Part shown: one piece after another, positions 1-64,000 of the stretch
Position numbering within the stretch: position 1 is the first letter of the stretch
Layout: every line of letters starts with the position of its first letter
DNA from: Flavobacterium sp. ov086
GTDB lineage: Bacteria; Bacteroidota; Bacteroidia; Flavobacteriales; Flavobacteriaceae
DNA length: 64,000 nucleotides
NCBI RefSeq assembly: GCF_900187965.1
Contig: NZ_FZNL01000006.1
Coordinates: forward strand, 124,001 to 188,000
Direction of reading: 5' to 3'
Made by a program: the position numbers and the translations under genes
The notes under the pieces: model-generated
Databases searched by the model: none
Seen by the model: only the letters and a program-made list of their open reading frames with translations
What the model was told of the DNA's origin: nothing

Positions 1-1062
1 ATCGGCATCGACTTTTATCAATTGTTTCGTCAAACCATCAAAAGCTTTATTGGCTAATTTTTTATATTTTGAAGGCAAATATCCTTTGTTTGCCCCTTTT
101 GCAAAAGCATAAGCAAACATCGATGATCCTGATGCTTCAAGATAATTTCCTTCTTTATTTCCTTTATCCGTTACCTGATACCATAAACCCGATTTATCCT
201 GATATTTTGCCAAAGCTTCCGAAACATTATTCAAATATCCCACAAGCTCTTTTTGTTTGGGATGATCCTTAGGGAAGTAATCCAAAACATCCACAAGCGC
301 CATAGCATACCATCCTAAGGCTCTTGACCAGAAGTTTGGCGAAGTTCCCGTTTCTTTATTTGCCCAAGCCATTTGTTTGCTTTCATCCCAAGCGTGATAC
401 AATAAACCTGTTTTAGGATCTGTCGCGTATTTTTGAATCAATTCAAATTGTTTTGCAACGTCGTCTAATTGTTTTCCGTTTTCGAAAGCTGTTGTGTATT
501 CTGCATAAAACGGTTCTCCCATATACAAACCGTCTAACCACATTTGGTTTGGATATATTTTTTTGTGCCAGAATCCACCGCTTTCTGTTCTTGGTTGTTC
601 CGTTAATTGTTTACGCAACAATTGTAGTGCTTTTAAGTATTTTTCTTCTTTAGTAGTTTCATAAACTTTAAAAAGTAAACGACCGGAAACAACCATGTCA
701 ATATTATAATTATCAAGATCATAAGTTTTAATACTTCCGTCATTCTCAACAAAAGAATCTACATATCCTTTTATATAAACCGGATATCTTGGATCTGGAT
801 TTTGTTTGTACAATTCTTCAATCGAGTGCAAAACCAGACCGTGAACATAATCCCATTTTGGAGTCTTGGCATCATCGATCATATAGGCTTCAGGATGACG
901 TTTCATCACCGTTAAAGCCATTCTATCACACCATTTCATATCCTTAGAAATAACAATATCAGTTTTTACCGGTTCTTGTGAAGTTACTTTACAACTCGTA
1001 AAAGTCATTGCGCAAATCAATAAAACGGATGCTAAATAACCTTGTCTTTTATTATTTTTCAT
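1..1062 (-). CDS. GH105 unsaturated rhamnogalacturonyl/galacturonyl hydrolase, lipoprotein (3' end outside window)
   Basis: The reading frame starts at the ATG complementary to 1060-1062 and stays open to the window edge, giving 354 residues without a stop; the C-terminus is missing. It begins MKNNKRQGYLASVLLICAM and has a lipobox-like FTSC near residue 24, so it is probably an outer-membrane or periplasmic lipoprotein. GH105-type motifs are visible: MWLDGLYMGEPF (the Asp is the expected catalytic acid in the YteR/GH105 family), TGTSPNFWSRALGWYAMAL, and SGLWYQV. The family removes the 4,5-unsaturated uronic acid from the non-reducing end of oligosaccharides made by pectin lyases. It is clearly paralogous to the next gene upstream (stop at 1083), 20 bp away, so the two are tandem duplicates in one operon. 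Family assignment is firm; exact substrate (unsaturated GalA-GalA or GalA-Rha) is inferred from context. Confidence 0.9.
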   Translation of the reverse strand, partial: MKNNKRQGYLASVLLICAMTFTSCKVTSQEPVKTDIVISKDMKWCDRMALTVMKRHPEAYMIDDAKTPKWDYVHGLVLHSIEELYKQNPDPRYPVYIKGYVDSFVENDGSIKTYDLDNYNIDMVVSGRLLFKVYETTKEEKYLKALQLLRKQLTEQPRTESGGFWHKKIYPNQMWLDGLYMGEPFYAEYTTAFENGKQLDDVAKQFELIQKYATDPKTGLLYHAWDESKQMAWANKETGTSPNFWSRALGWYAMALVDVLDYFPKDHPKQKELVGYLNNVSEALAKYQDKSGLWYQVTDKGNKEGNYLEASGSSMFAYAFAKGANKGYLPSKYKKLANKAFDGLTKQLIKVDAD

Positions 1063-1082
1063 TTTTATTATATTTTTTACTT

Positions 1083-2285
1083 CTATTTATCTAATTCAAG
1101 TGCACTCAGTAAAAATGCCACTAAAGCCGGAGAACCATTATCTTTTGTTTTTCCGCTAATATAATACTCATTTGTACCGTCTCTAAAAGGTTTTCCTCCC
1201 AGACCAACACTTGGTGAAACGTTTACAATATTTACTTCTCCCGTTTCTCCAACTTTTACAAATTCTTTTACAAAAGCATCGAATGATTTCTGTGCCGTTT
1301 TTTTATAATTTGACGCTAAGTAACCTTTATTACTGCCTTTAGCCAAAGCATAAATAATCATCGCCGAAGCAGAAGGTTCTAAATAATTTCCTTTTAATTC
1401 CGGTTTATCTGCCACTTGATACCATAATCCTGAAGAACTTTTATATTGTAACACACTTTTTGATATCTGATTCAAATAACCTACTAAAGTTTTATATTTT
1501 GGATGTGATTTTGGATAATAATCCAGTGTTTCCACTAAAGCCATCATGTACCATCCAATTCCTCGTCCCCAGATTGTTGGCGATGTTCCCGTTTCCGGAT
1601 TTGCCCACGCAATTTGTTTGCTTTCGTCCCAACATTGATAAACCAAACCCGTTTTTTTGTCTACCAAATGATTCTGAACCAATTCGAATTGTTTGGCAAT
1701 ATCATCCAGACTTTTTCCATTTTCGTACTTAACCGTATATTGTGTATAAAAAGGTTCTGCCATATACAAACCATCAATCCACATTTGATTGGGATAAATT
1801 TGTTTGTGCCAAAATCCGCCGCTTGCCGTTCTGGGTTGATTTTCGAGTTGTTTCCTTAATTGAACAATTACTTTTTGATACCGATTGTCTTTCGTCAAAT
1901 CATATAAATTAAAAAGAATTTTGCCCGGATTTACATAATCAATATTGTATTCTTTCTCGTCATACTTTTTAATATTTCCAGAACTGTCGATCATTTCATC
2001 CGCATATTCTTTTATGTAATTCAGGTATTTTAAATCGTTTGTTTTCTGATATAATTTCTCAAAAGAAAACAATAAAAAACCCATTTTATAATCCCATTTA
2101 GGTTTTTCGTTTCCATCAATTTGCCAGGCTTTCGGATAATTATTTAAAATTGAAAGTGCCGTTTTTTCAGACCATTTTGAATCTTTAGAAATAGCATATT
2201 TATTTTGCGCCATTATTAAACTACTGCTGAACAGAAGAAAAACAATTACCCAATTGGTATATTTTATGGAAACATTTTTAAGCAT
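1083..2285 (-). CDS. GH105 glycoside hydrolase (unsaturated galacturonyl hydrolase), secreted
   Basis: A 400-residue protein of normal GH105 length with an N-terminal signal peptide ending ..SSSLIMAQ near residue 27. Motifs match the neighbouring GH105: MWIDGLYMAEPF, AWANPETGTSPTIWGRGIGWYMMAL, SGLWYQVADKPEL and GLGGKPFRDGTNEYY close to the C-terminus. The fold is an (alpha/alpha)6 barrel and the reaction is hydration-driven release of unsaturated uronate, feeding the KduI/KduD branch encoded further along. Two different GH105 enzymes in one PUL usually means different linkages or chain lengths are handled; that is inference. It lacks an obvious lipobox, unlike its paralogue, so it may be a soluble periplasmic enzyme. 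A 380-bp repeat-filled gap separates it from the DUF4861 gene upstream in the same direction. Confidence 0.92.
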   Translation of the reverse strand: MLKNVSIKYTNWVIVFLLFSSSLIMAQNKYAISKDSKWSEKTALSILNNYPKAWQIDGNEKPKWDYKMGFLLFSFEKLYQKTNDLKYLNYIKEYADEMIDSSGNIKKYDEKEYNIDYVNPGKILFNLYDLTKDNRYQKVIVQLRKQLENQPRTASGGFWHKQIYPNQMWIDGLYMAEPFYTQYTVKYENGKSLDDIAKQFELVQNHLVDKKTGLVYQCWDESKQIAWANPETGTSPTIWGRGIGWYMMALVETLDYYPKSHPKYKTLVGYLNQISKSVLQYKSSSGLWYQVADKPELKGNYLEPSASAMIIYALAKGSNKGYLASNYKKTAQKSFDAFVKEFVKVGETGEVNIVNVSPSVGLGGKPFRDGTNEYYISGKTKDNGSPALVAFLLSALELDK

Positions 2286-2666
2286 GGAATTTGTTTGTAT
2301 TATTTTTTCTCGCAGGTTTGGCAGATTGAGCAGATTTTATTTTTAATCCGTTAATCTGTCGCATTTTTATTTCACGCAGATTTTAAAACGATTTAAGCAG
2401 ATATGCGCAGATACTTATTCGCAATTTATTTTCAAATTAAATCTGCTTAAATCTGCAGAATCTGCGTGAAAAAAAATCTTTTTAATCCTTTTAATCTGTG
2501 GCATTTTTATTTCACGCAGATTTTAAAACGATTTAAGCAGATATGCGCAGATACTTATTCGCAATTTATTTTCAAATTAAATCTGCTTAAATCTGCAGAA
2601 TCTGCGTGAAAAAAAATCTTTTTAATCCTTTTATCCCGATAGCTATCGGGAGTGGCAAAACAAAAT
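2286..2666. repeat. Tandemly duplicated ~140-bp palindromic element plus GATAGCTATC palindrome
   Basis: This gap inside the PUL holds two almost identical units, about 2342-2480 and 2481-2620, with a partial third start at 2621. Each unit is itself an imperfect inverted repeat: it opens with TTCACGCAGATTTTAAA and closes with AATCTGCGTGAA, so either strand could fold into a long hairpin. A separate perfect 16-bp palindrome, CCCGATAGCTATCGGG, follows at 2635-2650. No gene is visible. Position between two co-directional PUL genes suggests it may act as an RNA hairpin that shapes relative expression, but it may equally be a neutral Flavobacterium intergenic repeat. Confidence 0.85.
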
Positions 2667-3635
2667 TTACATTTTACCTTTCTTATTCAATAATTCCAGT
2701 TTTTCATCTAAATACTTTACAAATTCTTCTTTCGATTTAATTCCGTTTTGTTCTTGTTCCCACGCGCCTAAAAAGTAAAAAGAATGTGCTTTGGTTGTTG
2801 GTTTAAAGACGATAAGATAATCTAAATCCGTATCGGCAACATTTTCAATTTCATTTATTTGATAAAAAATTGCCATTCCTAATTTATCCGGAACTAAAGA
2901 CTGTTCTCCATAAGTTGCCAGATAAGCCCACTTTTTATTCTTGCTTTCTTTTTTAAGTAATTCAGCATTCTTTTGTTTTACGATTCCGGTGCAGATTCCT
3001 TTAATTTCTTTTGAAGCCTGAATTTTATGTTCTGTATAAAGCTGGTCCGGTTTAATGGTTAATTCTGTAGTAAAATCAATTTTATCAGAAGCTGTTTTCC
3101 ATCCGTAGTAACGAACTTTTACTTTCGATTCATTTCCTTTATTTTCGACATTTGCCAAAGTTGAATCTACTTCATGAAAATGCAGTTTTTCGTTGTTTAG
3201 ATAACGATCAATTGACCCAATTCCGATTCCTTTTCCGGCTTTCAGAATGTCAGCTCCCCAATCGCTCATTTCATGATACGAATCAAAATTATCCTGACCA
3301 ACTTGTGGCAAAACTATTGCTGATGTCTTTTTTCCGAAAATATCTATTGCATTTCTCCAGTCTAAATACAAACGATATCCAATTCTGTTGTTTTCCCAAC
3401 CCGGACCTTCATAACGAATATCAAAAGAATGATCTGTATGTTCCGGTGCTAATTTTAGTTTATCAACGTTTTTAAAAACGGTTCCACCAATGTACTTTCT
3501 GCCTTCCCATTTTCCATCTGTTTTTACGGATAATTCAGCATAGGTTTTAGCCGTTTTAATGTCGTATTTATTTTGTGCTTTACAAGCCGAAAGTCCAAAA
3601 AATAATACCGCTGATAAGGTTATTACTATTTTCAT
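2667..3635 (-). CDS. DUF4861 family secreted protein of pectin PULs
   Basis: The product is 322 residues with a lipoprotein signal: MKIVITLSAVLFFGLSAC then KAQNKYD, cleavage before Cys18. The body is beta-rich with motifs such as VLPQVGQDNFDSYHEMSDWGADILKAG, which I recognise as the DUF4861 family, regularly found next to GH105 and GH28 enzymes in Bacteroidota pectin loci. No enzymatic activity can be read from the sequence; a lyase-like or carbohydrate-binding role has been suggested for related beta-sandwich families but I cannot support it here. It is 10 bp downstream of the esterase gene start region in the same operon, so co-expression with pectin enzymes is very likely. Confidence 0.8.
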   Translation of the reverse strand: MKIVITLSAVLFFGLSACKAQNKYDIKTAKTYAELSVKTDGKWEGRKYIGGTVFKNVDKLKLAPEHTDHSFDIRYEGPGWENNRIGYRLYLDWRNAIDIFGKKTSAIVLPQVGQDNFDSYHEMSDWGADILKAGKGIGIGSIDRYLNNEKLHFHEVDSTLANVENKGNESKVKVRYYGWKTASDKIDFTTELTIKPDQLYTEHKIQASKEIKGICTGIVKQKNAELLKKESKNKKWAYLATYGEQSLVPDKLGMAIFYQINEIENVADTDLDYLIVFKPTTKAHSFYFLGAWEQEQNGIKSKEEFVKYLDEKLELLNKKGKM

Positions 3636-3645
3636 TTTATAAAAT

Positions 3646-4581
3646 TTATTTAAATATTTTGTTTAAAAATTGTGTTGTATACTGTATCATTTCATCAAAC
3701 CAAGGTTGGAAAAACCAAAAGGAATGTGGTGACTTTTCAATTGTTTTTACTTCGTTATAAATTCCACTCTCCTTTAAAATGGTAATCATATCATCTCTTC
3801 CGGCATGAAACCTATCAAAACTACTGTTTATAAATAATATAGGCGGCGTATTTTTATTGGTATGGCTTAAAGCCGAAGCATTTTTCCAGTTCTCCGGATT
3901 TTCTTCATAAGTACCTTTTAACCAAAATGACGCCATTTCTCCTTCTTTTGATTCCGGATGTTTAAACGCTAAAATTCCATCTACATCGATAATTGCATTT
4001 ACTTTTGATGAAGATTTACTTTTATTCAGTGCATCTTCAAAAGCTAAATCTCCATTTGTTGTACCAATCAAAGCTGCCATTTGACCTCCCGAAGAGCATC
4101 CTAAAATTGCAATTTTGTTTGGATCTACATGAAACTTTTTAGCATTATCTTTTATAAATTTAATTGCATTTTTAATATCATAAATCCCTTCCGGATATTT
4201 CGCTTCAAGCGATAATCTGTATTCAATTGCAAAACAAGAATATCCTTTTGACGCTATTTCCTGTGCTATAACCTGCATCTGACTTTTATTTCCTGATCTC
4301 CAGCCACCGCCATGAATCATAATTACGGCCGGATTTAGTTTTTCTTTTTTATAAAAATAAGCATCTAAATGTAATGCTCTATTTTGCTTTTGATTGTAAA
4401 CAAGATTATAAATTTCAGTAACCTTTTTATCTTTTTTTGACTCCGCAATTGTGATAAATGGATATTGCTTAATCAATTTATTATAAGTGCTCTTTATGGT
4501 ATAAGAAGTATCGACCGCAAAATTGTTTTGTGCAGAAATTGTTGTTGCATACAATACCAAAAACAGTACTATTTTATTCAT
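3646..4581 (-). CDS. Secreted alpha/beta-hydrolase esterase (pectin/carbohydrate acetylesterase-like)
   Basis: A 311-residue alpha/beta-hydrolase with signal peptide MNKIVLFLVLYATTISAQ. The oxyanion-hole motif HGGGWRSGNK, the nucleophile elbow GCSSGG (first Gly-x-Ser at about residue 166) and a C-terminal SPHSFWFFQPWF histidine region are all present, so the Ser-Asp-His triad looks intact (acid Asp in NSSFDRFHAG). This is the COG0657/BD-FAE type used to remove acetyl groups from plant polysaccharides. Sitting between SusD and DUF4861 in a pectin PUL it probably deacetylates pectin fragments, but xylan- or feruloyl-type activity cannot be excluded. The gene is preceded by a strong hairpin (4601-4645), which may lower its expression relative to SusC/SusD. 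Confidence 0.85.
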   Translation of the reverse strand: MNKIVLFLVLYATTISAQNNFAVDTSYTIKSTYNKLIKQYPFITIAESKKDKKVTEIYNLVYNQKQNRALHLDAYFYKKEKLNPAVIMIHGGGWRSGNKSQMQVIAQEIASKGYSCFAIEYRLSLEAKYPEGIYDIKNAIKFIKDNAKKFHVDPNKIAILGCSSGGQMAALIGTTNGDLAFEDALNKSKSSSKVNAIIDVDGILAFKHPESKEGEMASFWLKGTYEENPENWKNASALSHTNKNTPPILFINSSFDRFHAGRDDMITILKESGIYNEVKTIEKSPHSFWFFQPWFDEMIQYTTQFLNKIFK

Positions 4582-4895
4582 TTCTAAAACTTCAATTCTT
4601 AGTTAAGAAAGGAGTTTGATATGCGATCAAACTCCTTTTTAACTTCTTCAAAAACACTAATTATAAAAACTTAGATTCTTTTTTTGCCACGAATTGCACA
4701 AATTTTCGCAAATCACTGTGCTTAATCTGTGACATTACTTTTGCCATTTTATTTGCCACAGATTCCAAAGATTAAAATGATTTTTTATGTTCGATTATCA
4801 TAAATCATCACGATTAATTAGTGAGAATTCGTGAAATTCGTGGCAAAGAATCTTTTTTAATAAATTTAATCTATGGCATAACTTTTATCAAATTA
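4582..4895. other. Intra-operon gap: hairpin plus GCCACGAATT-type intergenic repeat
   Basis: This 314-bp gap lies between the SusD stop and the esterase start, both minus strand. It contains a strong hairpin at 4601-4645 (listed separately) and a Flavobacterium-type repeat at about 4684-4850, where TTGCCACGAATTGCAC near one end is partly complemented by GAAATTCGTGGCAA near the other. No open reading frame of substance is seen on either strand. Confidence 0.6.
4601..4645 (-). terminator. Strong hairpin downstream of susD (attenuator or partial terminator)
   Basis: AAAGGAGTTTGAT (4608-4620) pairs perfectly with ATCAAACTCCTTT (4626-4638) across a 5-nt loop, with further pairing outward through one bulge. 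In the minus-strand transcript it follows susD and precedes the esterase gene. The T-run on the minus side is broken (TTTCTTAAC), so it may be a processing or attenuation hairpin more than a full terminator. Confidence 0.6.
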
Positions 4896-6587
4896 CTAAT
4901 ATGCCGGGTTTTGAGGATAATTTTTACTTCTGTTCAAATCTAATGCTGATTGTGGTATTGGTCTTAAAATTTTAAGATTACCAGCTTTTCCTGCAAAAGC
5001 ATTTGTTGATGTAACTTTAGGGTTGTATAAAACGGTTCTTTCTACCAAAGTTCCTGTACGTTTTAAGTCGAACCAACGGTGATATTCACCTAATAATTCT
5101 CTACCTCTTTCGTCTAATATTGTGTTGATATCAATTGACGTCAATACCGGAATTGTTCCTGCTACTCCGCCTCCTGCTCTTCTTCTTACTTCGTTTAAAC
5201 GTACTAATGCAGTTCCAGTATTACCTGCTTTAAAATAAGCTTCTGCGGCAATTAGATACGTCTCTCCAAGTCTTGATATAATAAAATCACGTGTGCTGCT
5301 TCTGTTTGTCGCTGGCGTTATTGGTGTTGTATTATAATTTGCACTTGTTGCACCGCTGTAAGGTGCTTTTGGATCATCGAATTTACGAACCGGAATCAAG
5401 TTGTAATCTCCTCCTGAAGCCGCTGCTGACGAATAAGTTCCCCAATTGTGGTATCTGAATTTTGCCGGATCTACCATTCTTGACGTATTTGCTAATACCC
5501 ACGCATCTCTATCTGCCGTTGTAAACCATTTTGGCTCGTAGAAATCTGTAATTTTCAAAGCAGCTTTGTCGGCTACATCATAATAATCATAATATCTGCT
5601 GTAGATTTCGTTCATAAAAGTCCCTTCCCAACGTTTATCTCCTTTTTCATATAATGACAAAGCATAAACCGTAGGACAAAGTGTGTAACTTCTGTTAGGA
5701 TAAGGATTTCCTGCCGCTGCAGCTCCTAAATACGAACTGAACCAATAGTTTTGCGAACTTCCTAAAGCTGTAGTTCCCGTTGCATTTGAAGCAGCTGAAA
5801 ACTGAACTGAAAAGATGGTTTCAGCATTCATTTCGTTTCCTGGTTTTACCACATTATCAAAAGAAACTGCCAATGCTTGTCCGCCAATTACCTCATCTGC
5901 CAATGCAGCAGCTGTTGTAAAATCTGCCGGAGTTCCAAAAGTTTCATACCCTTTTGTCAAATATACTTTTGCCAATAAATCCTGAACCGCTCTTTTATTA
6001 ACTCTTCCATTATAAGCTGCAGTGCTAACCGCCGGAAGCGCTTCGTTAAGATCTTTTAAAACCTGAGTATATATTTCTTCTGCCGAATTTCTGTCAAATG
6101 AAGTTACTGCTGTATTGATGTTTTCCAAAACAAGCGGAACTCCTCCATAAGTTTGAACTAACAGAAAATAAGCATTTGCTCTTAAAAATTTAAGCTCTCC
6201 AATTCTGGTATCCAACGTGCTTGATTTCTCCGTAAGAGTCGAATAATACAATCCCTTGTTAGCTTGCTGAATGGCGATGTAACAAGTTCTGTACAATTGA
6301 TCTACTCCTGCAGATGACGATGATAAGGTCAAATATTTTGCAAGTCCTTCCGGTTCCTGATTTCTTCCTTCAGAATACATATCTGTTCCTGCTTCAAACA
6401 ACCACGGATCACCTCCGTAAATATCTTTTAAAGTCGCGTAATTTGTATTTATTAAGGACTCAAAACCTGCAGAAGTCAAAAAGTATTGCTCTGCTGAACC
6501 GTAAGAACGATTGTCTTCCTCAATAAAATCGGAGCAAGAATTAAGTGTCGTTCCAAGTATTAGTATAGCTACTATTAATTTTTTCAT
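4896..6587 (-). CDS. SusD/RagB family outer-membrane glycan-binding lipoprotein
   Basis: A 563-residue SusD homologue with lipoprotein signal MKKLIVAILILGTTLNSC, followed by SDFIEEDN, the usual start of RagB/SusD lipoproteins. Family landmarks include the TPR-containing helices (RANAYFLLVQTYGGVPLV, residues about 134-152), and the C-terminal segment RDFIISRLGETYLIAAEAYFKAGN ... LNEVRRRAG ... ILDERGRELLGEYHRWFDLKRTGTL, which is diagnostic. It sits on the cell surface as the lid of the SusC channel and captures oligosaccharides, here most likely oligogalacturonides. It is 10 bp from the SusC gene, so the pair is translated from one message. Confidence 0.97.
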   Translation of the reverse strand: MKKLIVAILILGTTLNSCSDFIEEDNRSYGSAEQYFLTSAGFESLINTNYATLKDIYGGDPWLFEAGTDMYSEGRNQEPEGLAKYLTLSSSSAGVDQLYRTCYIAIQQANKGLYYSTLTEKSSTLDTRIGELKFLRANAYFLLVQTYGGVPLVLENINTAVTSFDRNSAEEIYTQVLKDLNEALPAVSTAAYNGRVNKRAVQDLLAKVYLTKGYETFGTPADFTTAAALADEVIGGQALAVSFDNVVKPGNEMNAETIFSVQFSAASNATGTTALGSSQNYWFSSYLGAAAAGNPYPNRSYTLCPTVYALSLYEKGDKRWEGTFMNEIYSRYYDYYDVADKAALKITDFYEPKWFTTADRDAWVLANTSRMVDPAKFRYHNWGTYSSAAASGGDYNLIPVRKFDDPKAPYSGATSANYNTTPITPATNRSSTRDFIISRLGETYLIAAEAYFKAGNTGTALVRLNEVRRRAGGGVAGTIPVLTSIDINTILDERGRELLGEYHRWFDLKRTGTLVERTVLYNPKVTSTNAFAGKAGNLKILRPIPQSALDLNRSKNYPQNPAY

Positions 6588-6597
6588 TTTTTCTAAT

Positions 6598-9500
6598 TTA
6601 AAATTTTAAACTTAATCCCATTTGAACTGTCATTGTCGACACACGATTCACTGCTAAAGCCGCAGTTGCCCATTCCGGATCGTACCCTTCATAAGGTGTA
6701 ATTACAAACGGATTCAGCACATTTACATAAAAACGCATGCTTTTAAGTTTCAATTTATTTACCAGATCATTGTCCAAACTATATCCTAAAGCTATGTTTT
6801 GAACTTTAACAAATGATGCATTTTTGTAAAAAGCAACGTTATTAGTATCATAATAAACTCCTGCTCCACGCGGTAACGGGTTTGTGTTTGAATATTGTGG
6901 CGCAATACCGGCTCCATTTGCAGGAATGTACCAATCATCAAGATCTAATTTTTGACGACCTCTGTCCGTAACATCGGCAAAATTATCGTGGAAACCACTA
7001 AATACAGTCATTCCCTGATTGGTGATCAATGACATAGACAAATCAAATTGTTTTACTTTTAATGTCGTAGAAAAACTTCCTGACCATTTTGGATCGTAAT
7101 TTCCTAAAATAGCTCTGTCATTATTAGCATCTATTTTACCATCGTTATTCAAATCTTTTACTCTTGCTTCTCCAGGTTTCTGACCATAAGAAAGAGCTTT
7201 TGCAGCTTCGCTTTCCTGCCATACGCCATCAAAAACATAATTGTAGTACGAGTGAATGTTTTCGCCGATAAATAAATTGTTTCCAACATCATCCACTTTA
7301 TCTTGTCCGTAAATAGATTCTAATTTGTTTACGTTTTTAGTGAAAGTAAAACTGGTTTCCCAAGACACATTTTTAGTCTGAATATTTTTTGTTACCAAAG
7401 TAACCTCAATACCTTTATTGCTGATAGAACCCACATTTGAAGTAATTGTAGGAACTCCAATTTCTAACGGTAATGCTTGTTGAAACAATAAATCTTTTGA
7501 TAAACGATCGTAAACATCTACACTTCCTGAGATTCTGTTTTTAGCAAATCCGAAGTCTAAACCTAAATTCACCTCTCTGGTTTTTTCCCACGTAAGATCA
7601 GTATTTCCTAAACTTGAAGAAGTATAACCGTTTGCCGCAGTACCGTTAAAATCATAATAAGTCGGCACTTTTAAAACACTTAAACTTGAATATGGCGAAA
7701 CATTATCGTTTCCGGTATAACCAACGCTTCCTCTTAATTTTAAATTAGAAATAAAAGTAGCATTCTTCAAAAATGATTCCTGATTGATATTCCAACCCAC
7801 AGCTACAGAAGGGAATGCTGTCCATTTATTACTGTCAGATAAAACAGAAGAACCATCATAACGTACTGATGCTGTTAATAAATAACGTCCTTTGTAAGTA
7901 TAGTTTAAACGCGCTGCATAAGATTCTAATGTATTTTTAGAATATGGAATAAATACTCCTGACGGAATTATAGCAATAGATCCCGAAGGCGTTAAATTGT
8001 AAGTTGGCTGTGCTCCTGAACCCAAATTGTAAAATCCTGTTTCGAAAGGATTTTCTCTTGAAGATTGAAAATAAGTTTCAGTAGTATTAGAGTAGAAACT
8101 CTGAAGTAATAAAACATTGAAAACGTGATTTTCTTTTAATGTATAGTTGATATTAAATTGGTTGTCCCAAGTATAATTAAAATTTTGAACATTGGTCACA
8201 TCTCCAGACGGTAAACTTTTGTTTTTAAGTCCAAAATCTGTTTGAGCACCAAGTGATCTTCCTTCTCTTGCATTCATAGAACCTGCTGAAAAAGTCGTTT
8301 TAAAAGACAGCCAATTTGTAAATTTATACTCTCCGAATAAATTACCAATTGTAGTAAATCTTTTGATTTCATCTGCAGAATTTGCAATTTCCAAAAGCGG
8401 GTTATATGAACCTGTTTTATTGATTGCAAGACTTCCGTTAGGATATTTTAATGTTCCCGGTTGTTGTGCATAAGTCCCAACAATTTCGTTTCCATCGGCA
8501 TCAATTGCCCAAGGCGATGTAAAAGGATTTTGTCTAAAAGCTTCCTGCATTGCAGTTGCGCTTCCTAATTGTTCATCGGTTTTAGAAATCGTAAGGTTAA
8601 CTCCAAACGAAATTTTATCGTTTATCTTATGATTCAAACCTGCCTTAAAATTGTATTTATCGATACCTTCATTGTCAATAACTCCGGTTTCTTTTTGTAC
8701 ACCAAGACCTATGTTATAAGACAAACCATTATCGGCACGACCGGTAATATTCAGATAATTATTCTGAGTCATTCCACCTTTTAGAACTGCGTCCTGCCAA
8801 TTATAACTTTGGTTGTTAGCTACTCTTTGAAACAAAACCGGATTTGTTCCTGCCTGACCAACTGCCGTATTCAATTCCGTTGGATTGATATCATTAAATG
8901 TTGGATTCGAAGCCGAAATTGTAGTCGCTAAAAACGCCGATTGATGATAATACCACCATTTTTCAGGACTCATTAATTTAGGCAATCTCACCGCTTGTTT
9001 GTTTCCGTAAGAGCTATCATAAGAAACTGTTACACCGGCTTTGGCATTTGTACCGCTTTTGGTCGTAACAATTATAACTCCGCTTCCTCCTCTTGAACCG
9101 TAAATCGCTGCCGAAGAAGCATCTTTCAAGACATCCATTCTGGCAATATCCTGCGGATTCAAAAAGTCGATATTATCGGTTGGAACACCATCGACAACAA
9201 AAAGTGGTTTAGAGCCATCTTTATTAATAGAGTTTGCACCTCTAATAATAACGTTGAAACCATCACCAATTCGGCCAGAATTAGACGTTACCTGAACTCC
9301 GGCAATTCCCCCCTGAATTGCTTCCATTGGGTTCGTAACATTTCTTTCTGTAATTTTTGCAGCGGATAAAGTGTTTACTGCTCCGGTTAAATCTGTCTTT
9401 TTTACAGATCCGTAACCTACAACCACAACTTCGTTAAGCGAATTGGATTGTTCTGAAAGACTTACATTTACTTTAGATTTTCCGGCAACACTAACTTCCT

Positions 9501-9771
9501 GAGTCTGAAAACCCAAATAGCTGATAATCAAAACTGCTTTATTGCTTGCAACATTTATTTTAAAACTTCCTTCAAAATCTGTCGAAGTTCCGTTTTTAGT
9601 TCCTTTTTCCTGGATATTTACACCCGGAAGTGATAATCCTGCAGCATCAGTAATCTTTCCTTCTACCACCGTCGACTGAGCGTTCATAGTAGTACTCAAA
9701 AGGAAATTGAGGAAAAATAAAAACACAAGATTGTATTTTATTTTTTTCTTTGATAATTGTTTAATATTCAT
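6598..9771 (-). CDS. SusC/RagA family TonB-dependent oligosaccharide transporter
   Basis: A 1057-residue SusC homologue. After the signal peptide (ends ..STTMNAQ near residue 32) comes a carboxypeptidase-regulatory-like domain (about 35-110: VEGKITDAAGLSLPGVNI), then the linker NEVVVVGYGSVKKTDLTGAV, the plug (VTNPMEAIQGGIAGVQV; IIRGANSINKDGSKPLFVVDGVP) and the 22-strand barrel ending in Phe (MGLSLKF). It imports oligosaccharides through the outer membrane using TonB-ExbBD energy, with SusD as partner. It lies 39 bp downstream of the GH28 gene, with no separate promoter motif seen, so transcription probably comes from the GH28 promoter. Substrate is inferred from the neighbouring pectin enzymes. 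Confidence 0.97.
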   Translation of the reverse strand: MNIKQLSKKKIKYNLVFLFFLNFLLSTTMNAQSTVVEGKITDAAGLSLPGVNIQEKGTKNGTSTDFEGSFKINVASNKAVLIISYLGFQTQEVSVAGKSKVNVSLSEQSNSLNEVVVVGYGSVKKTDLTGAVNTLSAAKITERNVTNPMEAIQGGIAGVQVTSNSGRIGDGFNVIIRGANSINKDGSKPLFVVDGVPTDNIDFLNPQDIARMDVLKDASSAAIYGSRGGSGVIIVTTKSGTNAKAGVTVSYDSSYGNKQAVRLPKLMSPEKWWYYHQSAFLATTISASNPTFNDINPTELNTAVGQAGTNPVLFQRVANNQSYNWQDAVLKGGMTQNNYLNITGRADNGLSYNIGLGVQKETGVIDNEGIDKYNFKAGLNHKINDKISFGVNLTISKTDEQLGSATAMQEAFRQNPFTSPWAIDADGNEIVGTYAQQPGTLKYPNGSLAINKTGSYNPLLEIANSADEIKRFTTIGNLFGEYKFTNWLSFKTTFSAGSMNAREGRSLGAQTDFGLKNKSLPSGDVTNVQNFNYTWDNQFNINYTLKENHVFNVLLLQSFYSNTTETYFQSSRENPFETGFYNLGSGAQPTYNLTPSGSIAIIPSGVFIPYSKNTLESYAARLNYTYKGRYLLTASVRYDGSSVLSDSNKWTAFPSVAVGWNINQESFLKNATFISNLKLRGSVGYTGNDNVSPYSSLSVLKVPTYYDFNGTAANGYTSSSLGNTDLTWEKTREVNLGLDFGFAKNRISGSVDVYDRLSKDLLFQQALPLEIGVPTITSNVGSISNKGIEVTLVTKNIQTKNVSWETSFTFTKNVNKLESIYGQDKVDDVGNNLFIGENIHSYYNYVFDGVWQESEAAKALSYGQKPGEARVKDLNNDGKIDANNDRAILGNYDPKWSGSFSTTLKVKQFDLSMSLITNQGMTVFSGFHDNFADVTDRGRQKLDLDDWYIPANGAGIAPQYSNTNPLPRGAGVYYDTNNVAFYKNASFVKVQNIALGYSLDNDLVNKLKLKSMRFYVNVLNPFVITPYEGYDPEWATAALAVNRVSTMTVQMGLSLKF

Positions 9772-9810
9772 AGTTAGGTTAATGGTTTGGTTAATTGATA
9801 GTTTTCTTTT

Positions 9811-11280
9811 TTAATTTTTAATCGATTCTACTTTCTTTCCATTGATATAAGTGCTTATAAAATTTATATTTTTTACGTTTTTTAAAGAATAAACAGAGTC
9901 TACTTTTTCGATTACGACATCTTTAAAGCTGATATTCTCTATAGGAGATTCTTTGTAACCATCGGCGAGAATTCCATATTTTCCACCATTTTTGACTTTA
10001 ATATTTTCAAGGCTGATATTTTTGATTGCGGGTATAAAATTTCCGGACTGACTGCCATATACATCATAAAACATAGTCGCTCTCAAAACACATTCTTTTA
10101 CAGTTCCCACTTCAAGATTTCGAACATAAATATCCTCCGTTGTTCCGCCTCGTTTAGAGTTGGTTTTAATTCTGATTGCTCTTTCCAAATTTGGACTATC
10201 CATGACACAATTTTCAACAAAAACATTGTTTACTCCGGCAGATATTTCGCTTCCCATCACTACGCCACCGTGACCATCAATCATTTTACAATTCTGAACA
10301 ATGATGTTTTTACTCGGAATCCCAACACGTCTTCCATCAGCATCTCTTCCGGATTTTATAGCAATACAATCGTCTCCGGTATTAAAAGTGCAATTTCTGA
10401 TGATTACGTTTTGAGAATATTCAGGATCACAACCATCATTATTCGGCCCGTGGCTATTGACTGTTACTCCGTCGACAATTACATTATTGGACTTTATAGG
10501 ATGTAAAATCCAAAACGGAGCATTAATCACCGTAATATCTTTTACTAAAACCGTATTACATTCAAAAAATTCAATAAAACTGGGACGTAAATAATGTCCT
10601 TCTCCAAAAATTCTTTCAGAAACCGGAATACCTTTTTCGGCCATTTCGATTAAACTAATTCTATTAAGCGGATCATTTTGAGATGGAGTTCCTTTTTGCC
10701 AACCGTACATTTTGCTTCCAGCCCAAATCCACCAATTGGTATTATTTGCTTGTCCATTTAATGTTCCTTTTCCGGTTATGGCAACATTCGTTTTATTTTT
10801 TGCATAAATAAGAGGCGAATGATTCATCAATTCTGTTCCTTCAAATGAAGTATGCACTAAAGGATATTCTTTTGAATCAATGCTAAACAGAATCTCCGCT
10901 TTATCATCCAGATGCAAATTGACATTACTTTCTAAATGTATAGGTCCTGTCAGGTATTTTCCATTTGGTACAAGAACTTTTCCACCTCCATTTTCAGCAC
11001 AAGCTTTAATCGCTTTTTCAAAAATGGTTGTATTTGATGTTTTTCCATCCGCTACAGCGCCATAATCCATAACATTATAAGTCTTATCTAAAAAGTGTGT
11101 TTGTGGAATGCTTTTTACAATTAAATCCATCTTTTTCCACGGATCAGCTTCTGAAACATTAGAAACTTGTTTTCCACAAGAAAAAAATGACATTGCAAGC
11201 AGGCTACAAATAACAACTGATTTTGACACTATAGACTTATTTATAATCATTTGCAGGTAATTTTTTGATTTTTCAAACAT
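9811..11280 (-). CDS. GH28 polygalacturonase, lipoprotein
   Basis: A 489-residue right-handed beta-helix enzyme. Catalytic motifs of GH28 are all present: NNDGCDPE (about 279-286), GDDCIAIKSG (about 300), GHGGVVMGSE (about 334) and RAIRIKT (about 368), so hydrolysis of alpha-1,4-galacturonan is expected. Hydrophobic stretch SVVICSLLAMSFFSC followed by GKQ is a lipoprotein signal. Translation may start at the ATG given here or at an internal ATG at 11250 (residue 11), which would give a more typical short lipoprotein signal; I cannot decide. It is the first gene of the PUL, and the promoter and operator at 11295-11339 lie directly upstream, making the operon a probable target of the divergent LacI regulator. 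Confidence 0.95.
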   Translation of the reverse strand: MFEKSKNYLQMIINKSIVSKSVVICSLLAMSFFSCGKQVSNVSEADPWKKMDLIVKSIPQTHFLDKTYNVMDYGAVADGKTSNTTIFEKAIKACAENGGGKVLVPNGKYLTGPIHLESNVNLHLDDKAEILFSIDSKEYPLVHTSFEGTELMNHSPLIYAKNKTNVAITGKGTLNGQANNTNWWIWAGSKMYGWQKGTPSQNDPLNRISLIEMAEKGIPVSERIFGEGHYLRPSFIEFFECNTVLVKDITVINAPFWILHPIKSNNVIVDGVTVNSHGPNNDGCDPEYSQNVIIRNCTFNTGDDCIAIKSGRDADGRRVGIPSKNIIVQNCKMIDGHGGVVMGSEISAGVNNVFVENCVMDSPNLERAIRIKTNSKRGGTTEDIYVRNLEVGTVKECVLRATMFYDVYGSQSGNFIPAIKNISLENIKVKNGGKYGILADGYKESPIENISFKDVVIEKVDSVYSLKNVKNINFISTYINGKKVESIKN

Positions 11281-11294
11281 AAAATCAATATTTA

Positions 11295-11308
11295 TGTAAT
11301 CGATTACA
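11295..11308. promoter_or_regulatory. LacI-type operator upstream of GH28 (TGTAATCGATTACA)
   Basis: A perfect 14-bp palindrome TGTAATCGATTACA with the CG centre typical of LacI-family operators. It immediately follows the -7 box of the GH28 promoter, so bound repressor would cover the transcription start. Near-identical copies stand before kduI (21195-21208) and exuT (22843-22856). Confidence 0.8.
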
Positions 11309-11339
11309 CGAAAGTAGAAAATTTTTTTAATACCGCAAA
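11309..11339 (-). promoter_or_regulatory. Bacteroidota-type promoter of the PUL (TTTG-N19-TACTTTCG)
   Basis: Read on the minus strand, TTTG (11336-11339) is followed after exactly 19 nt by TACTTTCG (11309-11316), matching the -33/-7 consensus TTTG/TAnnTTTG with one mismatch. The -7 box abuts the operator at 11295-11308. Confidence 0.7.
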
Positions 11340-11458
11340 TTTATTTCGAAAATATTTATATATTTAATTTTTATTATAAACTATATTTACATTTAACACA
11401 AAAATATTCCTAATTATTTACCATAATAGAACAGAAAACGTTTTAGTTAGTCTATAAT

Positions 11459-11472
11459 AGTAATCGATAACA
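11459..11472. promoter_or_regulatory. Operator-like half-conserved palindrome upstream of lacI
   Basis: AGTAATCGATAACA differs from the TGTAATCGATTACA operator at a few outer positions but keeps TAATCGAT. It lies about 30 bp upstream of the regulator's -7 box. A second CG-centred palindrome, AAAACGTTTT, lies at 11435-11444. Either could give autoregulation. Confidence 0.45.
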
Positions 11473-11500
11473 TTTTATATTTTGATAATAAAAAAAAATG

Positions 11501-11508
11501 TATTTTTG
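11501..11508 (+). promoter_or_regulatory. -7 box of the lacI promoter (TATTTTTG)
   Basis: TATTTTTG matches TAnnTTTG and lies 29 bp before the ATG at 11538. A TTTG at 11481-11484 is a possible -33 element, with a short 16-nt spacer. Confidence 0.5.
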
Positions 11509-11537
11509 TCTAACAATTAATTTGAAACACTTTTTGA

Positions 11538-12566
11538 ATGAGCGAAAAAATAACCATTTATGATATTGCCGAGAAATTAAATATCACTGCTGCTACTGTT
11601 TCAAGAGCCTTAAACAACAATCCGAAGATAAAAGAGAGTACACGTGAGCTGGTTCTTAAAACCGCTGCATCGATGAACTATAAGCAAAATAAACTTGCAT
11701 TAGCCTTAAAAAGCGGTCGTAGTAATAATATAGGTGTAATTGTTCCTCGTATTGATAGCAACTTCTTTGCTTCTGTAATTAGAGGTGTTGAAGAAGAACT
11801 TCATCCGCATGGTTATCAGGTTATTATTTGCCAGACTCATGAAGATCCAAAAAGAGAAAATGAAAATCTATATACCTTAATTGACGCACAAGTAGACGGA
11901 ATCATCATGTCGGTTACAGATGTGACTAACGAAAATGATAGTGCTTTTCGTAATGTTTTAGAGAAAAATGTTCCGTTGATCTTTTTTGACAGAAGTAAAC
12001 ATATTGAAGGTGTAAGCTCTGTAACAATCAATGACTTTAAAGGCGGATATATTACCACAAAACATTTAATAGATGAAGGTTGCCGTTGTATTGCTCATTT
12101 CTCCGGAGATCAATCTCTTGAAATATTCGAAAATCGTTTCTTAGGCTACAAACAAGCTTTACTGGATAATGGAATGACTTTTAAGGAAGAGTACGTTATT
12201 CATACCAAAAGTAGTGTTGATGCAGGAAAACAAGCTATTGATACTTTATTAAAATTAGAACCTCGTCCCGACGCTATATTTTCGGCGAGTGATTTTGCGG
12301 CTTTAGGCGCCATTCAGGAGTTAAAAGAACGCAATATCAGTATTCCGAAAGACTTTTGTGTAGCGGGTTTCAGTAACGAGCCTTTTACCAAATTCATGGA
12401 ATTGTCAATAACTTCTGTCGATCAGTCTCCACTCGAAATGGGTAAAATGTCAGCAAGAGTATTCTTAGAACAAGTTGATAAAACCAATACAATCAAAATC
12501 GAAAAAAAGGTAGTACTCGCTCCGGAATTACACATTCGCAAATCGTCGTCAAGAACTACCTCTTAG
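11538..12566 (+). CDS. LacI family transcriptional regulator of the pectin/uronate regulon
   Basis: A 342-residue LacI/GalR protein. The N-terminal helix-turn-helix ITIYDIAEKLNITAATVSRALNN (residues 4-26) and hinge (YKQNKLALALKSGRSNNIG) are classic, followed by a periplasmic-binding-protein-like sensor domain (IGVIVPRIDSNFFASVIRGVEEEL through SITSVDQSPLEMGKMSARVF). It is divergent from GH28 and sits between the PUL and the uronate catabolic operon. Palindromes of LacI type occur at the promoters of GH28, kduI and exuT, which suggests it represses all three until a uronate intermediate binds. The effector (KDG, galacturonate or another) cannot be read from sequence. Functionally it would be the counterpart of ExuR/KdgR; I give no symbol because orthology is not shown. 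Confidence 0.92.
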   Translation: MSEKITIYDIAEKLNITAATVSRALNNNPKIKESTRELVLKTAASMNYKQNKLALALKSGRSNNIGVIVPRIDSNFFASVIRGVEEELHPHGYQVIICQTHEDPKRENENLYTLIDAQVDGIIMSVTDVTNENDSAFRNVLEKNVPLIFFDRSKHIEGVSSVTINDFKGGYITTKHLIDEGCRCIAHFSGDQSLEIFENRFLGYKQALLDNGMTFKEEYVIHTKSSVDAGKQAIDTLLKLEPRPDAIFSASDFAALGAIQELKERNISIPKDFCVAGFSNEPFTKFMELSITSVDQSPLEMGKMSARVFLEQVDKTNTIKIEKKVVLAPELHIRKSSSRTTS

Positions 12567-12707
12567 TTTTTTTTCTTACCATTAAGAGATTAAGAAAAAT
12601 TAAGCTTTACTTCCTTTAACTTCATTTCACTATTAAGACATTAGAAAATTAAGCATTACGCTTAATGAAACTTAATATCTTAATGGTGACAAAAAGAAAA
12701 AAAATAC

Positions 12708-12725
12708 GCTCATTGTTAAATGAGC
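12708..12725 (+). terminator. Hairpin after lacI (GCTCATT/AATGAGC)
   Basis: GCTCATT and AATGAGC pair around a GTTA loop and are followed by TTATTTTTACTT on the plus strand. It lies 142 bp beyond the lacI stop, so it is a plausible but distant terminator. An almost identical hairpin recurs at 12931-12958. Confidence 0.5.
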
Positions 12726-12930
12726 TTATTTTTACTTAAGTAAATATAAAACCGTGCCTTAAAAAATAGCCACGAATTCACGAATTATTCTAATTTATTA
12801 CGCGCAATCATTCGTGAATTCGTGGCTGTTTTTAAGACATCCTATTAATCTTTTTATGCCGATAGCTATCCGAAAGTAGAAAAATAAAACCGTCGAGCTT
12901 AATTTTTCTTAATCTCTTAATGGTAAAAAA

Positions 12931-12958
12931 AATAAGCTCATTGTTAAATGAGCTTATT
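12931..12958 (-). terminator. Terminator of the uronate operon (12-bp-arm hairpin)
   Basis: AATAAGCTCATT (12931-12942) and AATGAGCTTATT (12947-12958) are perfect complements around a GTTA loop, 20 bp beyond the uxaA stop on the minus strand, and the minus strand continues with ATTTTTTTTACC. It fits a rho-independent terminator, possibly bidirectional. Confidence 0.7.
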
Positions 12959-12978
12959 TAATTTATATGGTAAACTTT

Positions 12979-14598
12979 TTATAACGAAACTCCTCTTTTC
13001 CAAGGAATAAATACATCTTGTTTCAACTGGTCTGCTTTTGTTTCCACGTTTCCGCTCGCCAATTCTATAATGTAATCTACTATTTCTGCTCCAACCTCGG
13101 TAATGGTTTTTTCACCAGTAATCACCGTTCCGGCATTTACATCGATAATATCAGACATTCTATTAATTAATGCCGTGTTCGAAGAAATTTTTACAACGGG
13201 TGCAATCGGATTTCCCATCGGATTTCCTAAACCTGTGGTAAATAAAACAACTGTTGCGCCCGATCCCACCAATCCTGTGGTACATTCTGCGTCATTTCCT
13301 GGAGTATTTAAAAGATTTAATCCTGGTTTTGAAATATACTCTCCGTAATCTAAAACATCTACAACAGGTGAAGTTCCGCCTTTTTTAGCTGCGCCAGCAG
13401 ATTTCATTGCATCTGTAATTAATCCGTCTTTGATGTTTCCCGGAGATGGATTCATATCAAACCCTGAACCTGCATCTACAACTGATTTTTCAAAAGCTTT
13501 CATTAAAGTTAAAAACTTATCTGCTTTTTCTTCGTCCACACATCGGTTCATCAATTCTTGCTCAACGCCACATAATTCCGGAAACTCTGCCAAAATTGTT
13601 TTCCCTCCCAAAGCTGCAAAAATATCTGAAACAATTCCTAATGCCGGATTAGCAGAAATTCCTGAAAATCCGTCAGACCCTCCACATTCTAAACCAATAC
13701 TTAGCTTTGAAAGAGGAGCAGGTTTGCGTTCAATTTTGTTGGCTCTTTTAATAGCTTCATAAGAATCTTTAATCACCATTTGAAACATTTGATCAGTAGT
13801 TCCAATTTGTTGTTGCTCATAGATCAAAATTTCTTTATCACTATTCGGACTCATTTCTTTCAATGCCTTTTTAAAAATATCAACTTGCAAATTTTGGCAA
13901 CCTAAACTTAAAACAGTTGCACCTGCAACATTTGGGTTGTTCACATATCCTGCAAGCAGTTTTGCCAACAATTCTGAATCTTGTCGAATCCCTCCACAAC
14001 CACCTTGATGATTGATAAATTTTACTTCGACGTTATTTAAAAGATTTTCATTTAAATTTTTATCCGAAACTTCTTCTACGCTTTTTTCTTCAATTAAAGA
14101 GCGCAACAAATTTTTATAAGAAACTTCTTTTTTGGGCATTAATTCATTTTCGAAAATATCTTTCAGTTTTTCGATATTTTTGTTTTCACAAAAAACCAAT
14201 GGAAAAAACAACCAAACGTTTTTGGTTCCAACTTGTCCATCAGTACGGTGGTATCCGTTGAAAGTTTTGTCTTTCCAACGATCTACATTTGGTGGAGTCC
14301 AACCTAAATTTCCGTTTTTACCAAAAACTTTTTCACTTTGATGTTTTACATTTTCGGTGGTAATTACTTCTCCTTTTTTTATAGGTTTAGCAGCTTTTCC
14401 AACCAAAACACCATACATTATAATATCATTACCAATTGTAAAATCTTTCTCTGCGATTTTATGTTTTGCTTTAACATCAGTTGTTGGTGAGACGGTAGTT
14501 CCTTCAAACATAATTTGTTCGTTTTGTACCAAATCGGTTAAAGCGACAATTACGTTATCTGCCGGGTTGACTTTTATTAATTTTTTTTGAGTTGCCAT
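12979..14598 (-). CDS. uxaA: Altronate dehydratase
   Basis: A 539-residue UxaA-family dehydratase that converts D-altronate to 2-keto-3-deoxy-D-gluconate (KDG) in the galacturonate pathway. Residues 1-95 form the SAF-type N-terminal domain (LIKVNPADNVIVALTDL), and the large C-terminal altronate/galactarate dehydratase domain begins near GYHRTDGQVGTKNVW. Landmarks include NHQGGCGGIRQDSE, LECGGSDGFSGISANPALG, LDYGE and GNDAECTTGLVGSGATVVLFTTG; the conserved Cys and His residues expected to bind the metal are present. Length and domain order are normal for full-length UxaA. It is the last gene of the operon, 2 bp after uxaB, and is followed by a strong hairpin terminator. Confidence 0.95.
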   Translation of the reverse strand: MATQKKLIKVNPADNVIVALTDLVQNEQIMFEGTTVSPTTDVKAKHKIAEKDFTIGNDIIMYGVLVGKAAKPIKKGEVITTENVKHQSEKVFGKNGNLGWTPPNVDRWKDKTFNGYHRTDGQVGTKNVWLFFPLVFCENKNIEKLKDIFENELMPKKEVSYKNLLRSLIEEKSVEEVSDKNLNENLLNNVEVKFINHQGGCGGIRQDSELLAKLLAGYVNNPNVAGATVLSLGCQNLQVDIFKKALKEMSPNSDKEILIYEQQQIGTTDQMFQMVIKDSYEAIKRANKIERKPAPLSKLSIGLECGGSDGFSGISANPALGIVSDIFAALGGKTILAEFPELCGVEQELMNRCVDEEKADKFLTLMKAFEKSVVDAGSGFDMNPSPGNIKDGLITDAMKSAGAAKKGGTSPVVDVLDYGEYISKPGLNLLNTPGNDAECTTGLVGSGATVVLFTTGLGNPMGNPIAPVVKISSNTALINRMSDIIDVNAGTVITGEKTITEVGAEIVDYIIELASGNVETKADQLKQDVFIPWKRGVSL

Positions 14599-14600
14599 GA

Positions 14601-16067
14601 TTAAGCGTTCTGAGTTGTAGTATGTAATTGTTTTTGAAAATTAGCAAAACCTTTTTCAATTCCGTTTGCATCAATTTCCTCCAAAGCTGTTGTAATTGCT
14701 TTTGTTAAGCCCGGAATTAGCGTTAAATCTTCATCCCAGAAACTTTTATTCTGCAAAGTAAGTCTTGCAATTTTATTATAATCATCAGATTTCCAAAGTC
14801 CGTCAAAGAAAGTTACAATATCTTCACTATCATTTATGGGTAAACTTTCGCCTTTCCAGATTCCTTTATAAAAACGAATTAAAGCCGCAAATGCAAACGT
14901 TAAATGAACCGGAAGTTTATGATGAACAGCAACATATCCGGTTAAACTTGGCAAGACACGTACTTTGAATTTCGAAACTGAATTTAAAGCAATAGAAGAC
15001 AATAAATGCTTGATGAACGGGTTTCTAAAACGGTCTAATATTTCTTCGGCGAAACTTGTTAATTCCGCTTTATCCATGTTTAAAGTTTCATTAATCTCCT
15101 CAAAAACTGCCTTGTTTACAAATTCTCCTGTAAAGGCATTATCAACAGTTTCTTTGACAGTTTCATTTCCGTAAAGTAACGAAAAAGGAACCATTGCAGT
15201 ATGTGCTCCATTCAAAATTCGGACTTTACGTGTGCGATACGGCTGCATATCAGCCACTATTTTTACATCTAAATCTGTTTTTTCAAACGGAAGTTTCGCT
15301 TTCAATTTATCATCACCTTCAATTACCCATAAAAAGAAACTTTCTGCGCTTACAATCAAATCATCTTTATATTCTAACTGACTGTTATATTCTTCAATCT
15401 GATCTTTTGGATATCCAGGTACAATTCTATCCACCAAAGTATTATGGAAAGAACAATCATTTATCAGCCATAATTTAAAATCAGATTCCAGATTCCAATC
15501 TACACAATATTTCAGAACAATTTCCTTCAAAGTATCTGAGTTGTAATTTATTAACTCACATGGAATAATTGTCAGCGCTTTTGATTTATCACCTTTAAAA
15601 TACTTAAATCTTTCATATAAAAGTACGGTTAATTTTGCAGGAAATGAAACTGGAGGCTGCATTGTTACGCAATCAGATTCAATATATTCGATACCGGCTT
15701 CTGTTGTATTTGAGATTATAAAAGCCAACTCTTCTTCTTTGGCTAAAGCCAAAAATTCCTGAAAAGAAGCATAAGGATCAACCGCTTTTACAATATTGGT
15801 GATTAACTCTTTTTCCTGAATTTCTTCGCCCTTTTTAACTCCTTTCATAAACAAAGTGTACAAACCGTCCTGAGCATTTATCATATTGACCAAACCTTTA
15901 TCAATAGGCTGTACAACAGCAATTCCGGCATTAAAATCTGCTTTTTGATTTAATTTCTGAAAAGCAAATTCTACAAAGGCTCTTAAGAAATTACCTTCGC
16001 CAAATTGCACTATTTTAATTGGAAGTTTCTTTGAAAATTCCGTGTTTGATCTGTTTATTTTTTCCAT
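14601..16067 (-). CDS. uxaB: Tagaturonate reductase (altronate oxidoreductase)
   Basis: A 488-residue member of the mannitol dehydrogenase family; reduces D-tagaturonate to D-altronate with NADH. The N-terminal nucleotide-binding segment IKIVQFGEGNFLRAFVEFAFQKLN (residues 17-40) and the C-terminal domain with RKVRILNGAHTAMVPFSLLYG (catalytic-region His and Asn) are typical. Position between eda and uxaA in an operon with uxaC supports UxaB over mannitol or fructuronate reductases. A 218-bp gap upstream (16068-16285) separates it from eda and could carry an internal promoter, though no clear TAnnTTTG box or TGTAATCGATTRCA operator is seen there. Confidence 0.94.
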   Translation of the reverse strand: MEKINRSNTEFSKKLPIKIVQFGEGNFLRAFVEFAFQKLNQKADFNAGIAVVQPIDKGLVNMINAQDGLYTLFMKGVKKGEEIQEKELITNIVKAVDPYASFQEFLALAKEEELAFIISNTTEAGIEYIESDCVTMQPPVSFPAKLTVLLYERFKYFKGDKSKALTIIPCELINYNSDTLKEIVLKYCVDWNLESDFKLWLINDCSFHNTLVDRIVPGYPKDQIEEYNSQLEYKDDLIVSAESFFLWVIEGDDKLKAKLPFEKTDLDVKIVADMQPYRTRKVRILNGAHTAMVPFSLLYGNETVKETVDNAFTGEFVNKAVFEEINETLNMDKAELTSFAEEILDRFRNPFIKHLLSSIALNSVSKFKVRVLPSLTGYVAVHHKLPVHLTFAFAALIRFYKGIWKGESLPINDSEDIVTFFDGLWKSDDYNKIARLTLQNKSFWDEDLTLIPGLTKAITTALEEIDANGIEKGFANFQKQLHTTTQNA

Positions 16068-16285
16068 TATAATTTCTTTAAAGCGTTATAAATAATCACA
16101 ATAAATACCTTATTCGTTTCTTTATCAAAGGATTTCTAACTTGTAAAAGAGACATTACACTTGTTTATGATAAATAGAAACTTGTTGTGAGGAATGACAA
16201 GTATTATTTTTTCAAGCGTAATGTTCAATTACAATCTAAAATCTAAAAAAAACGCAATTAAATAAGGAATTGGCATGATTACTCC

Positions 16286-16957
16286 TTATTTATTTTTAAT
16301 ATTATTTATGATGTCAAGAACCTGACTTACTTTCGTTTTTAATCCTTGAAAATCATTGTTATCCAGAATATCTTTTGATATTAATTGCGATCCGATTCCA
16401 ACACAATACGCACCAGCACTAAACCAAGAAGTCAAACTTTCTACTGTTGGTAAAACACCGCCCGTTGGCATAATATTCGTCCACGGACACGGACCTTTTA
16501 TAGCTTTTATAAACTCAGGACCATAAATATCTCCGGGGAATAATTTTACAATTTCGCATCCTAATTCTTCGGCTCTGGCAATCTCCGTTAGCGTGCCGCA
16601 TCCCGGTGACCATAATACTTTACGGCGATTACAGGCAATTGCAATATCTTCTCTAAAAACTGGCGTTACAATAAAATTAGCCCCCAAACTCATATACAAT
16701 GACGCTGCAGCAGCATCTGTAATTGAACCAACTCCCAGAATCATTCCCGGTAATTCGGCCAAAGCATATTTGTTTAAAGCTCCAAAAACTTCGTGTGCAA
16801 AATCACCTCTGCTGGTAAACTCCATTAATCTCGCACCACCATCATAACACGCTTTCAGCACTTTTTTGCTAATTTCTAAATCTGAATGAAAAAACAACGG
16901 AACCATTCCGTTTTTCTTCATTGTTAAAGCCACTTCTATTCTTGAATATTTTGCCAT
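16286..16957 (-). CDS. eda: 2-dehydro-3-deoxy-phosphogluconate (KDPG) aldolase
   Basis: A 223-residue class I aldolase of the KDPG/KHG family, which splits KDPG to pyruvate and glyceraldehyde-3-phosphate. Visible features are the N-terminal GMVPLFFHSDLEISKKVLKACYDGGARLMEFTSRGD, the phosphate/pyruvate-site block GANFIVTPVFREDIAIACNRRK, and the Schiff-base lysine in EIVKLFPGDIYGPEFIKAIKGPCPW, followed by MPTGGV. Length is typical. It lies 10 bp after kdgK, as expected for consecutive steps. Confidence 0.95.
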   Translation of the reverse strand: MAKYSRIEVALTMKKNGMVPLFFHSDLEISKKVLKACYDGGARLMEFTSRGDFAHEVFGALNKYALAELPGMILGVGSITDAAAASLYMSLGANFIVTPVFREDIAIACNRRKVLWSPGCGTLTEIARAEELGCEIVKLFPGDIYGPEFIKAIKGPCPWTNIMPTGGVLPTVESLTSWFSAGAYCVGIGSQLISKDILDNNDFQGLKTKVSQVLDIINNIKNK

Positions 16958-16967
16958 ATATTATTAA

Positions 16968-17990
16968 TTATCTTGATACTAATCCTGCCGAATTACCATC
17001 AATCATATTTTCAACTTCTTTTAAGGTTACCAAATTATAATCGCCTGCGATGGTGTGTTTTAAACAACAAGCCGCAACTGCAAAATCTAATGCTTTCTGA
17101 TTGTTATTTTGATATTCTAATAATCCGTAAATCAATCCTCCCATAAAAGCATCCCCACTTCCTACCCGATCTACAACCGGAGTAACTTCTTTAATTCCTG
17201 CATGATAAATCATTTTTCCATCAAACAAAACACCACCAATTCGTTGATGCGAAGCACTTACAGAATAACGTAAAGTCGTCGCAACCGTTTTTAAATTCGG
17301 CATCAAATCAAACAATTTTGAGTACAAAACCGGAAGCGATTTTTCGTCCTGATAATTCGGATTTACCTTCGGAATTCCCAACATGAAATAAGCGGTATCA
17401 ATATCTCCCAAAATAACATTGCTGTATTTCAACATTTCCGGCATCACATCACTTGGAGTTTTGCCATATTGCCACAATTTTGATCTGTAATTTAAGTCGC
17501 ATGAAATCGTGATTCCCAGTTTATGAGCCACTTTAATAGCTTCTAAACAGGCTTCGGCAGCCGTTTCAGAAATTGCCGGAGTAATTCCGCTCCAGTGAAA
17601 CCAGTTTGCACCTTCCAGAACTTTTTCCCAGTCAATATTTCCTTTTTCAATAGTTGCCATTGAACTGTGTGCACGATCGTAAACGACATTACTTCCGCGA
17701 GTTCCTGCACCGGTTTCCAAAAAATAAATTCCTAAACGTTCGCCTCCATAAATGATATTTTTGGATTCGACATTCATTTTTCTCATTTCTTTTAAAGCCG
17801 AAATACCAATTTCATTTTCAGGTAATCGTGTTACAAACTCCGCATTTAAGCCATAATTTGCCAAAGACACACAAACATTAAATTCTCCGCCTCCATAAGA
17901 AGCTCCAAATGCTGTAGATTGTGAAAAACGCAAATGCCTTTCCGTCGAAAGACGCAACATAATTTCTCCAAATGCAACTACTTTATTCAT
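16968..17990 (-). CDS. kdgK: 2-keto-3-deoxygluconate kinase
   Basis: A 340-residue PfkB/ribokinase-family sugar kinase that phosphorylates KDG to KDPG. The N-terminus VVAFGEIMLRLSTERHLRFSQ, the sugar-binding GGGEFNVCVSLANYGL, CDLNYRSKLW, and the anion-hole/catalytic motif VDRVGSGDAFMGGLIYGL (active Asp in GSGDAF) are all intact. Flanked by uxaC and eda, which fixes its role as KdgK and not another PfkB kinase. A pyrimidine-rich low-complexity tract (18049-18113) lies in the gap upstream. Confidence 0.95.
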   Translation of the reverse strand: MNKVVAFGEIMLRLSTERHLRFSQSTAFGASYGGGEFNVCVSLANYGLNAEFVTRLPENEIGISALKEMRKMNVESKNIIYGGERLGIYFLETGAGTRGSNVVYDRAHSSMATIEKGNIDWEKVLEGANWFHWSGITPAISETAAEACLEAIKVAHKLGITISCDLNYRSKLWQYGKTPSDVMPEMLKYSNVILGDIDTAYFMLGIPKVNPNYQDEKSLPVLYSKLFDLMPNLKTVATTLRYSVSASHQRIGGVLFDGKMIYHAGIKEVTPVVDRVGSGDAFMGGLIYGLLEYQNNNQKALDFAVAACCLKHTIAGDYNLVTLKEVENMIDGNSAGLVSR

Positions 17991-18048
17991 ATAAATATTT
18001 TTTTGCCACAGATTCTAATGATTAAGAAAATTAAGCATGCTAAAATTC

Positions 18049-18113
18049 TTTCTTCTTTCCTCTATATTCTTTCCTCTATATTCTTTCCTCTTTCTTCTTT
18101 CCTCTTTCTTCTT
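18049..18113. repeat. Low-complexity TTCTTTCCTCTATA-type tandem tract
   Basis: The 126-bp gap between uxaC and kdgK contains repeated TTCCTCTATATTCT and TTCCTCTTTCTTCT units, giving a strongly pyrimidine-rich plus strand and purine-rich message. Short imperfect units make it prone to slippage. No function can be assigned; length change here would alter the spacing of two cotranscribed genes but no reading frame. Confidence 0.7.
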
Positions 18114-18115
18114 AA

Positions 18116-19522
18116 CTAAAATTTGAAATACTCTTTTGCGTTGTTGTATGAAATATCCTGAACCATTTTTCCAATCCATTCCATGTCATTTGGAAGCTCA
18201 CCACGTTTGATTTCGTCTCCCAAAAGATTACATAAAATACGTCTGAAATATTCATGTCTTGGGAACGATAAAAAGCTTCTTGAATCTGTCAGCATTCCAA
18301 CAAAACAGCTAATTAATCCCATGTTTGAGAGCGCGTTTAACTGCTTTGTCATTCCGTCTTTCTGGTCTAAAAACCACCATCCTGAACCAAATTGTACTTT
18401 CCCTTTAACACTTCCGTCGTTGAAATTTCCAATCATCGTCGCCATCACTTCATTATCAGACGGATTCAGGTTATAAATGATCGTTTTTGTCAATTTATCT
18501 TTACTGTCTAATGCGTTTAAAAAGCTCGATAATTTTTGTGCCTGCGGAAAATCACTAATAGAATCCCAACCTGTATCTGGTCCTAAAATTCTGTGCATAC
18601 GCGCATTATTATTTCTTAAAGCACCTAAATGAAACTGTTGTACCCAACCAAACTCATGATACGTTTGGGATAAAAACAACAAGATTGCACTCTGAAATTT
18701 CAGTCCTTCTTCAGGGGTTATATTCTGGTTTTCTCTTTTCTTTTTGAAGATCGAATTGATTTCACTTTCGGTAAAATTCTCAAAGTAAATCTGGTCTAAA
18801 CCGTGATCACTAAGCTTGCAGCCATTTTGATTGAAATACTCCACTCGATTTTTTAACGCATTGCATAAATCAGCATACGTATTAATTGCAATTCCGGACA
18901 CATCCCCTAATGTGTCCAGATATGCATTATAACCATCATTAGAAATTAAGATGGCTTTGTCAGGTCTGAAAGCCGTACTCATTTTAACTCCAATTGGATT
19001 TTTTATCAGTTTCTGATGAAACTCTAAACTATCAATTGGATCTTCGGTGGTACAAACTACTTCAGCATTTACTTTTTTAAGCAGGTTTTGCGTGCTATAG
19101 GCTTCAGAATTAATTTTTTCTGAAGTTTCGATATATATTTTCTCTGCCGATTTTTCGTTTAATAAATCGTATATATCAAAATAACGCGCCAATTCTAAAT
19201 GCGTCCAATGATACAAAGGATTACGCATTGTATAAGGAACGGTTTTTCCCCAGTTTAAGAACTTCTCTTTATCTGATCCGTTTCCGGTAACAAATTGTTC
19301 ATTAACACCCAAAGTACGCATTGCGCGCCATTTGTAGTGATCTCCATTTATCCAAACCTGCGTGATGTTGTCAAAGATTTTATCCTCGGCAATAAACTGC
19401 GGATTCAAATGATTATGGTAATCTATTATGGGTTGATTTTTAGAATAGTTATGATATAATTCTTCCGCGAATTTATTTTCAAGTAAAAAATTATCGTTTA
19501 TGAAACTTTGATTTGCGCTCAT
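18116..19522 (-). CDS. uxaC: Glucuronate/galacturonate isomerase
   Basis: A 468-residue uronate isomerase that converts D-galacturonate to D-tagaturonate (and glucuronate to fructuronate). It has the amidohydrolase-superfamily N-terminal metal motif IIDYHNHLNPQFIAEDK, the block WTHLELARYFDIYDLLNEKSAEKIY, VVCTTEDPIDSLEFH, and C-terminal QFGSGWWFLDQKDGMTKQLNALSNMGLISCFVGMLTDSRSFLSFPRHEYFRRILCN split over conserved segments, all hallmarks of UxaC. Length is normal. It is the first enzyme of the saturated galacturonate branch; kduD lies 22 bp upstream in the same operon. Confidence 0.97.
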   Translation of the reverse strand: MSANQSFINDNFLLENKFAEELYHNYSKNQPIIDYHNHLNPQFIAEDKIFDNITQVWINGDHYKWRAMRTLGVNEQFVTGNGSDKEKFLNWGKTVPYTMRNPLYHWTHLELARYFDIYDLLNEKSAEKIYIETSEKINSEAYSTQNLLKKVNAEVVCTTEDPIDSLEFHQKLIKNPIGVKMSTAFRPDKAILISNDGYNAYLDTLGDVSGIAINTYADLCNALKNRVEYFNQNGCKLSDHGLDQIYFENFTESEINSIFKKKRENQNITPEEGLKFQSAILLFLSQTYHEFGWVQQFHLGALRNNNARMHRILGPDTGWDSISDFPQAQKLSSFLNALDSKDKLTKTIIYNLNPSDNEVMATMIGNFNDGSVKGKVQFGSGWWFLDQKDGMTKQLNALSNMGLISCFVGMLTDSRSFLSFPRHEYFRRILCNLLGDEIKRGELPNDMEWIGKMVQDISYNNAKEYFKF

Positions 19523-19544
19523 GATTTTTAATTATAATTGAGAA

Positions 19545-20336
19545 TTATGCCTCGTTTGATGGTTTGCCAATTGTTGCCAAAATTCCGCCATCGACATACA
19601 AAATATGACCGTTTACAAAGTCACTTGCTTTTGAAGATAAAAATATGGCTGCTCCGGCTAAATCACTTGGATCGCCCCATTTTGCAGCGGGAGTTCTACT
19701 AATGATAAAATCGTTAAACGGATGTCCGTCAACTCTTATCGGTTTTGTTTGTTCGGTAGCAAAATAACCGGGACCAATTCCGTTGATTTGTACGTTGTAT
19801 TTTGCCCATTCCGTTGCCATGTTTTTGGTCAGCATTTTCAAACCGCCTTTTGCTGCAGCATAAGCACCAACGGTATTGCGGCCTAACTCACTCATCATTG
19901 AACAGATGTTGATTATTTTTCCTTGTCGTCTTTCGATCATTCCTTTGGCAACATGTTTTGAAACGATAAACGGAGAAACCAAATCAATGTCAATTACTTC
20001 TTTAAAATCGGCAACTTCCATTTCGATTAATGGAATTCTTTTAATGATTCCGGCGTTATTAATCAAGATTGCAATTGGTCCAACTTCACTTTCAATTTTC
20101 TGAATTGCGGTAATAACTTCTTTTTCATCGGTTACATTAAATTTATAACCAACTGCATTTATTCCTTCACTTTGAAGTTCTTTAACAGCATCATCAATTT
20201 TTTGTTGAGAAGAGTTTCCGTTTACGATAATTGTTGCTCCAGCTTGACCTAAACCTTTTGCCATTGCCATTCCCAATCCGTGTGTACTTCCTGTAATCAG
20301 GGCAATTTTCCCTTTTATATCAAATAAATCTATCAT
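19545..20336 (-). CDS. kduD: 2-dehydro-3-deoxy-D-gluconate 5-dehydrogenase (SDR)
   Basis: A 263-residue classical short-chain dehydrogenase. Rossmann motif ITGSTHGLGMAMAKGLG (residues 14-30), NNAG, catalytic Ser in CSMMSELGRN and YAAAKGG (Tyr-x-x-x-Lys) are present. In the pathway KduD reduces 2,5-diketo-3-deoxygluconate (DKII) to KDG, following KduI. The kduI gene directly upstream with a 5-bp gap makes this assignment strong; by sequence alone gluconate 5-dehydrogenase would be an alternative. Confidence 0.92.
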   Translation of the reverse strand: MIDLFDIKGKIALITGSTHGLGMAMAKGLGQAGATIIVNGNSSQQKIDDAVKELQSEGINAVGYKFNVTDEKEVITAIQKIESEVGPIAILINNAGIIKRIPLIEMEVADFKEVIDIDLVSPFIVSKHVAKGMIERRQGKIINICSMMSELGRNTVGAYAAAKGGLKMLTKNMATEWAKYNVQINGIGPGYFATEQTKPIRVDGHPFNDFIISRTPAAKWGDPSDLAGAAIFLSSKASDFVNGHILYVDGGILATIGKPSNEA

Positions 20337-20341
20337 GATTC

Positions 20342-21181
20342 TTATCTTAAATCTGTGATTTTACAAACATCCATATCTCCGTAATCCAAGTTCTCGCCTG
20401 CCATTCCCCAGATAAAAGTATAATTCGAAGTTCCAGAACCTGAATGAATCGACCAAGGCGGAGAAATCACTGCCTGATGATTGTTCATCCAAATATGTCG
20501 TGTTTCCTGAGGCTGTCCCATAAAATGACAAACCGCCTGATTTTCCGGAATGTCTAAATAAAAATAAACTTCCATACGACGATCATGAACGTGCGCCGGC
20601 ATTGTATTCCAAACACTTCCCGGTTTTAGTTCCGTCATTCCCATTTGCAATTGGCAAGTTGTTACAACGCTGCCAATAATCATTTGGTTAACGGTTCTGT
20701 GATTTGCCGTTTCCATAGTTCCAAGTTGTAATTTATTGGCTTCAGCCAAACTCACTTTTACCGTTGGATACGCTGTATGTGCGGGAGCGGAATTAATATA
20801 ATATTTAGCAGGATTCTTGCTGTCGTCACTTTTAAAGATTACTTCTTTGTTTCCGCTGCCGATATATAAGGCATCTTTAAAATCAAGTTCAAAAGATTTT
20901 CCTTCGACAACAACAGAACCTTTTCCTCCAACATTAATAATTCCTATTTCTCTTCTTTCCAGAAAATAACTTGCTTTAAGCGGATCGATACTTTCCAAAA
21001 CTAAATCCCCTTTTACCGGAACTGCAGATCCTGCAATATATCTGTCGTAATGAGAATAGGTTAATACAATTTCATCTTCCTGCATAAGATCCTCAATTAA
21101 GAATTCATTTCTTAATTCCTGAGTATCATATTTTTTAACAGCTTCTGGGCTTGACGCGTATCTTGAACTATATTTTGTCAT
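20342..21181 (-). CDS. kduI: 5-keto-4-deoxyuronate isomerase (4-deoxy-L-threo-5-hexosulose-uronate ketol-isomerase)
   Basis: A 279-residue cupin-type isomerase. It acts on the linear form of unsaturated galacturonate released by the GH105 enzymes, producing DKII for KduD. Metal-site motif MPAHVHDRRMEVYFYLD with a later histidine in SPPWSIHSG is intact, and ERREIGIINVGGKGSV and the C-terminal GMAGENLDYGDMD are typical of the family. Length is full. A promoter with a LacI-type operator lies just upstream (21195-21216), so kduI can be transcribed separately from exuT. Confidence 0.96.
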   Translation of the reverse strand: MTKYSSRYASSPEAVKKYDTQELRNEFLIEDLMQEDEIVLTYSHYDRYIAGSAVPVKGDLVLESIDPLKASYFLERREIGIINVGGKGSVVVEGKSFELDFKDALYIGSGNKEVIFKSDDSKNPAKYYINSAPAHTAYPTVKVSLAEANKLQLGTMETANHRTVNQMIIGSVVTTCQLQMGMTELKPGSVWNTMPAHVHDRRMEVYFYLDIPENQAVCHFMGQPQETRHIWMNNHQAVISPPWSIHSGSGTSNYTFIWGMAGENLDYGDMDVCKITDLR

Positions 21182-21194
21182 AATTTTATTTTAA

Positions 21195-21216
21195 TGTAAT
21201 CGATTGCACAAAATTA
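21195..21216 (-). promoter_or_regulatory. kduI promoter -7 box abutting LacI-type operator
   Basis: TGTAATCGATTGCA (21195-21208) is one base from the perfect palindrome upstream of GH28. On the minus strand the -7 box TAATTTTG (21209-21216) touches it directly, the same layout as at the GH28 and exuT promoters. No good TTTG -33 box is seen at 19 nt. Confidence 0.75.
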
Positions 21217-21266
21217 GATTTTTATTTTAAAATACCTTTTAGTTTCCTCAAAAAAAATTGAAAATC

Positions 21267-22736
21267 TTATAAATCTGTGATTGGGCGGTATTTTGGAACT
21301 AATACTTTCATTACGCACCAGCCTGTTAAGTAACAAACGGCACAAATAGAGAAAATGATAAAGTATCCGGCTTCAATTCCTTTAAAGCCCATGAAAACCA
21401 TATTAGTTTCTTTTGCATGATCGAACAATAAACCCGAACCTTTGTTGATTAAAGTAGAACCAATACCTCCGGCTAAACCACCAATTCCTGTAATTGTCGC
21501 AATCGCTTTTTTAGGAAACATATCTCCAACTGTAGTAAAAATATTTGCCGACCACGATTGATGCGCCGCGCCTGCAATCCCAATTATAATTATAGGAAGC
21601 CAATAACTATAATGACCTAAAGGCTGCGCAACCAGCGCCAATAAAGGGAAAAACGCAAAAATTAACATTGCTCTCATTCTTCCTTCGTACGGGTTCATTC
21701 CTTTCTTTTCAACAAAATAAGTCGGAAGCCAACCTCCAATAATAGAAAGCAAAGTGATCATATATAATACAAACAAAGGCAAAGCAGCTTGTGTAGAATC
21801 CATTCCATAAACAGAGCTTAAATATGCCGGAGTCCAGAACAAAAAGAACCACCAAACGCCGTCTGTCATAAATTTACCAAAAGCAAAAGCCCAGGTTTGT
21901 TTGTATTTAAAACAATCCACAAAAGAGACTTTGGTCTTAGTGTCTTTGATATAACCAACTAATTTACTGTCAGCAATATCGTCTTGTTGAATATACTCTA
22001 ATTCGGCAGCGCTAACTCGTGGATGTTTCTCTGGTTTATCGTACATAAAAACCCAAAATCCCATCCAGACAAAACCAAGCGCACCGATGATAATAAATGC
22101 CATTTCCCAGCCAAAAGCTTCAGCAATAAATGGTATTGAAATTGGTGCTGCCAACGCGCCAACAGTAGCACCGGCATTAAATATACTAGTTGAAAATGCT
22201 CTGTCTTTTTTAGGAAAATATTCGGCTGTTGTTTTGATCGCCGCAGGAAAATTTCCGGCTTCACCAATTGCCAAAACAAAACGGGCAAAAATGAACAATG
22301 TAACACTTACATTAATCACCATTCCGGTATCTTTTACCAAGTGAATTGCATTTTTTGCTCCTTCAAAACCTACAAACCAGTTTCCTGTAATGATTCCGGC
22401 AGTTGCAATACCACAAAATGCATGCAAACAAGCTCCAAAAGACCAAATCCCGATCGCCCAAAGAAATCCTTTTTTAGTATCTAACCAATCCACAAAACGT
22501 CCGGCAAACAATAAAGAAACCGCATAAAATATAGAAAACAATGCCGTAATATTTCCGTAGTCATTATTAGTCCAATGAAATTCAGGTGCAATGAAATCGT
22601 TCCATGTCAAAGAAAGCACTTGTCTGTCTAAATAATTGATTGTGGTTGCAAAAAAAAGCAATGCGCAAATGCTCCAACGGTATTTTCCTGTAGTTTTTTT
22701 GGTTTCGCTCATAATAACTGCATGTATATCACTCAT
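21267..22736 (-). CDS. exuT: Hexuronate transporter, MFS anion:cation symporter family (ExuT-like)
   Basis: A 489-residue major facilitator protein with about 12 membrane segments. Features include the first helix and loop YRWSICALLFFATTINYLDRQ, the MFS signature around RFVDWLDTKKGFLWAIGIWS, and the ACS-family block FVLAIGEAGNFPAAIKTTAEYFPKKDRA. It probably brings galacturonate and related hexuronates through the inner membrane. An internal ATG nine codons in (before SETKKTTGKYRW) is an equally plausible start. It heads the uronate operon, behind a promoter with LacI-type operator (22843-22887). Confidence 0.9.
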   Translation of the reverse strand: MSDIHAVIMSETKKTTGKYRWSICALLFFATTINYLDRQVLSLTWNDFIAPEFHWTNNDYGNITALFSIFYAVSLLFAGRFVDWLDTKKGFLWAIGIWSFGACLHAFCGIATAGIITGNWFVGFEGAKNAIHLVKDTGMVINVSVTLFIFARFVLAIGEAGNFPAAIKTTAEYFPKKDRAFSTSIFNAGATVGALAAPISIPFIAEAFGWEMAFIIIGALGFVWMGFWVFMYDKPEKHPRVSAAELEYIQQDDIADSKLVGYIKDTKTKVSFVDCFKYKQTWAFAFGKFMTDGVWWFFLFWTPAYLSSVYGMDSTQAALPLFVLYMITLLSIIGGWLPTYFVEKKGMNPYEGRMRAMLIFAFFPLLALVAQPLGHYSYWLPIIIIGIAGAAHQSWSANIFTTVGDMFPKKAIATITGIGGLAGGIGSTLINKGSGLLFDHAKETNMVFMGFKGIEAGYFIIFSICAVCYLTGWCVMKVLVPKYRPITDL

Positions 22737-23168
22737 GGTAATGGTTTATTATAAAATTTGTGATTTTTGGTCTTTCGATTTCATTGTTTCTTCAAAGAAT
22801 CATTAAATCCAACAGATTCAAATTCAATAAAAAATCAAATAATGTAATCGATTGCACAAATATACTTTTAAATCTTTATATTCCAAATAAATTATATAAA
22901 AAATTAATTTAAGTCCATAAATAAACACATCGTATAAAAAAATTAAACCATAATTACATATTAAACAATATATTTGTTAAATCTATATTTTACAAAAACA
23001 CACCATTTATCCTCGAAAAGCAGTGCTGAAATCAAGCCTTTTACAAGCTCTGTTTGATTTGTTTTTTAATATTCGGAAAATGAATTTATTTTTAAAGATT
23101 TTACAACTTAAATCAACTTTTATAAAGTAAATTACAACCCGATTACAACAACCTTAAATACTTTTAAA
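22737..23168. other. Divergent intergenic region between exuT and esterase
   Basis: This 432-bp AT-rich gap contains the exuT promoter and operator and otherwise no open frame or hairpin of note. The region just before the plus-strand esterase (23100-23168) has ATTACAACCCGATTACAAC, a direct repeat of ATTACAAC, but no TAnnTTTG box I can place with confidence. Confidence 0.6.
22843..22887 (-). promoter_or_regulatory. exuT promoter (TTTG-N19-TATATTTG) abutting LacI-type operator
   Basis: On the minus strand TTTG (22884-22887) is followed after exactly 19 nt by TATATTTG (22857-22864), a perfect consensus, which then touches the operator TGCAATCGATTACA (22843-22856). Repressor binding there would block initiation of the whole uronate operon. 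Confidence 0.85.
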
Positions 23169-24125
23169 TTGAAAACTTCAAGAAACCGCCTTTCTAAAAA
23201 AGCATTATTAATTCCGATACTGTTTTTAGCGCTTATGAATTCCTTACAAGCACAAAATTCTCAACCAATACCACTTTGGGATAAAGTTCCAGGAGAAATC
23301 GAAGATTTAAATTATCGGGAAAATGTTGGCGTAAACATTTCGAGTGGAAGAATAGAAAGTATCAGTTTGGTTAAAACTCCAACTTTAACTGTTTTTCTTC
23401 CTAATGAAACAAAACCTAATGGAACCTCTGTAATTATTCTTCCAGGCGGAGGATATCAGCATTTGGCTTATGATAAAGAAGGAGTTAAAGTAGCTGAATG
23501 GTTTAATAGTTTAGGTATTACGGCATTTGTTTTAAAATACCGTTTGCCGAGTGATTTAATCATGAAAAACAAAAACATTGGACCATTACAAGATGCTCAG
23601 CAAGCCGTACGCTATGTGAGAGAAAATGCTGAAAAATGGAATATTGACCCGAAAAAAATTGGTGTATTAGGATTTTCTGCCGGTGGACATTTAGCATCAA
23701 CTTTAGCAACGCATTATGATGATAAAGTATATGAATCAACCTTAAAAGTAAGTGCTCGTCCTGATTTTTCTCTTTTGATTTATCCTGTAATTTCTATGCA
23801 AAATGACATTACACACAAGGGTTCTCAAACTAGTTTATTAGGCAATAATCCTTCGCAGGAATTAATTGATTCATTCTCAAATGAAAAGAAAGTAACCGCA
23901 CAAACACCACCAACTTTCCTAATTCATGCAACAGACGATAATGTGGTTTTACCAGAAAACTCAATTAATTACTACCTAGCACTTAAAAAAAATGGAGTTT
24001 CTGCAGAAATGCATATATATGAAAAAGGCGGACATGGTTTTGGTTTAGGCATTAACGATACCAGTAAATATTGGACCAGAGATTGCGAAGAATGGCTTAA
24101 AGCACAAGGATTAATCAAACAATAA
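23169..24125 (+). CDS. Secreted alpha/beta-hydrolase, acetylesterase-like (pectin/xylan esterase type)
   Basis: A 318-residue secreted esterase. The start codon is TTG: it alone gives a complete signal peptide (MKTSRNRLSKKALLIPILFL through SLQAQ near residue 29), while the next in-frame ATG falls inside the hydrophobic core. Motifs are VIILPGGGYQHLAYDKEG (oxyanion hole), GVLGFSAGGHLAS (nucleophile Ser), TDDNVVLPENS (acid Asp) and GGHGFGLG (catalytic His), the COG0657/BD-FAE pattern seen in many polysaccharide deacetylases. Position at the edge of the pectin locus suggests pectin deacetylation. It is transcribed away from the operon and may have separate control. Confidence 0.85.
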   Translation: MKTSRNRLSKKALLIPILFLALMNSLQAQNSQPIPLWDKVPGEIEDLNYRENVGVNISSGRIESISLVKTPTLTVFLPNETKPNGTSVIILPGGGYQHLAYDKEGVKVAEWFNSLGITAFVLKYRLPSDLIMKNKNIGPLQDAQQAVRYVRENAEKWNIDPKKIGVLGFSAGGHLASTLATHYDDKVYESTLKVSARPDFSLLIYPVISMQNDITHKGSQTSLLGNNPSQELIDSFSNEKKVTAQTPPTFLIHATDDNVVLPENSINYYLALKKNGVSAEMHIYEKGGHGFGLGINDTSKYWTRDCEEWLKAQGLIKQ

Positions 24126-24293
24126 GCTCTTGAAAACATAACTATATAAGAGTAATCTTAGCCACTAATTTCACAAATTATCACGAATTAAATTAGTGGA
24201 AATTGGTGGAATTAGTGGCAACAATTTTGCACAAATAATAATCCGTAAAATCATTTTATCCGATAGCGATCGGGAGTGGCTAAAAATAAAAAA

Positions 24294-24333
24294 GGGTTTT
24301 TAGAGTCAGTTAAAAAACCAAATCTAAAAACCC
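24294..24333 (-). terminator. Minus-strand rho-independent terminator of a small transcript
   Basis: GGGTTTTTAGA (24294-24304) is the exact reverse complement of TCTAAAAACCC (24323-24333). On the minus strand the hairpin is followed by TTTTTTATTTTTAG, so it is oriented to stop transcription coming from the small ORF at 24378-24488. Confidence 0.6.
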
Positions 24334-24377
24334 GATAAAAATTAGACAGTCTTGTACTCTTGCAAATTTATACAAAC

Positions 24378-24488
24378 CTACCCACGATCAAATGAATACG
24401 CCCAATTTTCATTGTAATAAAAAATTGTTTCTCCAAAAACAGTTTTAACCATAGAATCGATATCAAATTTAAAAAAGGCAAAAACCAT
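24378..24488 (-). CDS. Possible 36-residue small protein with own promoter and terminator
   Basis: The frame reads MVFAFFKFDIDSMVKTVFGE then TIFYYNENWAYSFDRG and stop. I do not recognise it. Support is contextual: a TAnnTTTG -7 box (TAGATTTG, complement of 24511-24518) lies 22 bp upstream of the ATG, and a terminator hairpin follows 45 bp after the stop, so the unit is a self-contained transcript of about 210 nt. The composition (many Phe/Tyr, one Trp, mixed charges) looks like a real folded or toxin-like small protein and not random AT-rich sequence, but this is judgement. It could instead be a small RNA with a fortuitous frame. Confidence 0.4.
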   Translation of the reverse strand: MVFAFFKFDIDSMVKTVFGETIFYYNENWAYSFDRG

Positions 24489-24510
24489 ATATCATTTTAT
24501 TTCTATAGTA

Positions 24511-24518
24511 CAAATCTA
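24511..24518 (-). promoter_or_regulatory. -7 box of small minus-strand transcript (TAGATTTG)
   Basis: TAGATTTG on the minus strand fits TAnnTTTG; predicted start of transcription is near 24505, leaving a very short leader before the ATG at 24488. No TTTG is present 19 nt upstream, so the promoter is only half supported. Confidence 0.4.
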
Positions 24519-24740
24519 CATGCAACTTTTATGAATTCATTACGGCTTTCCTCATTTTACTAAAAAAAAACCTTTTTTCATCTCCAATAAAATATAATCT
24601 ATTGTTTCCGATTTAGTTATAATTTTATTTTAACAAAAGTTTATTTTTTGTTGCACTAAGTCCATTAGCCCCTAAGTTACTAAGCCTTTAACCTATTGTT
24701 AATTTAAGCAAATAAACTTCTATCCCGAAGCTTTGGAACT

Positions 24741-25065
24741 AAGTCACTAAGATTTCTTGTTCTAGATTAAGTTGAAACTGTAATTTCTAAAATACATTTG
24801 TCAAGTAAATTATACGTTCTTTTTAAAAGCTACTAAGTTTTTATCCAAAATCTTCAAAAATAAGCCGCTAAGATTTCTTGTTCTAGATTAAGTTGAAACT
24901 GTAATTTCTAAAATACATTTGTCAAGTAAATTAAACGTTCTTCTGACAGCTAAAAAAAATGGAAACTTAGTCAGTTAAAAACTCAGAATCTTTTCTTATT
25001 CTAGATTAAGTTGAATTAGTTTGATAACTAATAAATTTGTCAAGTAAAATAGAAGTTCTGATAAG
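24741..25065. repeat. Three degenerate tandem copies of a ~120-bp unit
   Basis: Copies lie at about 24741-24820, 24861-24942 and 24984-25065. Each carries TTCTAGATTAAGTTGAA, then a variable part, ATTTGTCAAGTAAA, and ends near GTTCT. The first two are almost identical over 80 bp; the third is diverged. Spacers between copies contain AACTTAG/CTAAGTT-type blocks. The array ends just before the degenerate receiver gene at 25143, so it forms that gene's upstream region. Confidence 0.8.
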
Positions 25066-25142
25066 ATCTAAAAAGATTAAAAAACTTAGTGTCTTAGAAA
25101 CTTAGAATCTTTTTTTTTTAAAAGAACCTTAAAACAAAAACA

Positions 25143-25457
25143 ATGAAAACATTTGAATTCTTAATACTCGGAAAAAACCAGCCTATTTTAGAGATCTTAC
25201 TTAGATTGGTAAATGCATACGAAAATTGGAATGCAGTTGGCTTTAGTGATGAAAAGCTAGCGGAAGAATATTTTCAAAATCACAAAATCGATATTGTTCT
25301 GTTGAGTTCCGGAATCGAAGATCATGTCGAAAAAGAGTTTACCATTTTCTGCTTAAAACAGCAACCCAATGTCGAAGTAATAGAGCATTTTGGCGGCGGA
25401 AGCGGTTTACTAAAATCAGAAATAGAACACAGATTATATCTTAAAGGAAAAATTTAG
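25143..25457 (+). CDS. Degenerate response-regulator receiver-like protein
   Basis: A 104-residue protein with the secondary-structure rhythm of a CheY-like receiver domain: FEFLILGKNQPILEILLRLV (beta1-alpha1), WNAVGFSDEKLAEEYF, then IDIVLLSSGIED at the third strand. The acidic pair after strand 1 is replaced by Gly-Lys-Asn (10-12), and the phospho-acceptor Asp after strand 3 is a Ser (55). The C-terminal part VEVIEHFGGGSGLLKSEIEHRL replaces the last helix. It is therefore probably a phosphorylation-independent pseudo-receiver. It is transcribed alone; no kinase is next to it. Function unknown. Confidence 0.7.
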   Translation: MKTFEFLILGKNQPILEILLRLVNAYENWNAVGFSDEKLAEEYFQNHKIDIVLLSSGIEDHVEKEFTIFCLKQQPNVEVIEHFGGGSGLLKSEIEHRLYLKGKI

Positions 25458-25521
25458 GTACCCAATTTTTTCACATCAATGCCATTTCATTAACACATTT
25501 ACGAAGATCGCCTAATCGTTG

Positions 25522-25533
25522 ACGATATATCGT
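25522..25533. promoter_or_regulatory. ACGATATATCGT palindrome upstream of the isochorismatase operon
   Basis: A perfect 12-bp palindrome, with CGTT repeated on each side (ATCGTTGACGATATATCGTT), in the 221-bp gap before the gene at 25679. It looks like a repressor operator of TetR or MarR size. No matching regulator gene is adjacent, so the assignment is tentative. Confidence 0.35.
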
Positions 25534-25678
25534 TAAAATCACTATTGCCTTTTTTTCAAAAATTCGTTATAAATCAACGCCTTACAAACAAGGCACTGCT
25601 TTTGAACGCAATAAACTGAAAATCAAACTGAATACAAATTTTAAAAACCTTTTTATTAACACACAAATTTACATTATC

Positions 25679-26368
25679 ATGAAAAAATTAATCTTAACAA
25701 CAGTTTTAGTAGTAGCAACATTTATCGGTTTTGCGCAAAAACCAAGTCCTGCATTATTAAGCCCAACAAACCATACTTTGGTTCTTATTGATTACGAAAG
25801 CCAAATGGCATTTGCAGTAGGAAGCACACCAATCGATCAACTTCGTAATAATACCGCTTTAGTAGCCGGAGCTTCAAAAATCTTTAAAGTTCCAACAATT
25901 GTAACAACAGTTGCCGAAAAATCATTTAGCGGACCTGTTTTCCGTGAAATCGAAGAGTTTTATCCAAAAGCAACTTCAAACTATATCGACCGTACTTCAA
26001 TGAATACCTGGGAAGATGTTCCTGCTTACAAAGCAATCACTGAAAAAAGTAAAAAGAAAATCGTTTTTGGAGGTTTATGGACAAGCGTTTGTATCGTTGG
26101 TCCAACATTATCAGCAATCAGCGAAGGTTATGATGTGTATGTAATTACAGATGCAAGTGCAGACGTATCTAAAGAAGCACACGAAATGGCTATTACACGT
26201 ATGGTTCAGGCAGGCGCTCACCCAATAACTTCATTACAATATTTACTGGAATTACAACGCGATTGGGCACGTCAGGAAACTTATGTTGCCGTTACTGATC
26301 TTGCAAAAAAATATGGTGGTGCTTATGGCGTAGGTATTCAATATGCGCACGAAATGCTTAAACACTAA
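25679..26368 (+). CDS. Secreted isochorismatase-family (YcaC-like) hydrolase
   Basis: A 229-residue cysteine hydrolase with an N-terminal signal peptide (MKKLILTTVLVVATFIGFAQ). The fold is the isochorismatase/nicotinamidase type: Asp38 in TLVLIDYESQMAF, RTSMNTWED in the middle, and the nucleophile Cys138 in FGGLWTSVCIVGPTLSAISEGYDVYVITDA. The usual lysine of the triad cannot be placed confidently. YcaC-like relatives are normally cytoplasmic, so the signal peptide is unusual and places it in the periplasm or outside. It is followed by a strong terminator-like hairpin and then by an amidohydrolase and a porin in the same direction; substrate unknown. Confidence 0.85.
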   Translation: MKKLILTTVLVVATFIGFAQKPSPALLSPTNHTLVLIDYESQMAFAVGSTPIDQLRNNTALVAGASKIFKVPTIVTTVAEKSFSGPVFREIEEFYPKATSNYIDRTSMNTWEDVPAYKAITEKSKKKIVFGGLWTSVCIVGPTLSAISEGYDVYVITDASADVSKEAHEMAITRMVQAGAHPITSLQYLLELQRDWARQETYVAVTDLAKKYGGAYGVGIQYAHEMLKH

Positions 26369-26397
26369 TTCATAGATTGTTCTTAATTGGTTACCTA

Positions 26398-26426
26398 AAG
26401 GGCTGTGCAGAGTCACAGCCCTTTTT
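26398..26426 (+). terminator. Rho-independent terminator after isochorismatase-like gene
   Basis: AAAGGGCTGTG pairs with CACAGCCCTTT around CAGAGT, followed by TTTTTATTA. It lies 30 bp after the stop at 26368 and 27 bp before the next ATG, so it may only attenuate read-through into the amidohydrolase gene. Confidence 0.85.
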
Positions 26427-26452
26427 ATTACAAAACTCATAAAACCAAGATC

Positions 26453-28237
26453 ATGAAACTAAAAACCATATTACCAGCATTACTTTTAATTCTCTCCCTC
26501 CCTATTTTCGCTCAAGGCAAAAGTGCTACACTTATCGTTCACCATGCTGTAATTCATACTCTTGATGATAAAAACACAATAGTTGAAGCTATGGCTGTCG
26601 CCGATGGAAAAATCCTGAAAACCGGAAAAAACAGCGACATTTTAAAACTAAAAAACAAAAATACAACCGTAATCGATGCCAAAGGAAAAGTGATCATTCC
26701 GGGAATATTTGATTCTCACATGCACATAATCCGCGGCGGAAGATTCTTTAATACCGAATTACGCTGGGACGGCGTTCGTTCCCTAAAAAGAGCTTTGGCA
26801 ATGCTGAAAGAACAAGCACAAAGAACACCAAAAGGACAATGGGTTCGCGTTGTTGGCGGATGGAATGCCTATCAGTTTGAAGAAAAAAGATTACCAACTC
26901 TTGAAGAAATAAACGAAGCTACAGGAGATGTTCCTGCATTTGTACTTCACTTATACGGTCACGCTTATTTGAACAAAGCAGGTTTAGAAACCTTAAAAAT
27001 TGATGCTAATACTCCAAATCCAAATGGCGGACTTGTAGAAAAAGATGCTGCCGGAAACCCAACGGGATTATTAGTTGCAGAACCAAATGCTTTTATTTTA
27101 TACTCGACACTTTCAAAATTACCCGAATTAACTCCTGACGAAAAAGTAAATTCGACCAAACAATTTATGACCGAAATGAATCGTCTTGGCGTAACTGCCA
27201 TTATTGATGCCGGCGGTGGATTTCAAAACTTTCCAGGTGATTATGGCGTAACAAACGGTTTATGCAAAGACAACGAACTTACGATAAGAATGCCCTATTA
27301 TTTGTTTGCTCAAAAAGCAGGAAGCGAATTAAATGATTACTCCAAATGGGTTAGCACAGTAGAAATTGGCGAAGGCTGTGACGATCATGATGCCGATAAA
27401 GTAGAATATCACGCACAAGGCGCTGGAGAAAATCTGGTAATGAGTGCAGGAGATTTTGAAAATTTCGATAAACCAAGACCAGAATTAAGTCCGGCAATGG
27501 AAGGTCAGCTAAAAGAAGTTTTATCATTATTAGTAAAAAACAGATGGCCATTTAGAATCCACGCAACTTATAACGAAAGCATTACCCGTTTTTTGAATGT
27601 TATTGAAGATATTAATAAAGAAACGCCACTAAACGGACTTTTATGGTTTTTCGATCACGGAGAAACTGTTTCTGTAGAAAACTTACAACGTATAAAAGCT
27701 TTAAACGGAGGATTAGCAATTCAGCATAGAATAGCTTATCAGGGAGAAAGTTTTATCAAAAGATATGGTAAAACTGCTGCTGCAAATACAGTTCCGCTAA
27801 AGAAAATCCTCGCAATGGGAATCAAAGTTGGAATGGGAACTGACGGAACCCGTGTTGCCAGTTACAATCCGTGGGTTGGTTTATATTGGTTAACGACAGG
27901 AAAAACACTTGGAGGAACAAAATATATGCTTGACGAAAATATTCAGGACAGAACAACCGCTTTGAAATTATTTACTTGCGGAAGTGCTCAATTGATCAAC
28001 TTAGAAAAAGATCGCGGAATACTGAAGGAAAACAATCTTGCCGATTTTGCAATTCTTTCTGATGATTATTTCAACACCGCAGAAGAGAAAATCCTAAATA
28101 TTGAATCGAAACTTACAGTCGTAAACGGAAAAGTTGTTTATGCTGATAATGATTTTAGAACTTATGCTGCACCAACTCCAAAAGCAATTCCGGATTGGAG
28201 CCCTGTAAACTATTTTGGTGGATATCAAAAAAACTAA
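26453..28237 (+). CDS. Secreted metal-dependent amidohydrolase (YtcJ-like, amidohydrolase 3 family)
   Basis: A 594-residue enzyme starting at the ATG of MKLKTILPALLLILSLPIFAQ, a clear signal peptide; a longer frame with a GTG at 26405 would start inside the terminator hairpin and is not credible. The metal-binding HxH is in GIFDSHMHIIRGG; other marks are GWNAYQFEEKRLPTLEEINEATGDVPAFVLHLYGHAYLNKAGLE (in parts), RIHATYNESITRFL, FDHGETV, and the C-terminal metal Asp in VGMGTDGTRVASYNPW. These match the COG1574 exoenzyme family. Substrate is unknown. The porin gene follows after 3 bp, so the two are one operon and the enzyme likely acts on something entering the periplasm through it. Confidence 0.88.
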   Translation: MKLKTILPALLLILSLPIFAQGKSATLIVHHAVIHTLDDKNTIVEAMAVADGKILKTGKNSDILKLKNKNTTVIDAKGKVIIPGIFDSHMHIIRGGRFFNTELRWDGVRSLKRALAMLKEQAQRTPKGQWVRVVGGWNAYQFEEKRLPTLEEINEATGDVPAFVLHLYGHAYLNKAGLETLKIDANTPNPNGGLVEKDAAGNPTGLLVAEPNAFILYSTLSKLPELTPDEKVNSTKQFMTEMNRLGVTAIIDAGGGFQNFPGDYGVTNGLCKDNELTIRMPYYLFAQKAGSELNDYSKWVSTVEIGEGCDDHDADKVEYHAQGAGENLVMSAGDFENFDKPRPELSPAMEGQLKEVLSLLVKNRWPFRIHATYNESITRFLNVIEDINKETPLNGLLWFFDHGETVSVENLQRIKALNGGLAIQHRIAYQGESFIKRYGKTAAANTVPLKKILAMGIKVGMGTDGTRVASYNPWVGLYWLTTGKTLGGTKYMLDENIQDRTTALKLFTCGSAQLINLEKDRGILKENNLADFAILSDDYFNTAEEKILNIESKLTVVNGKVVYADNDFRTYAAPTPKAIPDWSPVNYFGGYQKN

Positions 28238-28240
28238 ACT

Positions 28241-29608
28241 ATGAAAACGCTATTCCGATTATTGTTGCTTTTGGGAATTATTTTTTCTGCAAATGCCCAA
28301 CAAAGACCAGTTTTTCAGAAGCTGCGATATGACGATGATTTGACTTATCTGAAAGATTCTACCAGAAATCTGTACGAGAAAATCAAATATATTCCTTTAG
28401 GAAAGAACGACAACTATTACGCCACTTTTGGCGGCGAAGCAAGATTACAATACACTTATACCGTAAATGATAAATGGGGCGATGATTCTGATGAAGGCGA
28501 CGGATATTTACTTTCCCGTTATTTGCTTCATGCAGATGTTCATTTGGGAATTTTCAGAACTTTTGTTGAATTGCAAAGCAGTTTGGCAAACAGTAAAATT
28601 GATCCAAGTCCGGTTGACGAAAACCAGCTGGATTTTCATCAGGCTTTTTTAGATATTGATTTTATAAAGAATGAAAATGAACGATTTACATTACGTTCCG
28701 GAAGACAGGAAATGTCATATGGTTCGCAGCGTTTAATAGCAGTTCGCGAAGGTCCAAACAGCCGACTTGCTTTTGATGCCGTTAAATTATTCTATAAAAA
28801 AACCAATTGGCAAACAGATGCTTTTTACACACATCCAATTGCCAATAAAATAGGAACTTTTAATGATGATTTCAATAAAAATGCTCAATTCTGGGGAAGT
28901 TATACTGTAATTCATAAAGTACCTTTCATACAAAATATCGATTTCTATTATTTAGGGTTATGGAAAAAAAGAGCCGTTTTTGACGATGCGATTGGCGAAG
29001 AAAACAGACAATCTATCGGAACCAGAATTTGGAAAAATAAAGGAAACTGGAAATATGATTTCGAAGGATTATATCAATTTGGAACCCTAAATCAGAAAAC
29101 AATTTCAGCCTGGACACTTTCCTCTTTTGCCTGTTATACTTTCGAAAACATAAAATTCAATCCCGAAATTGGACTTAAAACCGAAATTATTTCAGGAGAT
29201 AAACATTCTGATGATAATCATTTACAAACCTTTAATCCCTTGTATCCAAGAGGCGCTTATTTTGGATTAGTTGCTTTAATTGGTCCTTCCAATTTAATTG
29301 ATATTCATCCCTCAATTAATTTTACTTTAACCGAAAAATTAGGACTTGGATTTGATTATGATATCTTTTGGAGACAATCTTTAAGCGATGGTTTATACGC
29401 TCCCAATATGCAATTATTGTATTCCGGAAAAGATACTACTGAGCGTTTTATAGGTTCTCAGTTAATTGCGAATTTAGATTATACTGCCAATGCTTTTCTA
29501 TCCTTTACATTAGAAACCGGTTGGTTTGATGCAGGAGCATTCTTAAAAGAAGTTGGTACAGGAAAGGATTATTTTTATGCAGCTTTAACAGCACAATTTA
29601 AATTCTAA
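28241..29608 (+). CDS. Alginate-export-domain outer-membrane porin
   Basis: A 455-residue beta-barrel protein with a signal peptide (MKTLFRLLLLLGIIFSANAQ) and a C-terminal Phe (AALTAQFKF). The segment ATFGGEARLQYTY, YLLSRYLLHADVHLG, ENERFTLRSGRQEMSYGSQRLIAVREGPNSRLAFDAVK and AFYTHPIANKIGTFND matches the AlgE/alginate_exp (PF13372) family. It should form a passive outer-membrane channel for an anionic or small organic substrate, coupled to the periplasmic amidohydrolase encoded 3 bp upstream. True alginate secretion is unlikely because no alginate genes are present. Confidence 0.85.
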   Translation: MKTLFRLLLLLGIIFSANAQQRPVFQKLRYDDDLTYLKDSTRNLYEKIKYIPLGKNDNYYATFGGEARLQYTYTVNDKWGDDSDEGDGYLLSRYLLHADVHLGIFRTFVELQSSLANSKIDPSPVDENQLDFHQAFLDIDFIKNENERFTLRSGRQEMSYGSQRLIAVREGPNSRLAFDAVKLFYKKTNWQTDAFYTHPIANKIGTFNDDFNKNAQFWGSYTVIHKVPFIQNIDFYYLGLWKKRAVFDDAIGEENRQSIGTRIWKNKGNWKYDFEGLYQFGTLNQKTISAWTLSSFACYTFENIKFNPEIGLKTEIISGDKHSDDNHLQTFNPLYPRGAYFGLVALIGPSNLIDIHPSINFTLTEKLGLGFDYDIFWRQSLSDGLYAPNMQLLYSGKDTTERFIGSQLIANLDYTANAFLSFTLETGWFDAGAFLKEVGTGKDYFYAALTAQFKF

Positions 29609-29690
29609 TTTTAAAGAATCGCAGATTCAATTGATTTTTATTTCAATTAAAATTCAAAATGATACGCATCGATTAATAAGAAATTTATAG

Positions 29691-29698
29691 TAATTTTG
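29691..29698 (+). promoter_or_regulatory. -7 box before S15 hydrolase gene (TAATTTTG)
   Basis: TAATTTTG matches TAnnTTTG and lies 45 bp before the ATG at 29743. No TTTG is seen 19 nt upstream. Confidence 0.45.
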
Positions 29699-29742
29699 AG
29701 AAGACAAATTTAGACCAATACCTCAAAAATAAATTTCCGGAC

Positions 29743-32004
29743 ATGAAAAAAAGTATCATTGCACTATTAGTCTGTTTCTGCTTTCAAATAGGAACTTCAC
29801 AAAAAATATATTTCGATAAAAGCAATTATAAAGATAGCCTGACCATTAGTAAAAGCTTGCCTTTATTAGCAAAAAAATTATTACCGATTTACAAAAACGA
29901 TAATAAAGCTACATTTTTAGACAGTTACGCAAGAATACAATTTGTTGCAGGAGATTACAAAGCAATGCAACAAACTTTTGTTACCTATTCACAAGAAATA
30001 TTAGGCGACAGTATTGTAAATAAACCTCTTGGGTTTATCTATAAAACATATGCCGGAACAATTACAAAAGATCCAAAATCAAAAGCCGATTTTGAAACAA
30101 TCTACACTTCCGAATTTTACAAATTATACAACGGTGTAGACAAAAGCGGAAAAAACTGGGCGGAAAGTTATTATGAAATAAAGTTTGATGAAATAAAAAG
30201 CAATTACGAATCTAAATTAAAAGCTGCTCAAGCAAACGACAGTATTAGTCTCGAAGATGCTGCTGTTTTATGCAGACATTATTCCCGATATTTTATTTAT
30301 AGTAAAACACTTTCTATCGCCAACAAAATAATTGCAAAAATAGAAGCTGATACCTATTTCATTGACAAAAACATCATTATTACATTACCAAACGGAAGCA
30401 CCGTTTCTGGTACTATGGTTAAAAAGAAAAATGTATCTGAGCCACAACCCGTTGTCATGAGATATAATATTTATGCCGGAAATGAATTAAGTCAATGCAA
30501 AGAAATTGCCAATATGGGTTATGTTGGTTTTGTGGCTAATACAAGAGGCAAACGTCTAAGTAATGATCAGATTGAGCCTTATGAACATGATGGCGATGAT
30601 GCTTATCATATTTTGGATTGGATAAGTAAGCAATCCTGGTGTAATGGCAAAATAGGTTTATACGGCGGAAGCTATCTGGGGTTTGCACAATGGAGTGCCA
30701 TGAAAAAAGTACATCCTGCCTTAAAAACAATTGTACCACAGGTTTCTGTTGGTGCAGGAATTGATTTTCCTATGCAAAATGGAATCTTTATGAGTTATTG
30801 TTTAAGATGGATTCATTTTGTCGCAAACAATAAATTAATCGATTTAAACGATTTTCAAAACAGTAAAAAATGGGATGAAGTTTTTGCCCAATATTATAAA
30901 ACAGGCAGTAGTTTTAGAACTTTGGATCAAATAGAAGGTAATCCATCTCCGTTGTTTCAAAGATGGTTAGATCATCCCGTTTATGATAAATATTGGCAAG
31001 ATATGACACCTCAAAAAGAAGCTTTTGCTAATATCAATATTCCTATTTTAACCACTACAGGATATTATGACGACGATCAGCTTGGTGCAATGTATTATTA
31101 TAATCAATATCAGAAATACAATAAAACAGACAATTATTACCTAATCATTGGACCTTACGATCACGGAGGATCTCAAGGATCTCCAAAAAAAGAATTAGGA
31201 GGATACACCATAGATGAAGTCGCTATAATTCCGATAAATGCTATTGTTTTTCAATGGTTTGATTATATTTTAAAAGGCGCTAAACGTCCGGAGATTTTAA
31301 AGGATAAAGTAAATTTTGAAATCATGGGCAAAAACGAATGGAAAAGCGTTGCTTCTTTAGATAAAATGCACAATCAGGAACTTACTTTCTATCTCGCAAA
31401 TAGTGATAAGAAATATTCACTGCAAAAAACAGCTCCTAAAAAAGCGACTTCTTTTGATCAGACTGTTGATTTTACAGATCGTTCTGAGATTAATATCTAT
31501 ACTGATGATTCTGTAAATGGTTTTCCAAGTGTAATAGATTCTATTATAAAACCCGAAAAGCAACTATTAGTTTTTGAAAGTGATCCTATCACAGAACCTT
31601 TAATTATTAGTGGTTCACTAAAAGCTTCTTTAAAAATAAGCATCAATAAAAAAGATATTGATTTACAAGTGCAGCTTTATGAAAAAACTGCTAATGGTAA
31701 ATATTTTGCTTTAACCAATAATATACAAAGAGCGAGTCTTGCCAAAGACAGAACCAAAAGACAATTGTTAACGCCGAACAAAATTGAAACCATAGACATT
31801 AATCAAACCTTTATTATTTCGAAAGAATTACAAAAAGGAAGTTCAATTGTAATTGTGGTTGGTGCAAATAAAAATCCAAATTGGGAGGTTAATTATGGTT
31901 CAGGTAAAGATGTTAGTTCTGAAACAATTGCCGACGCCAAAGAGCCTCTTAAAATAAAATGGTACACAAACAGTTCTATTACGCTTCCAATTTTAAAACA
32001 ATAA
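29743..32004 (+). CDS. Secreted CocE/NonD family hydrolase (X-Pro dipeptidyl-peptidase S15 type)
   Basis: A 753-residue protein with a short signal peptide (MKKSIIALLVCFCFQIGTSQ). The first 190 residues are a helical region with repeats, followed by the alpha/beta-hydrolase domain: VMRYNIYAG, GFVANTRGKRLS, the nucleophile elbow GLYGGSYLGFAQWSAM, TTTGYYDDDQLGAMYYY, and the histidine motif GPYDHGGSQG. The C-terminal part is the jelly-roll domain of the PepX_C type (LLVFESDPITEPLIISGSLK). The family hydrolyses peptides, esters or amides such as glutaryl-7-ACA or cocaine; the real substrate here is unknown. An 80-residue membrane protein follows after 3 bp. Confidence 0.88.
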   Translation: MKKSIIALLVCFCFQIGTSQKIYFDKSNYKDSLTISKSLPLLAKKLLPIYKNDNKATFLDSYARIQFVAGDYKAMQQTFVTYSQEILGDSIVNKPLGFIYKTYAGTITKDPKSKADFETIYTSEFYKLYNGVDKSGKNWAESYYEIKFDEIKSNYESKLKAAQANDSISLEDAAVLCRHYSRYFIYSKTLSIANKIIAKIEADTYFIDKNIIITLPNGSTVSGTMVKKKNVSEPQPVVMRYNIYAGNELSQCKEIANMGYVGFVANTRGKRLSNDQIEPYEHDGDDAYHILDWISKQSWCNGKIGLYGGSYLGFAQWSAMKKVHPALKTIVPQVSVGAGIDFPMQNGIFMSYCLRWIHFVANNKLIDLNDFQNSKKWDEVFAQYYKTGSSFRTLDQIEGNPSPLFQRWLDHPVYDKYWQDMTPQKEAFANINIPILTTTGYYDDDQLGAMYYYNQYQKYNKTDNYYLIIGPYDHGGSQGSPKKELGGYTIDEVAIIPINAIVFQWFDYILKGAKRPEILKDKVNFEIMGKNEWKSVASLDKMHNQELTFYLANSDKKYSLQKTAPKKATSFDQTVDFTDRSEINIYTDDSVNGFPSVIDSIIKPEKQLLVFESDPITEPLIISGSLKASLKISINKKDIDLQVQLYEKTANGKYFALTNNIQRASLAKDRTKRQLLTPNKIETIDINQTFIISKELQKGSSIVIVVGANKNPNWEVNYGSGKDVSSETIADAKEPLKIKWYTNSSITLPILKQ

Positions 32005-32007
32005 ATA

Positions 32008-32250
32008 ATGATCAACGATAAGAAAATAACTCGTGTATTCAAATTATTTTTAGGATGCCTGTTCGTGATTTTACTTTCATGGTTGTTATTTGTTTTGCTT
32101 GATAAATTTGATCTTTATGACAATGCTTTTGCACATTTCATATATTATATATCTTATTTTGCAGTTTTTATATCTTTTTATTTAGGAATTATATTATTCC
32201 TTTTTTTAATTTATTTAGTACTAAGAAAATTCATTTCAAAAAAGGTATAG
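32008..32250 (+). CDS. Small membrane protein, two transmembrane segments
   Basis: An 80-residue protein with two hydrophobic helices (about residues 10-31 and 45-74) joined by a short acidic loop (DKFDLYDNAF). No family recognised. The 3-bp spacing from the S15 hydrolase gene argues for translation coupling. It may be an accessory to that hydrolase, but nothing in the sequence proves this. Confidence 0.65.
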   Translation: MINDKKITRVFKLFLGCLFVILLSWLLFVLLDKFDLYDNAFAHFIYYISYFAVFISFYLGIILFLFLIYLVLRKFISKKV

Positions 32251-32294
32251 ATCTACATCTGAGCAAAACTATTTTCTAAGCAAATCAATATAAA

Positions 32295-32855
32295 ATGGAA
32301 AAGAAATATTCTATTGTAATTCATCCTTCGCAAGCTGTAATTGATTCAATCAAAGCAATGAAAGAACTTTTGGCGCTTAAGGTTGGTTGGTTTAACAGCA
32401 AGAATTCTGTGGCACATATCACGATTTGCGAATTCACCATTGAAGAATCTCAAATCGATAAATTCAAACAGAAAATTATCAAAATCTGTGATACATTTAC
32501 GCCTTTTCAGGTGCTTTTAGATCATTATGATTCTTATGATAGTGGCGCTTTTTTCATCGCTCCAAGTGAAGAATCAAAAGTGAATCTAAAACCCATAATG
32601 AAAAAAACGCAAGAGGCATTACAACTTTCAAACCTCACAAAAAGTAATGATCCTCATATTTCTATCGGACGAAGATTAACGCCCGAAAGTATTAAAATCG
32701 CTTCACAACTATTTACAACAATCGACATTGATTTTTTGTGTGATAATATTGTCCTGAGAGAATTTGATCCAATAAAGAAACAGTTTTTTGTAATTGACAC
32801 TTTTTCTTTTGGCAGTAATCCTCAGCCCGAGCTTGTTCAGGGAAGTTTATTTTAA
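32295..32855 (+). CDS. 2H phosphoesterase / 2'-5' RNA ligase family protein
   Basis: A 186-residue LigT-like protein. The two HxTx-type motifs that form the 2H catalytic site are present as HITI (His41) and HISI (about residue 122), and the spacing of about 80 residues is typical. Members hydrolyse cyclic phosphates in nucleotides or RNA; the biological substrate here is not known. It is 44 bp after the membrane-protein gene and may belong to the same transcript. Confidence 0.85.
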   Translation: MEKKYSIVIHPSQAVIDSIKAMKELLALKVGWFNSKNSVAHITICEFTIEESQIDKFKQKIIKICDTFTPFQVLLDHYDSYDSGAFFIAPSEESKVNLKPIMKKTQEALQLSNLTKSNDPHISIGRRLTPESIKIASQLFTTIDIDFLCDNIVLREFDPIKKQFFVIDTFSFGSNPQPELVQGSLF

Positions 32856-32888
32856 CCGCAAGGTTCGCAAAGTTGCTTTTATTTAATC

Positions 32889-32928
32889 TCGCAAAGACGC
32901 AAAGTTTATTCCCTTTGCGTCTTTGCGA
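32889..32928. repeat. Perfect 16-bp-arm hairpin (TCGCAAAGACGCAAAG)
   Basis: TCGCAAAGACGCAAAG (32889-32904) pairs perfectly with 32913-32928 around an 8-nt loop, in the gap after the 2H phosphoesterase. A related, less perfect pair lies at about 62262-62306, so it is a dispersed Flavobacterium repeat. It may also work as a terminator, but lacks a good T-run. Confidence 0.7.
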
Positions 32929-33056
32929 CTTTGCGAGAAATAAGTTAGCGTTCTTAGCGTAAAACCCTAGCGCACTTTGCCGTTAAATTTAGACAACGTT
33001 ACAAACCTGAAACAAAGAAAACCTAAAACTAAAAAAAACAATCTTTTATTTTTTCG

Positions 33057-33064
33057 TATATTTG
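33057..33064 (+). promoter_or_regulatory. -7 box of AraC regulator gene (TATATTTG)
   Basis: TATATTTG is a perfect -7 box 21 bp before the ATG at 33085. This also decides against the longer frame with a TTG at 32977, which would begin upstream of the promoter. Confidence 0.65.
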
Positions 33065-33084
33065 AATTTTACAATTCCTTTCTC

Positions 33085-34008
33085 ATGAAATCACTAGATT
33101 CATTTTACGAAGATATTACCAAAGGCACCACTGTCGAACCAAGTTCATTATTACCCAACGACATCAAAAAAGAAATAGGTCATTTTAATGTCTTTGATAT
33201 AAAAGAGCTTTACGAAAGACTAAAAGAAAAGCCTGGAATGCCGTATGACCGAAGAGCTTATTACAAAATAAGTTTGATAAAAGGTAAAAACAAAGCCGAA
33301 TATGCCGATAAAATAATCGAAATTGAAAAACAAGGGCTTTTATTTGCTACACCCAAAATTCCTTATAATTATCTGCCACAAGACATGAATCAGTCTGGGC
33401 AATTTTGTGTATTTACCGGCGAATTTTTATCTAAAAACAAAAGCGGAATTGACTTAGACGAACTTCCAATTTTTGCTTCAGATGGATATCCAATTTTTCA
33501 GCTTACAGATGAAGAAGTCGCCGAAGTAGAATTGATTTTCAATAAAATTAAAAAAGAAATCAACTCCGATTATATTTATAAATATGATTTAATCAGAAAT
33601 TATGTTGCTGAGTTAATTCACTTTGGACAAAAATTGCAACCTATAGCGGCGTTGTATTCTAAACACAATTCGGCTACAAGAGTTTCTTCTTTATTTGCTG
33701 AATTACTGGAAAGGCAATTCCCGATAGAATCACCAAACCAACGTTTAGAACTTAGAACTGCCAAAGATTTTGCTGAGAGATTATCTGTTCATGTCAATCA
33801 TTTAAACAAAGTTTTAAAGGAAAACACCGGAAAAACAACCACAGAATTAATCACTAACCGATTAACAAACGAAGCTAAGATCCTTTTAAAACAAACGGAT
33901 TGGAACATCTCCGAAATCGCTTTTTCTTTAGGCTTTGAAGAATTAGCGCATTTCTCTAATTTCTTTAAAAAACAAACTTCTTTTACGCCTTTAGCATTCC
34001 GTTCTTAA
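33085..34008 (+). CDS. AraC family transcriptional regulator
   Basis: A 307-residue regulator starting at ATG MKSLDSFYEDI. The N-terminal half is a diverged cupin-like sensor; the C-terminal 100 residues contain the double helix-turn-helix: AKDFAERLSVHVNHLNKVLKENTGKTTTELITNRLTNEAKILL and WNISEIAFSLGFEELAHFSNFFKKQTSFTPLAFR, the classical AraC signature. It probably controls the two SDR genes that follow on the same strand, as often seen with AraC plus SDR pairs in Flavobacterium, but the intervening 477 bp carry independent promoters. Confidence 0.9.
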   Translation: MKSLDSFYEDITKGTTVEPSSLLPNDIKKEIGHFNVFDIKELYERLKEKPGMPYDRRAYYKISLIKGKNKAEYADKIIEIEKQGLLFATPKIPYNYLPQDMNQSGQFCVFTGEFLSKNKSGIDLDELPIFASDGYPIFQLTDEEVAEVELIFNKIKKEINSDYIYKYDLIRNYVAELIHFGQKLQPIAALYSKHNSATRVSSLFAELLERQFPIESPNQRLELRTAKDFAERLSVHVNHLNKVLKENTGKTTTELITNRLTNEAKILLKQTDWNISEIAFSLGFEELAHFSNFFKKQTSFTPLAFRS

Positions 34009-34040
34009 TTTTACATTATAGAATTTAGATTGTGTCCTTC

Positions 34041-34288
34041 TCCCGAAGCCCAATGTCATTAAGTTAAGGGAAAATCTATAAAATTACTTAACAGTTTAAT
34101 CAAGAAAATAATTAGAAAAATCCGTTTTTATCAGCGTTTTCGCTTTAGCGAATCAGTAAAATCAGCGGATAATTTTGACGCGGATAAAACAGATTTACTT
34201 CGTAAAAACGCGGATAAAAACGGATTTTATTTGCAATAATTTTATTTTTTAAAAGCTTAACTTAATGACATTGCCCCAAGCCTCGGGA
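34041..34288. repeat. MITE-like nested inverted repeat (~248 bp)
   Basis: The left end TCCCGAAGC..CAATGTCATTAAGTTAAG (34041-34068) and right end CTTAACTTAATGACATTG..GCCTCGGGA (34256-34288) are inverted repeats with an 18-bp perfect core. Inside, AAAATCCGTTTTTATC near 34116 is the reverse complement of GATAAAAACGGATTTT near 34212, giving a second nested pair. There is no ORF and no clear target duplication. It is a mobile-element-like or REP-type structure. Confidence 0.7.
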
Positions 34289-34450
34289 CGCTCAGGAAGA
34301 CATAAAATGAGAATTGGAATTTAGAATTTGATTTGATTTTTCAATTTGGAATTTATCCCGAAGCTTCGGGATTGGAATTTGAACTTCCCCTGATTTGAAT
34401 TTCGCAAACATCGGTTTGATATTTACAACTCCCCATTCCTACTTCGCTCC

Positions 34451-34458
34451 TACCTTTG
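34451..34458 (+). promoter_or_regulatory. -7 box of SDR gene (TACCTTTG)
   Basis: TACCTTTG fits TAnnTTTG, 27 bp before the ATG at 34486. A TTG inside this box could be read as an earlier start but would overlap the promoter, so the ATG is preferred. Confidence 0.6.
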
Positions 34459-34485
34459 TACTATCAATTTAAAAGATCGAAAAAG

Positions 34486-35211
34486 ATGAACTTATCAAAC
34501 AACAAAATTTTAATAACTGGTGGTGCAAGCGGTATCGGACTTGGGCTTACCGAAAGATTTATACAAGAAAACAATACTGTAATTATCGTTGGTCGTCGTG
34601 AATCTGTTTTGGAAGAAGTTAAAGCAAAATTCCCAACTGTAATTACAAAAGTATGTGACTTAGCAGTTGAAGCAGAACGCATTGCACTTTATAAATGGAT
34701 TGCAGAAAACCACAGCGACTTGAATGTTTTAATTAATAATGCAGGAATTCAAAAATGGGTTTCGGTTAATGATGCTGATTTCTACGAAAGTGCAAAAACC
34801 GAAATCGCAACCAATATTGAAGCACCATTGCATTTAACTTCATTATTCATTCAATTAAAATCACTGACTACTGTAATGAATGTAACATCTGGACTGGCAT
34901 TTTCACCTTTTGCAAAAGTTCCGGTTTATTCGGCTACAAAAGCATTCTTCCGTTCGTTTACCTTAACACTTCGTCATTTATTAAAAGAGAAAAATATCGA
35001 AGTAATCGAAATTATTCCGCCGGCATTAAACACAGATCTTGGAGGTATTGGTTTGCATGACGCACATCCAAGTGTAGCTGATTTCATTGTATCAATTTTT
35101 GAACAATTAAAAGACGGAAAAAATGAACTTACTTTCGGAACAAGTGAAGCCAGATTAAATGCTAGCGCAGAAGATTTGAAAAATCATTTTAATACAATGC
35201 ACTCGAATTAA
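34486..35211 (+). CDS. Short-chain dehydrogenase (DltE-like SDR)
   Basis: A 241-residue SDR. NAD(P)-binding motif ITGGASGIGLGLTERF (about residues 9-24), NNAG in VLINNAGIQKW, catalytic YSATKAF with preceding Ser in VTSGLAF. The sequence between and the C-terminal end ADFIVSIFEQLKDGKNELTFGTSEARLNAS resembles the DltE-like oxidoreductases of Bacteroidota. Substrate unknown. It lies downstream of the AraC regulator gene and could be its target. Confidence 0.88.
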   Translation: MNLSNNKILITGGASGIGLGLTERFIQENNTVIIVGRRESVLEEVKAKFPTVITKVCDLAVEAERIALYKWIAENHSDLNVLINNAGIQKWVSVNDADFYESAKTEIATNIEAPLHLTSLFIQLKSLTTVMNVTSGLAFSPFAKVPVYSATKAFFRSFTLTLRHLLKEKNIEVIEIIPPALNTDLGGIGLHDAHPSVADFIVSIFEQLKDGKNELTFGTSEARLNASAEDLKNHFNTMHSN

Positions 35212-35451
35212 TAAGTTCAAACACATAGACACATAGATATTGTAAACTTAAAAAAGGTGTTTCACTTTGCATTAACCAATCCCGATGCTTCGGGACTATG
35301 TGTTAGAAACTAGGTTCTTTTTAATCTCTTTTTTAATTTCTAAATAAAAGAATCTATGTTTCTGCGTGTTTAATTTTTTTACACAGATTTTACAGATTAA
35401 AAGTTTCAGATCAACATTCTAACTTGAAACAAACTTAAAAACAAAAATAAA
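35212..35451. repeat. Intergenic inverted repeat CACATAG around CCCGATGCTTCGGG
   Basis: Between the two SDR genes, CACATAGACACATAG (about 35222-35236) is partly complemented by CTATGTG near 35296, with the palindrome CCCGATGCTTCGGG (35281-35294) beside it. A second piece TCTATGTTTCTGCGTG lies near 35352. No ORF; likely another dispersed repeat. Confidence 0.5.
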
Positions 35452-36216
35452 ATGGCAGTAAATACAAAAATAGCTCTTGTTACAGGCGGTAGCAGAGGTT
35501 TAGGGAAAAACATGGCAATCGCAATTGCAAAAAAAGGAATCGATGTAATCATTACCTACAACAGTAAAAAAGAAGAAGCTGATTCGGTTGTCAAAGAAAT
35601 CGAAAGTTTAGGGCAAAAAGCAGCTTCACTTCAATTGAACGTCGCAGATTCAGGAACATTTGATGGCTTTTTCGGAAGTGTTTCTGAGACTTTAAAAGAC
35701 ACTTTTAAAACTGATAAATTCGACTTTCTGATAAACAATGCCGGAATCGGAATTCATAATTCTTTCATTGGAACAACTGAAGCTGAGTTTGATCAATTGA
35801 CTAATATTCAGTTTAAAGGACCATTCTTTCTAACGCAAAAAGCACTTAATGTAATGAATGACGGTGGCGGAATTGTAAATATTTCGACTGGTTTGGCAAG
35901 ATTTTCTTTCCCAGGTTATGCGGCTTATGCTTCTATGAAAGGCGCTATTGAAACTTTGACAAAATATCAGGCAAAAGAATTGGGCGAAAGAAAAATCAGA
36001 GCAAATGTTGTGGCTCCGGGTGCAATCGAAACTGATTTTGGTGGCGGAGTTGTTCGTGACAACGAGCAAATGAATAAACAGATAGCTTCTGTAACCGCTT
36101 TAGGAAGAGTTGGATTACCGGATGATATTGGCGGAGTTGTTGCTTTTTTATGTACTGAAGAGGCACGTTGGGTAAATGCGCAACGCATAGAGGTTTCCGG
36201 AGGAATGATGTTATAA
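35452..36216 (+). CDS. SDR family oxidoreductase (FabG-like)
   Basis: A 254-residue classical SDR: VTGGSRGLGKNMAIAIAKKG (residues 10-29), NNAGIGIHNS, the catalytic Ser in NISTGLARFSFPG and YAAYASMKGA (Tyr and Lys), and a C-terminal VNAQRIEVSGGMML as in FabG and relatives. It may act on a sugar, an alcohol or a small aldehyde. It shares strand and neighbourhood with the preceding SDR but has about 240 bp of repeat between, so co-transcription is uncertain. Confidence 0.88.
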   Translation: MAVNTKIALVTGGSRGLGKNMAIAIAKKGIDVIITYNSKKEEADSVVKEIESLGQKAASLQLNVADSGTFDGFFGSVSETLKDTFKTDKFDFLINNAGIGIHNSFIGTTEAEFDQLTNIQFKGPFFLTQKALNVMNDGGGIVNISTGLARFSFPGYAAYASMKGAIETLTKYQAKELGERKIRANVVAPGAIETDFGGGVVRDNEQMNKQIASVTALGRVGLPDDIGGVVAFLCTEEARWVNAQRIEVSGGMML

Positions 36217-36307
36217 TACTTGTGAGTTGTAAAAAGTTAAATGGCAATTCTCTTAAAAAAGTTAAATCTATCTGCTTTTGGATATCTACAACATACTAAA
36301 TAAATCA

Positions 36308-36341
36308 AAACCCGACAAGTTTAAATAAACAGGTCGGGTTT
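36308..36341. terminator. Bidirectional terminator between SDR and PepSY-like gene
   Basis: AAACCCGAC (36308-36316) pairs with GTCGGGTTT (36333-36341). It sits between convergent genes (stops at 36216 and 36377) and has T-rich flanks on both sides, so it can serve both. Confidence 0.75.
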
Positions 36342-36376
36342 CTCATTTTCAAATATATTGAATTAGTAAGTCTTTT

Positions 36377-36850
36377 TTAATCTTTCTGAACGATGACGTC
36401 AAAACCGCCATTTTTATCAAATACAACATCATAAAATTTGGAATCTTTTTCTACTCCAACTTCATAAGTTGTTTTGTTTTTATCATCTACAACCACGGCA
36501 ACTTCACGAATGGCATTTGCCGGATAATTTTTCTTTAAATAACTTTGAGCTTTCTGCGGAAGCTTACTTAAGGGAATTTGTGTTTCAAAAGCTTTCAAAA
36601 CTCCCAAGTTATCATAAACTGCTAACGATTCCGTATTTTCATTTGTTTTAAACTTTCCTTCGTATCTAATTTCATCATCATCATCTCCAACATATTTCAA
36701 TGCCCAAACTGCAACTTTTCCCGGATATTCCTTTTGAAAAGTAAATAAAACTTTTTCCGGTGGTGTAACTACACTATTTGGAGCAACTTGACTTTGTGCT
36801 GATACAAGACAATTATAAAGAAGAATCAAAATTAAAAATGCTTTTTTCAT
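36377..36850 (-). CDS. Secreted PepSY-like domain protein
   Basis: A 157-residue protein with a signal peptide (MKKAFLILILLYNCLVSAQ). The remainder has two repeats of the PepSY-like/beta-lactamase-inhibitor-like type: VLFTFQKEYPGKVAVWALKYVGDDDDEIRYEGKF (in parts) and AQSYLKKNYPANAIREVAVVVDDKNKTTYEVGVEKDSKFYDVVFDKNG, the KxYPxxxxxxA pattern with a beta hairpin. Small periplasmic proteins of this type are often regulated by two-component systems; the LytS/LytTR pair lies 80 bp upstream in the same orientation. Function unproven. Confidence 0.75.
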   Translation of the reverse strand: MKKAFLILILLYNCLVSAQSQVAPNSVVTPPEKVLFTFQKEYPGKVAVWALKYVGDDDDEIRYEGKFKTNENTESLAVYDNLGVLKAFETQIPLSKLPQKAQSYLKKNYPANAIREVAVVVDDKNKTTYEVGVEKDSKFYDVVFDKNGGFDVIVQKD

Positions 36851-36929
36851 TTGTCGATTTTTACATTATTAATATTTCTATTAAAATTACATTTTTTTTA
36901 ACAGGAAAAAAGAACTTTTAAATAATATT

Positions 36930-37628
36930 TTATTTTTTTAATCTATCATATAATTCTCTTTTATAAGTAATACCTATTGGCAGCTTTTCATTTTTAATAA
37001 TAACAAAATCTTTTTCGGTAACATCGATCTTATCCAGAGCCACAATATAAGATTTATGAATTCGCATAAAGTTCTTCTCTGGCAGGCATTTTTCAAGCTC
37101 ACTTGTTGTAATCGATGCCAGATAAGTTCTTTTTATAGTGTGTAACTTCACATAGTTACCAAAACTCTGCGCAAACAAAAGCTGATCTAATTCTATATCC
37201 ATAAAATAACCATCGACTTTCACACTTACCGAATTCACAATCGCTTCTTCTGTTTTTGCTTTTACAGTTTCACTAGCAAAAAAACGATCAACAGCCTTTA
37301 GGAACCTCGGAAAATAAATAGGTTTCAAAAGATAATCTATCACACCATAATCATAACTCTCAAGCGCATACTCAGAATAAGCAGTCGTTAGAATCGTTTT
37401 GGGATGTGTTGGAATAATCTTCAATAACTCCATTCCTGAAATCTCGGGCATATTGATGTCTAAAAACATCAAATCGACAGGATTCTCTCGTAAATAATCC
37501 ATTGCCTCGATGCCATTATAGCCCTGAAAAACCAACTCTAACTGCGGATTTTGCTTGATATAATTCGCCAGCACATAATGCGCTGCCGGTTCATCATCTA
37601 CAATTATACATTTTTTGGGTTCTTTCAT
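36930..37628 (-). CDS. LytTR family response regulator
   Basis: A 232-residue regulator: receiver domain with acidic pocket IIVDDEPAAHY (Asp11, Asp12), phospho-acceptor Asp57 in LMFLDINMPE, Thr in ILTTAYSEYAL and Lys in YLLKPI; C-terminal LytTR DNA-binding domain from about residue 130 (SVKVDGYFMDIELDQLLFAQSFGNYVKLHT ... MRIHKSYIVALDKID, in parts). The start overlaps the stop of the histidine kinase gene by 4 bp (ATGA), typical of coupled kinase and regulator. It is placed divergently from the RND efflux operon, which makes that operon its best candidate target. Confidence 0.93.
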   Translation of the reverse strand: MKEPKKCIIVDDEPAAHYVLANYIKQNPQLELVFQGYNGIEAMDYLRENPVDLMFLDINMPEISGMELLKIIPTHPKTILTTAYSEYALESYDYGVIDYLLKPIYFPRFLKAVDRFFASETVKAKTEEAIVNSVSVKVDGYFMDIELDQLLFAQSFGNYVKLHTIKRTYLASITTSELEKCLPEKNFMRIHKSYIVALDKIDVTEKDFVIIKNEKLPIGITYKRELYDRLKK

Positions 37629-38665
37629 TCTACAAACTTTTTCAATTGCAATTTCAAATCTACAATATAAGTATTTTTATCGTCCTGAATGTTCAATTTA
37701 TAGTCTTTACCGTAAATCAGATTTAGACGTTCTATCGTGTTTTTTAAACCAATTTTAGTCGAAACTACTTCCGCTTTTTTAGTCGGGATTGAATTTACAA
37801 GATGAAGGTGCAATTGCCCTTTTTCCACCGTAATAAAAATTCTGACATAACATTTTTCAATCGCGCAAGTTCCGTGTTTAAAGGCATTTTCGATAAACGC
37901 AATTAATAGCATTGGCGAAATCTTATAGGCATTTTCATTATCGATTTTGCAATCATAAGTAATTTCACAACGATAACCAACGCGTTCTTTTTCAAGCTGA
38001 ACATAACTGTTTATAAACTCCAGTTCATCTTCCAGCGAAACACATTTTTTGTTATTACTTTCGAGCTGATATCGCATTAATTGCGAAACTTTCATAATCA
38101 AATCCGGCGTTCTTTCGGGAAACTCCAGACTAATTCCGTAAAGCGTATTAAAGGTATTGAATAAAAAATGCGGATTGAGTTGTCCTTTCAAAGAATTCAT
38201 CTGCATTTCGTTAAACAATAACGTTTCATCTGTTTTTTTTCTGTGAATTCTATAGAATTTAAAAACAATTATCGGACTCAAAATACAAACCAAAGTTCCT
38301 AAAACACTTGCCAATTGGTAGACATAACTTCGTTGATGCGAGTTTTGATACAAGCGACAATTGCTAAACATATCAAACTTTGTAATTTCATACAAAATGA
38401 GTGAAAACACAAATACTCCAAAAAGCGTTAAGAATGTATATGTTAAAGGACGTTGGGTTTTAAAAAGAATCGGCAATAGAAAAAATCGGTTAAATTGGGC
38501 ATGCATATATAGGATACAGTAAAAAAATATCCCCATTAAAATGGATATGAAAGAACTAAATAACATCCAGTCATTTTTTAATGTATAGATTGTAAATGAA
38601 AAGGCAACAACGGCAATTTCCTGCCACCACTTGTTGTCCAATATGTTATCAAATTTTTTGTTCAT
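37625..38665 (-). CDS. LytS-type sensor histidine kinase
   Basis: A 346-residue membrane kinase of the His_kinase (PF06580) family. Four hydrophobic segments occupy roughly residues 12-140, with a short cytoplasmic helix MQMNSLKGQLNPHFLFNTFN carrying the phospho-acceptor His at about 166. The C-terminal ATPase contains the N-box LLIAFIENAFKHG and a G-box region TKIGLKNTIERLNLIYG. No periplasmic sensor domain of any size is seen, so the signal is probably sensed within the membrane. Pairs with the LytTR regulator that it overlaps. Confidence 0.92.
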   Translation of the reverse strand: MNKKFDNILDNKWWQEIAVVAFSFTIYTLKNDWMLFSSFISILMGIFFYCILYMHAQFNRFFLLPILFKTQRPLTYTFLTLFGVFVFSLILYEITKFDMFSNCRLYQNSHQRSYVYQLASVLGTLVCILSPIIVFKFYRIHRKKTDETLLFNEMQMNSLKGQLNPHFLFNTFNTLYGISLEFPERTPDLIMKVSQLMRYQLESNNKKCVSLEDELEFINSYVQLEKERVGYRCEITYDCKIDNENAYKISPMLLIAFIENAFKHGTCAIEKCYVRIFITVEKGQLHLHLVNSIPTKKAEVVSTKIGLKNTIERLNLIYGKDYKLNIQDDKNTYIVDLKLQLKKFVE

Positions 38666-38795
38666 TTTTAAAACTTAAATAGTTTACAAATTAACCACTA
38701 ATTTTTAGTTTTCATTTCCATTAAATGACAAATTCAATTGGTCATTTATAACCGTATTACATCATTTAAGAAGGCTTTTATCCGCATAAGAGAAA

Positions 38796-38803
38796 TAATT
38801 TTG
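38796..38803 (+). promoter_or_regulatory. -7 box of RND efflux operon (TAATTTTG)
   Basis: TAATTTTG lies 27 bp before the ATG at 38831 and excludes the longer frame beginning with a TTG at 38738, which is upstream of it. Confidence 0.5.
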
Positions 38804-38830
38804 GGAGATCAAATTCATACCACTAATTTT

Positions 38831-40213
38831 ATGTACTTCAAAAAAATTACTTTGTTAGTTTTCTTGATTTTTGCTTGCGGTAGTTATGCACAAACCTTGT
38901 CTTTAAAAGAAGCTATTAAAACAGGTTTAGAAAACTACGGTTCTATCAAGGCAAAAAGCAATTACGCCAATGCATCGCGCGAAACGCTCAAACAGTCAAA
39001 GCGCGATTACCTGCCAAATCTTAACTTATCGGCACAACAAGATTACGGAACCATCAATGGGCAAAATGGCGCTCTTTATGGTTTTAATGGTTTAGGAACT
39101 GCTTCTTCCGGACCTGCATTGCCAGAACAAAACTGGAACTCTGCCTTTGGTGCTTTGTATTTAGTCAACATGAACTGGGATTTTTTCACCTTTGGAAAAA
39201 CTCAGGAGAAAATTAATTTGGCTAAAATCGATATTCGAACCAAAGAAAACGATTTAAAACAAGAACAATTTCAACAAGAAATTAAAATTTCTGCTGCTTA
39301 CCTAAATTTATTGGCAAGTCAAAGATTACTGATTTCACAGCAAAAGAATTTAAGCCGTGCAGAGGTTTTCAAGAAAACTGCCGTTGCACGAGTTAAAAAC
39401 GGATTATTGGCAGGCGTAGATTCTACTTTGGCTACAGCCGAAGTTTCTAAAGCTAAAATTGCGTTGAACCTTGCTAAGAATTTCGTCAAAGAGCAAAACA
39501 ACAAATTAGTTGATCTAATGGGCGTTGCTCCTCAGGATTTTATTACAGATACTTTATTTGTAAACCAAATCCCAAAAGAAATTTTGACCGGAATCGCTTC
39601 AGACAGTCTGCATCCATTACTTCAATATTATAAAACGAAGATTGATTACAGCAATCAGCAAACTAAATTATACAAACGTTTTTATTATCCAACCATGAGT
39701 GCATTTGGTGTTTTACAAACGCGTGCTTCAGGATTCAATAACGATTATATTACGGATCAAAATTCTTTCAGCCGAAATTACTGGGATGGCGTAAATCCGG
39801 ATCGTACCAATTATTTAGTCGGAATTGGAATTAGCTGGAACCTAACCACTCCTTTTAGAGCAAGCAAACAAGTAAGTGCACAAAAGTTTGTATCGCAAGG
39901 TCTGCAAGAAGAATACAATCAGGCTGACAGAGAATTAAAGTCACAATTGGCATTGGCCGATGATAAGATAAAAATCACGCTTGACAACTTTGCCGAAGCA
40001 CCAATTCAGGTTGATGCCGCAAAAAAAGCTTATTTGCAAAAATCTACTTTGTACAAAAACGGACTGACTGATTTAACAGATATCACGCAAACTTTATATA
40101 CACTAAATCGTGCCGAAATTGACCGTGATATTGTAAACAATAATGTATGGCAATCCTATTTGCTAAAAGTAGCCGCAACGGGCAATTTTGACTTATTTAT
40201 AAATGAATTTTAA
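38831..40213 (+). CDS. TolC-family outer-membrane efflux protein
   Basis: A 460-residue outer-membrane factor starting at ATG MYFKKITLLVFLIFACGSYAQ (signal peptide). The TolC/OEP pattern of two long helical pairs is visible: TLSLKEAIKTGLENYGSIKAK, then coiled segments (KISAAYLNLLASQRLLISQQKNLSRAEVF) and again in the second half (KAYLQKSTLYKNGLTDLTDITQTLYTLNRAEIDRD). It forms the outer-membrane tunnel of the RND pump encoded 12 bp downstream. In this operon the outer-membrane gene comes first and the adaptor last, the reverse of the usual adaptor-pump-channel order. Confidence 0.93.
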   Translation: MYFKKITLLVFLIFACGSYAQTLSLKEAIKTGLENYGSIKAKSNYANASRETLKQSKRDYLPNLNLSAQQDYGTINGQNGALYGFNGLGTASSGPALPEQNWNSAFGALYLVNMNWDFFTFGKTQEKINLAKIDIRTKENDLKQEQFQQEIKISAAYLNLLASQRLLISQQKNLSRAEVFKKTAVARVKNGLLAGVDSTLATAEVSKAKIALNLAKNFVKEQNNKLVDLMGVAPQDFITDTLFVNQIPKEILTGIASDSLHPLLQYYKTKIDYSNQQTKLYKRFYYPTMSAFGVLQTRASGFNNDYITDQNSFSRNYWDGVNPDRTNYLVGIGISWNLTTPFRASKQVSAQKFVSQGLQEEYNQADRELKSQLALADDKIKITLDNFAEAPIQVDAAKKAYLQKSTLYKNGLTDLTDITQTLYTLNRAEIDRDIVNNNVWQSYLLKVAATGNFDLFINEF

Positions 40214-40225
40214 TTATAGATCCTA

Positions 40226-43200
40226 ATGAATTTAATACGTTTTGCACTCCGCAAACCCATCTCCATATTAGTATTGGTTGCGGGTCTATTTTTCTTCGGA
40301 ATTGGTGCCATCCAAGACATTAAGGTAGATATTCTGCCAAAAATGAACTTGCCGGTTATCTATATTGCGCATCCTTTTGGAGGTTATACGCCAGACCAGA
40401 TGGAAGCTTATTTTGCTAAGACTTACGTCAACATTTTACCTTTTGCCAACGGTGTAAAATCGGTAGAAACCAAAAATATCCAAGGGTTAATGATCATGAA
40501 ATTAACCTATTATGAAAACACAAATATGGCTCAGGCTGCTGCCGAATTAAGTTCACTCTCGAACAGAATCCAAGCGGCATTTCCTCCGGGAACCCAACCT
40601 CCTTTTATTATTCGTTTTGATGCTTCTTCATTGCCAATTGGACAATTGGTTTTGAGCAGTAAAATCAGATCAAATAATGAATTGCAGGATTTAGCCAACG
40701 TTTATGTTCGTGCTTCGTTTACTTCGATTCCCGGTTTACTTTCTCCGGCACCCTTTGGCGGAAGCCCAAGAACTATTGAGGTTAACGTAGATCCTGATTT
40801 ATTGCGTTCGCATAATATGACACCGGATCAAATTGTAGAAGCAATTCGTATCAACAATCAAACTGCTCCATCAGGAAATGTTAGAATGGGCGATATCAAC
40901 TACATTACTCCAACAAACAACACGATTAAGGAAGTTAAGGATTTTGAAAATATTCCTTTGTTTAAAGGAAGCGTTCAAAACTTAAAATTAGGCGATGTTG
41001 CCACTGTAAAAGATGGTGCAGATATTACACAAGGTTATGCTTTGGTAAACGGAAAACGTTCGGTTTATATTAGTATTGCAAAAGCCGGAGATGCTTCGAC
41101 CTGGGATGTGGTTCAGAAATTAAAAGCGGAACTTCCTAAAATTCAAAGCACATTACCCGAAGACGTAAAATTATCTTATGAATTTGACCAGTCCGTTTAT
41201 GTAATTAACTCTGTAAAAAGTTTGATTACAGAAGGTATTATTGGAGCAGTTTTAACCGGATTAATGGTTTTACTTTTCCTTGGTGACAGACGTGCGGCTT
41301 TGATTGTAATCTTAACCATTCCTATTTCTATTATTTCTGGGGTTTTATTCCTAAAATTATTCGGGCAAACCATCAACTTAATGTCTTTAAGCGGATTGGC
41401 TCTTGCAATTGGAATTCTGGTAGATGAAAGTACCGTAACAATCGAAAACATTCACCAGCATCTTGATATGGGAAAACCCAAAGCACTCGCCATTTGGGAC
41501 GCTTGTCAGGAAATTGCTTTGCCTAAATTATTGATCTTACTTTGTATTTTGGCAGTATTTGCTCCAGCATTTACGATGGTCGGAATTCCCGGAGCGTTGT
41601 TCTTGCCTTTGGCTTTAGCGATTGGATTCTCAATGGTAATTTCGTTTTTACTTTCTCAGACTTTTGTGCCCGTAATGGCAAACTGGTTAATGAAAGGTCA
41701 TGAAAAACATGCACATGGTCCTGAAATTACAGATGATGAAGCAGAATTTAACGATTGCGGATTAACACCGGAATCTGAAAAAGATTTGATCACACAGAAA
41801 AAAGGTTATGTAGAAAGAGACGACACAAATAATAACGGAAAAATTGGTGCTTTCGAGCGCTTTAGAATCCGTTTTATGCGAACGCTGGATCGTTTGTTCC
41901 CTTATAAAAAAGCAGCCGGTATAACGTATCTAATTGTAATTACGCTTCTAGCGGTTGTCTTTATTAATTTTATTGGAAAAGATGTTTTCCCAAAAGTAAA
42001 TTCAAGTCAGTTTCAATTAAGAATGCGCGCTCCTGACGGAACTCGTTTAGAACGTACCGAAGAAAAAGCAATTGTAGTTTTGAAAGAATTGCAAAAAATG
42101 GTGGGTAAAGAACATATCGGAATCTCGTCTGTATATGTGGGTCAGCACCCGTCGCTGTTCTCAATTAACCCAATTTATTTGTTCATGGCAGGTTCGCATG
42201 AAGCAGTGTTTCAGGTGAGTTTAAAAGAATATCACGTAGATATGGATGACTTTAAAGATGCCTTTAGAGCCCGAATTAAAAAAGCACTTCCGGATGTAAA
42301 ACTATCTTTTGAGCCAATTGAACTTACAGATAAAGTTCTAAGTCAGGGATCACCTACTCCAATCGAAGTTCGAATTGCCGGAAAAGACAAAAAACGAAAT
42401 GAGTTATATGCCAATCAAATTGTCGAGAAACTAAAGAAAATCTCTTATTTCAGAGACGTACAAATTGGTCAGCCTATTCATTATCCAGCCATGAATATTG
42501 ATATCGACAGAACTCGTGCAGCCGAACTAGGCGTTGACATGAACGACATATCACGATCACTTGTAGCTTCGACCTCATCGTCAAGATATACTGAGAAAAA
42601 TACCTGGGTAGACGAAAGAGCCGGATTATCATACAACGTTCAGGTACAAGTACCTCTGAACAAAATGAAAAGCAAAACCGATATTGGAGAAATTCCGGTA
42701 TTGAAGAATTCGCTTCGTCCTGTTTTGAGCGACGTTGCCAAAATTACACCAGCTTATGTAAGCGGTGAAAATGACAATTTAGGGGCTATGCCATACATTA
42801 CCGTTACAGCAAACATCAACCAGACCGATTTGGGGACGGCAGTAAAAGATGTAGATGCAACGATAAACTCATTGGGAGAATTACCACGTGGGTTATTCAT
42901 TACTCCTATTGGTATGAGTAAAGTATTGGTAGAAACATTAAGCAGTTTACAAGTTGGTTTATTGGTTGCCATCTTTGTAATCTTCTTAATGTTAGCCGCT
43001 AATTTCCAGTCGTTCAAAGTTTCGTTGGTAATTTTAACCACAGTTCCTGCGGTAGTTTTAGGAGCGTTATTAATGCTTACCATTACTGGTTCAACGCTAA
43101 ACTTACAATCGTATATGGGAATCATTATGTCTGTTGGGGTTTCAATTGCAAATGCCGTTTTATTGGTTACCAATGCTGAGCAGCTTCGAAAACGAAACGG

Positions 43201-43510
43201 AAACGCATTAGAATCGGCACGTGAAGCTGCGGCGTTGCGTCTTCGTCCAATTATCATGACTTCTGTGGCGATGATTGCCGGAATGTTGCCAATGGCAATT
43301 GGTCACGGCGAAGGTGGCGATCAGGTTTCTCCCTTAGGTAGAGCCGTAATTGGTGGATTATTATTTTCGACCTTTGCAGTATTGCTTATCTTGCCATTAA
43401 TTTTTGCATGGGCACAAGAAAAAACAACAACACAATCTGTTTCTTTAGATCCTGAGGACGAAGAAAGCATCCATTATATCTCATCATTAAATCCAAAAAA
43501 TGAAAAATAA
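40226..43510 (+). CDS. RND efflux transporter permease with EF-hand-like cytoplasmic loop
   Basis: A 1094-residue HME/HAE1-type inner-membrane pump. Twelve membrane helices and two large periplasmic porter loops are present. TM1 is RFALRKPISILVLVAGLFFFG; TM4 carries the proton-relay region LALAIGILVDESTVTIENIHQHL (Asp-Glu in place of the AcrB Asp-Asp). Residues about 490-545, the loop after TM6, are longer than usual, His- and acid-rich (HEKHAHGPEITDDEAEFND), and include DTNNNGKIGAFE (533-544; 41822-41857), which fits an EF-hand calcium loop. The last 11 nt overlap the adaptor gene. Substrate unknown; together with TolC and adaptor it expels drugs, solutes or lipids. Confidence 0.94.
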   Translation: MNLIRFALRKPISILVLVAGLFFFGIGAIQDIKVDILPKMNLPVIYIAHPFGGYTPDQMEAYFAKTYVNILPFANGVKSVETKNIQGLMIMKLTYYENTNMAQAAAELSSLSNRIQAAFPPGTQPPFIIRFDASSLPIGQLVLSSKIRSNNELQDLANVYVRASFTSIPGLLSPAPFGGSPRTIEVNVDPDLLRSHNMTPDQIVEAIRINNQTAPSGNVRMGDINYITPTNNTIKEVKDFENIPLFKGSVQNLKLGDVATVKDGADITQGYALVNGKRSVYISIAKAGDASTWDVVQKLKAELPKIQSTLPEDVKLSYEFDQSVYVINSVKSLITEGIIGAVLTGLMVLLFLGDRRAALIVILTIPISIISGVLFLKLFGQTINLMSLSGLALAIGILVDESTVTIENIHQHLDMGKPKALAIWDACQEIALPKLLILLCILAVFAPAFTMVGIPGALFLPLALAIGFSMVISFLLSQTFVPVMANWLMKGHEKHAHGPEITDDEAEFNDCGLTPESEKDLITQKKGYVERDDTNNNGKIGAFERFRIRFMRTLDRLFPYKKAAGITYLIVITLLAVVFINFIGKDVFPKVNSSQFQLRMRAPDGTRLERTEEKAIVVLKELQKMVGKEHIGISSVYVGQHPSLFSINPIYLFMAGSHEAVFQVSLKEYHVDMDDFKDAFRARIKKALPDVKLSFEPIELTDKVLSQGSPTPIEVRIAGKDKKRNELYANQIVEKLKKISYFRDVQIGQPIHYPAMNIDIDRTRAAELGVDMNDISRSLVASTSSSRYTEKNTWVDERAGLSYNVQVQVPLNKMKSKTDIGEIPVLKNSLRPVLSDVAKITPAYVSGENDNLGAMPYITVTANINQTDLGTAVKDVDATINSLGELPRGLFITPIGMSKVLVETLSSLQVGLLVAIFVIFLMLAANFQSFKVSLVILTTVPAVVLGALLMLTITGSTLNLQSYMGIIMSVGVSIANAVLLVTNAEQLRKRNGNALESAREAAALRLRPIIMTSVAMIAGMLPMAIGHGEGGDQVSPLGRAVIGGLLFSTFAVLLILPLIFAWAQEKTTTQSVSLDPEDEESIHYISSLNPKNEK

Positions 43511-44588
43511 AATTATACAATCGACCGCATTATTGTTTGTAGCCGTATTTTTTCTAACCGGTTGTAATTCTAAAAAAGAAGAAGCTCCTGTTGCAGAAAT
43601 TGAACCTAAAACAGAAACAATTTCTTTAGAGAAAGAAAAACTAAGTACAGAATTGCGTTTACCAGCCGAAATAACTGGTTTTCAGCAAGTAGATTTATAT
43701 GCGAAAGTAAGCAGTTTTGTAAAATTACTGAAAGTAGATATTGGTACCAAAGTAAAAAAAGGACAGCTTTTGATCGTTCTTGAAGCACCGGAAATCAGCT
43801 CACAACTAGCTGCTGCCGAATCTAGACTAAAATCGATGGAAGCTATTTATGCAACGAGCAAAAGCACCTACAACCGTTTGTTCGAAACTAGCAAAGTTGA
43901 AGGAACTATTTCTAAAAATGATTTAGAAATGGCAAACGGAAAGAAAAACTCAGATTACGCACAATATCAGGCTGCAGTTGCAGCTCACAAAGAAGTATCG
44001 ATTATGAGAGGTTACCTTGAAATTCGTGCTCCTTTTGACGGAGTTGTAGCAGCAAGAAACGTGAATTTAGGAACATTTGTTGGTCCGGCAGGAAAAGGTT
44101 CAGATTTGCCTTTATTGACGATTCAGCAACAAGATAAATTGCGTTTGGCAGTTTCTGTACCGGAATTGTACACTGGATATTTACACAATGGCGACGAAAT
44201 GAGTTTTAACGTAAAATCATTGCCTGAAAATTTCAAAGCAACAATCACAAGAATGTCCGGAGCATTAGATTTAAAACTACGTTCTGAACGTGTAGAAATG
44301 GACGTTCACAACACAAAAGGAGATTTATTGCCAGGAATGGTTGCCGAAGTTCTTTTACCGCTTAACGCAAAAGACAGCACATTTGTAGTTCCAAAATCGG
44401 CTTTGGTGAGTTCTGCCGAAGGCATGTTTGTGATTAAAGTAGTAAACCACAAAGCAATGAGAGTTGATGTGAAAAAAGGAAGAGAAATCGACGATAAAAT
44501 TGAAATCTTCGGAGATTTGAACCTTAAAGATAAACTGGTAAAAATTGCCAGCGAAGAAACTAAAGAAGGCGATATCATAAACGAATAA
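43500..44588 (+). CDS. RND efflux periplasmic adaptor, lipoprotein
   Basis: A 362-residue membrane-fusion protein with a lipoprotein signal (MKNKIIQSTALLFVAVFFLT then GCNSKKEE; Cys22). The first lipoyl half is LPAEITGFQQVDLYAKVSSFVKLLKVDIGTKVKKGQLLIVLEAPE, followed by an alpha-helical hairpin (residues about 100-165), second lipoyl half EIRAPFDGVVAARNVNLGTFVG and beta-barrel/membrane-proximal regions to the end. It bridges pump and TolC. The start overlaps the pump gene by 11 nt, so translation is coupled. Confidence 0.93.
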   Translation: MKNKIIQSTALLFVAVFFLTGCNSKKEEAPVAEIEPKTETISLEKEKLSTELRLPAEITGFQQVDLYAKVSSFVKLLKVDIGTKVKKGQLLIVLEAPEISSQLAAAESRLKSMEAIYATSKSTYNRLFETSKVEGTISKNDLEMANGKKNSDYAQYQAAVAAHKEVSIMRGYLEIRAPFDGVVAARNVNLGTFVGPAGKGSDLPLLTIQQQDKLRLAVSVPELYTGYLHNGDEMSFNVKSLPENFKATITRMSGALDLKLRSERVEMDVHNTKGDLLPGMVAEVLLPLNAKDSTFVVPKSALVSSAEGMFVIKVVNHKAMRVDVKKGREIDDKIEIFGDLNLKDKLVKIASEETKEGDIINE

Positions 44589-44691
44589 CCTGCGTTTAGC
44601 TTTCGATAGGAGTTTACCAAAAACTGTACGCAATTATTAAATGTGGCATTTTAAATCAGAAATGGTTTAGAATGTAAATCAAAATTTACCT

Positions 44692-44723
44692 AAAAGGGCG
44701 GTGCTATAGGTGCCGCCCTTTTT
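44692..44723 (+). terminator. Terminator of the RND operon
   Basis: GGGCGG (44696-44701) pairs with CCGCCC (44713-44718) with A-run and T-run on the sides (AAAA upstream, TTTTTTT downstream), a standard rho-independent terminator 104 bp after the adaptor stop. Confidence 0.85.
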
Positions 44724-44829
44724 TTGTTTTAGTAAGTTTGGAAGGTTTTGGGAGTTTCACAGAGATTCGCTAAGATAGCACGGAGGTTCGCGAAGTTTTT
44801 TTAGGCTTGCGAATTAATCTCACAATCTC

Positions 44830-47481
44830 TTAAAACTTGAGATATACTAAATAACCAACTTGAAACTCACCATATCCATTGGTTTCCCAATCAGATGTAT
44901 TTGTATAACGATACCTAAAGAAAAACTTATTATCGCCTTTTGGTGAAGGTGTATAGTAAGTACCTAGTTCAAAACGATGCAACCATTTTGATGTAAGCTT
45001 TTGGTTGTCTACAAATTCTTTTTCTGAACTTACAGTATAAAACTCTTCATTATTGGGTACAATGGTCTTAAAAGGTCTGAATCTAAAATAAGCACCAAAA
45101 CGTTCTTCGGGTCTAATTCTTAAAATAAAATCTGGATATGCTCTTATCATATTAACGTTTTTATCAAATCGCTTGGTTACATCAGTTGCCAATGTATCTA
45201 CTACATTTACTCTTCCATAATGTATACCAGCATTCAACTCAATACGTGCTTTGAGTAACGGAAAATCGAAGGAAGCTATATTCAAGTCAGCACCTACGGA
45301 AGTGTTTTCATACTTAATCATGTCTAAAAAAGTGACATATCTATCTGGACGATAATCATTATTCACATAACGATCTGCATATTTGACCTGTAATTGCCTG
45401 TTTTCATCACCTATTTTGGCCCAGGTTAGATTAAAATTGATATAATTAACGATACCCAAATTAGAACTTCTTCCTACCCCCAATACCATTCTTTTTGTCC
45501 AAAGTGGAATGTTTTTTTCAATTTCAAATTGCAACAATCCGTTCGGATTTCCTTCCTTCAGACCTAAAAAATCACTATAGATATTAACGTTTAATATTTT
45601 TGACGAGGTTTCCTTTTTCAACTCAACAGCGTTGCTTCTGGCAAAATCGTCAGATGGTAAACTCACCACTTGATCTTTGGGACTAAAATCTAATCGGTCG
45701 TTTTGATGTCGTTGAACATATAGTGTTATGACATTCGTTACAGGCAGGGAGAATATTTTTTCAGCCCCTTCAAAAGCGTATAAGGTATATTTATGTAAAT
45801 CGGCAAAATCTGACTTTGAGCTAAACCCTATTGGAAATTCATTTTCAAATTTTAATTCTTTGCCTATAATATTGTTGAAAATTTCCTTCACGATGCGTTC
45901 ATTATAGAAGTTTTCTAGCATTTCTTTTATTGAGGATTGATTAACATCACTATTTCTATTATCTTTTTTTTCTATTGAATTAGATACTTTTAAATCATCA
46001 ATAACATAATAAACAAGACTTTCATCAATAACTGGAAGCTCAGCTTTTCCTACAGCTGTTATATGCTCTATAAAACCGTCATTAATGTCAATTTCAATCG
46101 TTTCAACTTTGAAATTCCATAATGGTAATTTTTTGATTTCTAATTTTTTTGTTGAAATATAAATATCAATTAGGTTCTGTTTAGTTATAATATTTGTTTT
46201 TTGATTTCTTATACGTTGTTCCAAATCTTTCTTACTGTTTCTTAACGAATCCAAACTTTTTTTCTTTCCAACGAGAATTTCTCCAAATGTCTTAGTATTT
46301 TCAATAATGTTTGATAATTTTTGATTATTATTGAGAATTGTGATTTGATTTTGTTGTGCATTATAATTAGCTAATGCGTTATTAAGACTCTTCAACAATT
46401 CCTCTTGTTTTATCACTGAAGGATCATTAGGTGTATCTTTTTTTAAACTTTCTAAAGTTTTTGCTTGTTCATTAATCTGAGATTCAACTTCACCAATTCT
46501 TGCATCAATTGATTTTTTTTGGTTATTATAAGCCTCTAAATTTGTACTAATTAGACTTGCTTCCTTTAGTTTTAATTCATCATTTTTTACAGTTTCCTCA
46601 AGTGTTCTAATTAATTTTTCGACATCATTTTTAGAAATATTAAGTAAATTAAAACTATCATTTAGCATTGTTAATTCAGTTTTCATTGATTGGTATTCTT
46701 TTAACACACCGCATCGAATCAAGTTCTCAAATTCATAAACATTATAAAGCTCTTTTAATTTTTTTTCTGCATAATGTTTAAATTTTACTTTGGCTCTATA
46801 AGTTCCTGGACCTTTGGTGTTTTTATAAAAATCAGAGAATAATTTGTTTTTTGTTTCAAACTTATTTACATATCCCATAAATTTATCTCCATTTTCTTTA
46901 TTATCTTTATTGAAAATAGAATCCCTCAAATCTTTTGCACGTTTAGTAAAATAAACATCAGCATCAATTCCTTCAATATTCTTTTTAGCAATTGTAGTGT
47001 TTAAAGAATATTTTAACACACCTGCAACAGGCTCTGTATCGTACGCAAAAGCAGTAATGACTAATGCGTTAAAAAATTGATAAATGTTTCTGACATCCTG
47101 AACTGCAATTTTCTGTTCTTGAGAGATGGGGCTATCCTTTAAATTCGTTATACGCTCTTTTATAATGCCATAGGTGTTTTCAACATCATTATCTTTTATG
47201 CTGGTAATTGCATCAGTAAGATTTTTTCCAAAAGAAATTTCGGTAAAAGGGAATACTTGGAAACTTATTTCCTTACCATCGTTATTAATCAAGACCTCAT
47301 CTTTAGCGTTTTTTAATGTAAATGTTAAATTATTGACTGAACTTGCAGCAGCATAAATCATAATAGTTTCTGTTTTATCCTTATCTGGATCTGTAACAGA
47401 ATAATTATAGGGCTGTATTTGTTTTTGGGCATGTAAACCAAATACTATAAACAAAAAAAGAAGGTGTAATTTTAGTTTCAT
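44830..47481 (-). CDS. Coiled-coil outer-membrane beta-barrel protein, unknown function
   Basis: An 883-residue protein I do not recognise. A signal peptide (MKLKLHLLFLFIVFGLHAQ) is followed by a beta-rich first part (about 20-140), a helical region, then a long coiled coil at about residues 270-430 (LIRTLEETVKNDELKLKEASLIS; IDARIGEVESQINEQAKTLESLKK; SLDSLRNSKKDLEQRIRN). The final 300 residues are beta-barrel-like with alternating aromatic strands (YGEFQVGYLVYLKF at the end, with C-terminal Phe as in outer-membrane proteins). It thus looks like a barrel anchored in the outer membrane with a periplasmic or surface coiled coil. It follows the lipoprotein gene by 4 bp on the same strand, so the two probably work together. 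Length and layout are unlike any efflux or secretion protein I know. Confidence 0.7.
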   Translation of the reverse strand: MKLKLHLLFLFIVFGLHAQKQIQPYNYSVTDPDKDKTETIMIYAAASSVNNLTFTLKNAKDEVLINNDGKEISFQVFPFTEISFGKNLTDAITSIKDNDVENTYGIIKERITNLKDSPISQEQKIAVQDVRNIYQFFNALVITAFAYDTEPVAGVLKYSLNTTIAKKNIEGIDADVYFTKRAKDLRDSIFNKDNKENGDKFMGYVNKFETKNKLFSDFYKNTKGPGTYRAKVKFKHYAEKKLKELYNVYEFENLIRCGVLKEYQSMKTELTMLNDSFNLLNISKNDVEKLIRTLEETVKNDELKLKEASLISTNLEAYNNQKKSIDARIGEVESQINEQAKTLESLKKDTPNDPSVIKQEELLKSLNNALANYNAQQNQITILNNNQKLSNIIENTKTFGEILVGKKKSLDSLRNSKKDLEQRIRNQKTNIITKQNLIDIYISTKKLEIKKLPLWNFKVETIEIDINDGFIEHITAVGKAELPVIDESLVYYVIDDLKVSNSIEKKDNRNSDVNQSSIKEMLENFYNERIVKEIFNNIIGKELKFENEFPIGFSSKSDFADLHKYTLYAFEGAEKIFSLPVTNVITLYVQRHQNDRLDFSPKDQVVSLPSDDFARSNAVELKKETSSKILNVNIYSDFLGLKEGNPNGLLQFEIEKNIPLWTKRMVLGVGRSSNLGIVNYINFNLTWAKIGDENRQLQVKYADRYVNNDYRPDRYVTFLDMIKYENTSVGADLNIASFDFPLLKARIELNAGIHYGRVNVVDTLATDVTKRFDKNVNMIRAYPDFILRIRPEERFGAYFRFRPFKTIVPNNEEFYTVSSEKEFVDNQKLTSKWLHRFELGTYYTPSPKGDNKFFFRYRYTNTSDWETNGYGEFQVGYLVYLKF

Positions 47482-47485
47482 AAAA

Positions 47486-48256
47486 TCAGTTTTGGTGAGT
47501 TAGATTAAATTGTAGTATGCGCTCATTACTTTCTTCAGTAATTGACACTTTACCAGATAAGGTAGTTCCATTTAAATTTAAAAGGTCACTAGTAATATTT
47601 ACTATCGAGGATAAATTGGTGCCATTTCTATTCAGTATTTTACCCGATATCAAATTCCCTGTGTTAATATTTCCTTGTAAAACCACTATATTATCCTCAT
47701 CATCTTCTTCAACAAGAAACATGAATTTTCCTTGATAATCTATATATCCTGTACAGGTAACGCTTTTTAAAAATTCATTATCGACGGTGTAAATATTTAG
47801 TTCCCCTTTATAAAATCCGTTTAGAATGTGGTCAGAAATAGCATCATTAAAATTTAAAATCGATACAATAACATTGCTTTCTGAAAACAGCAGGTTTGTT
47901 TGTTCCATTGTAATATCGGTCTGGCTTTCATTTTTGCTTAAATTTAAAATATCCCCTCTCTCAATAAATGAAAGATTATTATAGTTTTTTTCATTGTTAT
48001 CGAATGCTAGTACAATAAATTCTCCTGAAATATCGGAGGCACCTATATTCTTTAAAATTAAACTATTATTATAAGGAATAATAGAGTTAGTGTTTTCTGA
48101 TTGTTGAGAAAAATCAAAGCTAATTCTATTGGGAATGACGTAAGAGTATTTTTTAGGTGTTAATTCAGGCTCTAAATACGTATCATTTTGACAAGAACTA
48201 AAAAAGACGCATAACGATAGAAAAAACATATTAATATACAGATGACTTTTACGCAT
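47486..48256 (-). CDS. Lipoprotein partner of the coiled-coil outer-membrane protein, unknown function
   Basis: A 256-residue lipoprotein; signal MRKSHLYINMFFLSLCVFFSS with Cys22 in FFSSCQND. The rest is beta-rich with Asn- and Ser-rich turns, for example RISFDFSQQSENTNSIIPY and SGKILNRNGTNLSSIVNITSDLLNLNGTTLSGKVSI, suggesting a beta-solenoid or beta-sandwich. No catalytic motif. The coiled-coil barrel gene follows after 4 bp, so they form one operon. No family recognised. Confidence 0.7.
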   Translation of the reverse strand: MRKSHLYINMFFLSLCVFFSSCQNDTYLEPELTPKKYSYVIPNRISFDFSQQSENTNSIIPYNNSLILKNIGASDISGEFIVLAFDNNEKNYNNLSFIERGDILNLSKNESQTDITMEQTNLLFSESNVIVSILNFNDAISDHILNGFYKGELNIYTVDNEFLKSVTCTGYIDYQGKFMFLVEEDDEDNIVVLQGNINTGNLISGKILNRNGTNLSSIVNITSDLLNLNGTTLSGKVSITEESNERILQFNLTHQN

Positions 48257-48521
48257 AAATTGATTGATTAAGGTTAGTAATAATAACTTCCAATATTGGA
48301 ATTATAAACAGCTATCATTTAGTTGATGTAAATAGAAATAAATTCATAAAAAAATAACAATTTGTAACACTATATCTTAAAAAAATGAAATCATAAAGAA
48401 TCATTTTAGATGGTACTCAATTCACAAGATTGCAACGGACAGCAGAACTGAATATATGTTTACGAAAATAGATTTTTTTGCTCCCCACTCCTCGAAGTGT
48501 TTTTCTGAATAGCTGCGCATT

Positions 48522-48641
48522 CTAATTATTATCGTCAATAGTACCAATAGGCGTTTGACAATGAATGTTAACTGTAAAAGAGGCTATATATAACAGTAAT
48601 ATAAACTTGGTTATTCTGCTATTTTTATTATTAGTATTCAT
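48522..48641 (-). pseudogene. 39-residue signal-peptide-bearing frame, likely gene remnant
   Basis: The frame starts MNTNNKNSRITKFILLLYIA and continues SFTVNIHCQTPIGTIDDNN before a stop. The first half is a convincing export signal, but almost nothing follows, as if a secreted-protein gene has been truncated. It could be a genuine tiny exported peptide. It lies upstream of the lipoprotein operon on the same strand. Confidence 0.35.
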
Positions 48642-48835
48642 AAATTAGTCTTCTTTAAGGTTTTTAATTCAATTATTTTATTTGCTACCTATTCAAATAC
48701 TTAAATTAACATTGAGTTTTACATTTTTTTTAGAAATATTATCAAAATTATAAGAAATGAATCAATCTCACACAAGTATTTATACGTGATTTTCAACGTG
48801 TTAATTATATTTTAGCTATGCAACGCACTAAACCC

Positions 48836-48980
48836 TCGCTCCTCAAATTGTTCATCGCAAACGCTGTGGAGTCTCCCGACTTCGTACACCCTGCTATAAT
48901 CCATTCCAATTTATCCAAGTTTTTATATTGCTTTATTTGCTTATTGGAACGGGTACGAAGTCGGGAGGCTTCGCAGAGCT
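48836..48980. repeat. Palindromic ~150-bp element, copy A
   Basis: CTCCCGACTTCGTAC (48873-48887) is the reverse complement of GTACGAAGTCGGGAG (48953-48967), with ATTCCAAT/ATTGGAAC pairing just inside. The flanks TTCATCGCAAACGCTG and GCTTATTGGAACGGGTACG recur in copy B at 54019-54170 in the same orientation. There is no ORF. The paired arms would form a large cruciform or RNA hairpin. Confidence 0.75.
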
Positions 48981-49012
48981 AAAAAACCTAGTGAAATTAT
49001 GATTTTAATTTC

Positions 49013-49020
49013 TATTTTCG
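49013..49020 (+). promoter_or_regulatory. -7-like box (TATTTTCG) within a duplicated promoter segment
   Basis: TATTTTCG matches TAnnTTTG with one change (as in the GH28 promoter). The surrounding 38 bp are nearly repeated at 50280-50317, including the same box at 50304-50311. It would start a message for the gene at 49072. Confidence 0.4.
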
Positions 49021-49071
49021 CTTAGTCAAAAAGTACTACGTAATACTGGTAATAATTAAAAATCGAAAAAA

Positions 49072-49575
49072 ATGTCATCAGAAAGTCAATTAACATTTAG
49101 AGGTAGACAACTTTGGATCAATGATGCATTCTTGTTGGAATTCTATATTTTCCTTTTTGACCAACTTAAAAATGAAAATCAAGAATTTACTGAACTACAA
49201 AATGAGCTAGTTAGAAATATTGATGAGTTGTTAGAAGATATGTCTGGCTTTCTTGATTTTAATGAATTTATTATTTCAGATGAAATGAAAGATATTGTAA
49301 TCAATTATATTGGCAACATAATCACAAAAATAAACGAAGACGATAATTATTTCTCATTAGAAAATTTAGAAGCCATTTTAGTACAGGTAAAAGCTTATCA
49401 TTTTAAAAATTTAGACTATGAACCTTCTAAAAAAACATTTAAAAACAAATGTGGAAATGAATTTTCTCCAGTAAAAAATAATTACACAAAAGAATTTATT
49501 GAAATAAAAACATTATTTGAAAAAGCAATTCCCGATTATTATAGATTACTATTGAAAACATTAAATGGTAAATAA
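49072..49575 (+). CDS. Hypothetical cytoplasmic protein, 167 residues
   Basis: An acidic, helix-rich protein with no signal peptide or membrane segment. Blocks such as LWINDAFLLEFYIFLFDQLK and LVRNIDELLEDMSGFLDFNEFIISDEMKDIVINYIGNIITKINEDDNYFSLENL show strong helical periodicity. Size, acidity and its place beside other orphan genes and duplicated cassettes resemble immunity proteins of contact-dependent or type VI effectors, but no toxin gene is present and no family is recognised, so this is only a guess. It is convergent with a 77-residue cassette gene across a shared terminator. Confidence 0.65.
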   Translation: MSSESQLTFRGRQLWINDAFLLEFYIFLFDQLKNENQEFTELQNELVRNIDELLEDMSGFLDFNEFIISDEMKDIVINYIGNIITKINEDDNYFSLENLEAILVQVKAYHFKNLDYEPSKKTFKNKCGNEFSPVKNNYTKEFIEIKTLFEKAIPDYYRLLLKTLNGK

Positions 49576-49584
49576 TAAACAAAA

Positions 49585-49611
49585 AACCTCGACCATTTCA
49601 AGATCGAGGTT
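49585..49611. terminator. Bidirectional terminator, cassette copy 1
   Basis: AACCTCGA (49585-49592) pairs with TCGAGGTT (49604-49611), with A-rich and T-rich flanks on both sides, between convergent stops at 49575 and 49643. The same hairpin occurs at 54213-54239. Confidence 0.85.
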
Positions 49612-49642
49612 TTTCATTTATTTCAAATTCCAAAGAAAAAAT

Positions 49643-49876
49643 CTATTCCTTATCCAAATAAGGATTCAAAATTTCGGCTAATTCATTCAACCAATAAAAG
49701 CTGTTTTCTATATTGTCTATTCCGTTTTTAAGGGTTTCATTTTTCCTCATAACTTCTAAAGCGAGCAAATAATTTATTTGTCTTATTGCTTTAGCCATAT
49801 CATTTGGATCGATTGTATGGTTGAAAAAATTCATAAGCCTTTTTTCGGCTTCTTTCGAAAGGGTGTTTGTATTCAT
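49643..49876 (-). CDS. Small acidic helical protein, duplicated cassette gene copy 1
   Basis: A 77-residue protein starting at MNTNTLSKEAEKRLMNFFNH. The copy at 54271-54504 differs at only six positions (S7L, K12T, I34V, G52E, I56L, K76M). It is helical and rich in Asn and Glu (NYLLALEVMRKNETLKN; WLNELAEILNPYLD). A longer frame with an ATG at 49906 exists, but the second copy starts at the aligned ATG given here, which decides the start. The 147-nt leader and -7 box upstream and the terminator downstream are also conserved in the second copy. No family recognised. Confidence 0.8.
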   Translation of the reverse strand: MNTNTLSKEAEKRLMNFFNHTIDPNDMAKAIRQINYLLALEVMRKNETLKNGIDNIENSFYWLNELAEILNPYLDKE

Positions 49877-50023
49877 AACTTCCATTTGAGTGAATATAAA
49901 ACCCATGTTGGTAAGTTGTATACGCTATTAAAAGCATCCGTATTGTTTCTAATACAGCAACTACACCACAAGGGCAAATTTTATTTCGTCTTTAAATGTG
50001 AAGATTTAAGAATTGCAAATATA
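49877..50023 (-). promoter_or_regulatory. Conserved 147-nt leader and TATATTTG promoter of the cassette, copy 1
   Basis: On the minus strand TATATTTG (50016-50023) is a perfect -7 box; the distance to the ATG is 147 nt in both copies, yet the middle of the leader has diverged. In both copies a small hairpin sits at the same place (here GTATT/AATAC around TTTGTTTCT-type loop, near 49931-49945), and AGGGCAAA is kept. A long conserved leader hints at RNA-level control. Confidence 0.55.
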
Positions 50024-50094
50024 AAGAAAAATCTTATAAATAATTAACTGTTTTCAAAATCAATAAAAAATAAAATTTTCTTATGAAAACGAAT

Positions 50095-50175
50095 GTCCTA
50101 GCCCTGATGGGAGGGAAAATCCTTTTTTATTGTTTTTCACAATAAAAAAGATTGGAAGGACAGCAGGAAATAGCT
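50095..50175. ncRNA. Structured intergenic element resembling Flavobacteriia conserved RNA (possibly Flavo-1 type)
   Basis: GTCCTAGCCCTGATGGGAGG opens the element; GTCCT pairs with AGGAC (50157-50161), and within it ATCCTTTTTTATTG pairs with CAATAAAAAAGAT, closing with CAGCAGGAAATAGC. The wording GTCCTAGCCC..GAT..GGAAG..AGCAGGAAATAGC is one I have seen repeatedly in flavobacterial intergenic regions and may be the Flavo-1 RNA. I cannot check Rfam, so naming and direction of transcription are uncertain. Confidence 0.45.
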
Positions 50176-50271
50176 TCAAATTAAAATTTAAGTCCCAGAT
50201 TATCATTTTTTAATCGAACTATAATTTTATCATAATTCGTATTTTCGTTAGCGTCTGCTTCACAAACCAGA

Positions 50272-50397
50272 TTGAGTTTTAGTGAAATTCTCATTTTAAT
50301 TCCTATTTTCGCTCAACTTAAATTGTTTCCCGATAATGCCAAACCTAAAGAACTATTTATTGAAGATAAGAGATACCAAATTATTGAAAACAAGTAA
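50272..50397 (+). pseudogene. Remnant of a secreted-protein gene (41-codon frame)
   Basis: From a TTG the frame reads SFSEILILIPIFAQLKLF after the start residue, then PDNAKPKELFIEDKRYQIIE and NK before a stop. ILILIPIFAQ looks like the end of an export signal, and the tail looks like the C-terminus of a small Flavobacterium protein. It overlaps the repeated promoter-like segment at 50304-50311. It is probably a decayed gene; translation today is doubtful. Confidence 0.3.
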
Positions 50398-50421
50398 AAC
50401 TAAGTATTACAATTAAAATTT

Positions 50422-51027
50422 ATGGCTGAAAAAGTTGAGGATTGGGAAAAAAAGCAAAAAGATTATTTAGCAGTAGCCATAATTTGTCTCATAATTGGTA
50501 CATACTTCTTTATGAAAGTAATAAATGGCAGCTATATAATAAAACCATCAGACCTTAGTGTTTATGATAATTTAATAACTTCTGAAGTACCAAAATTCAA
50601 AGAAACTAAAGGTAAACATGGCAGAAGATGGATAGAGTTCAAATGTGTAGACAACAGATCTACTTTCGAGATTGCAAATTTTGATTATAAATGCATTAAC
50701 GACAATGAAATACTAAATGAAATAAAAGCCGGAGATACAATTTCAATTGCTATTTTAAAAGGTGATGTAGAAGGCTTTGATAATGATACATCTTGTGAAA
50801 TTCATTCACTTATAAAAAATGATAAAGAGTATCTAGACCTTCAATGTAGAAACAAAGCAGATAATAAAGATGGAAAAATGGGATTTCTGATCCTATTTGC
50901 AATATCTATTATGACCGCAATAGTATATTCATTCTCTGGAAAACCAAAATTATTTAACAAAGTTAATCCAGAAATTATAATTGGTATTATAGTATTAATA
51001 CTTTTTATTATTCTACGAATTAATTAA
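50422..51027 (+). CDS. Hypothetical membrane protein, 201 residues
   Basis: Three hydrophobic segments: about residues 15-32 (YLAVAIICLIIGTYFFMKV), 152-170 and 180-198, with a soluble, probably extracytoplasmic central domain between the first and second (about 35-145) containing three Cys (FKCVDN, DYKCIND, TSCEIHS, LQCRN). The layout resembles DUF3592-type membrane proteins with a beta-sandwich ectodomain, but the match is weak. It lies in an array of unrelated orphan genes. Function unknown. Confidence 0.6.
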   Translation: MAEKVEDWEKKQKDYLAVAIICLIIGTYFFMKVINGSYIIKPSDLSVYDNLITSEVPKFKETKGKHGRRWIEFKCVDNRSTFEIANFDYKCINDNEILNEIKAGDTISIAILKGDVEGFDNDTSCEIHSLIKNDKEYLDLQCRNKADNKDGKMGFLILFAISIMTAIVYSFSGKPKLFNKVNPEIIIGIIVLILFIILRIN

Positions 51028-51112
51028 ATAAAGATAAATACTACCTGACAAAATCACTAAAAACATAATACTTTTATAACCATTTAAAAACCGAAAACCT
51101 ACACCATAAACT

Positions 51113-51886
51113 ATGGATATAATCCTAACACTTTTTGGAATAATAATGTTCTTCATCACATTAGTGCCTTTTTTGGCAATTGCTTTTTTAATTTTTTATG
51201 TGATAAAAAGATCTACAAAAAAGAAATCTCCTGAATTTTTACGAAATGAAAAAGTAGAAATGGAGCGAAAAGTAAATGAATTAAAAAATGATATTGAAAA
51301 CTGGAAAAATTATACTCCACAAGACATCACTAATTATATGACATATTCATTTAGAAAATCAATGTCAAATACATTAACGGGGAAAATTTATTCAAGAGAT
51401 AATTCGCCTATAATTGCATTCCAGAGAATAGACAGAGGACTTTATGCCAATGCCAGAATAGTTGCAAGTACTACTGATTTTAAAATTTATATTGAATATT
51501 ATAACAATGAAAAACTATTCTTTTTTGATGATGTCTATTTAGGTAAAATAATAAATAATTCGGTTATAGTAAATCCGTTACACATACAAATTGGAACTTG
51601 CAATCGAGATAATTCCTATAACCAAACTAATTATACAATAGAACTACATTCAAAAAAAGTAGCAGAAATAAACAAAAATTCAGACCGAAAAACCATTGTA
51701 AAAAGCCAATATTATAAACCCAGTAGATCTGGCAGCAATTTTAAAACTACACTGGATTCTAGAGAAGTCGGACCGTCTTTTGCTTTAGTAAATTCGATAG
51801 ATACCGGAGATAGCGAAGAATTAAAATGGATAATTTCGATTGCGATTTTTGAATCCATTTACTATGGATTTGATTTTACTTCATAA
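51113..51886 (+). CDS. Hypothetical membrane-anchored protein, 257 residues
   Basis: One strong N-terminal membrane helix (about residues 4-33: ILTLFGIIMFFITLVPFLAI), then a short basic coiled segment (KKKSPEFLRNEKVEMERKVNELKNDIENW) and a mostly beta cytoplasmic domain with TLTGKIYSRDNSPIIAFQRIDRGLYANARIVASTTDF. No catalytic motif and no known family. Same strand and spacing as the neighbours, but AT-rich gaps between them give no clear operon. Confidence 0.6.
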   Translation: MDIILTLFGIIMFFITLVPFLAIAFLIFYVIKRSTKKKSPEFLRNEKVEMERKVNELKNDIENWKNYTPQDITNYMTYSFRKSMSNTLTGKIYSRDNSPIIAFQRIDRGLYANARIVASTTDFKIYIEYYNNEKLFFFDDVYLGKIINNSVIVNPLHIQIGTCNRDNSYNQTNYTIELHSKKVAEINKNSDRKTIVKSQYYKPSRSGSNFKTTLDSREVGPSFALVNSIDTGDSEELKWIISIAIFESIYYGFDFTS

Positions 51887-51945
51887 GTTGCACAACAAGA
51901 ATATAAAAACTAGAATTTAGAAAAGAAGCTTACTATACAATTATC

Positions 51946-53034
51946 ATGAAAACAAAAACGCTGTTATTACTCCTTATACTATTCCCTATTTTTTCTTTCA
52001 AATCATATGCTCAGAAGCAAGGTAAAATAACTGCTGATCTGTCTAATATTAAAAATTCTTTTGATCATGTGATCATAAAGATGGAAGGCTTTGCAGAATT
52101 TGGCGATACAATAACTACCATAGATACTATACAAGCAAAAGGTGGCAAGTTTGAATATCGTTTTTCCGTACCTGAAACAAGAATGACAAGTTTTGAACTT
52201 TTAAAAAATAATGAAATAGTAACTGATATTGGGATTAAAGACGCTATGACTTCTAAAGAATGTGGCTTTTTTAGTGAAATCTGTGTTGGAAACGAAGATA
52301 TCAAAATCAGTTATATTAATTCTGAAAAGGCACCTTTTGTGAAAGCCTATTGCGAAGGTTTAAAAGAAAATAAATGGTATTATTGGTTTGACCCAACTGG
52401 AATTGATTACGATAGGGTTACTAAGGAATTTGTCAAAAAACACCCCAATCGTTATGCTGTTCTACAAGCTATTTATTTTCAAAAAGAATTATTCTCAACT
52501 ACTGAGATATCAGATATGCTAAATTTATTTTCTGATGAATTAAAACAATCCGCTACTTATGGAGTGCTTAAAAAATATCTGAATAAAATGATAGCGCTCG
52601 AGAAAACCGAATATGCGAAGAGCTTCAAATGGCAAGATATTAACGGAGTTTCATATGATTTCAAGACTGTTTTAGCGGGTAAAAAATATGTATTATTAGT
52701 CTTTTGGTCAAGTACATGCGAAACATGTCGATATCAGATTAAAGCTTTAAAAAAGTTTCAGGAACAATATATCGATCAAGTGAGCGTAGTAAATTTAAGT
52801 ATAGACAGTGATTTTCAAAAATGGAAAGAAGCGGTTGAAGAAGAAAAAATGACCTGGTATAATTTGTCCGGACTTCCAAATAATAAAGAAGCCATAAAAG
52901 AAGTATATTCCATAAGTGAAGTGCCTCAATTTATATTGCTTGACAGTGAAAGTAAATCGGCAATCAAGAACATCACTTATGAATTATTTGAAATTGAAAA
53001 TTTTATTAAATTATCAAAGCGAATTGCGAAATAA
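51946..53034 (+). CDS. TlpA-like thioredoxin-fold protein with N-terminal DUF4369-like domain
   Basis: A 362-residue secreted protein (signal MKTKTLLLLLILFPIFSFKS ending ..YAQ). Residues about 25-200 form a beta-sandwich like DUF4369 (VIIKMEGFAEFGDTITTIDTIQAKGGKFEYRF), followed by a thioredoxin domain with the redox motif Cys-Glu-Thr-Cys in LLVFWSSTCETCRYQIKALKKF. Similar proteins act as periplasmic thiol-disulfide oxidoreductases in Bacteroidota. It is the only clearly recognisable enzyme in the orphan array. Confidence 0.88.
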   Translation: MKTKTLLLLLILFPIFSFKSYAQKQGKITADLSNIKNSFDHVIIKMEGFAEFGDTITTIDTIQAKGGKFEYRFSVPETRMTSFELLKNNEIVTDIGIKDAMTSKECGFFSEICVGNEDIKISYINSEKAPFVKAYCEGLKENKWYYWFDPTGIDYDRVTKEFVKKHPNRYAVLQAIYFQKELFSTTEISDMLNLFSDELKQSATYGVLKKYLNKMIALEKTEYAKSFKWQDINGVSYDFKTVLAGKKYVLLVFWSSTCETCRYQIKALKKFQEQYIDQVSVVNLSIDSDFQKWKEAVEEEKMTWYNLSGLPNNKEAIKEVYSISEVPQFILLDSESKSAIKNITYELFEIENFIKLSKRIAK

Positions 53035-53129
53035 CTCCGTTCTACAAAGTCTTATTGTGAACGAAAATATAGTTGGTATATTAGTTATACATTAGTTTAG
53101 CCAAACTAAACATACCAAAGAAACAATAT

Positions 53130-53705
53130 ATGAAACTCTCCTTTTTAATTTTGCTTTTAGTATTTTTTAGTTGTGAAACTAAAACGAAAAGAGACGCTTC
53201 TAAAACAACTAAAACTGAAAATGCTGTAAAAACAAAAACTATAATCGAAAAAAGAAAATTCTTTGTTGGGGACGTAAATAATGACAAAATAAATGATACC
53301 GCTTTTATATCCCTAAACCGAAATAGTGAAACTAACGAAATTGAATGCAAGGAAAAAAACTGTTTAATAAATGTAACGTTTTCTAAAAATATTCCTGAAA
53401 TAAGTTTTGACCAAAGTTTGGGTATTGTAGTAATGAAAACAGATGATTTTAACAATGATAAAGCAAATGAAATAATCATTTTTTCGCGAACAAATGAAGG
53501 TTGGTGGAATGACATTTTTGTTTGGACATTTAAAAACGGAAATTGGAAAGAAATTGCTAGAGCAAAAGGATTTATCTCTGAAAACAAGGATTTTGAAAAT
53601 AGAATTATAAAAGAAAAAAAACATTTTTATTTAATTGGCGAAAATCAATGGAAAGAAGATAAAAATGGGGAATTTGAAAAAACAAAAGTGAGAATATTTG
53701 AATAA
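53130..53705 (+). CDS. Hypothetical lipoprotein, 191 residues (XAC2610/FG-GAP-like)
   Basis: Lipoprotein signal MKLSFLILLLVFFSC (Cys15). After a Lys/Thr-rich linker the repeats FVGDVNNDKINDTAFISL and MKTDDFNNDKANEIIIFSR resemble FG-GAP or XAC2610-type calcium-binding repeats, and a beta-rich end follows. Possibly a surface-attached binding protein. No partner is obvious. Confidence 0.6.
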   Translation: MKLSFLILLLVFFSCETKTKRDASKTTKTENAVKTKTIIEKRKFFVGDVNNDKINDTAFISLNRNSETNEIECKEKNCLINVTFSKNIPEISFDQSLGIVVMKTDDFNNDKANEIIIFSRTNEGWWNDIFVWTFKNGNWKEIARAKGFISENKDFENRIIKEKKHFYLIGENQWKEDKNGEFEKTKVRIFE

Positions 53706-53719
53706 ATTAAAGTTGCTAA

Positions 53720-54001
53720 ATGGATAAACGATTAAACTTGTTTTGGCACGAATTACTAACTCAATGTGAAAAACACGATAAATATGAGTTCTTATTCAAA
53801 ATAGAATATTGGGGAATTCTATGGATGCCGTGGTTTATTTATATAGCCGATGAATCATTGAAATTTAGTACAAATGAAATTTCAGATGATGACTTAAAAA
53901 TCTTGATTAAAAATGGATATATTGAATTCATTGAAGAAATCGTACCAACTGACACTATGGATCTTGAAATTAGAAAATACAGAATAAAAAACCACAACTA
54001 A
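53720..54001 (+). CDS. Hypothetical small protein, 93 residues
   Basis: Small acidic and aromatic protein (FWHELLTQCEKHDKYEFLFK; WGILWMPWFIYIADESLKF), no signal peptide or membrane anchor. It follows the lipoprotein gene by 14 bp. Its size and composition fit an immunity-like or adaptor protein but no family is recognised. Confidence 0.6.
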   Translation: MDKRLNLFWHELLTQCEKHDKYEFLFKIEYWGILWMPWFIYIADESLKFSTNEISDDDLKILIKNGYIEFIEEIVPTDTMDLEIRKYRIKNHN

Positions 54002-54018
54002 TATCTATAATCAAAACC

Positions 54019-54170
54019 CGCTCTACGAAGTGTTCATAGCAAACGCTGCGAAGTCTCCTGACTTCGCACACATTCCTATTAGCCATCCCTATTTATTCAA
54101 ACATTTCTTAATATCATTAAATTTGCTTATTGGAACGGGTACGAAGTCGGGAGACTTCGAACAACATCCA
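54019..54170. repeat. Palindromic ~150-bp element, copy B
   Basis: CGAAGTCTCCTGACTTCG (54049-54066) and CGAAGTCGGGAGACTTCG (54142-54159) are each palindromes and also pair with each other. The flanks GTTCATAGCAAACGCTG and GCTTATTGGAACGGGTACG match copy A. The copies lie 5.18 kb apart in the same orientation. Confidence 0.75.
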
Positions 54171-54212
54171 TAAATAGAACATCAATCGAATAGAGAAAAG
54201 AATTAAACAAAA

Positions 54213-54239
54213 AACCTCGACTTCTAAAAAATCGAGGTT
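54213..54239. terminator. Bidirectional terminator, cassette copy 2
   Basis: AACCTCGA (54213-54220) pairs with TCGAGGTT (54232-54239) between A- and T-rich flanks; same hairpin as 49585-49611, followed on the plus side by the same ATTCCAAAGAAAAAA block. Confidence 0.85.
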
Positions 54240-54270
54240 CTTTGTTTATTTCTAATTCCAAAGAAAAAAA

Positions 54271-54504
54271 CTACTCCATATCCAAATAAGGATTTAAAAT
54301 CTCGGCTAATTCATTCAACCAATAAAAGCTGTTTTCTAAGTTGTCTATTTCGTTTTTAAGGGTTTCATTTTTCCTCATAACTTCTAAAGCGAGCAAATAG
54401 TTTACTTGTCTTATTGCTTTAGCCATATCATTTGGATCGATTGTATGGTTAAAAAAATTCATAAGCCTTGTTTCGGCTTCTTTCAAAAGGGTGTTTGTAT
54501 TCAT
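54271..54504 (-). CDS. Small acidic helical protein, duplicated cassette gene copy 2
   Basis: 77 residues, six differences from the copy at 49643-49876. It keeps the same start, length, stop and downstream terminator. Two near-identical orphans 4.6 kb apart in direct orientation show a recent duplication of an entire transcription unit. Function unknown; helical and acidic, no export signal. Confidence 0.8.
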   Translation of the reverse strand: MNTNTLLKEAETRLMNFFNHTIDPNDMAKAIRQVNYLLALEVMRKNETLKNEIDNLENSFYWLNELAEILNPYLDME

Positions 54505-54651
54505 AATATCGTAGTTTAAGAATACACAACCCTTGTATGTTAGTGATTCTAACGCCTACGACAGCACTGACGGTCTTTTCCGATACCGCACACATAATAA
54601 AGGGCAAAGTCTATTAGTTCTTAAGGTCGTAGTTTAAGAACCGCAAATATA
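54505..54651 (-). promoter_or_regulatory. Conserved 147-nt leader and TATATTTG promoter of the cassette, copy 2
   Basis: TATATTTG (complement of 54644-54651) stands exactly 147 nt from the ATG, as in copy 1. In the leader, TGTTAGTGATTCTAACG forms a hairpin and CGGT..ACCG near 54570-54588 replaces the GTATT..AATAC hairpin of copy 1. TCGTAGTTTAAGAA occurs twice, at about 54509 and 54627, bracketing the leader. Confidence 0.55.
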
Positions 54652-55076
54652 GAGAAAACCCTTTCAATTAATAAAACTTGATTATTAATAGAGACAAACT
54701 AAAAACTTTGTGTCTTTGCTCCCGATAGCTATCGGGATTGCGGGATTATTTCTAAAAAAGATCATTTTATCAAACCGACTACCCTAGCTTCGGCCATTTA
54801 ATTTTTCTCAAGTTTAAGTTCATATTTTTAAAGACTATTCTTATATTTTTTCTCTTACAAAAAAGCTATATTGATATATTTATAAAAAAAAATCTTATAT
54901 AACTTTCAAACTTTAACAGCCTTTGAATTAAAATCTTATTACATTAGCTTAATATTGCTTCATAAAGAAGCATTGGTTTTATTGAAATTATTTTGTCTTC
55001 ATAGGTACCATACAAGACTGAGTACTAATTTTTTATAAACCAAAATAGAAGTTGTAATAAATTAAAACATGTGGAT
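54652..55076. other. Intergenic region before TonB receptor
   Basis: It contains a perfect CCCGATAGCTATCGGG palindrome (54721-54736) with TTGCGGGATTATTT behind it, and the TGCTTC palindrome at 54956-54972, about 105 bp before the receptor start. No ORF. Confidence 0.6.
54956..54972. promoter_or_regulatory. TGCTTC-N5-GAAGCA operator-like palindrome (receptor side)
   Basis: TGCTTCATAAAGAAGCA. The matching, perfect site TTGCTTCATAATGAAGCAA is upstream of the GH3 gene at 60953-60973. Shared palindromes next to two transport/glycan genes and a Nudix-type regulator indicate a common operator. Confidence 0.65.
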
Positions 55077-57380
55077 ATGAGATGTAAAATTATCTATGGA
55101 ATTGCTGTTGCAAGTATGCTATTGGGCATCAACGGTTATTCGCAAGTAAAAAAGGATAGTATAGCAAAAGTCGAAAAGGACAAAAAAGAAACAAAATTAG
55201 TAAAGGAACAAACTCAAAATATGATGCTTAACGCCTCTAATGATAATGGTCCCCGAAATGTAAATATTGGTTTACCGGCTAGTATTGGAGGAACCACAAT
55301 TTTAGAAAATGGACTTCCTGTTGTCTACAATTGGCAAAGCCAAAGTCCTACAAGTGTTTGGCGGTCAGGATCTAGTTTTAGCAAGTTTCAGGTCCAAACC
55401 GTTGGCGAAACTGCCATTTCTATTGGAGATGTCGGGGTTTCGGTAAGTACTTTCTCTAATAGAGGAACAGAAAAAAAAGAAGGTACCATAGCTTTTAATA
55501 CTAATAGCTTTGGACTTTTGCGTGGAGATTTGAGTTTTAGTGGCCCTATGAAAAACAACTGGTATTATGCTGTAAGTGCATTTTTAAACTTTGACCCAGG
55601 CACATTCAATTCAGATTTCACCAATTATTTTGATAAAACACAAATCTATAAAGGTGTTGTTACCAAAAAATACAATGGTGGGAAAGGAGAAATTTCTGTT
55701 CAGTACAAATTTGCCAATTCTGAATCTATAACTTCAAAAGTAAGTCCATATATCTATAATCTGGATGGAACTATTAGCCAATTTGGAGATTTTAAAATAG
55801 GCCGCGATTCTTATCTAGAGCGATCAGGAAAATCGACTATTATTAACCCTCTTACAGGACAAAGAGAAATGCTGGATCAAATGAAAGATATGGGATCGAC
55901 TTCGCATGTAATAGATGTTATGGGGAAAAACGCCTTAAATAATGGTATGAAACTGGATTATATTGTCCGTTTTCAAAATGCTAAATCAGGATTGTATAAT
56001 CCGTACTACACAAATCTGGGAAAAATTGATCCTTCGAAAAATCGTTATGTATATACAGATAATCAAAACGAAATATATCAAGGCGATTATGTGCAAGGAG
56101 TTGCAATGTTAGCAACGCCAAAAATTAATCAAAATACCCTTATGGGGAAAGTGGATTTAAGCAAAAAAACACAAAAACACCATTGGTTAGTTGGCTTAAG
56201 TAATTATTATTTTGATATTGATAATTATTATCAGTCAACTTACAATATGGTTCAGGAAGTATCTGCAAATCCAGCCAAATTAATTACTCAGCTAAAAGAT
56301 GTCAATGGAAACTGGACAAATGCCGCCACAGTAGATAATTATGGAAATGCGGGTTACAATGCCGCTTTGCAATATTATACCGGAAAAGAAAATAAACTTG
56401 CCCTTTATGCTACAGAAAAATGGACGGTAAATGAAAAATTAGATTTCAATTTTGGAGCGCGCTTAGAGTGGCAGCGTATTGACGGAATGTGGTATCCTAA
56501 ATCGAGTAGAGATGCCGCAAAACTAGATGGTTTTACAAATAATCAGATTGACATGTCTAAAAGACAAAGTATCCAGAAAGACTGGTTTAATAAAGCTTTT
56601 ACTGCTAGTTTTCTTCATAAAACATTTAGTAATGTTGGTTTCTTAGGTGATATATCTTATACTGAAGTTGCCGGAAACTTAAGTAGTTATTCCGGTGCCG
56701 ATGATCCAAATGTTACACCGTCTCAGATTCCGGGAGCATCTGTTGGAACTTATTTTAACCATCCTATAATTAGTCTGGTTTCTAAAATCACCTATATCCA
56801 ACGCAATAATTTCAAGAATAACTCTTCTTTTCAAGGAGGACACAAACAGACAATTACCTATGATATTCAAACAATGGGATGGACAACTGATATGGAAGTT
56901 AAACCTTTTAAAGGTTTTAAATTTCATGCTTTGCTAACGCTTCAAAATCCGGAATATAAAAATTTCCTTGTCGACTTAAGCGAAGTTCCTGCTGAAGGAA
57001 ATAAAGTTTATGATTTTAGCGGTGGTACGGCTCGCAGCGTTTCAAAAGTATTGATTGAATTAGATCCTAGCTACTCTTATAAAGATTGGAAGTTATGGGT
57101 TAGTACGCGTTATTTTAGCAAAGAAGCAGCAAATTATCCAAATACATTATTCTTTGCAAGCCGTTGGGAAACCTTTGGAGGAGTTGCTCGCAAGCTGAAC
57201 AAAAAAATAGATTTGAATCTTAATGTGGTAAATTTTTTAAATCAAAAAGGAGCACAAGGATCTATTTCAGGAACCAATACCACTACTATAGAACAAGCAC
57301 AAGCGTTTGACGGAAGACCTTTGGTTGGAACTTATATCCGTCCTTTTACAGTAGAATTTGGAGTAAAAGCAAAACTATAA
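55077..57380 (+). CDS. TonB-dependent receptor
   Basis: A 767-residue TonB-dependent receptor. The ATG at 55077 (MRCKIIYGIAVASMLLGING) is preferred; a GTG two codons earlier is possible. After the signal peptide comes a Lys-rich segment and a plug-like domain (NVNIGLPASIGGTTILENGLPVVYNW) without the usual carboxypeptidase-regulatory N-terminal domain, then a barrel with typical alternating strands ending in YIRPFTVEFGVKAKL. It brings a substrate through the outer membrane; a secreted histidine phosphatase follows after 21 bp, and a GH3 gene shares an upstream palindrome, so a glycan-phosphate or glycoside may be the cargo. It is not a SusC-type partner pair because no SusD is present. Confidence 0.88.
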   Translation: MRCKIIYGIAVASMLLGINGYSQVKKDSIAKVEKDKKETKLVKEQTQNMMLNASNDNGPRNVNIGLPASIGGTTILENGLPVVYNWQSQSPTSVWRSGSSFSKFQVQTVGETAISIGDVGVSVSTFSNRGTEKKEGTIAFNTNSFGLLRGDLSFSGPMKNNWYYAVSAFLNFDPGTFNSDFTNYFDKTQIYKGVVTKKYNGGKGEISVQYKFANSESITSKVSPYIYNLDGTISQFGDFKIGRDSYLERSGKSTIINPLTGQREMLDQMKDMGSTSHVIDVMGKNALNNGMKLDYIVRFQNAKSGLYNPYYTNLGKIDPSKNRYVYTDNQNEIYQGDYVQGVAMLATPKINQNTLMGKVDLSKKTQKHHWLVGLSNYYFDIDNYYQSTYNMVQEVSANPAKLITQLKDVNGNWTNAATVDNYGNAGYNAALQYYTGKENKLALYATEKWTVNEKLDFNFGARLEWQRIDGMWYPKSSRDAAKLDGFTNNQIDMSKRQSIQKDWFNKAFTASFLHKTFSNVGFLGDISYTEVAGNLSSYSGADDPNVTPSQIPGASVGTYFNHPIISLVSKITYIQRNNFKNNSSFQGGHKQTITYDIQTMGWTTDMEVKPFKGFKFHALLTLQNPEYKNFLVDLSEVPAEGNKVYDFSGGTARSVSKVLIELDPSYSYKDWKLWVSTRYFSKEAANYPNTLFFASRWETFGGVARKLNKKIDLNLNVVNFLNQKGAQGSISGTNTTTIEQAQAFDGRPLVGTYIRPFTVEFGVKAKL

Positions 57381-57401
57381 TAACTAATAAAATCTAATAC
57401 C

Positions 57402-58193
57402 ATGAAAACGTATAAAATCCTCTTATTGCTGGTTTTCCTTTTTGGAACAACTTCAATAGTTACAGCACAAAAATCAACAAAGTCATCAGAAACAAAATCA
57501 AAGATCGTTACTTTTTATATTGCCCGACACGGAAAAACAATGCTTAACACGCTAGACAGAGTTCAGGGCTGGTCTGATGCGCCATTAACTCCGGAAGGAA
57601 TTGAAGTTGCTGAATACCTGGGTAAAGGACTTAGAGGAATTGATTTTAAAGCTGCTTATACAAGTGATTTAGGGCGTGCAACACAAACTACGAATATTGT
57701 ATTAAAAGCCAAAGGAGATAAAAAAATCCCCATTATAGAAACAGATGGACTAAGAGAAACCAATTTTGGAAGTTATGAAGGAGATCTGAATTCAAAAATG
57801 TGGGGTGATATCGCAATCTATCTTCACTTTAAAAATACTGAAGATCTTTTTGCTGATGTAAAAGTAAATGGAGTAAAAGAACCATTAAAAGTAGTTAAAA
57901 CACTCGATAAACTAAATATGGCCGAGGATTACGACCAAGTAAGAACACGTACTCAAAACACATTGAAAGATATTGCCGAAAAAGAAGCTGCAAACGGCGG
58001 CGGAAATATATTTATGGTAGGCCACGGAATGGCAATTGGGACCATGTTGTCTAACATATCAGGAGAAGAAGTTCCGCGCTCACACATGGCAAATGCCTCT
58101 GTTTGTAAAGTAATTTATCAAGATGGTAAATTTACCGTAGAATCTTTTGGTGATACAAGTTATATAGAAAAAGGAAAGAAGGAGTTAAAATAA
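57402..58193 (+). CDS. Secreted histidine phosphatase (phosphoglycerate-mutase superfamily)
   Basis: A 263-residue protein with signal peptide (MKTYKILLLLVFLFGTTSIVTAQ). The branch-1 histidine phosphatase signature is complete: FYIARHGKTMLN (catalytic His in RHG), SDAPLTPEGIEVAEYLG, YTSDLGRATQTT, LRETNFGSYEG and the second His in FMVGHGMAIG. Being exported, it likely dephosphorylates small sugar or organic phosphates in the periplasm. It is in operon with the TonB receptor, which may import the phosphorylated substrate or its product. Confidence 0.9.
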   Translation: MKTYKILLLLVFLFGTTSIVTAQKSTKSSETKSKIVTFYIARHGKTMLNTLDRVQGWSDAPLTPEGIEVAEYLGKGLRGIDFKAAYTSDLGRATQTTNIVLKAKGDKKIPIIETDGLRETNFGSYEGDLNSKMWGDIAIYLHFKNTEDLFADVKVNGVKEPLKVVKTLDKLNMAEDYDQVRTRTQNTLKDIAEKEAANGGGNIFMVGHGMAIGTMLSNISGEEVPRSHMANASVCKVIYQDGKFTVESFGDTSYIEKGKKELK

Positions 58194-58246
58194 TCTGTTT
58201 GAAATATTTACATGATTCTTTAATCACTTCGAGATTTACATAATAA

Positions 58247-58285
58247 AAACCCGAGCAGCTTAAATTAAGCTGCTCGGTTTTTTTG
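58247..58285 (+). terminator. Terminator after histidine phosphatase gene
   Basis: CCGAGCAGCTTAA and its complement TTAAGCTGCTCGG form a 13-bp perfect stem directly followed by eight Ts, 54 bp after the stop. Confidence 0.9.
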
Positions 58286-58471
58286 TTTTTAAAGCAGTTC
58301 CGTAGGAACAAAATATATTGTAGGGATGGATTTTAATCCATCATTCACAATCATAATCGCCAATCTTTTCGGAGTTTCTAGTGTGATTTCTCCCTTCGGT
58401 CGAAATGATAAACCTTAGCGATTTTGCCTCGCTCGTTGCAATGACACATTTTGTCTTTCATAATGCTAAAA

Positions 58472-58517
58472 AAACTCGCCACCTGTCCCGATGTTTCGGG
58501 ATCAGGATAGCGAGTTT
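58472..58517 (-). terminator. Terminator of GH3 gene, enclosing CCCGATGTTTCGGG palindrome
   Basis: AAACTCGC (58472-58479) pairs with GCGAGTTT (58510-58517), and inside is the CCCGATGTTTCGGG hairpin (58487-58500). On the minus strand the stem is followed by TTTTTT, 7 bp beyond the GH3 stop. Confidence 0.85.
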
Positions 58518-58523
58518 AATAAA

Positions 58524-60836
58524 TTAATGTTTCTTATACGCTTCTGTTCTGGCATCTTTTATTACACCTTTCCAGTTTAATCCGTACGCAAAATCATAAA
58601 CATTTCCTTCCTCATCTTTGTGCGAAACCATATCAAACGGAACATCTTCAAATTGTTTTTCGACAGTTTCCATATTTGCCGGCATCTGAACTGGAAGTAA
58701 TCCTGAAGGCTCTGTTTTTCCCGAAATAATATCTAAAACTGCCTGAGTAGAAACTCCAAAATTTAAAACAATTCCGTCAACATGTTTTTCAAATTCATTA
58801 AAAATCATTGGTTTTGAAGCCGTAACCGATACAATAACAGGTTTTCCGTTCATCATGTCTTTTGTGTCCAAAATTGTTCTTAAATCCATTGTATTTGCAA
58901 CCGTAACCGTTTTGTTTTTGTAAGTTCTGTCTTTAATTGTTGGATCAATAACCTGATCTCCTGCTGCAATACTTTTGACTCTGGCTTCGGTTGCTGTATA
59001 AGTACCATATTGCAGTGAAATTGGAACATAACCATTACTTCCATTCTGTCTGTCTTTCAAATCATAACCACCTTCAAGACTTTGTGGACTCGTCACAAAA
59101 ACAATCGCAAAATCGGCTTTAGTTGGATCTTCGGTAACATTGTAATATTTCTTTACTAATTCCAGATTTACAGGATAATCCAGTTTTGGCTGGCTTGAAG
59201 TTCCCCACCAATCCTTTGTTGAAGCGGTATAAATCTTTGGAATAAAAACAGTTTTCTTTTCTTTCAAAGGAAGAATCGAAGCTTTATTTTTTAATAACAC
59301 CACTGATTTTAATTGTGCATCATATCCTGCTTTCATGAACTCAGGACTTCCAACGATTGCTTTTGTTTCGGCAACATTTAAATATGGATTTTCGAAAAGT
59401 CCCACTCTAAAAATGTTCTTTAATAATCGAACTGCAGATCTTTCAAAACGAGCTCTCATAAAAGATTCACCGTATTCTTTTACTCCTATATCATAAGCTT
59501 CCAGAACTGGTTTCTTATCATTGTTTCCACCAAATTGATCTACTCCCGCAATAATCGCTTTGTAATGTCTGTCTGCAATCGAAAGATTCTCAACTCCCCA
59601 AGGTTTTCCCGCAAATATGTCTGGTGTTTTTCCTTCGTCGGCAGTAATTAGCCAATCAGTGCAAACCACACCATCATAACCATATTTATCTCTTAATAAG
59701 TCCGTTATAATATATTTACTGTAACCGTTGGCGACATTTTCATTGTATTTTTTATCCTGATCAAAAGTGATTGTATAATAAGGCATTACAGCCGAAGCTT
59801 TACCAGTTTTTCTTTTTAATTTGAAAGCACCATTTACAAAAGGATCAATATGCTGTTGTAAATTATTTCCGGGATATACTGCAAATTTTCCGTAGGCCCA
59901 GTGTCCGTCACGACCACCTTCTTCGGCTCCACCGCTTGGCCAATGTTTTACCATTGCGTTCACACTTTTGTATCCCCAGCCGTCTTTAATTTCGTCTTTA
60001 CCATAAGAGGTTTGAAAACCATCAATATAAGCACGCGCCATATCTGTTGTTAAAGCGGGGCTTTCGCCAAAAGTCATCGAAATTCTATACCATCTTGGCT
60101 CTGATCCCAAATCTATTTGTGGAGACAAAGCAGTTGCAATTCCAAGAGCACGATACTCTTTGGCGGCAATTTGACCAAACTGTTCTACAATTTTTGGGTC
60201 AAAAGTAGCGGCCATTCCCAAACCATCAGGCCACATTGATATCGTCCCTCCTGCGCCTGCATTAAACTCCGCAGTTATAGTTGCATTATGACGAGGGTCA
60301 GTACTCGTGTTACTCGGAATTCCCAAGCCAATTCCCTCTACAAAAGCCTGCATTTTATTATTCCATAAAGCAGCAACTTCAGGACTTTCGACCTGTGTAA
60401 TTAATACGTGACGAAGATTATCATCTTTCAAAAAAGCTTTTTGCTGATCTGTCAAATCATAAGCTTTTGCAGTACTTTCTTTAAATGGCTTTCCGTTGTA
60501 TGTTCCTGCCATAAAACCAGAAACTCCTGCCGGCAAAGATTGATGGCGGCTATAAAGCATTAATCCTGCGATTTGCTCAATAGACATTTGCGAGGCTAAA
60601 TCCTTTGCTCGTTCATCCGCCGGAAGGCGCCAATCTTCGTATTTATCAAGTTTTCCGTTTTTGTTTAAATCCTTAAATTTCTTACCATTAATAGTCAATA
60701 TTTTAATTCCGGATTCTGGAGAATATCCTAAATCAGCACCCTTACTATTTTTTATAATAGCAAAATTTTCCTGCTGAGCTTGTGACGTAACACTTATAAA
60801 AAAAGCTAAACTCGCTGTAATTATTGTTCTTTTCAT
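58524..60836 (-). CDS. GH3 family beta-glycosidase
   Basis: A 770-residue exported GH3 enzyme (signal MKRTIITASLAFFISVTSQAQ). The nucleophile Asp394 lies in YDGVVCTDWLITADEG, with upstream family marks SMWPDGLGMAATFDPKIVEQFG, ATALSPQIDLGSEPRWYRISMTFGESP and KHWPSGGAEEGGRDGHW; the C-terminal domain follows from about residue 520. Residues 56-67 (DLNKNGKLDKYE) are an EF-hand-like loop and may bind calcium. It releases terminal beta-linked sugars, possibly glucose. It is divergent from a Nudix-family regulator and its promoter region has the perfect TTGCTTCATAATGAAGCAA palindrome. Confidence 0.93.
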   Translation of the reverse strand: MKRTIITASLAFFISVTSQAQQENFAIIKNSKGADLGYSPESGIKILTINGKKFKDLNKNGKLDKYEDWRLPADERAKDLASQMSIEQIAGLMLYSRHQSLPAGVSGFMAGTYNGKPFKESTAKAYDLTDQQKAFLKDDNLRHVLITQVESPEVAALWNNKMQAFVEGIGLGIPSNTSTDPRHNATITAEFNAGAGGTISMWPDGLGMAATFDPKIVEQFGQIAAKEYRALGIATALSPQIDLGSEPRWYRISMTFGESPALTTDMARAYIDGFQTSYGKDEIKDGWGYKSVNAMVKHWPSGGAEEGGRDGHWAYGKFAVYPGNNLQQHIDPFVNGAFKLKRKTGKASAVMPYYTITFDQDKKYNENVANGYSKYIITDLLRDKYGYDGVVCTDWLITADEGKTPDIFAGKPWGVENLSIADRHYKAIIAGVDQFGGNNDKKPVLEAYDIGVKEYGESFMRARFERSAVRLLKNIFRVGLFENPYLNVAETKAIVGSPEFMKAGYDAQLKSVVLLKNKASILPLKEKKTVFIPKIYTASTKDWWGTSSQPKLDYPVNLELVKKYYNVTEDPTKADFAIVFVTSPQSLEGGYDLKDRQNGSNGYVPISLQYGTYTATEARVKSIAAGDQVIDPTIKDRTYKNKTVTVANTMDLRTILDTKDMMNGKPVIVSVTASKPMIFNEFEKHVDGIVLNFGVSTQAVLDIISGKTEPSGLLPVQMPANMETVEKQFEDVPFDMVSHKDEEGNVYDFAYGLNWKGVIKDARTEAYKKH

Positions 60837-60952
60837 ATTGTATAATTTTTTAAAATCTAAAATTATGTGAAGCTTTAAAGCTCAAAAAACAGAAGCATAA
60901 TTGTCATTCTTCTTTGCGCATTATTAATTCATTTTTATACTGCTGATTTCAC

Positions 60953-60973
60953 ATTGCTTCATAATGAAGCAAT
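60953..60973. promoter_or_regulatory. Perfect operator palindrome upstream of GH3 (TTGCTTCATAATGAAGCAA)
   Basis: Twenty-one bases centred on A60963 read identically on both strands. It is 117 bp before the GH3 ATG and 232 bp before the regulator ATG. The same half-sites with the same 5-nt spacing lie before the TonB receptor gene (54956-54972). Confidence 0.75.
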
Positions 60974-61181
60974 ATTAATTACATTTTTCCACATCGACAA
61001 ATAAATACCAATATAATTTTCATAATCCTATATAAATCAGTTATTAAAAAGCTACATAAGCACCAAATTTTAAATATTAAAATGCAAAAAGAACAATAGA
61101 GGTATCAGAAATTATTTAGTACGGATACTTTTAAAAATCAAAAAAAAAATAATCCAACTATGAGTACGCATGAAAAATGAG

Positions 61182-61189
61182 TAAATTTG
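61182..61189 (+). promoter_or_regulatory. -7 box of Nudix regulator gene (TAAATTTG)
   Basis: TAAATTTG matches TAnnTTTG and lies 16 bp before the ATG at 61206, so the message would be almost leaderless. Confidence 0.5.
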
Positions 61190-61205
61190 GATTTAATTAC
61201 ATCGA

Positions 61206-61952
61206 ATGGAATTTAAAAAATTAGTTGAGCAACAGTCCCAAGAAGCCTGGGAAAAGTATATCCCAACACTCTCTATTGATTGTGTCATTTTCAGTTTTAA
61301 AGATACATCGCTTCAAGTCCTTACAATTAAAATGAAAGGACAGGATTCGTGGGGGCTTCCTGGTGGATATGTGCAAAAAGATGAAAATGTTGACGACGCA
61401 GCAATTCGCATTCTGAAAGACAGAACGGGTACCGAAAATATTTACCTTCAGCAATTTTATACTTTTGGAAACTTAAATCGTTCCGAAGGAGTTTTTCATG
61501 AATACAAGGACACTTTATGGAACAAACAGCGCTTTGTTTCTATAGGTTATTATGCCCTTGCCGATTACGAAAAAGTAAATTTGGTTATTGATACTATTTC
61601 AGATGCGTGCCAATGGCATCCTATCGATAATTTGCCTTCATTTATGATGGATCACAGAATAATTTTTGATAAAGCACTTCTTACGCTACGTGAACAATTA
61701 AATAATCATCCGATAGGTTATAACCTTCTTCCGGAGAAATTTACCATGCCGGAACTTCAAAAACTATATGAAATAATCTTAGGAAAAAAACTTAACAGAG
61801 GTAATTTCTACCGAAAGATTCTGAGATACGATATCCTTACAAAACTCGATGAATCAAGAAAAGGCGGCGCACATAAAGCCCCAGATTTATATAGTTTTGA
61901 TTTAGAAAAATACGAAGTTGCTTTAAAAGAAGGTTTAAAAGGCAGCTGGTAA
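61206..61952 (+). CDS. NrtR/AraR-like transcriptional regulator with degenerate Nudix domain
   Basis: A 248-residue protein: N-terminal Nudix fold (residues about 22-155) and C-terminal winged-helix domain (about 165-245: MPELQKLYEIILGKKLNRGNFYRKILRYDI). In the Nudix box, G54, E60, R68 and G75 are kept, but the catalytic REUXEE is RILKDR, so hydrolase activity is probably lost and the domain should bind a ligand instead. Nudix-type regulators of this architecture are NrtR, and in gut Bacteroidota AraR, which control NAD or arabinose genes. Here the flanking GH3, TonB receptor and shared palindrome suggest regulation of a sugar-uptake set. Effector unknown. Confidence 0.88.
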   Translation: MEFKKLVEQQSQEAWEKYIPTLSIDCVIFSFKDTSLQVLTIKMKGQDSWGLPGGYVQKDENVDDAAIRILKDRTGTENIYLQQFYTFGNLNRSEGVFHEYKDTLWNKQRFVSIGYYALADYEKVNLVIDTISDACQWHPIDNLPSFMMDHRIIFDKALLTLREQLNNHPIGYNLLPEKFTMPELQKLYEIILGKKLNRGNFYRKILRYDILTKLDESRKGGAHKAPDLYSFDLEKYEVALKEGLKGSW

Positions 61953-62458
61953 TATCAATTAAAAATTCCAATCCCGAAGCTTCGGGATAAATTTCAAAAT
62001 GTCTTGGTTTCATGAGCCTTCGACTTCGCTCAGGGTGACGATGAGAAATTCCAAAAATTAAATTTCAAATTCCAAAGACACAAAATCGCTAAGTTTATAC
62101 ACAATATTGTCATCCGACGTGAGGAGAAATCACACTAGAAACTCCGCAAAGAAACTCACTAATTTTGTCGATCTGCGAGTATGATTTCTCCTTCCGTCGA
62201 AATTATAAAGCTTGCGTTTTTATTACTGTCCTTAAAAAAGCTCTATAAAAAGAATATTGCGAAGTCGCAAAGTAAAATTTAAAGAAACAAACTTTGTGAC
62301 TTTGCGAGATTAAATCTACACAAACCAATTTTAAAAAAAACTTTGTGTTTTAGCGACATCGTGGCATATTTTCAAAAATACTTGTCAAAAAATTTGTGAA
62401 ACCAAATAGTTGCATGTATATTTGCAACCGATTGGCTTCGTAATTAAAACTAAACATT
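61953..62458. other. 506-bp repeat-rich gap before ArsR operon
   Basis: The gap holds a CCCGAAGCTTCGGG palindrome (61973-61986), a TTCTCC/TTCGGTCGAAAT-like repeat (62120-62215) related to 58370-58412, and an inverted pair CGAAGTCGCAAAGT / ACTTTGTGACTTTGCG (about 62262-62306). No ORF longer than a few codons has support. Confidence 0.6.
62393..62428 (+). promoter_or_regulatory. ArsR promoter (TTTG-N20-TATATTTG) with overlapping GTTGCA palindrome
   Basis: TTTG (62393-62396), 20 nt, then TATATTTG (62417-62424). The palindrome GTTGCA (62409-62414) / TGCAAC (62423-62428) overlaps the -7 box, so a dimeric ArsR protein bound there would repress its own operon. Confidence 0.7.
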
Positions 62459-62779
62459 ATGAGACGAGACATTTTTCAGGCAATAGCAGATCCAACCAGG
62501 CGGTCCATTATTACCTTAATTGCGATGCAGGCAATGACTCCAAATGCCATTGCTGAGAACTTTAATACTACCCGCCAATCTGTTTCTAAACATCTTCGGA
62601 TACTTGTAGAATGTGACCTGATAAAACAGGAACAACAAGGCAGAGAAATTTATTATTCACTTGAAATTGAAAAAATGAAAGAGATCGACAAATGGATTAA
62701 CCAATTCAGAAAAATTTGGGAAACCAAATTTAATCAGCTTGATGAACTATTATTAACAATGAAAAAACAGAAAAAATGA
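62459..62779 (+). CDS. ArsR-family transcriptional regulator
   Basis: A 106-residue winged-helix regulator: [19 protein letters not shown], then [31 protein letters not shown] (helix-turn-helix) and [19 protein letters not shown] (wing). No metal-binding Cys pair of the classical arsenic sensors is present. The gene overlaps the SRPBCC gene by 4 bp (ATGA), a common pair in which the regulator controls an AHSA1-type protein. The GTTGCA palindrome in its promoter suggests autoregulation. Confidence 0.9.
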
Positions 62780-63276
62780 AAAATGATTTGCAATTTGATT
62801 TTACCGTTGACAAAGCCATAAAAACGGTATTTATTACGAGAGAATTTGCTGCAGAACTTCCGCTGGTTTGGGACGCTTTTACTAAACCGGAACTTCTGGA
62901 TCAATGGGTTGCGCCAAAACCGTGGTCGTCTAAAACAAAATATATGAATTTTGAAGTTGGCGGACGAAGATTCTATGCTATGGTAAGTCCAGAAGGATTA
63001 GAACGTTGGGCGATTCAGGAATATACTTCGATTACGCCAAAAACCAATTTTAAAATGTACAACACTTTTGCTGATAAAGACGAGAATCCCGAACTTCCGG
63101 GTTCTGATTGGGATCATACTTTTAGCGAAGAAAATGGCATCACAAAAGTGAATATTAGCATTTTTAATGAATCTCTGGAACGTTTAGAAAAAATGATTGA
63201 AATGGGCTTCAAAGAAGGTTACACAATGTCTATCGATAACTTAGATAAATTATTGGAAAGTTTGTCAAAAAAGTGA
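62776..63276 (+). CDS. SRPBCC (AHSA1/START-like) domain protein
   Basis: A 166-residue protein with the AHSA1-type ligand-binding fold: [35 protein letters not shown] (in parts), [70 protein letters not shown]. It probably binds a small hydrophobic molecule; no catalytic residues are evident. Cotranscribed with the ArsR gene through a 4-bp overlap. Confidence 0.88.
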
Positions 63277-63308
63277 TTGCTACGAGATAAAATATAAGCA
63301 GTTGGAAT

Positions 63309-63346
63309 AATCTCACAATCCCGATAGCTATCGGGATTGCGAGATT
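63309..63346. repeat. Palindromic terminator-like repeat around CCCGATAGCTATCGGG
   Basis: CCCGATAGCTATCGGG (63320-63335) is flanked by AATCTCACAAT on the left and ATTGCGAGATT on the right, which extend the stem with few mismatches. It follows the SRPBCC stop by about 33 bp and may terminate it, though the T-run is weak. The core recurs at 2635, 54721 and in variants elsewhere. Confidence 0.75.
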
Positions 63347-63394
63347 ATTTTAAAACAACAGCATTTCAACTTGAAACCTGAAACAAAAAATCCT

Positions 63395-63402
63395 TAAATT
63401 TG
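63395..63402 (+). promoter_or_regulatory. -7 box of the last gene (TAAATTTG)
   Basis: TAAATTTG lies 20 bp before the ATG at 63422; TTG at 63371-63373, 21 nt upstream, may serve as the -33 element. Confidence 0.5.
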
Positions 63403-63421
63403 AAATAAACTTTGACAATAA

Positions 63422-64000
63422 ATGATTGAAATAAAAACATTTGATCAGGCAGCAGATTTAGAAAATCCAAGACGTGTTTTAAAATACGTTTTAGTTTTTT
63501 GTACCTCAGGTTCCACAACTATTTCTGTGGATGAAAATGAATTTATATTGACCGAAAACGCTGTTATTACGATTACTTCCGGACAAATTCATTATTTCCG
63601 AAACATACAAAACGCAACAGGATTTATTCTGGAATTTACCTACGATTTCTTTTGTAAAGACGATACTGATATGGAATTGATTTTCCATAATGGTTTGTTT
63701 TGTCATTTTGCAATGAACGAAATGATCACAGTTGACAATCCTGAAATTATTGTTCGCCAGTTAGAAGAAATTAAAAAAGAACTGATCGAAACTCCCTACC
63801 AATATCAAATCTCAATTCACAGCCGAATCGAATTAATTCTGATCGAAATCAATCGTACCAAAATTAATCGTGGCGACGAGATCTACAAACCTGATGCTGT
63901 GTTCCTTCATTTTCTGGAAGCAGTTTTAAAAAATTTCGAAAAGAATCTTTCAGTAAACGAAATTGCAGTTTTAATTGGTACGACCGAATCAAAACTAAAC
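63422..64000 (+). CDS. AraC-family transcriptional regulator (3' end outside window)
   Basis: The frame is open for 193 codons from MIEIKTFDQAADLENPRRV to the window edge. The N-terminal part is a cupin-like sensor (FCTSGSTTISVDENEFILTENAVITITSGQIHYF), and the end, FLEAVLKNFEKNLSVNEIAVLIGTTESKLN, is the beginning of an AraC helix-turn-helix. The second half of the DNA-binding domain is outside the window. Target genes unknown. Confidence 0.85.
   Translation, partial: MIEIKTFDQAADLENPRRVLKYVLVFCTSGSTTISVDENEFILTENAVITITSGQIHYFRNIQNATGFILEFTYDFFCKDDTDMELIFHNGLFCHFAMNEMITVDNPEIIVRQLEEIKKELIETPYQYQISIHSRIELILIEINRTKINRGDEIYKPDAVFLHFLEAVLKNFEKNLSVNEIAVLIGTTESKLN

Follow-up and report, generated by a model that had tools for sequence, protein, structure and literature searches.

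Organisation of the duplicated unit

The window, ie the 64,000-nt stretch of Flavobacterium sp. ov086 DNA that was analysed, contains two copies of a unit made up of a promoter, a leader, a gene for 77 amino acids and a terminator. Both lie on the minus strand, in direct orientation and with an offset of 4,628 bp, and all the features given below are on that strand. Copy 2 (54204-54651) begins with the promoter box TATATTTG (54644-54651), which we take to be a Bacteroidetes-type -7 box. There follow a predicted 5' hairpin (54616-54642), carrying in its loop a segment named a1 (CTACGAC, 54626-54632), and the putative core of a c4-2/C4-type antisense RNA (54527-54605; Rfam RF02944 and model R1), with a variable loop, a' (TGTCGTAG, 54556-54563), to which a1 is complementary. 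Directly before the start codon lies a candidate target site (54509-54522), in which a repeat of a1, termed a2 (CTACGA), adjoins TTCTTAA. The gene, a member of protein family A, is the open reading frame at 54271-54504, and a terminator scan placed an intrinsic terminator with a AACCTCGA stem at 54204-54248.

Copy 1 (49585-50023) has the same box TATATTTG (50016-50023), a 5' segment (TCTTCACATTT, 49994-50004), a C4-type cloverleaf of another leader class matched by model R1 (49899-49975), a pre-start segment (AAATGGAAGTT, 49877-49887) and the 77-residue family A reading frame (49643-49876), 92% identical to that of copy 2. The 5' and pre-start segments pair with each other in the predicted minimum-energy fold (z -3.76). 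An in-frame ATG farther upstream, at 49906, would yield a product of 87 aa. A terminator-like stem (AACCTCGA) was recognised from the sequence at 49585-49614; it is absent from the terminator scan listing, and its loop exceeds the length permitted by the scanner.

The duplication is real and far beyond chance. A repeat search aligned 49576-49875 with 54204-54503 (300 nt at 92%) and gave 79% identity for the promoter-proximal ends, and the two 77-residue proteins differ at six positions (92%). The original prediction of two copies about 4.6 kb apart, with its coordinates, strand relation, six substitutions and identity of about 92%, was therefore borne out. Identity of about 92% extends over gene and terminator and drops sharply at the start codon: in 20-nt bins at fixed offset, 15-20 of the 20 positions match from 49581 across the gene, 5-13 from 49881 to 50000, and 14 at the 5' end of the leader, so that the leader has undergone no net change in length. 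The leader RNA structures also sit at the same place, the covariance-model matches (77 nt in copy 1, 79 nt in copy 2) having lower ends exactly 4,628 apart. Equal length and equal placement of the structure had been claimed and hold; the accompanying view that the leaders have simply diverged does not, as they belong to different classes. Further copies, suggested as a check, do exist: the genome has six copies of the protein, which is present in 55 of the 299 Flavobacterium genomes searched, and neighbouring gene content differs among the copies found elsewhere. The two copies in the window were considered as each other's nearest proteins, a view that was rejected: over the last 76 residues they share 70, and each shares 72 with the copy of F. 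pectinovorum 42 (L040).

Family A, of which 88 proteins were aligned, has no Pfam or NCBIfam family, and PHROGs gave non-significant matches only. The AlphaFold model of the 77-aa protein is all-helical (pLDDT 82, pTM 0.51). Foldseek returned nothing at E 0.001 from PDB or BFVD, and the best E in a PDB sequence search was 0.087. Profile comparison gave no similarity of family A to the Icd protein of phage P1, nor to the single representatives of families B and C that were compared.

The leader RNA family

Judged by their sequences, the leaders of both copies appear to be C4-type antisense RNAs, of the clan that contains the C4 RNA of phage P1. The Rfam family c4-2, whose source is reportedly a 2017 paper, has relatives above its cut-off in 51 of the 299 genus genomes. 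Both copies in the window fall short of its gathering score of 41 bits, the copy 2 leader with 35.5 bits (E 1.1e-5) and copy 1 with no match at E 0.01. Three of this genome's other four family A copies score 58-73 bits against c4-2, and the fourth (L006) is without such a leader. Model R1, built from 26 elements on the c4-2 structure, gives full-length matches to both copies; copy 1, which is outside the training set, reaches 42.1 bits (E 2e-7), and copy 2 reaches 53.6 bits, but is itself one of the 26. Copy 1 gives the cloverleaf when folded freely (z -3.38). The minimum-energy fold predicted for copy 2 is not a cloverleaf, and taken by itself the core of this copy does not exceed shuffled sequences in stability (z -0.28).

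A model match adjoining the gene is absent in 16 of the 80 named copies. Copies lacking the leader were considered as empty sites, a reading that was abandoned when L006, L060 and L062, among the 12 listed, proved to have a divergent HTH regulator instead. The motif TAnnTTTG stands at a near-fixed spot upstream of the RNA core in 55 of the 77 leaders scanned, three of the 77 being duplicates; the expectation from shuffles is 4.6%. A small gene or gene remnant lies directly downstream of 139 of the 150 elements read. The possibility of a peptide-coding attenuator was rejected: one leader reads as Trp-rich, a related leader has a single-base indel in that frame, and the leader is therefore considered non-coding.

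Complementarity between loop and target sites

In well-preserved relatives a string of 6-8 nt, X, occurs at the transcript 5' end and again directly before the start codon (median distance from its end to the ATG 3 nt), and its complement lies in the intervening loop. A string of at least 6 nt that a1 and a2 have in common, and whose complement the loop contains, was found in 53 of the 61 well-preserved leaders that were left after dropping three duplicates (56 of 64 before), compared with 15.3% for swapped loops (16.3% before), the division into well-preserved and weak leaders having been made after inspection of the leaders. It is absent from the other eight and from 12 of the 13 weak leaders, copy 1 included. 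The three-site string was also present in 115 of the 139 gene-bearing elements, a set that comes from the Rfam c4-2 match list and overlaps the leaders. Among 52 distinct loops, cognate pairing energies were -16.9 kcal/mol for loop and a1 (vs -11.9) and -14.9 kcal/mol for loop and a2 (vs -8.3), with 0 of 10,000 permutations as extreme in either case, although relatedness is not wholly removed from these permutations.

Copy 2 has the P1 arrangement of a loop complementary to both a2 and an upstream a1. Its a' pairs with a2 in cis in the minimum-energy fold, and the loop:a2 duplex is predicted at -14.5 kcal/mol. It has one loop in common with L003, another copy in the same genome; the loop binds the other's a2 at -14.1 and its own at -14.5 kcal/mol, and cross-talk between these two is therefore expected. 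The loop of copy 1 matches neither a1 nor a2. Its leader belongs to a second class, in which the 5' segment appears to pair directly with the pre-start segment, although the support for this pairing is only suggestive. For a1:a2 pairing in that class 209 of 10,000 permutations were as strong (n = 12), and 20 of 10,000 with the pre-start windows first chosen (n = 13). We infer that copy 1 has an altered wiring. Counting pairs in minimum-energy folds was dropped as a class criterion; at 35/64 vs 9/13 it did not separate the classes.

The presence of X on either side of the RNA made a mobile element with target-site duplication attractive as a reading, and likewise a self-splicing element; both were rejected on the position of so many elements directly before a small gene or remnant. 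Solitary c4-2 RNAs were also examined as trans regulators and were not convincing. Among the 11 such elements only L280, at -13.5 kcal/mol with its best a2 in the same genome, comes near the cognate value (-15.5 for the target's own loop); L251 gave -12.3 and the other nine -7.3 to -11.2 kcal/mol.

Variable types and leader exchange

The 126 family A leaders have 56 distinct variable segments. No X was common to the members of any of 169 within-genome pairs, compared with 309 of 9,422 between-genome pairs, and mean cross-pairing energies were weaker within genomes than between them (0 of 5,000 label permutations). Both results could stem from orthologous loci whose loops are conserved. For predicted cross-talk, the within-genome level is not clearly lower than the between-genome one (0.192 vs 0.226; 356 of 5,000 label permutations as low).

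Leader cores were less than 70% identical in 146 of the 279 gene pairs that are at least 80% identical (156 of 313 before duplicate removal), and five of nine aligned pairs with unlike leaders have conserved DNA upstream of the leader as well. In F. araucananum the genes of L067 and L086 are 96% identical and the leaders 57%, and overall, genes of one genome with unlike leaders are slightly more alike than expected (84/5,000). To judge by these comparisons, the exchanged item is the leader and not the genes that lie between the two units. The sequences themselves establish the build of the unit, the matched complementarity of the three sites and its hypervariability, and the occurrence of unlike leaders on near-identical genes.

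Proposed mechanism and alternatives

The unit is probably a small gene standing on its own, with a C4-type antisense RNA of exchangeable specificity encoded in its leader. Transcription would start just upstream of a1. The core of about 80 nt after a1 would, by family resemblance, form a C4-like cloverleaf with a hairpin loop, a', complementary to a1 and a2. Pairing of a' with a2 directly before the start codon would block ribosome access and so repress translation, and a1, near the transcript 5' end, would compete for the a' loop, as a brake or decoy. If P1 is a guide, RNase P may excise the core, which could then act in trans. Since the three sites a', a1 and a2 vary jointly, silencing of any one copy would be expected to come chiefly from RNA of the matching type. 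Types would change through recombination in which the leader is replaced and the gene retained, as has apparently happened in the window's two copies also. The product may be a small helical protein whose expression carries a cost, as does that of Icd in P1.

It is possible, though we consider it doubtful, that the leader acts only in cis, with loop, a1 and a2 forming an alternative-pairing switch within one transcript, perhaps sensing the 77-aa protein or a ligand, and with no RNA acting in trans. The position of 139 of 150 elements before a small gene or remnant, the cis pairing of a' with a2 in the copy 2 fold and the single near-cognate case among the solitary elements would all fit such a switch. 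It offers no obvious reason for a highly variable loop on a conserved scaffold or for the swapping of types, and the founding member of the C4 clan acts in trans (PMC8546580).

A domesticated phage module is likewise a tentative proposal; the 77-aa protein would then be a phage product, of antirepressor-like or division-inhibiting kind, retained because it gives immunity to related phages. On one 37-kb viral contig a homologue of 44% identity immediately follows a Bro-N/RhuM-like gene, and C4 controls both icd and ant in P1. Against this, there is a single such contig, its homologue has no c4-2-type leader before it, the Bro-N score is under the cut-off, family A is unlike Icd, and 50,697 phage records gave no match. 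Joint control of icd and an antirepressor, as in P1, was not found here: besides the lack of similarity to Icd, a terminator follows the copy 2 gene, and the neighbouring proteins scanned in the window (Pfam, NCBIfam) include no antirepressor. A link to defence genes was also considered: 150 neighbour proteins, from 209 cluster representatives, matched 336 PADLOC models and 150 control proteins, from 306 unclustered ones, matched 166, but in such counts a single protein can match dozens of models. The immunity-type logic hinted at in the original prediction gains support from the placing of the leader in the C4 antisense clan.

A neutral origin, ie a recent gene-conversion tract over gene and terminator of two old paralogues which left the leaders behind and has no regulatory meaning, seems improbable. 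Conversion is favoured by the abrupt loss of identity at the start codon, by the comparable pair in F. araucananum and by the slight excess of likeness among genes of one genome with unlike leaders. It would explain the origin of both copies but would leave the match between loop and target sites unexplained. Conversion can be combined with the antisense explanation.

In 31 of the 80 named loci the gene has close by it the RND-efflux genes seen in the window, with differing genes in between (full gene lists cover 16 loci), and together with the C4-clan leader this upholds the suggestion that protein and leader are the conserved functional unit. L040, the orthologue of copy 1, is the one copy in the 16 kb around it. 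Genes matching 50.4-51.9 and 53.1-53.7 kb are present there, and the thioredoxin-like gene between them (51946-53031) is missing, an arrangement that deletion between the repeats would not yield. Gene content beside the unit does differ strongly between species, but the idea that the direct repeats drive an exchange of the genes between them is not supported, and it is the leader that is exchanged instead. Cassette exchange of genes between the copies, by direct repeats or in an integron-like manner, is thus very improbable: L040 shares genes from both halves of the interval, and Pfam and NCBIfam revealed no recombinase among the five proteins between the copies and no site-specific recombinase among the eight at 49.1-54.5 kb.

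Returning to the antisense reading, Flavobacterium may, more speculatively, hold a chromosomal repertoire of antisense-RNA types that amounts to an RNA-coded distinction of self from non-self, with silencing by the own type only, dozens of types and leader swaps at a fixed locus. A transferred unit of an unfamiliar type would then be expressed, as P7 is in a P1 lysogen.

Comparison with known systems

Among phage antisense repressors, the C4 RNA of P1 is a classic case. The C4-clan RNA described here has its target attached and comes in dozens of naturally matched loop and target combinations with repeated natural swaps, and the rules of C4-type specificity therefore become directly testable. 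The leaders could also serve as ready-made orthogonal RNA regulators for Bacteroidetes, and they point to an uncharacterised small-protein family that bacteria may hold under tight, changeable control.

The P1 record has the order a1, b1, C4, a2, b2 and a 73-aa icd, with C4 annotated as repressing icd translation. The immI region of P1 and P7 (a1-b1, c4, a2-b2, icd, ant1; RF01695, RF03163) thus has the same succession of promoter, target pair, RNA of about 77 nt, target pair and gene of about 75 codons, and its C4 is in the same Rfam clan, CL00128, as c4-2. In contrast to P1 and P7, the Flavobacterium units are chromosomal and multi-copy, have many types rather than two, carry a gene that is not homologous to icd and, by the labelling used here, have the two target elements in reversed order. 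Rfam c4-2 (RF02944) itself is alike in sequence and, to judge by the model matches, in structure, with copy 2 under and copy 1 outside its threshold; the literature searched gave no description of its a1/a2 complementary sites, target genes or type swapping.

In the parts of the literature available to us, targets of bacterial C4 relatives are not established. The accessible text on the Group 1 C4-like sRNAs of Acinetobacter baumannii (PMC5320573) states that loops set the specificity of C4-type RNAs, and names no confirmed targets for that group. The Acinetobacter RNAs it describes are likewise many and chromosomal, with their main variation in the target-specifying a' loop; here, by comparison with that text, the gene-linked RNAs sit in the leader of the gene itself, most of them with the matching target present twice.

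The duplicated unit and its surroundings

As originally noted, the promoter-leader-gene-terminator unit is present in two copies on the minus strand (copy 1, 49585-50023; copy 2, 54213-54651), offset by 4,628 bp. The window covers positions 124001-188000 on its contig, which is 260 kb long and belongs to a 6.2-Mb Flavobacterium genome. Over gene and terminator the copies are approximately 92% identical, and their 77-residue proteins differ at six positions. The start codon marks an abrupt fall in identity, with 15-20 of every 20 bases matching in the gene and 5-13 in the adjoining leader, and there is no net length change. A Flavo-1 RNA (RF01705; 50096-50174, plus strand, 64.6 bits, E 7.8e-12) lies just upstream of the copy 1 promoter, and in several other species DNA resembling this RNA also occurs close to the unit. 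An imperfect palindrome is repeated downstream of each copy (48837-48976 and 54019-54160, about 79% alike); the genome contains five matches to it, of which two are short. Short repeats at 2363-2635 and 62095-62219 match sites in many other Flavobacterium loci.

The window's unit adjoins RND-efflux genes. Of 80 named loci, 31 likewise have their family A gene (the 77-aa family) within reach of these efflux genes, and the genes in between vary by locus (16 loci listed). The proposal that the direct repeats drive deletion, amplification or cassette exchange of the genes between them is disfavoured, because the stretch fetched from L040, the copy 1 orthologue in F. pectinovorum 42, is without copy 2 and the thioredoxin-like gene and retains genes from each half of the region between the repeats. 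Defence genes occur among the neighbours (a Septu-type ATPase at L046, a Gabija helicase at L076); the control set has such genes too, and no enrichment is claimed from that comparison.

The family A protein

Flavobacterium sp. ov086 carries six family A copies. At least one copy was found in 55 of 299 sampled Flavobacterium genomes, and in a class-wide sample the family appeared in only 3 of 295 genomes, all Flavobacterium. The protein matched no known family in Pfam or NCBIfam. Its predicted fold is all-helical, with moderate confidence, and Foldseek returned no structural match in PDB or BFVD. A 44%-identical relative is encoded on a 37-kb viral contig, immediately behind a Bro-N/RhuM-like gene; no homologue was found in the phage and plasmid collections searched. 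Three leader-less copies, L006 (1818-2048, same genome as the window), L060 and L062 (7612-7848), each have a divergent Cro/C1-type HTH regulator (Pfam was run for L006 and L060), as if a protein repressor stood in place of the RNA.

A predicted C4-type antisense RNA in the leader

By family resemblance, the leader of the unit is a C4-type antisense RNA. Copy 2 matches c4-2 (Rfam RF02944), which Rfam places in one clan with the C4 RNA of phage P1, at 35.5 bits, under the Rfam cut-off of 41; scores of its relatives reach 82 bits. The RNA was found in 53 of the 299 Flavobacterium genomes, exceeding the cut-off in 51. Comparing the two genome lists from this sample by hand, protein and RNA co-occur in 47 genomes, with the protein alone in 8 and the RNA alone in 6. 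A covariance model trained on 26 elements, copy 2 included and copy 1 excluded, also detected the copy 1 leader (42.1 bits, E 2e-7). At L104 (7731-7807 and 7899-7976), L107 (7732-7807 and 7900-7978) and G298:C3 (598362 and 598549), two c4-2 RNAs lie in tandem within 200 nt of each other, with no intervening gene.

The predicted fold of copy 2 is without the cloverleaf and its stability is not unusual (z -1.07; core alone, -0.28); a2, the site before the ATG, is paired with loop sequence, and a1, near the transcript 5' end, is exposed in a hairpin loop. Copy 1 has a stable predicted cloverleaf (core z -3.38, whole leader -3.76), and its 5' segment is predicted to base-pair directly with the pre-start segment. 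Across its leader class (n = 12) this pairing was equalled in 209 of 10,000 permutations, so that a second wiring of this class is only suggestive.

Matched loop and target sites

The set of 77 leaders comprised 64 from the best 80 named relatives among 303 found, being those with a model match adjoining the gene, and 13 from other genomes, the window's included. After inspection the leaders were divided, with model score as a rough guide, into 64 well-preserved and 13 weak ones; three of the 64 are duplicates, leaving 61 distinct. A string (X) of at least 6 nt occurs in both a1 and a2, with its complement in the variable loop (a'), in 53 of the 61, compared to 15.3% with loops from other loci (duplicates kept, 56/64 vs 16.3%). 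The median distance from the end of X to the ATG is 3 nt in the 64. For 52 distinct loops the cognate duplex with a1 was -16.9 vs -11.9 kcal/mol, and that with a2 -14.9 vs -8.3 kcal/mol; in each case none of 10,000 permutations was as good. This test removes relatedness incompletely, but compensated change at three separate sites is hard to account for in another way. The loop match was lost in 12 of the 13 weak leaders, copy 1 among them. L050 is a hybrid, with a TCTTCAC-type a1 and a TGTCGTAG-type loop.

In the mechanism we propose, pairing of a' with a2 would block the start codon and a1 would compete for the loop.

Variety and predicted cross-talk

The 299-genome search listed 150 c4-2 elements, the total being higher. 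Family A follows 121 of these, family B one, and an A-like start without an open frame five; by eye, another 12 precede genes of family C (11, of which one is cut short) or family D (1). The remaining 11 have no gene. No similarity of families B and C to family A was found. X of at least 6 nt is present in 115 of the 139 elements with a gene or remnant. Loci where c4-2 RNAs stand before families B, C and D, as sorted by eye, are L027, L034-L038, L172, L203, L237, L286, L293, L296, L299, L300, L305, L306, L309 and L313, some with far longer variable loops.

The 126 family A leaders hold 56 distinct variable segments. A common X was found in 0 of 169 within-genome pairs vs 309 of 9,422 between-genome pairs. 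The difference may stem from selection against cross-talk, or simply from old paralogues whose loops are conserved. Cross-talk was predicted at 19.2% within genomes vs 22.6% between them, and 356 of 5,000 label permutations were as low. Copy 2, outside this set, is an exception, having the same loop as L003 in the same genome (predicted energies -14.1 and -14.5).

Apparent leader swapping

The genes of copy 1, copy 2 and L040 are about equally close, since copies 1 and 2 agree at 70 of their last 76 residues and each agrees with L040 at 72. The copy 1 leader is 95% identical to that of L040, and the copy 2 leader is closest to L003 (88%). Among 74 distinct elements, 279 pairs have genes that are at least 80% identical, and in 146 of these the leader cores are less than 70% identical. 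Ten pairs were aligned, of which nine have leaders that differ. Five of these, each spanning two species, keep the gene and at least about 150 bp of upstream DNA around an unlike leader (L043/L053, L100/L080, L105/L088, L079/L069 and L064/L066, the last less clear). Only one upstream 50-column bin was conserved in L054/L055 and in L065/L059, and none in L093/L112; L067/L086 are two loci within one genome. The kept upstream DNA and gene, with an unlike leader between, point to replacement: the specificity part has apparently been exchanged, with gene and position retained.

Comparison with known systems

This is an RNA of a known kind in a new arrangement: its predicted target is attached, it is multi-copy, its hypervariability is matched and it is apparently exchangeable. 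No such C4-type arrangement was found described in the literature searched, the original description of c4-2, reportedly a 2017 paper, lying outside that search.

The same Rfam search retrieved both P1 C4 and its a1-b1 partner as a control. In phage, C4 is matured by RNase P, according to PMC5320573, which also describes chromosomal C4-like RNAs with a variable a' loop in Acinetobacter and a 4-nt difference that limits cross-action between P1 and P7; the P1 circuit is treated in PMC8198154 and PMC8546580. Processing of the Flavobacterium leader RNA and its action in trans are inferred. The P1 record gives the order a1, b1, the 77-nt C4 RNA, a2, b2 and then icd (73 codons), and annotates a2/b2 as the site of C4 repression of icd-ant translation; the order of elements in the Flavobacterium unit is alike.
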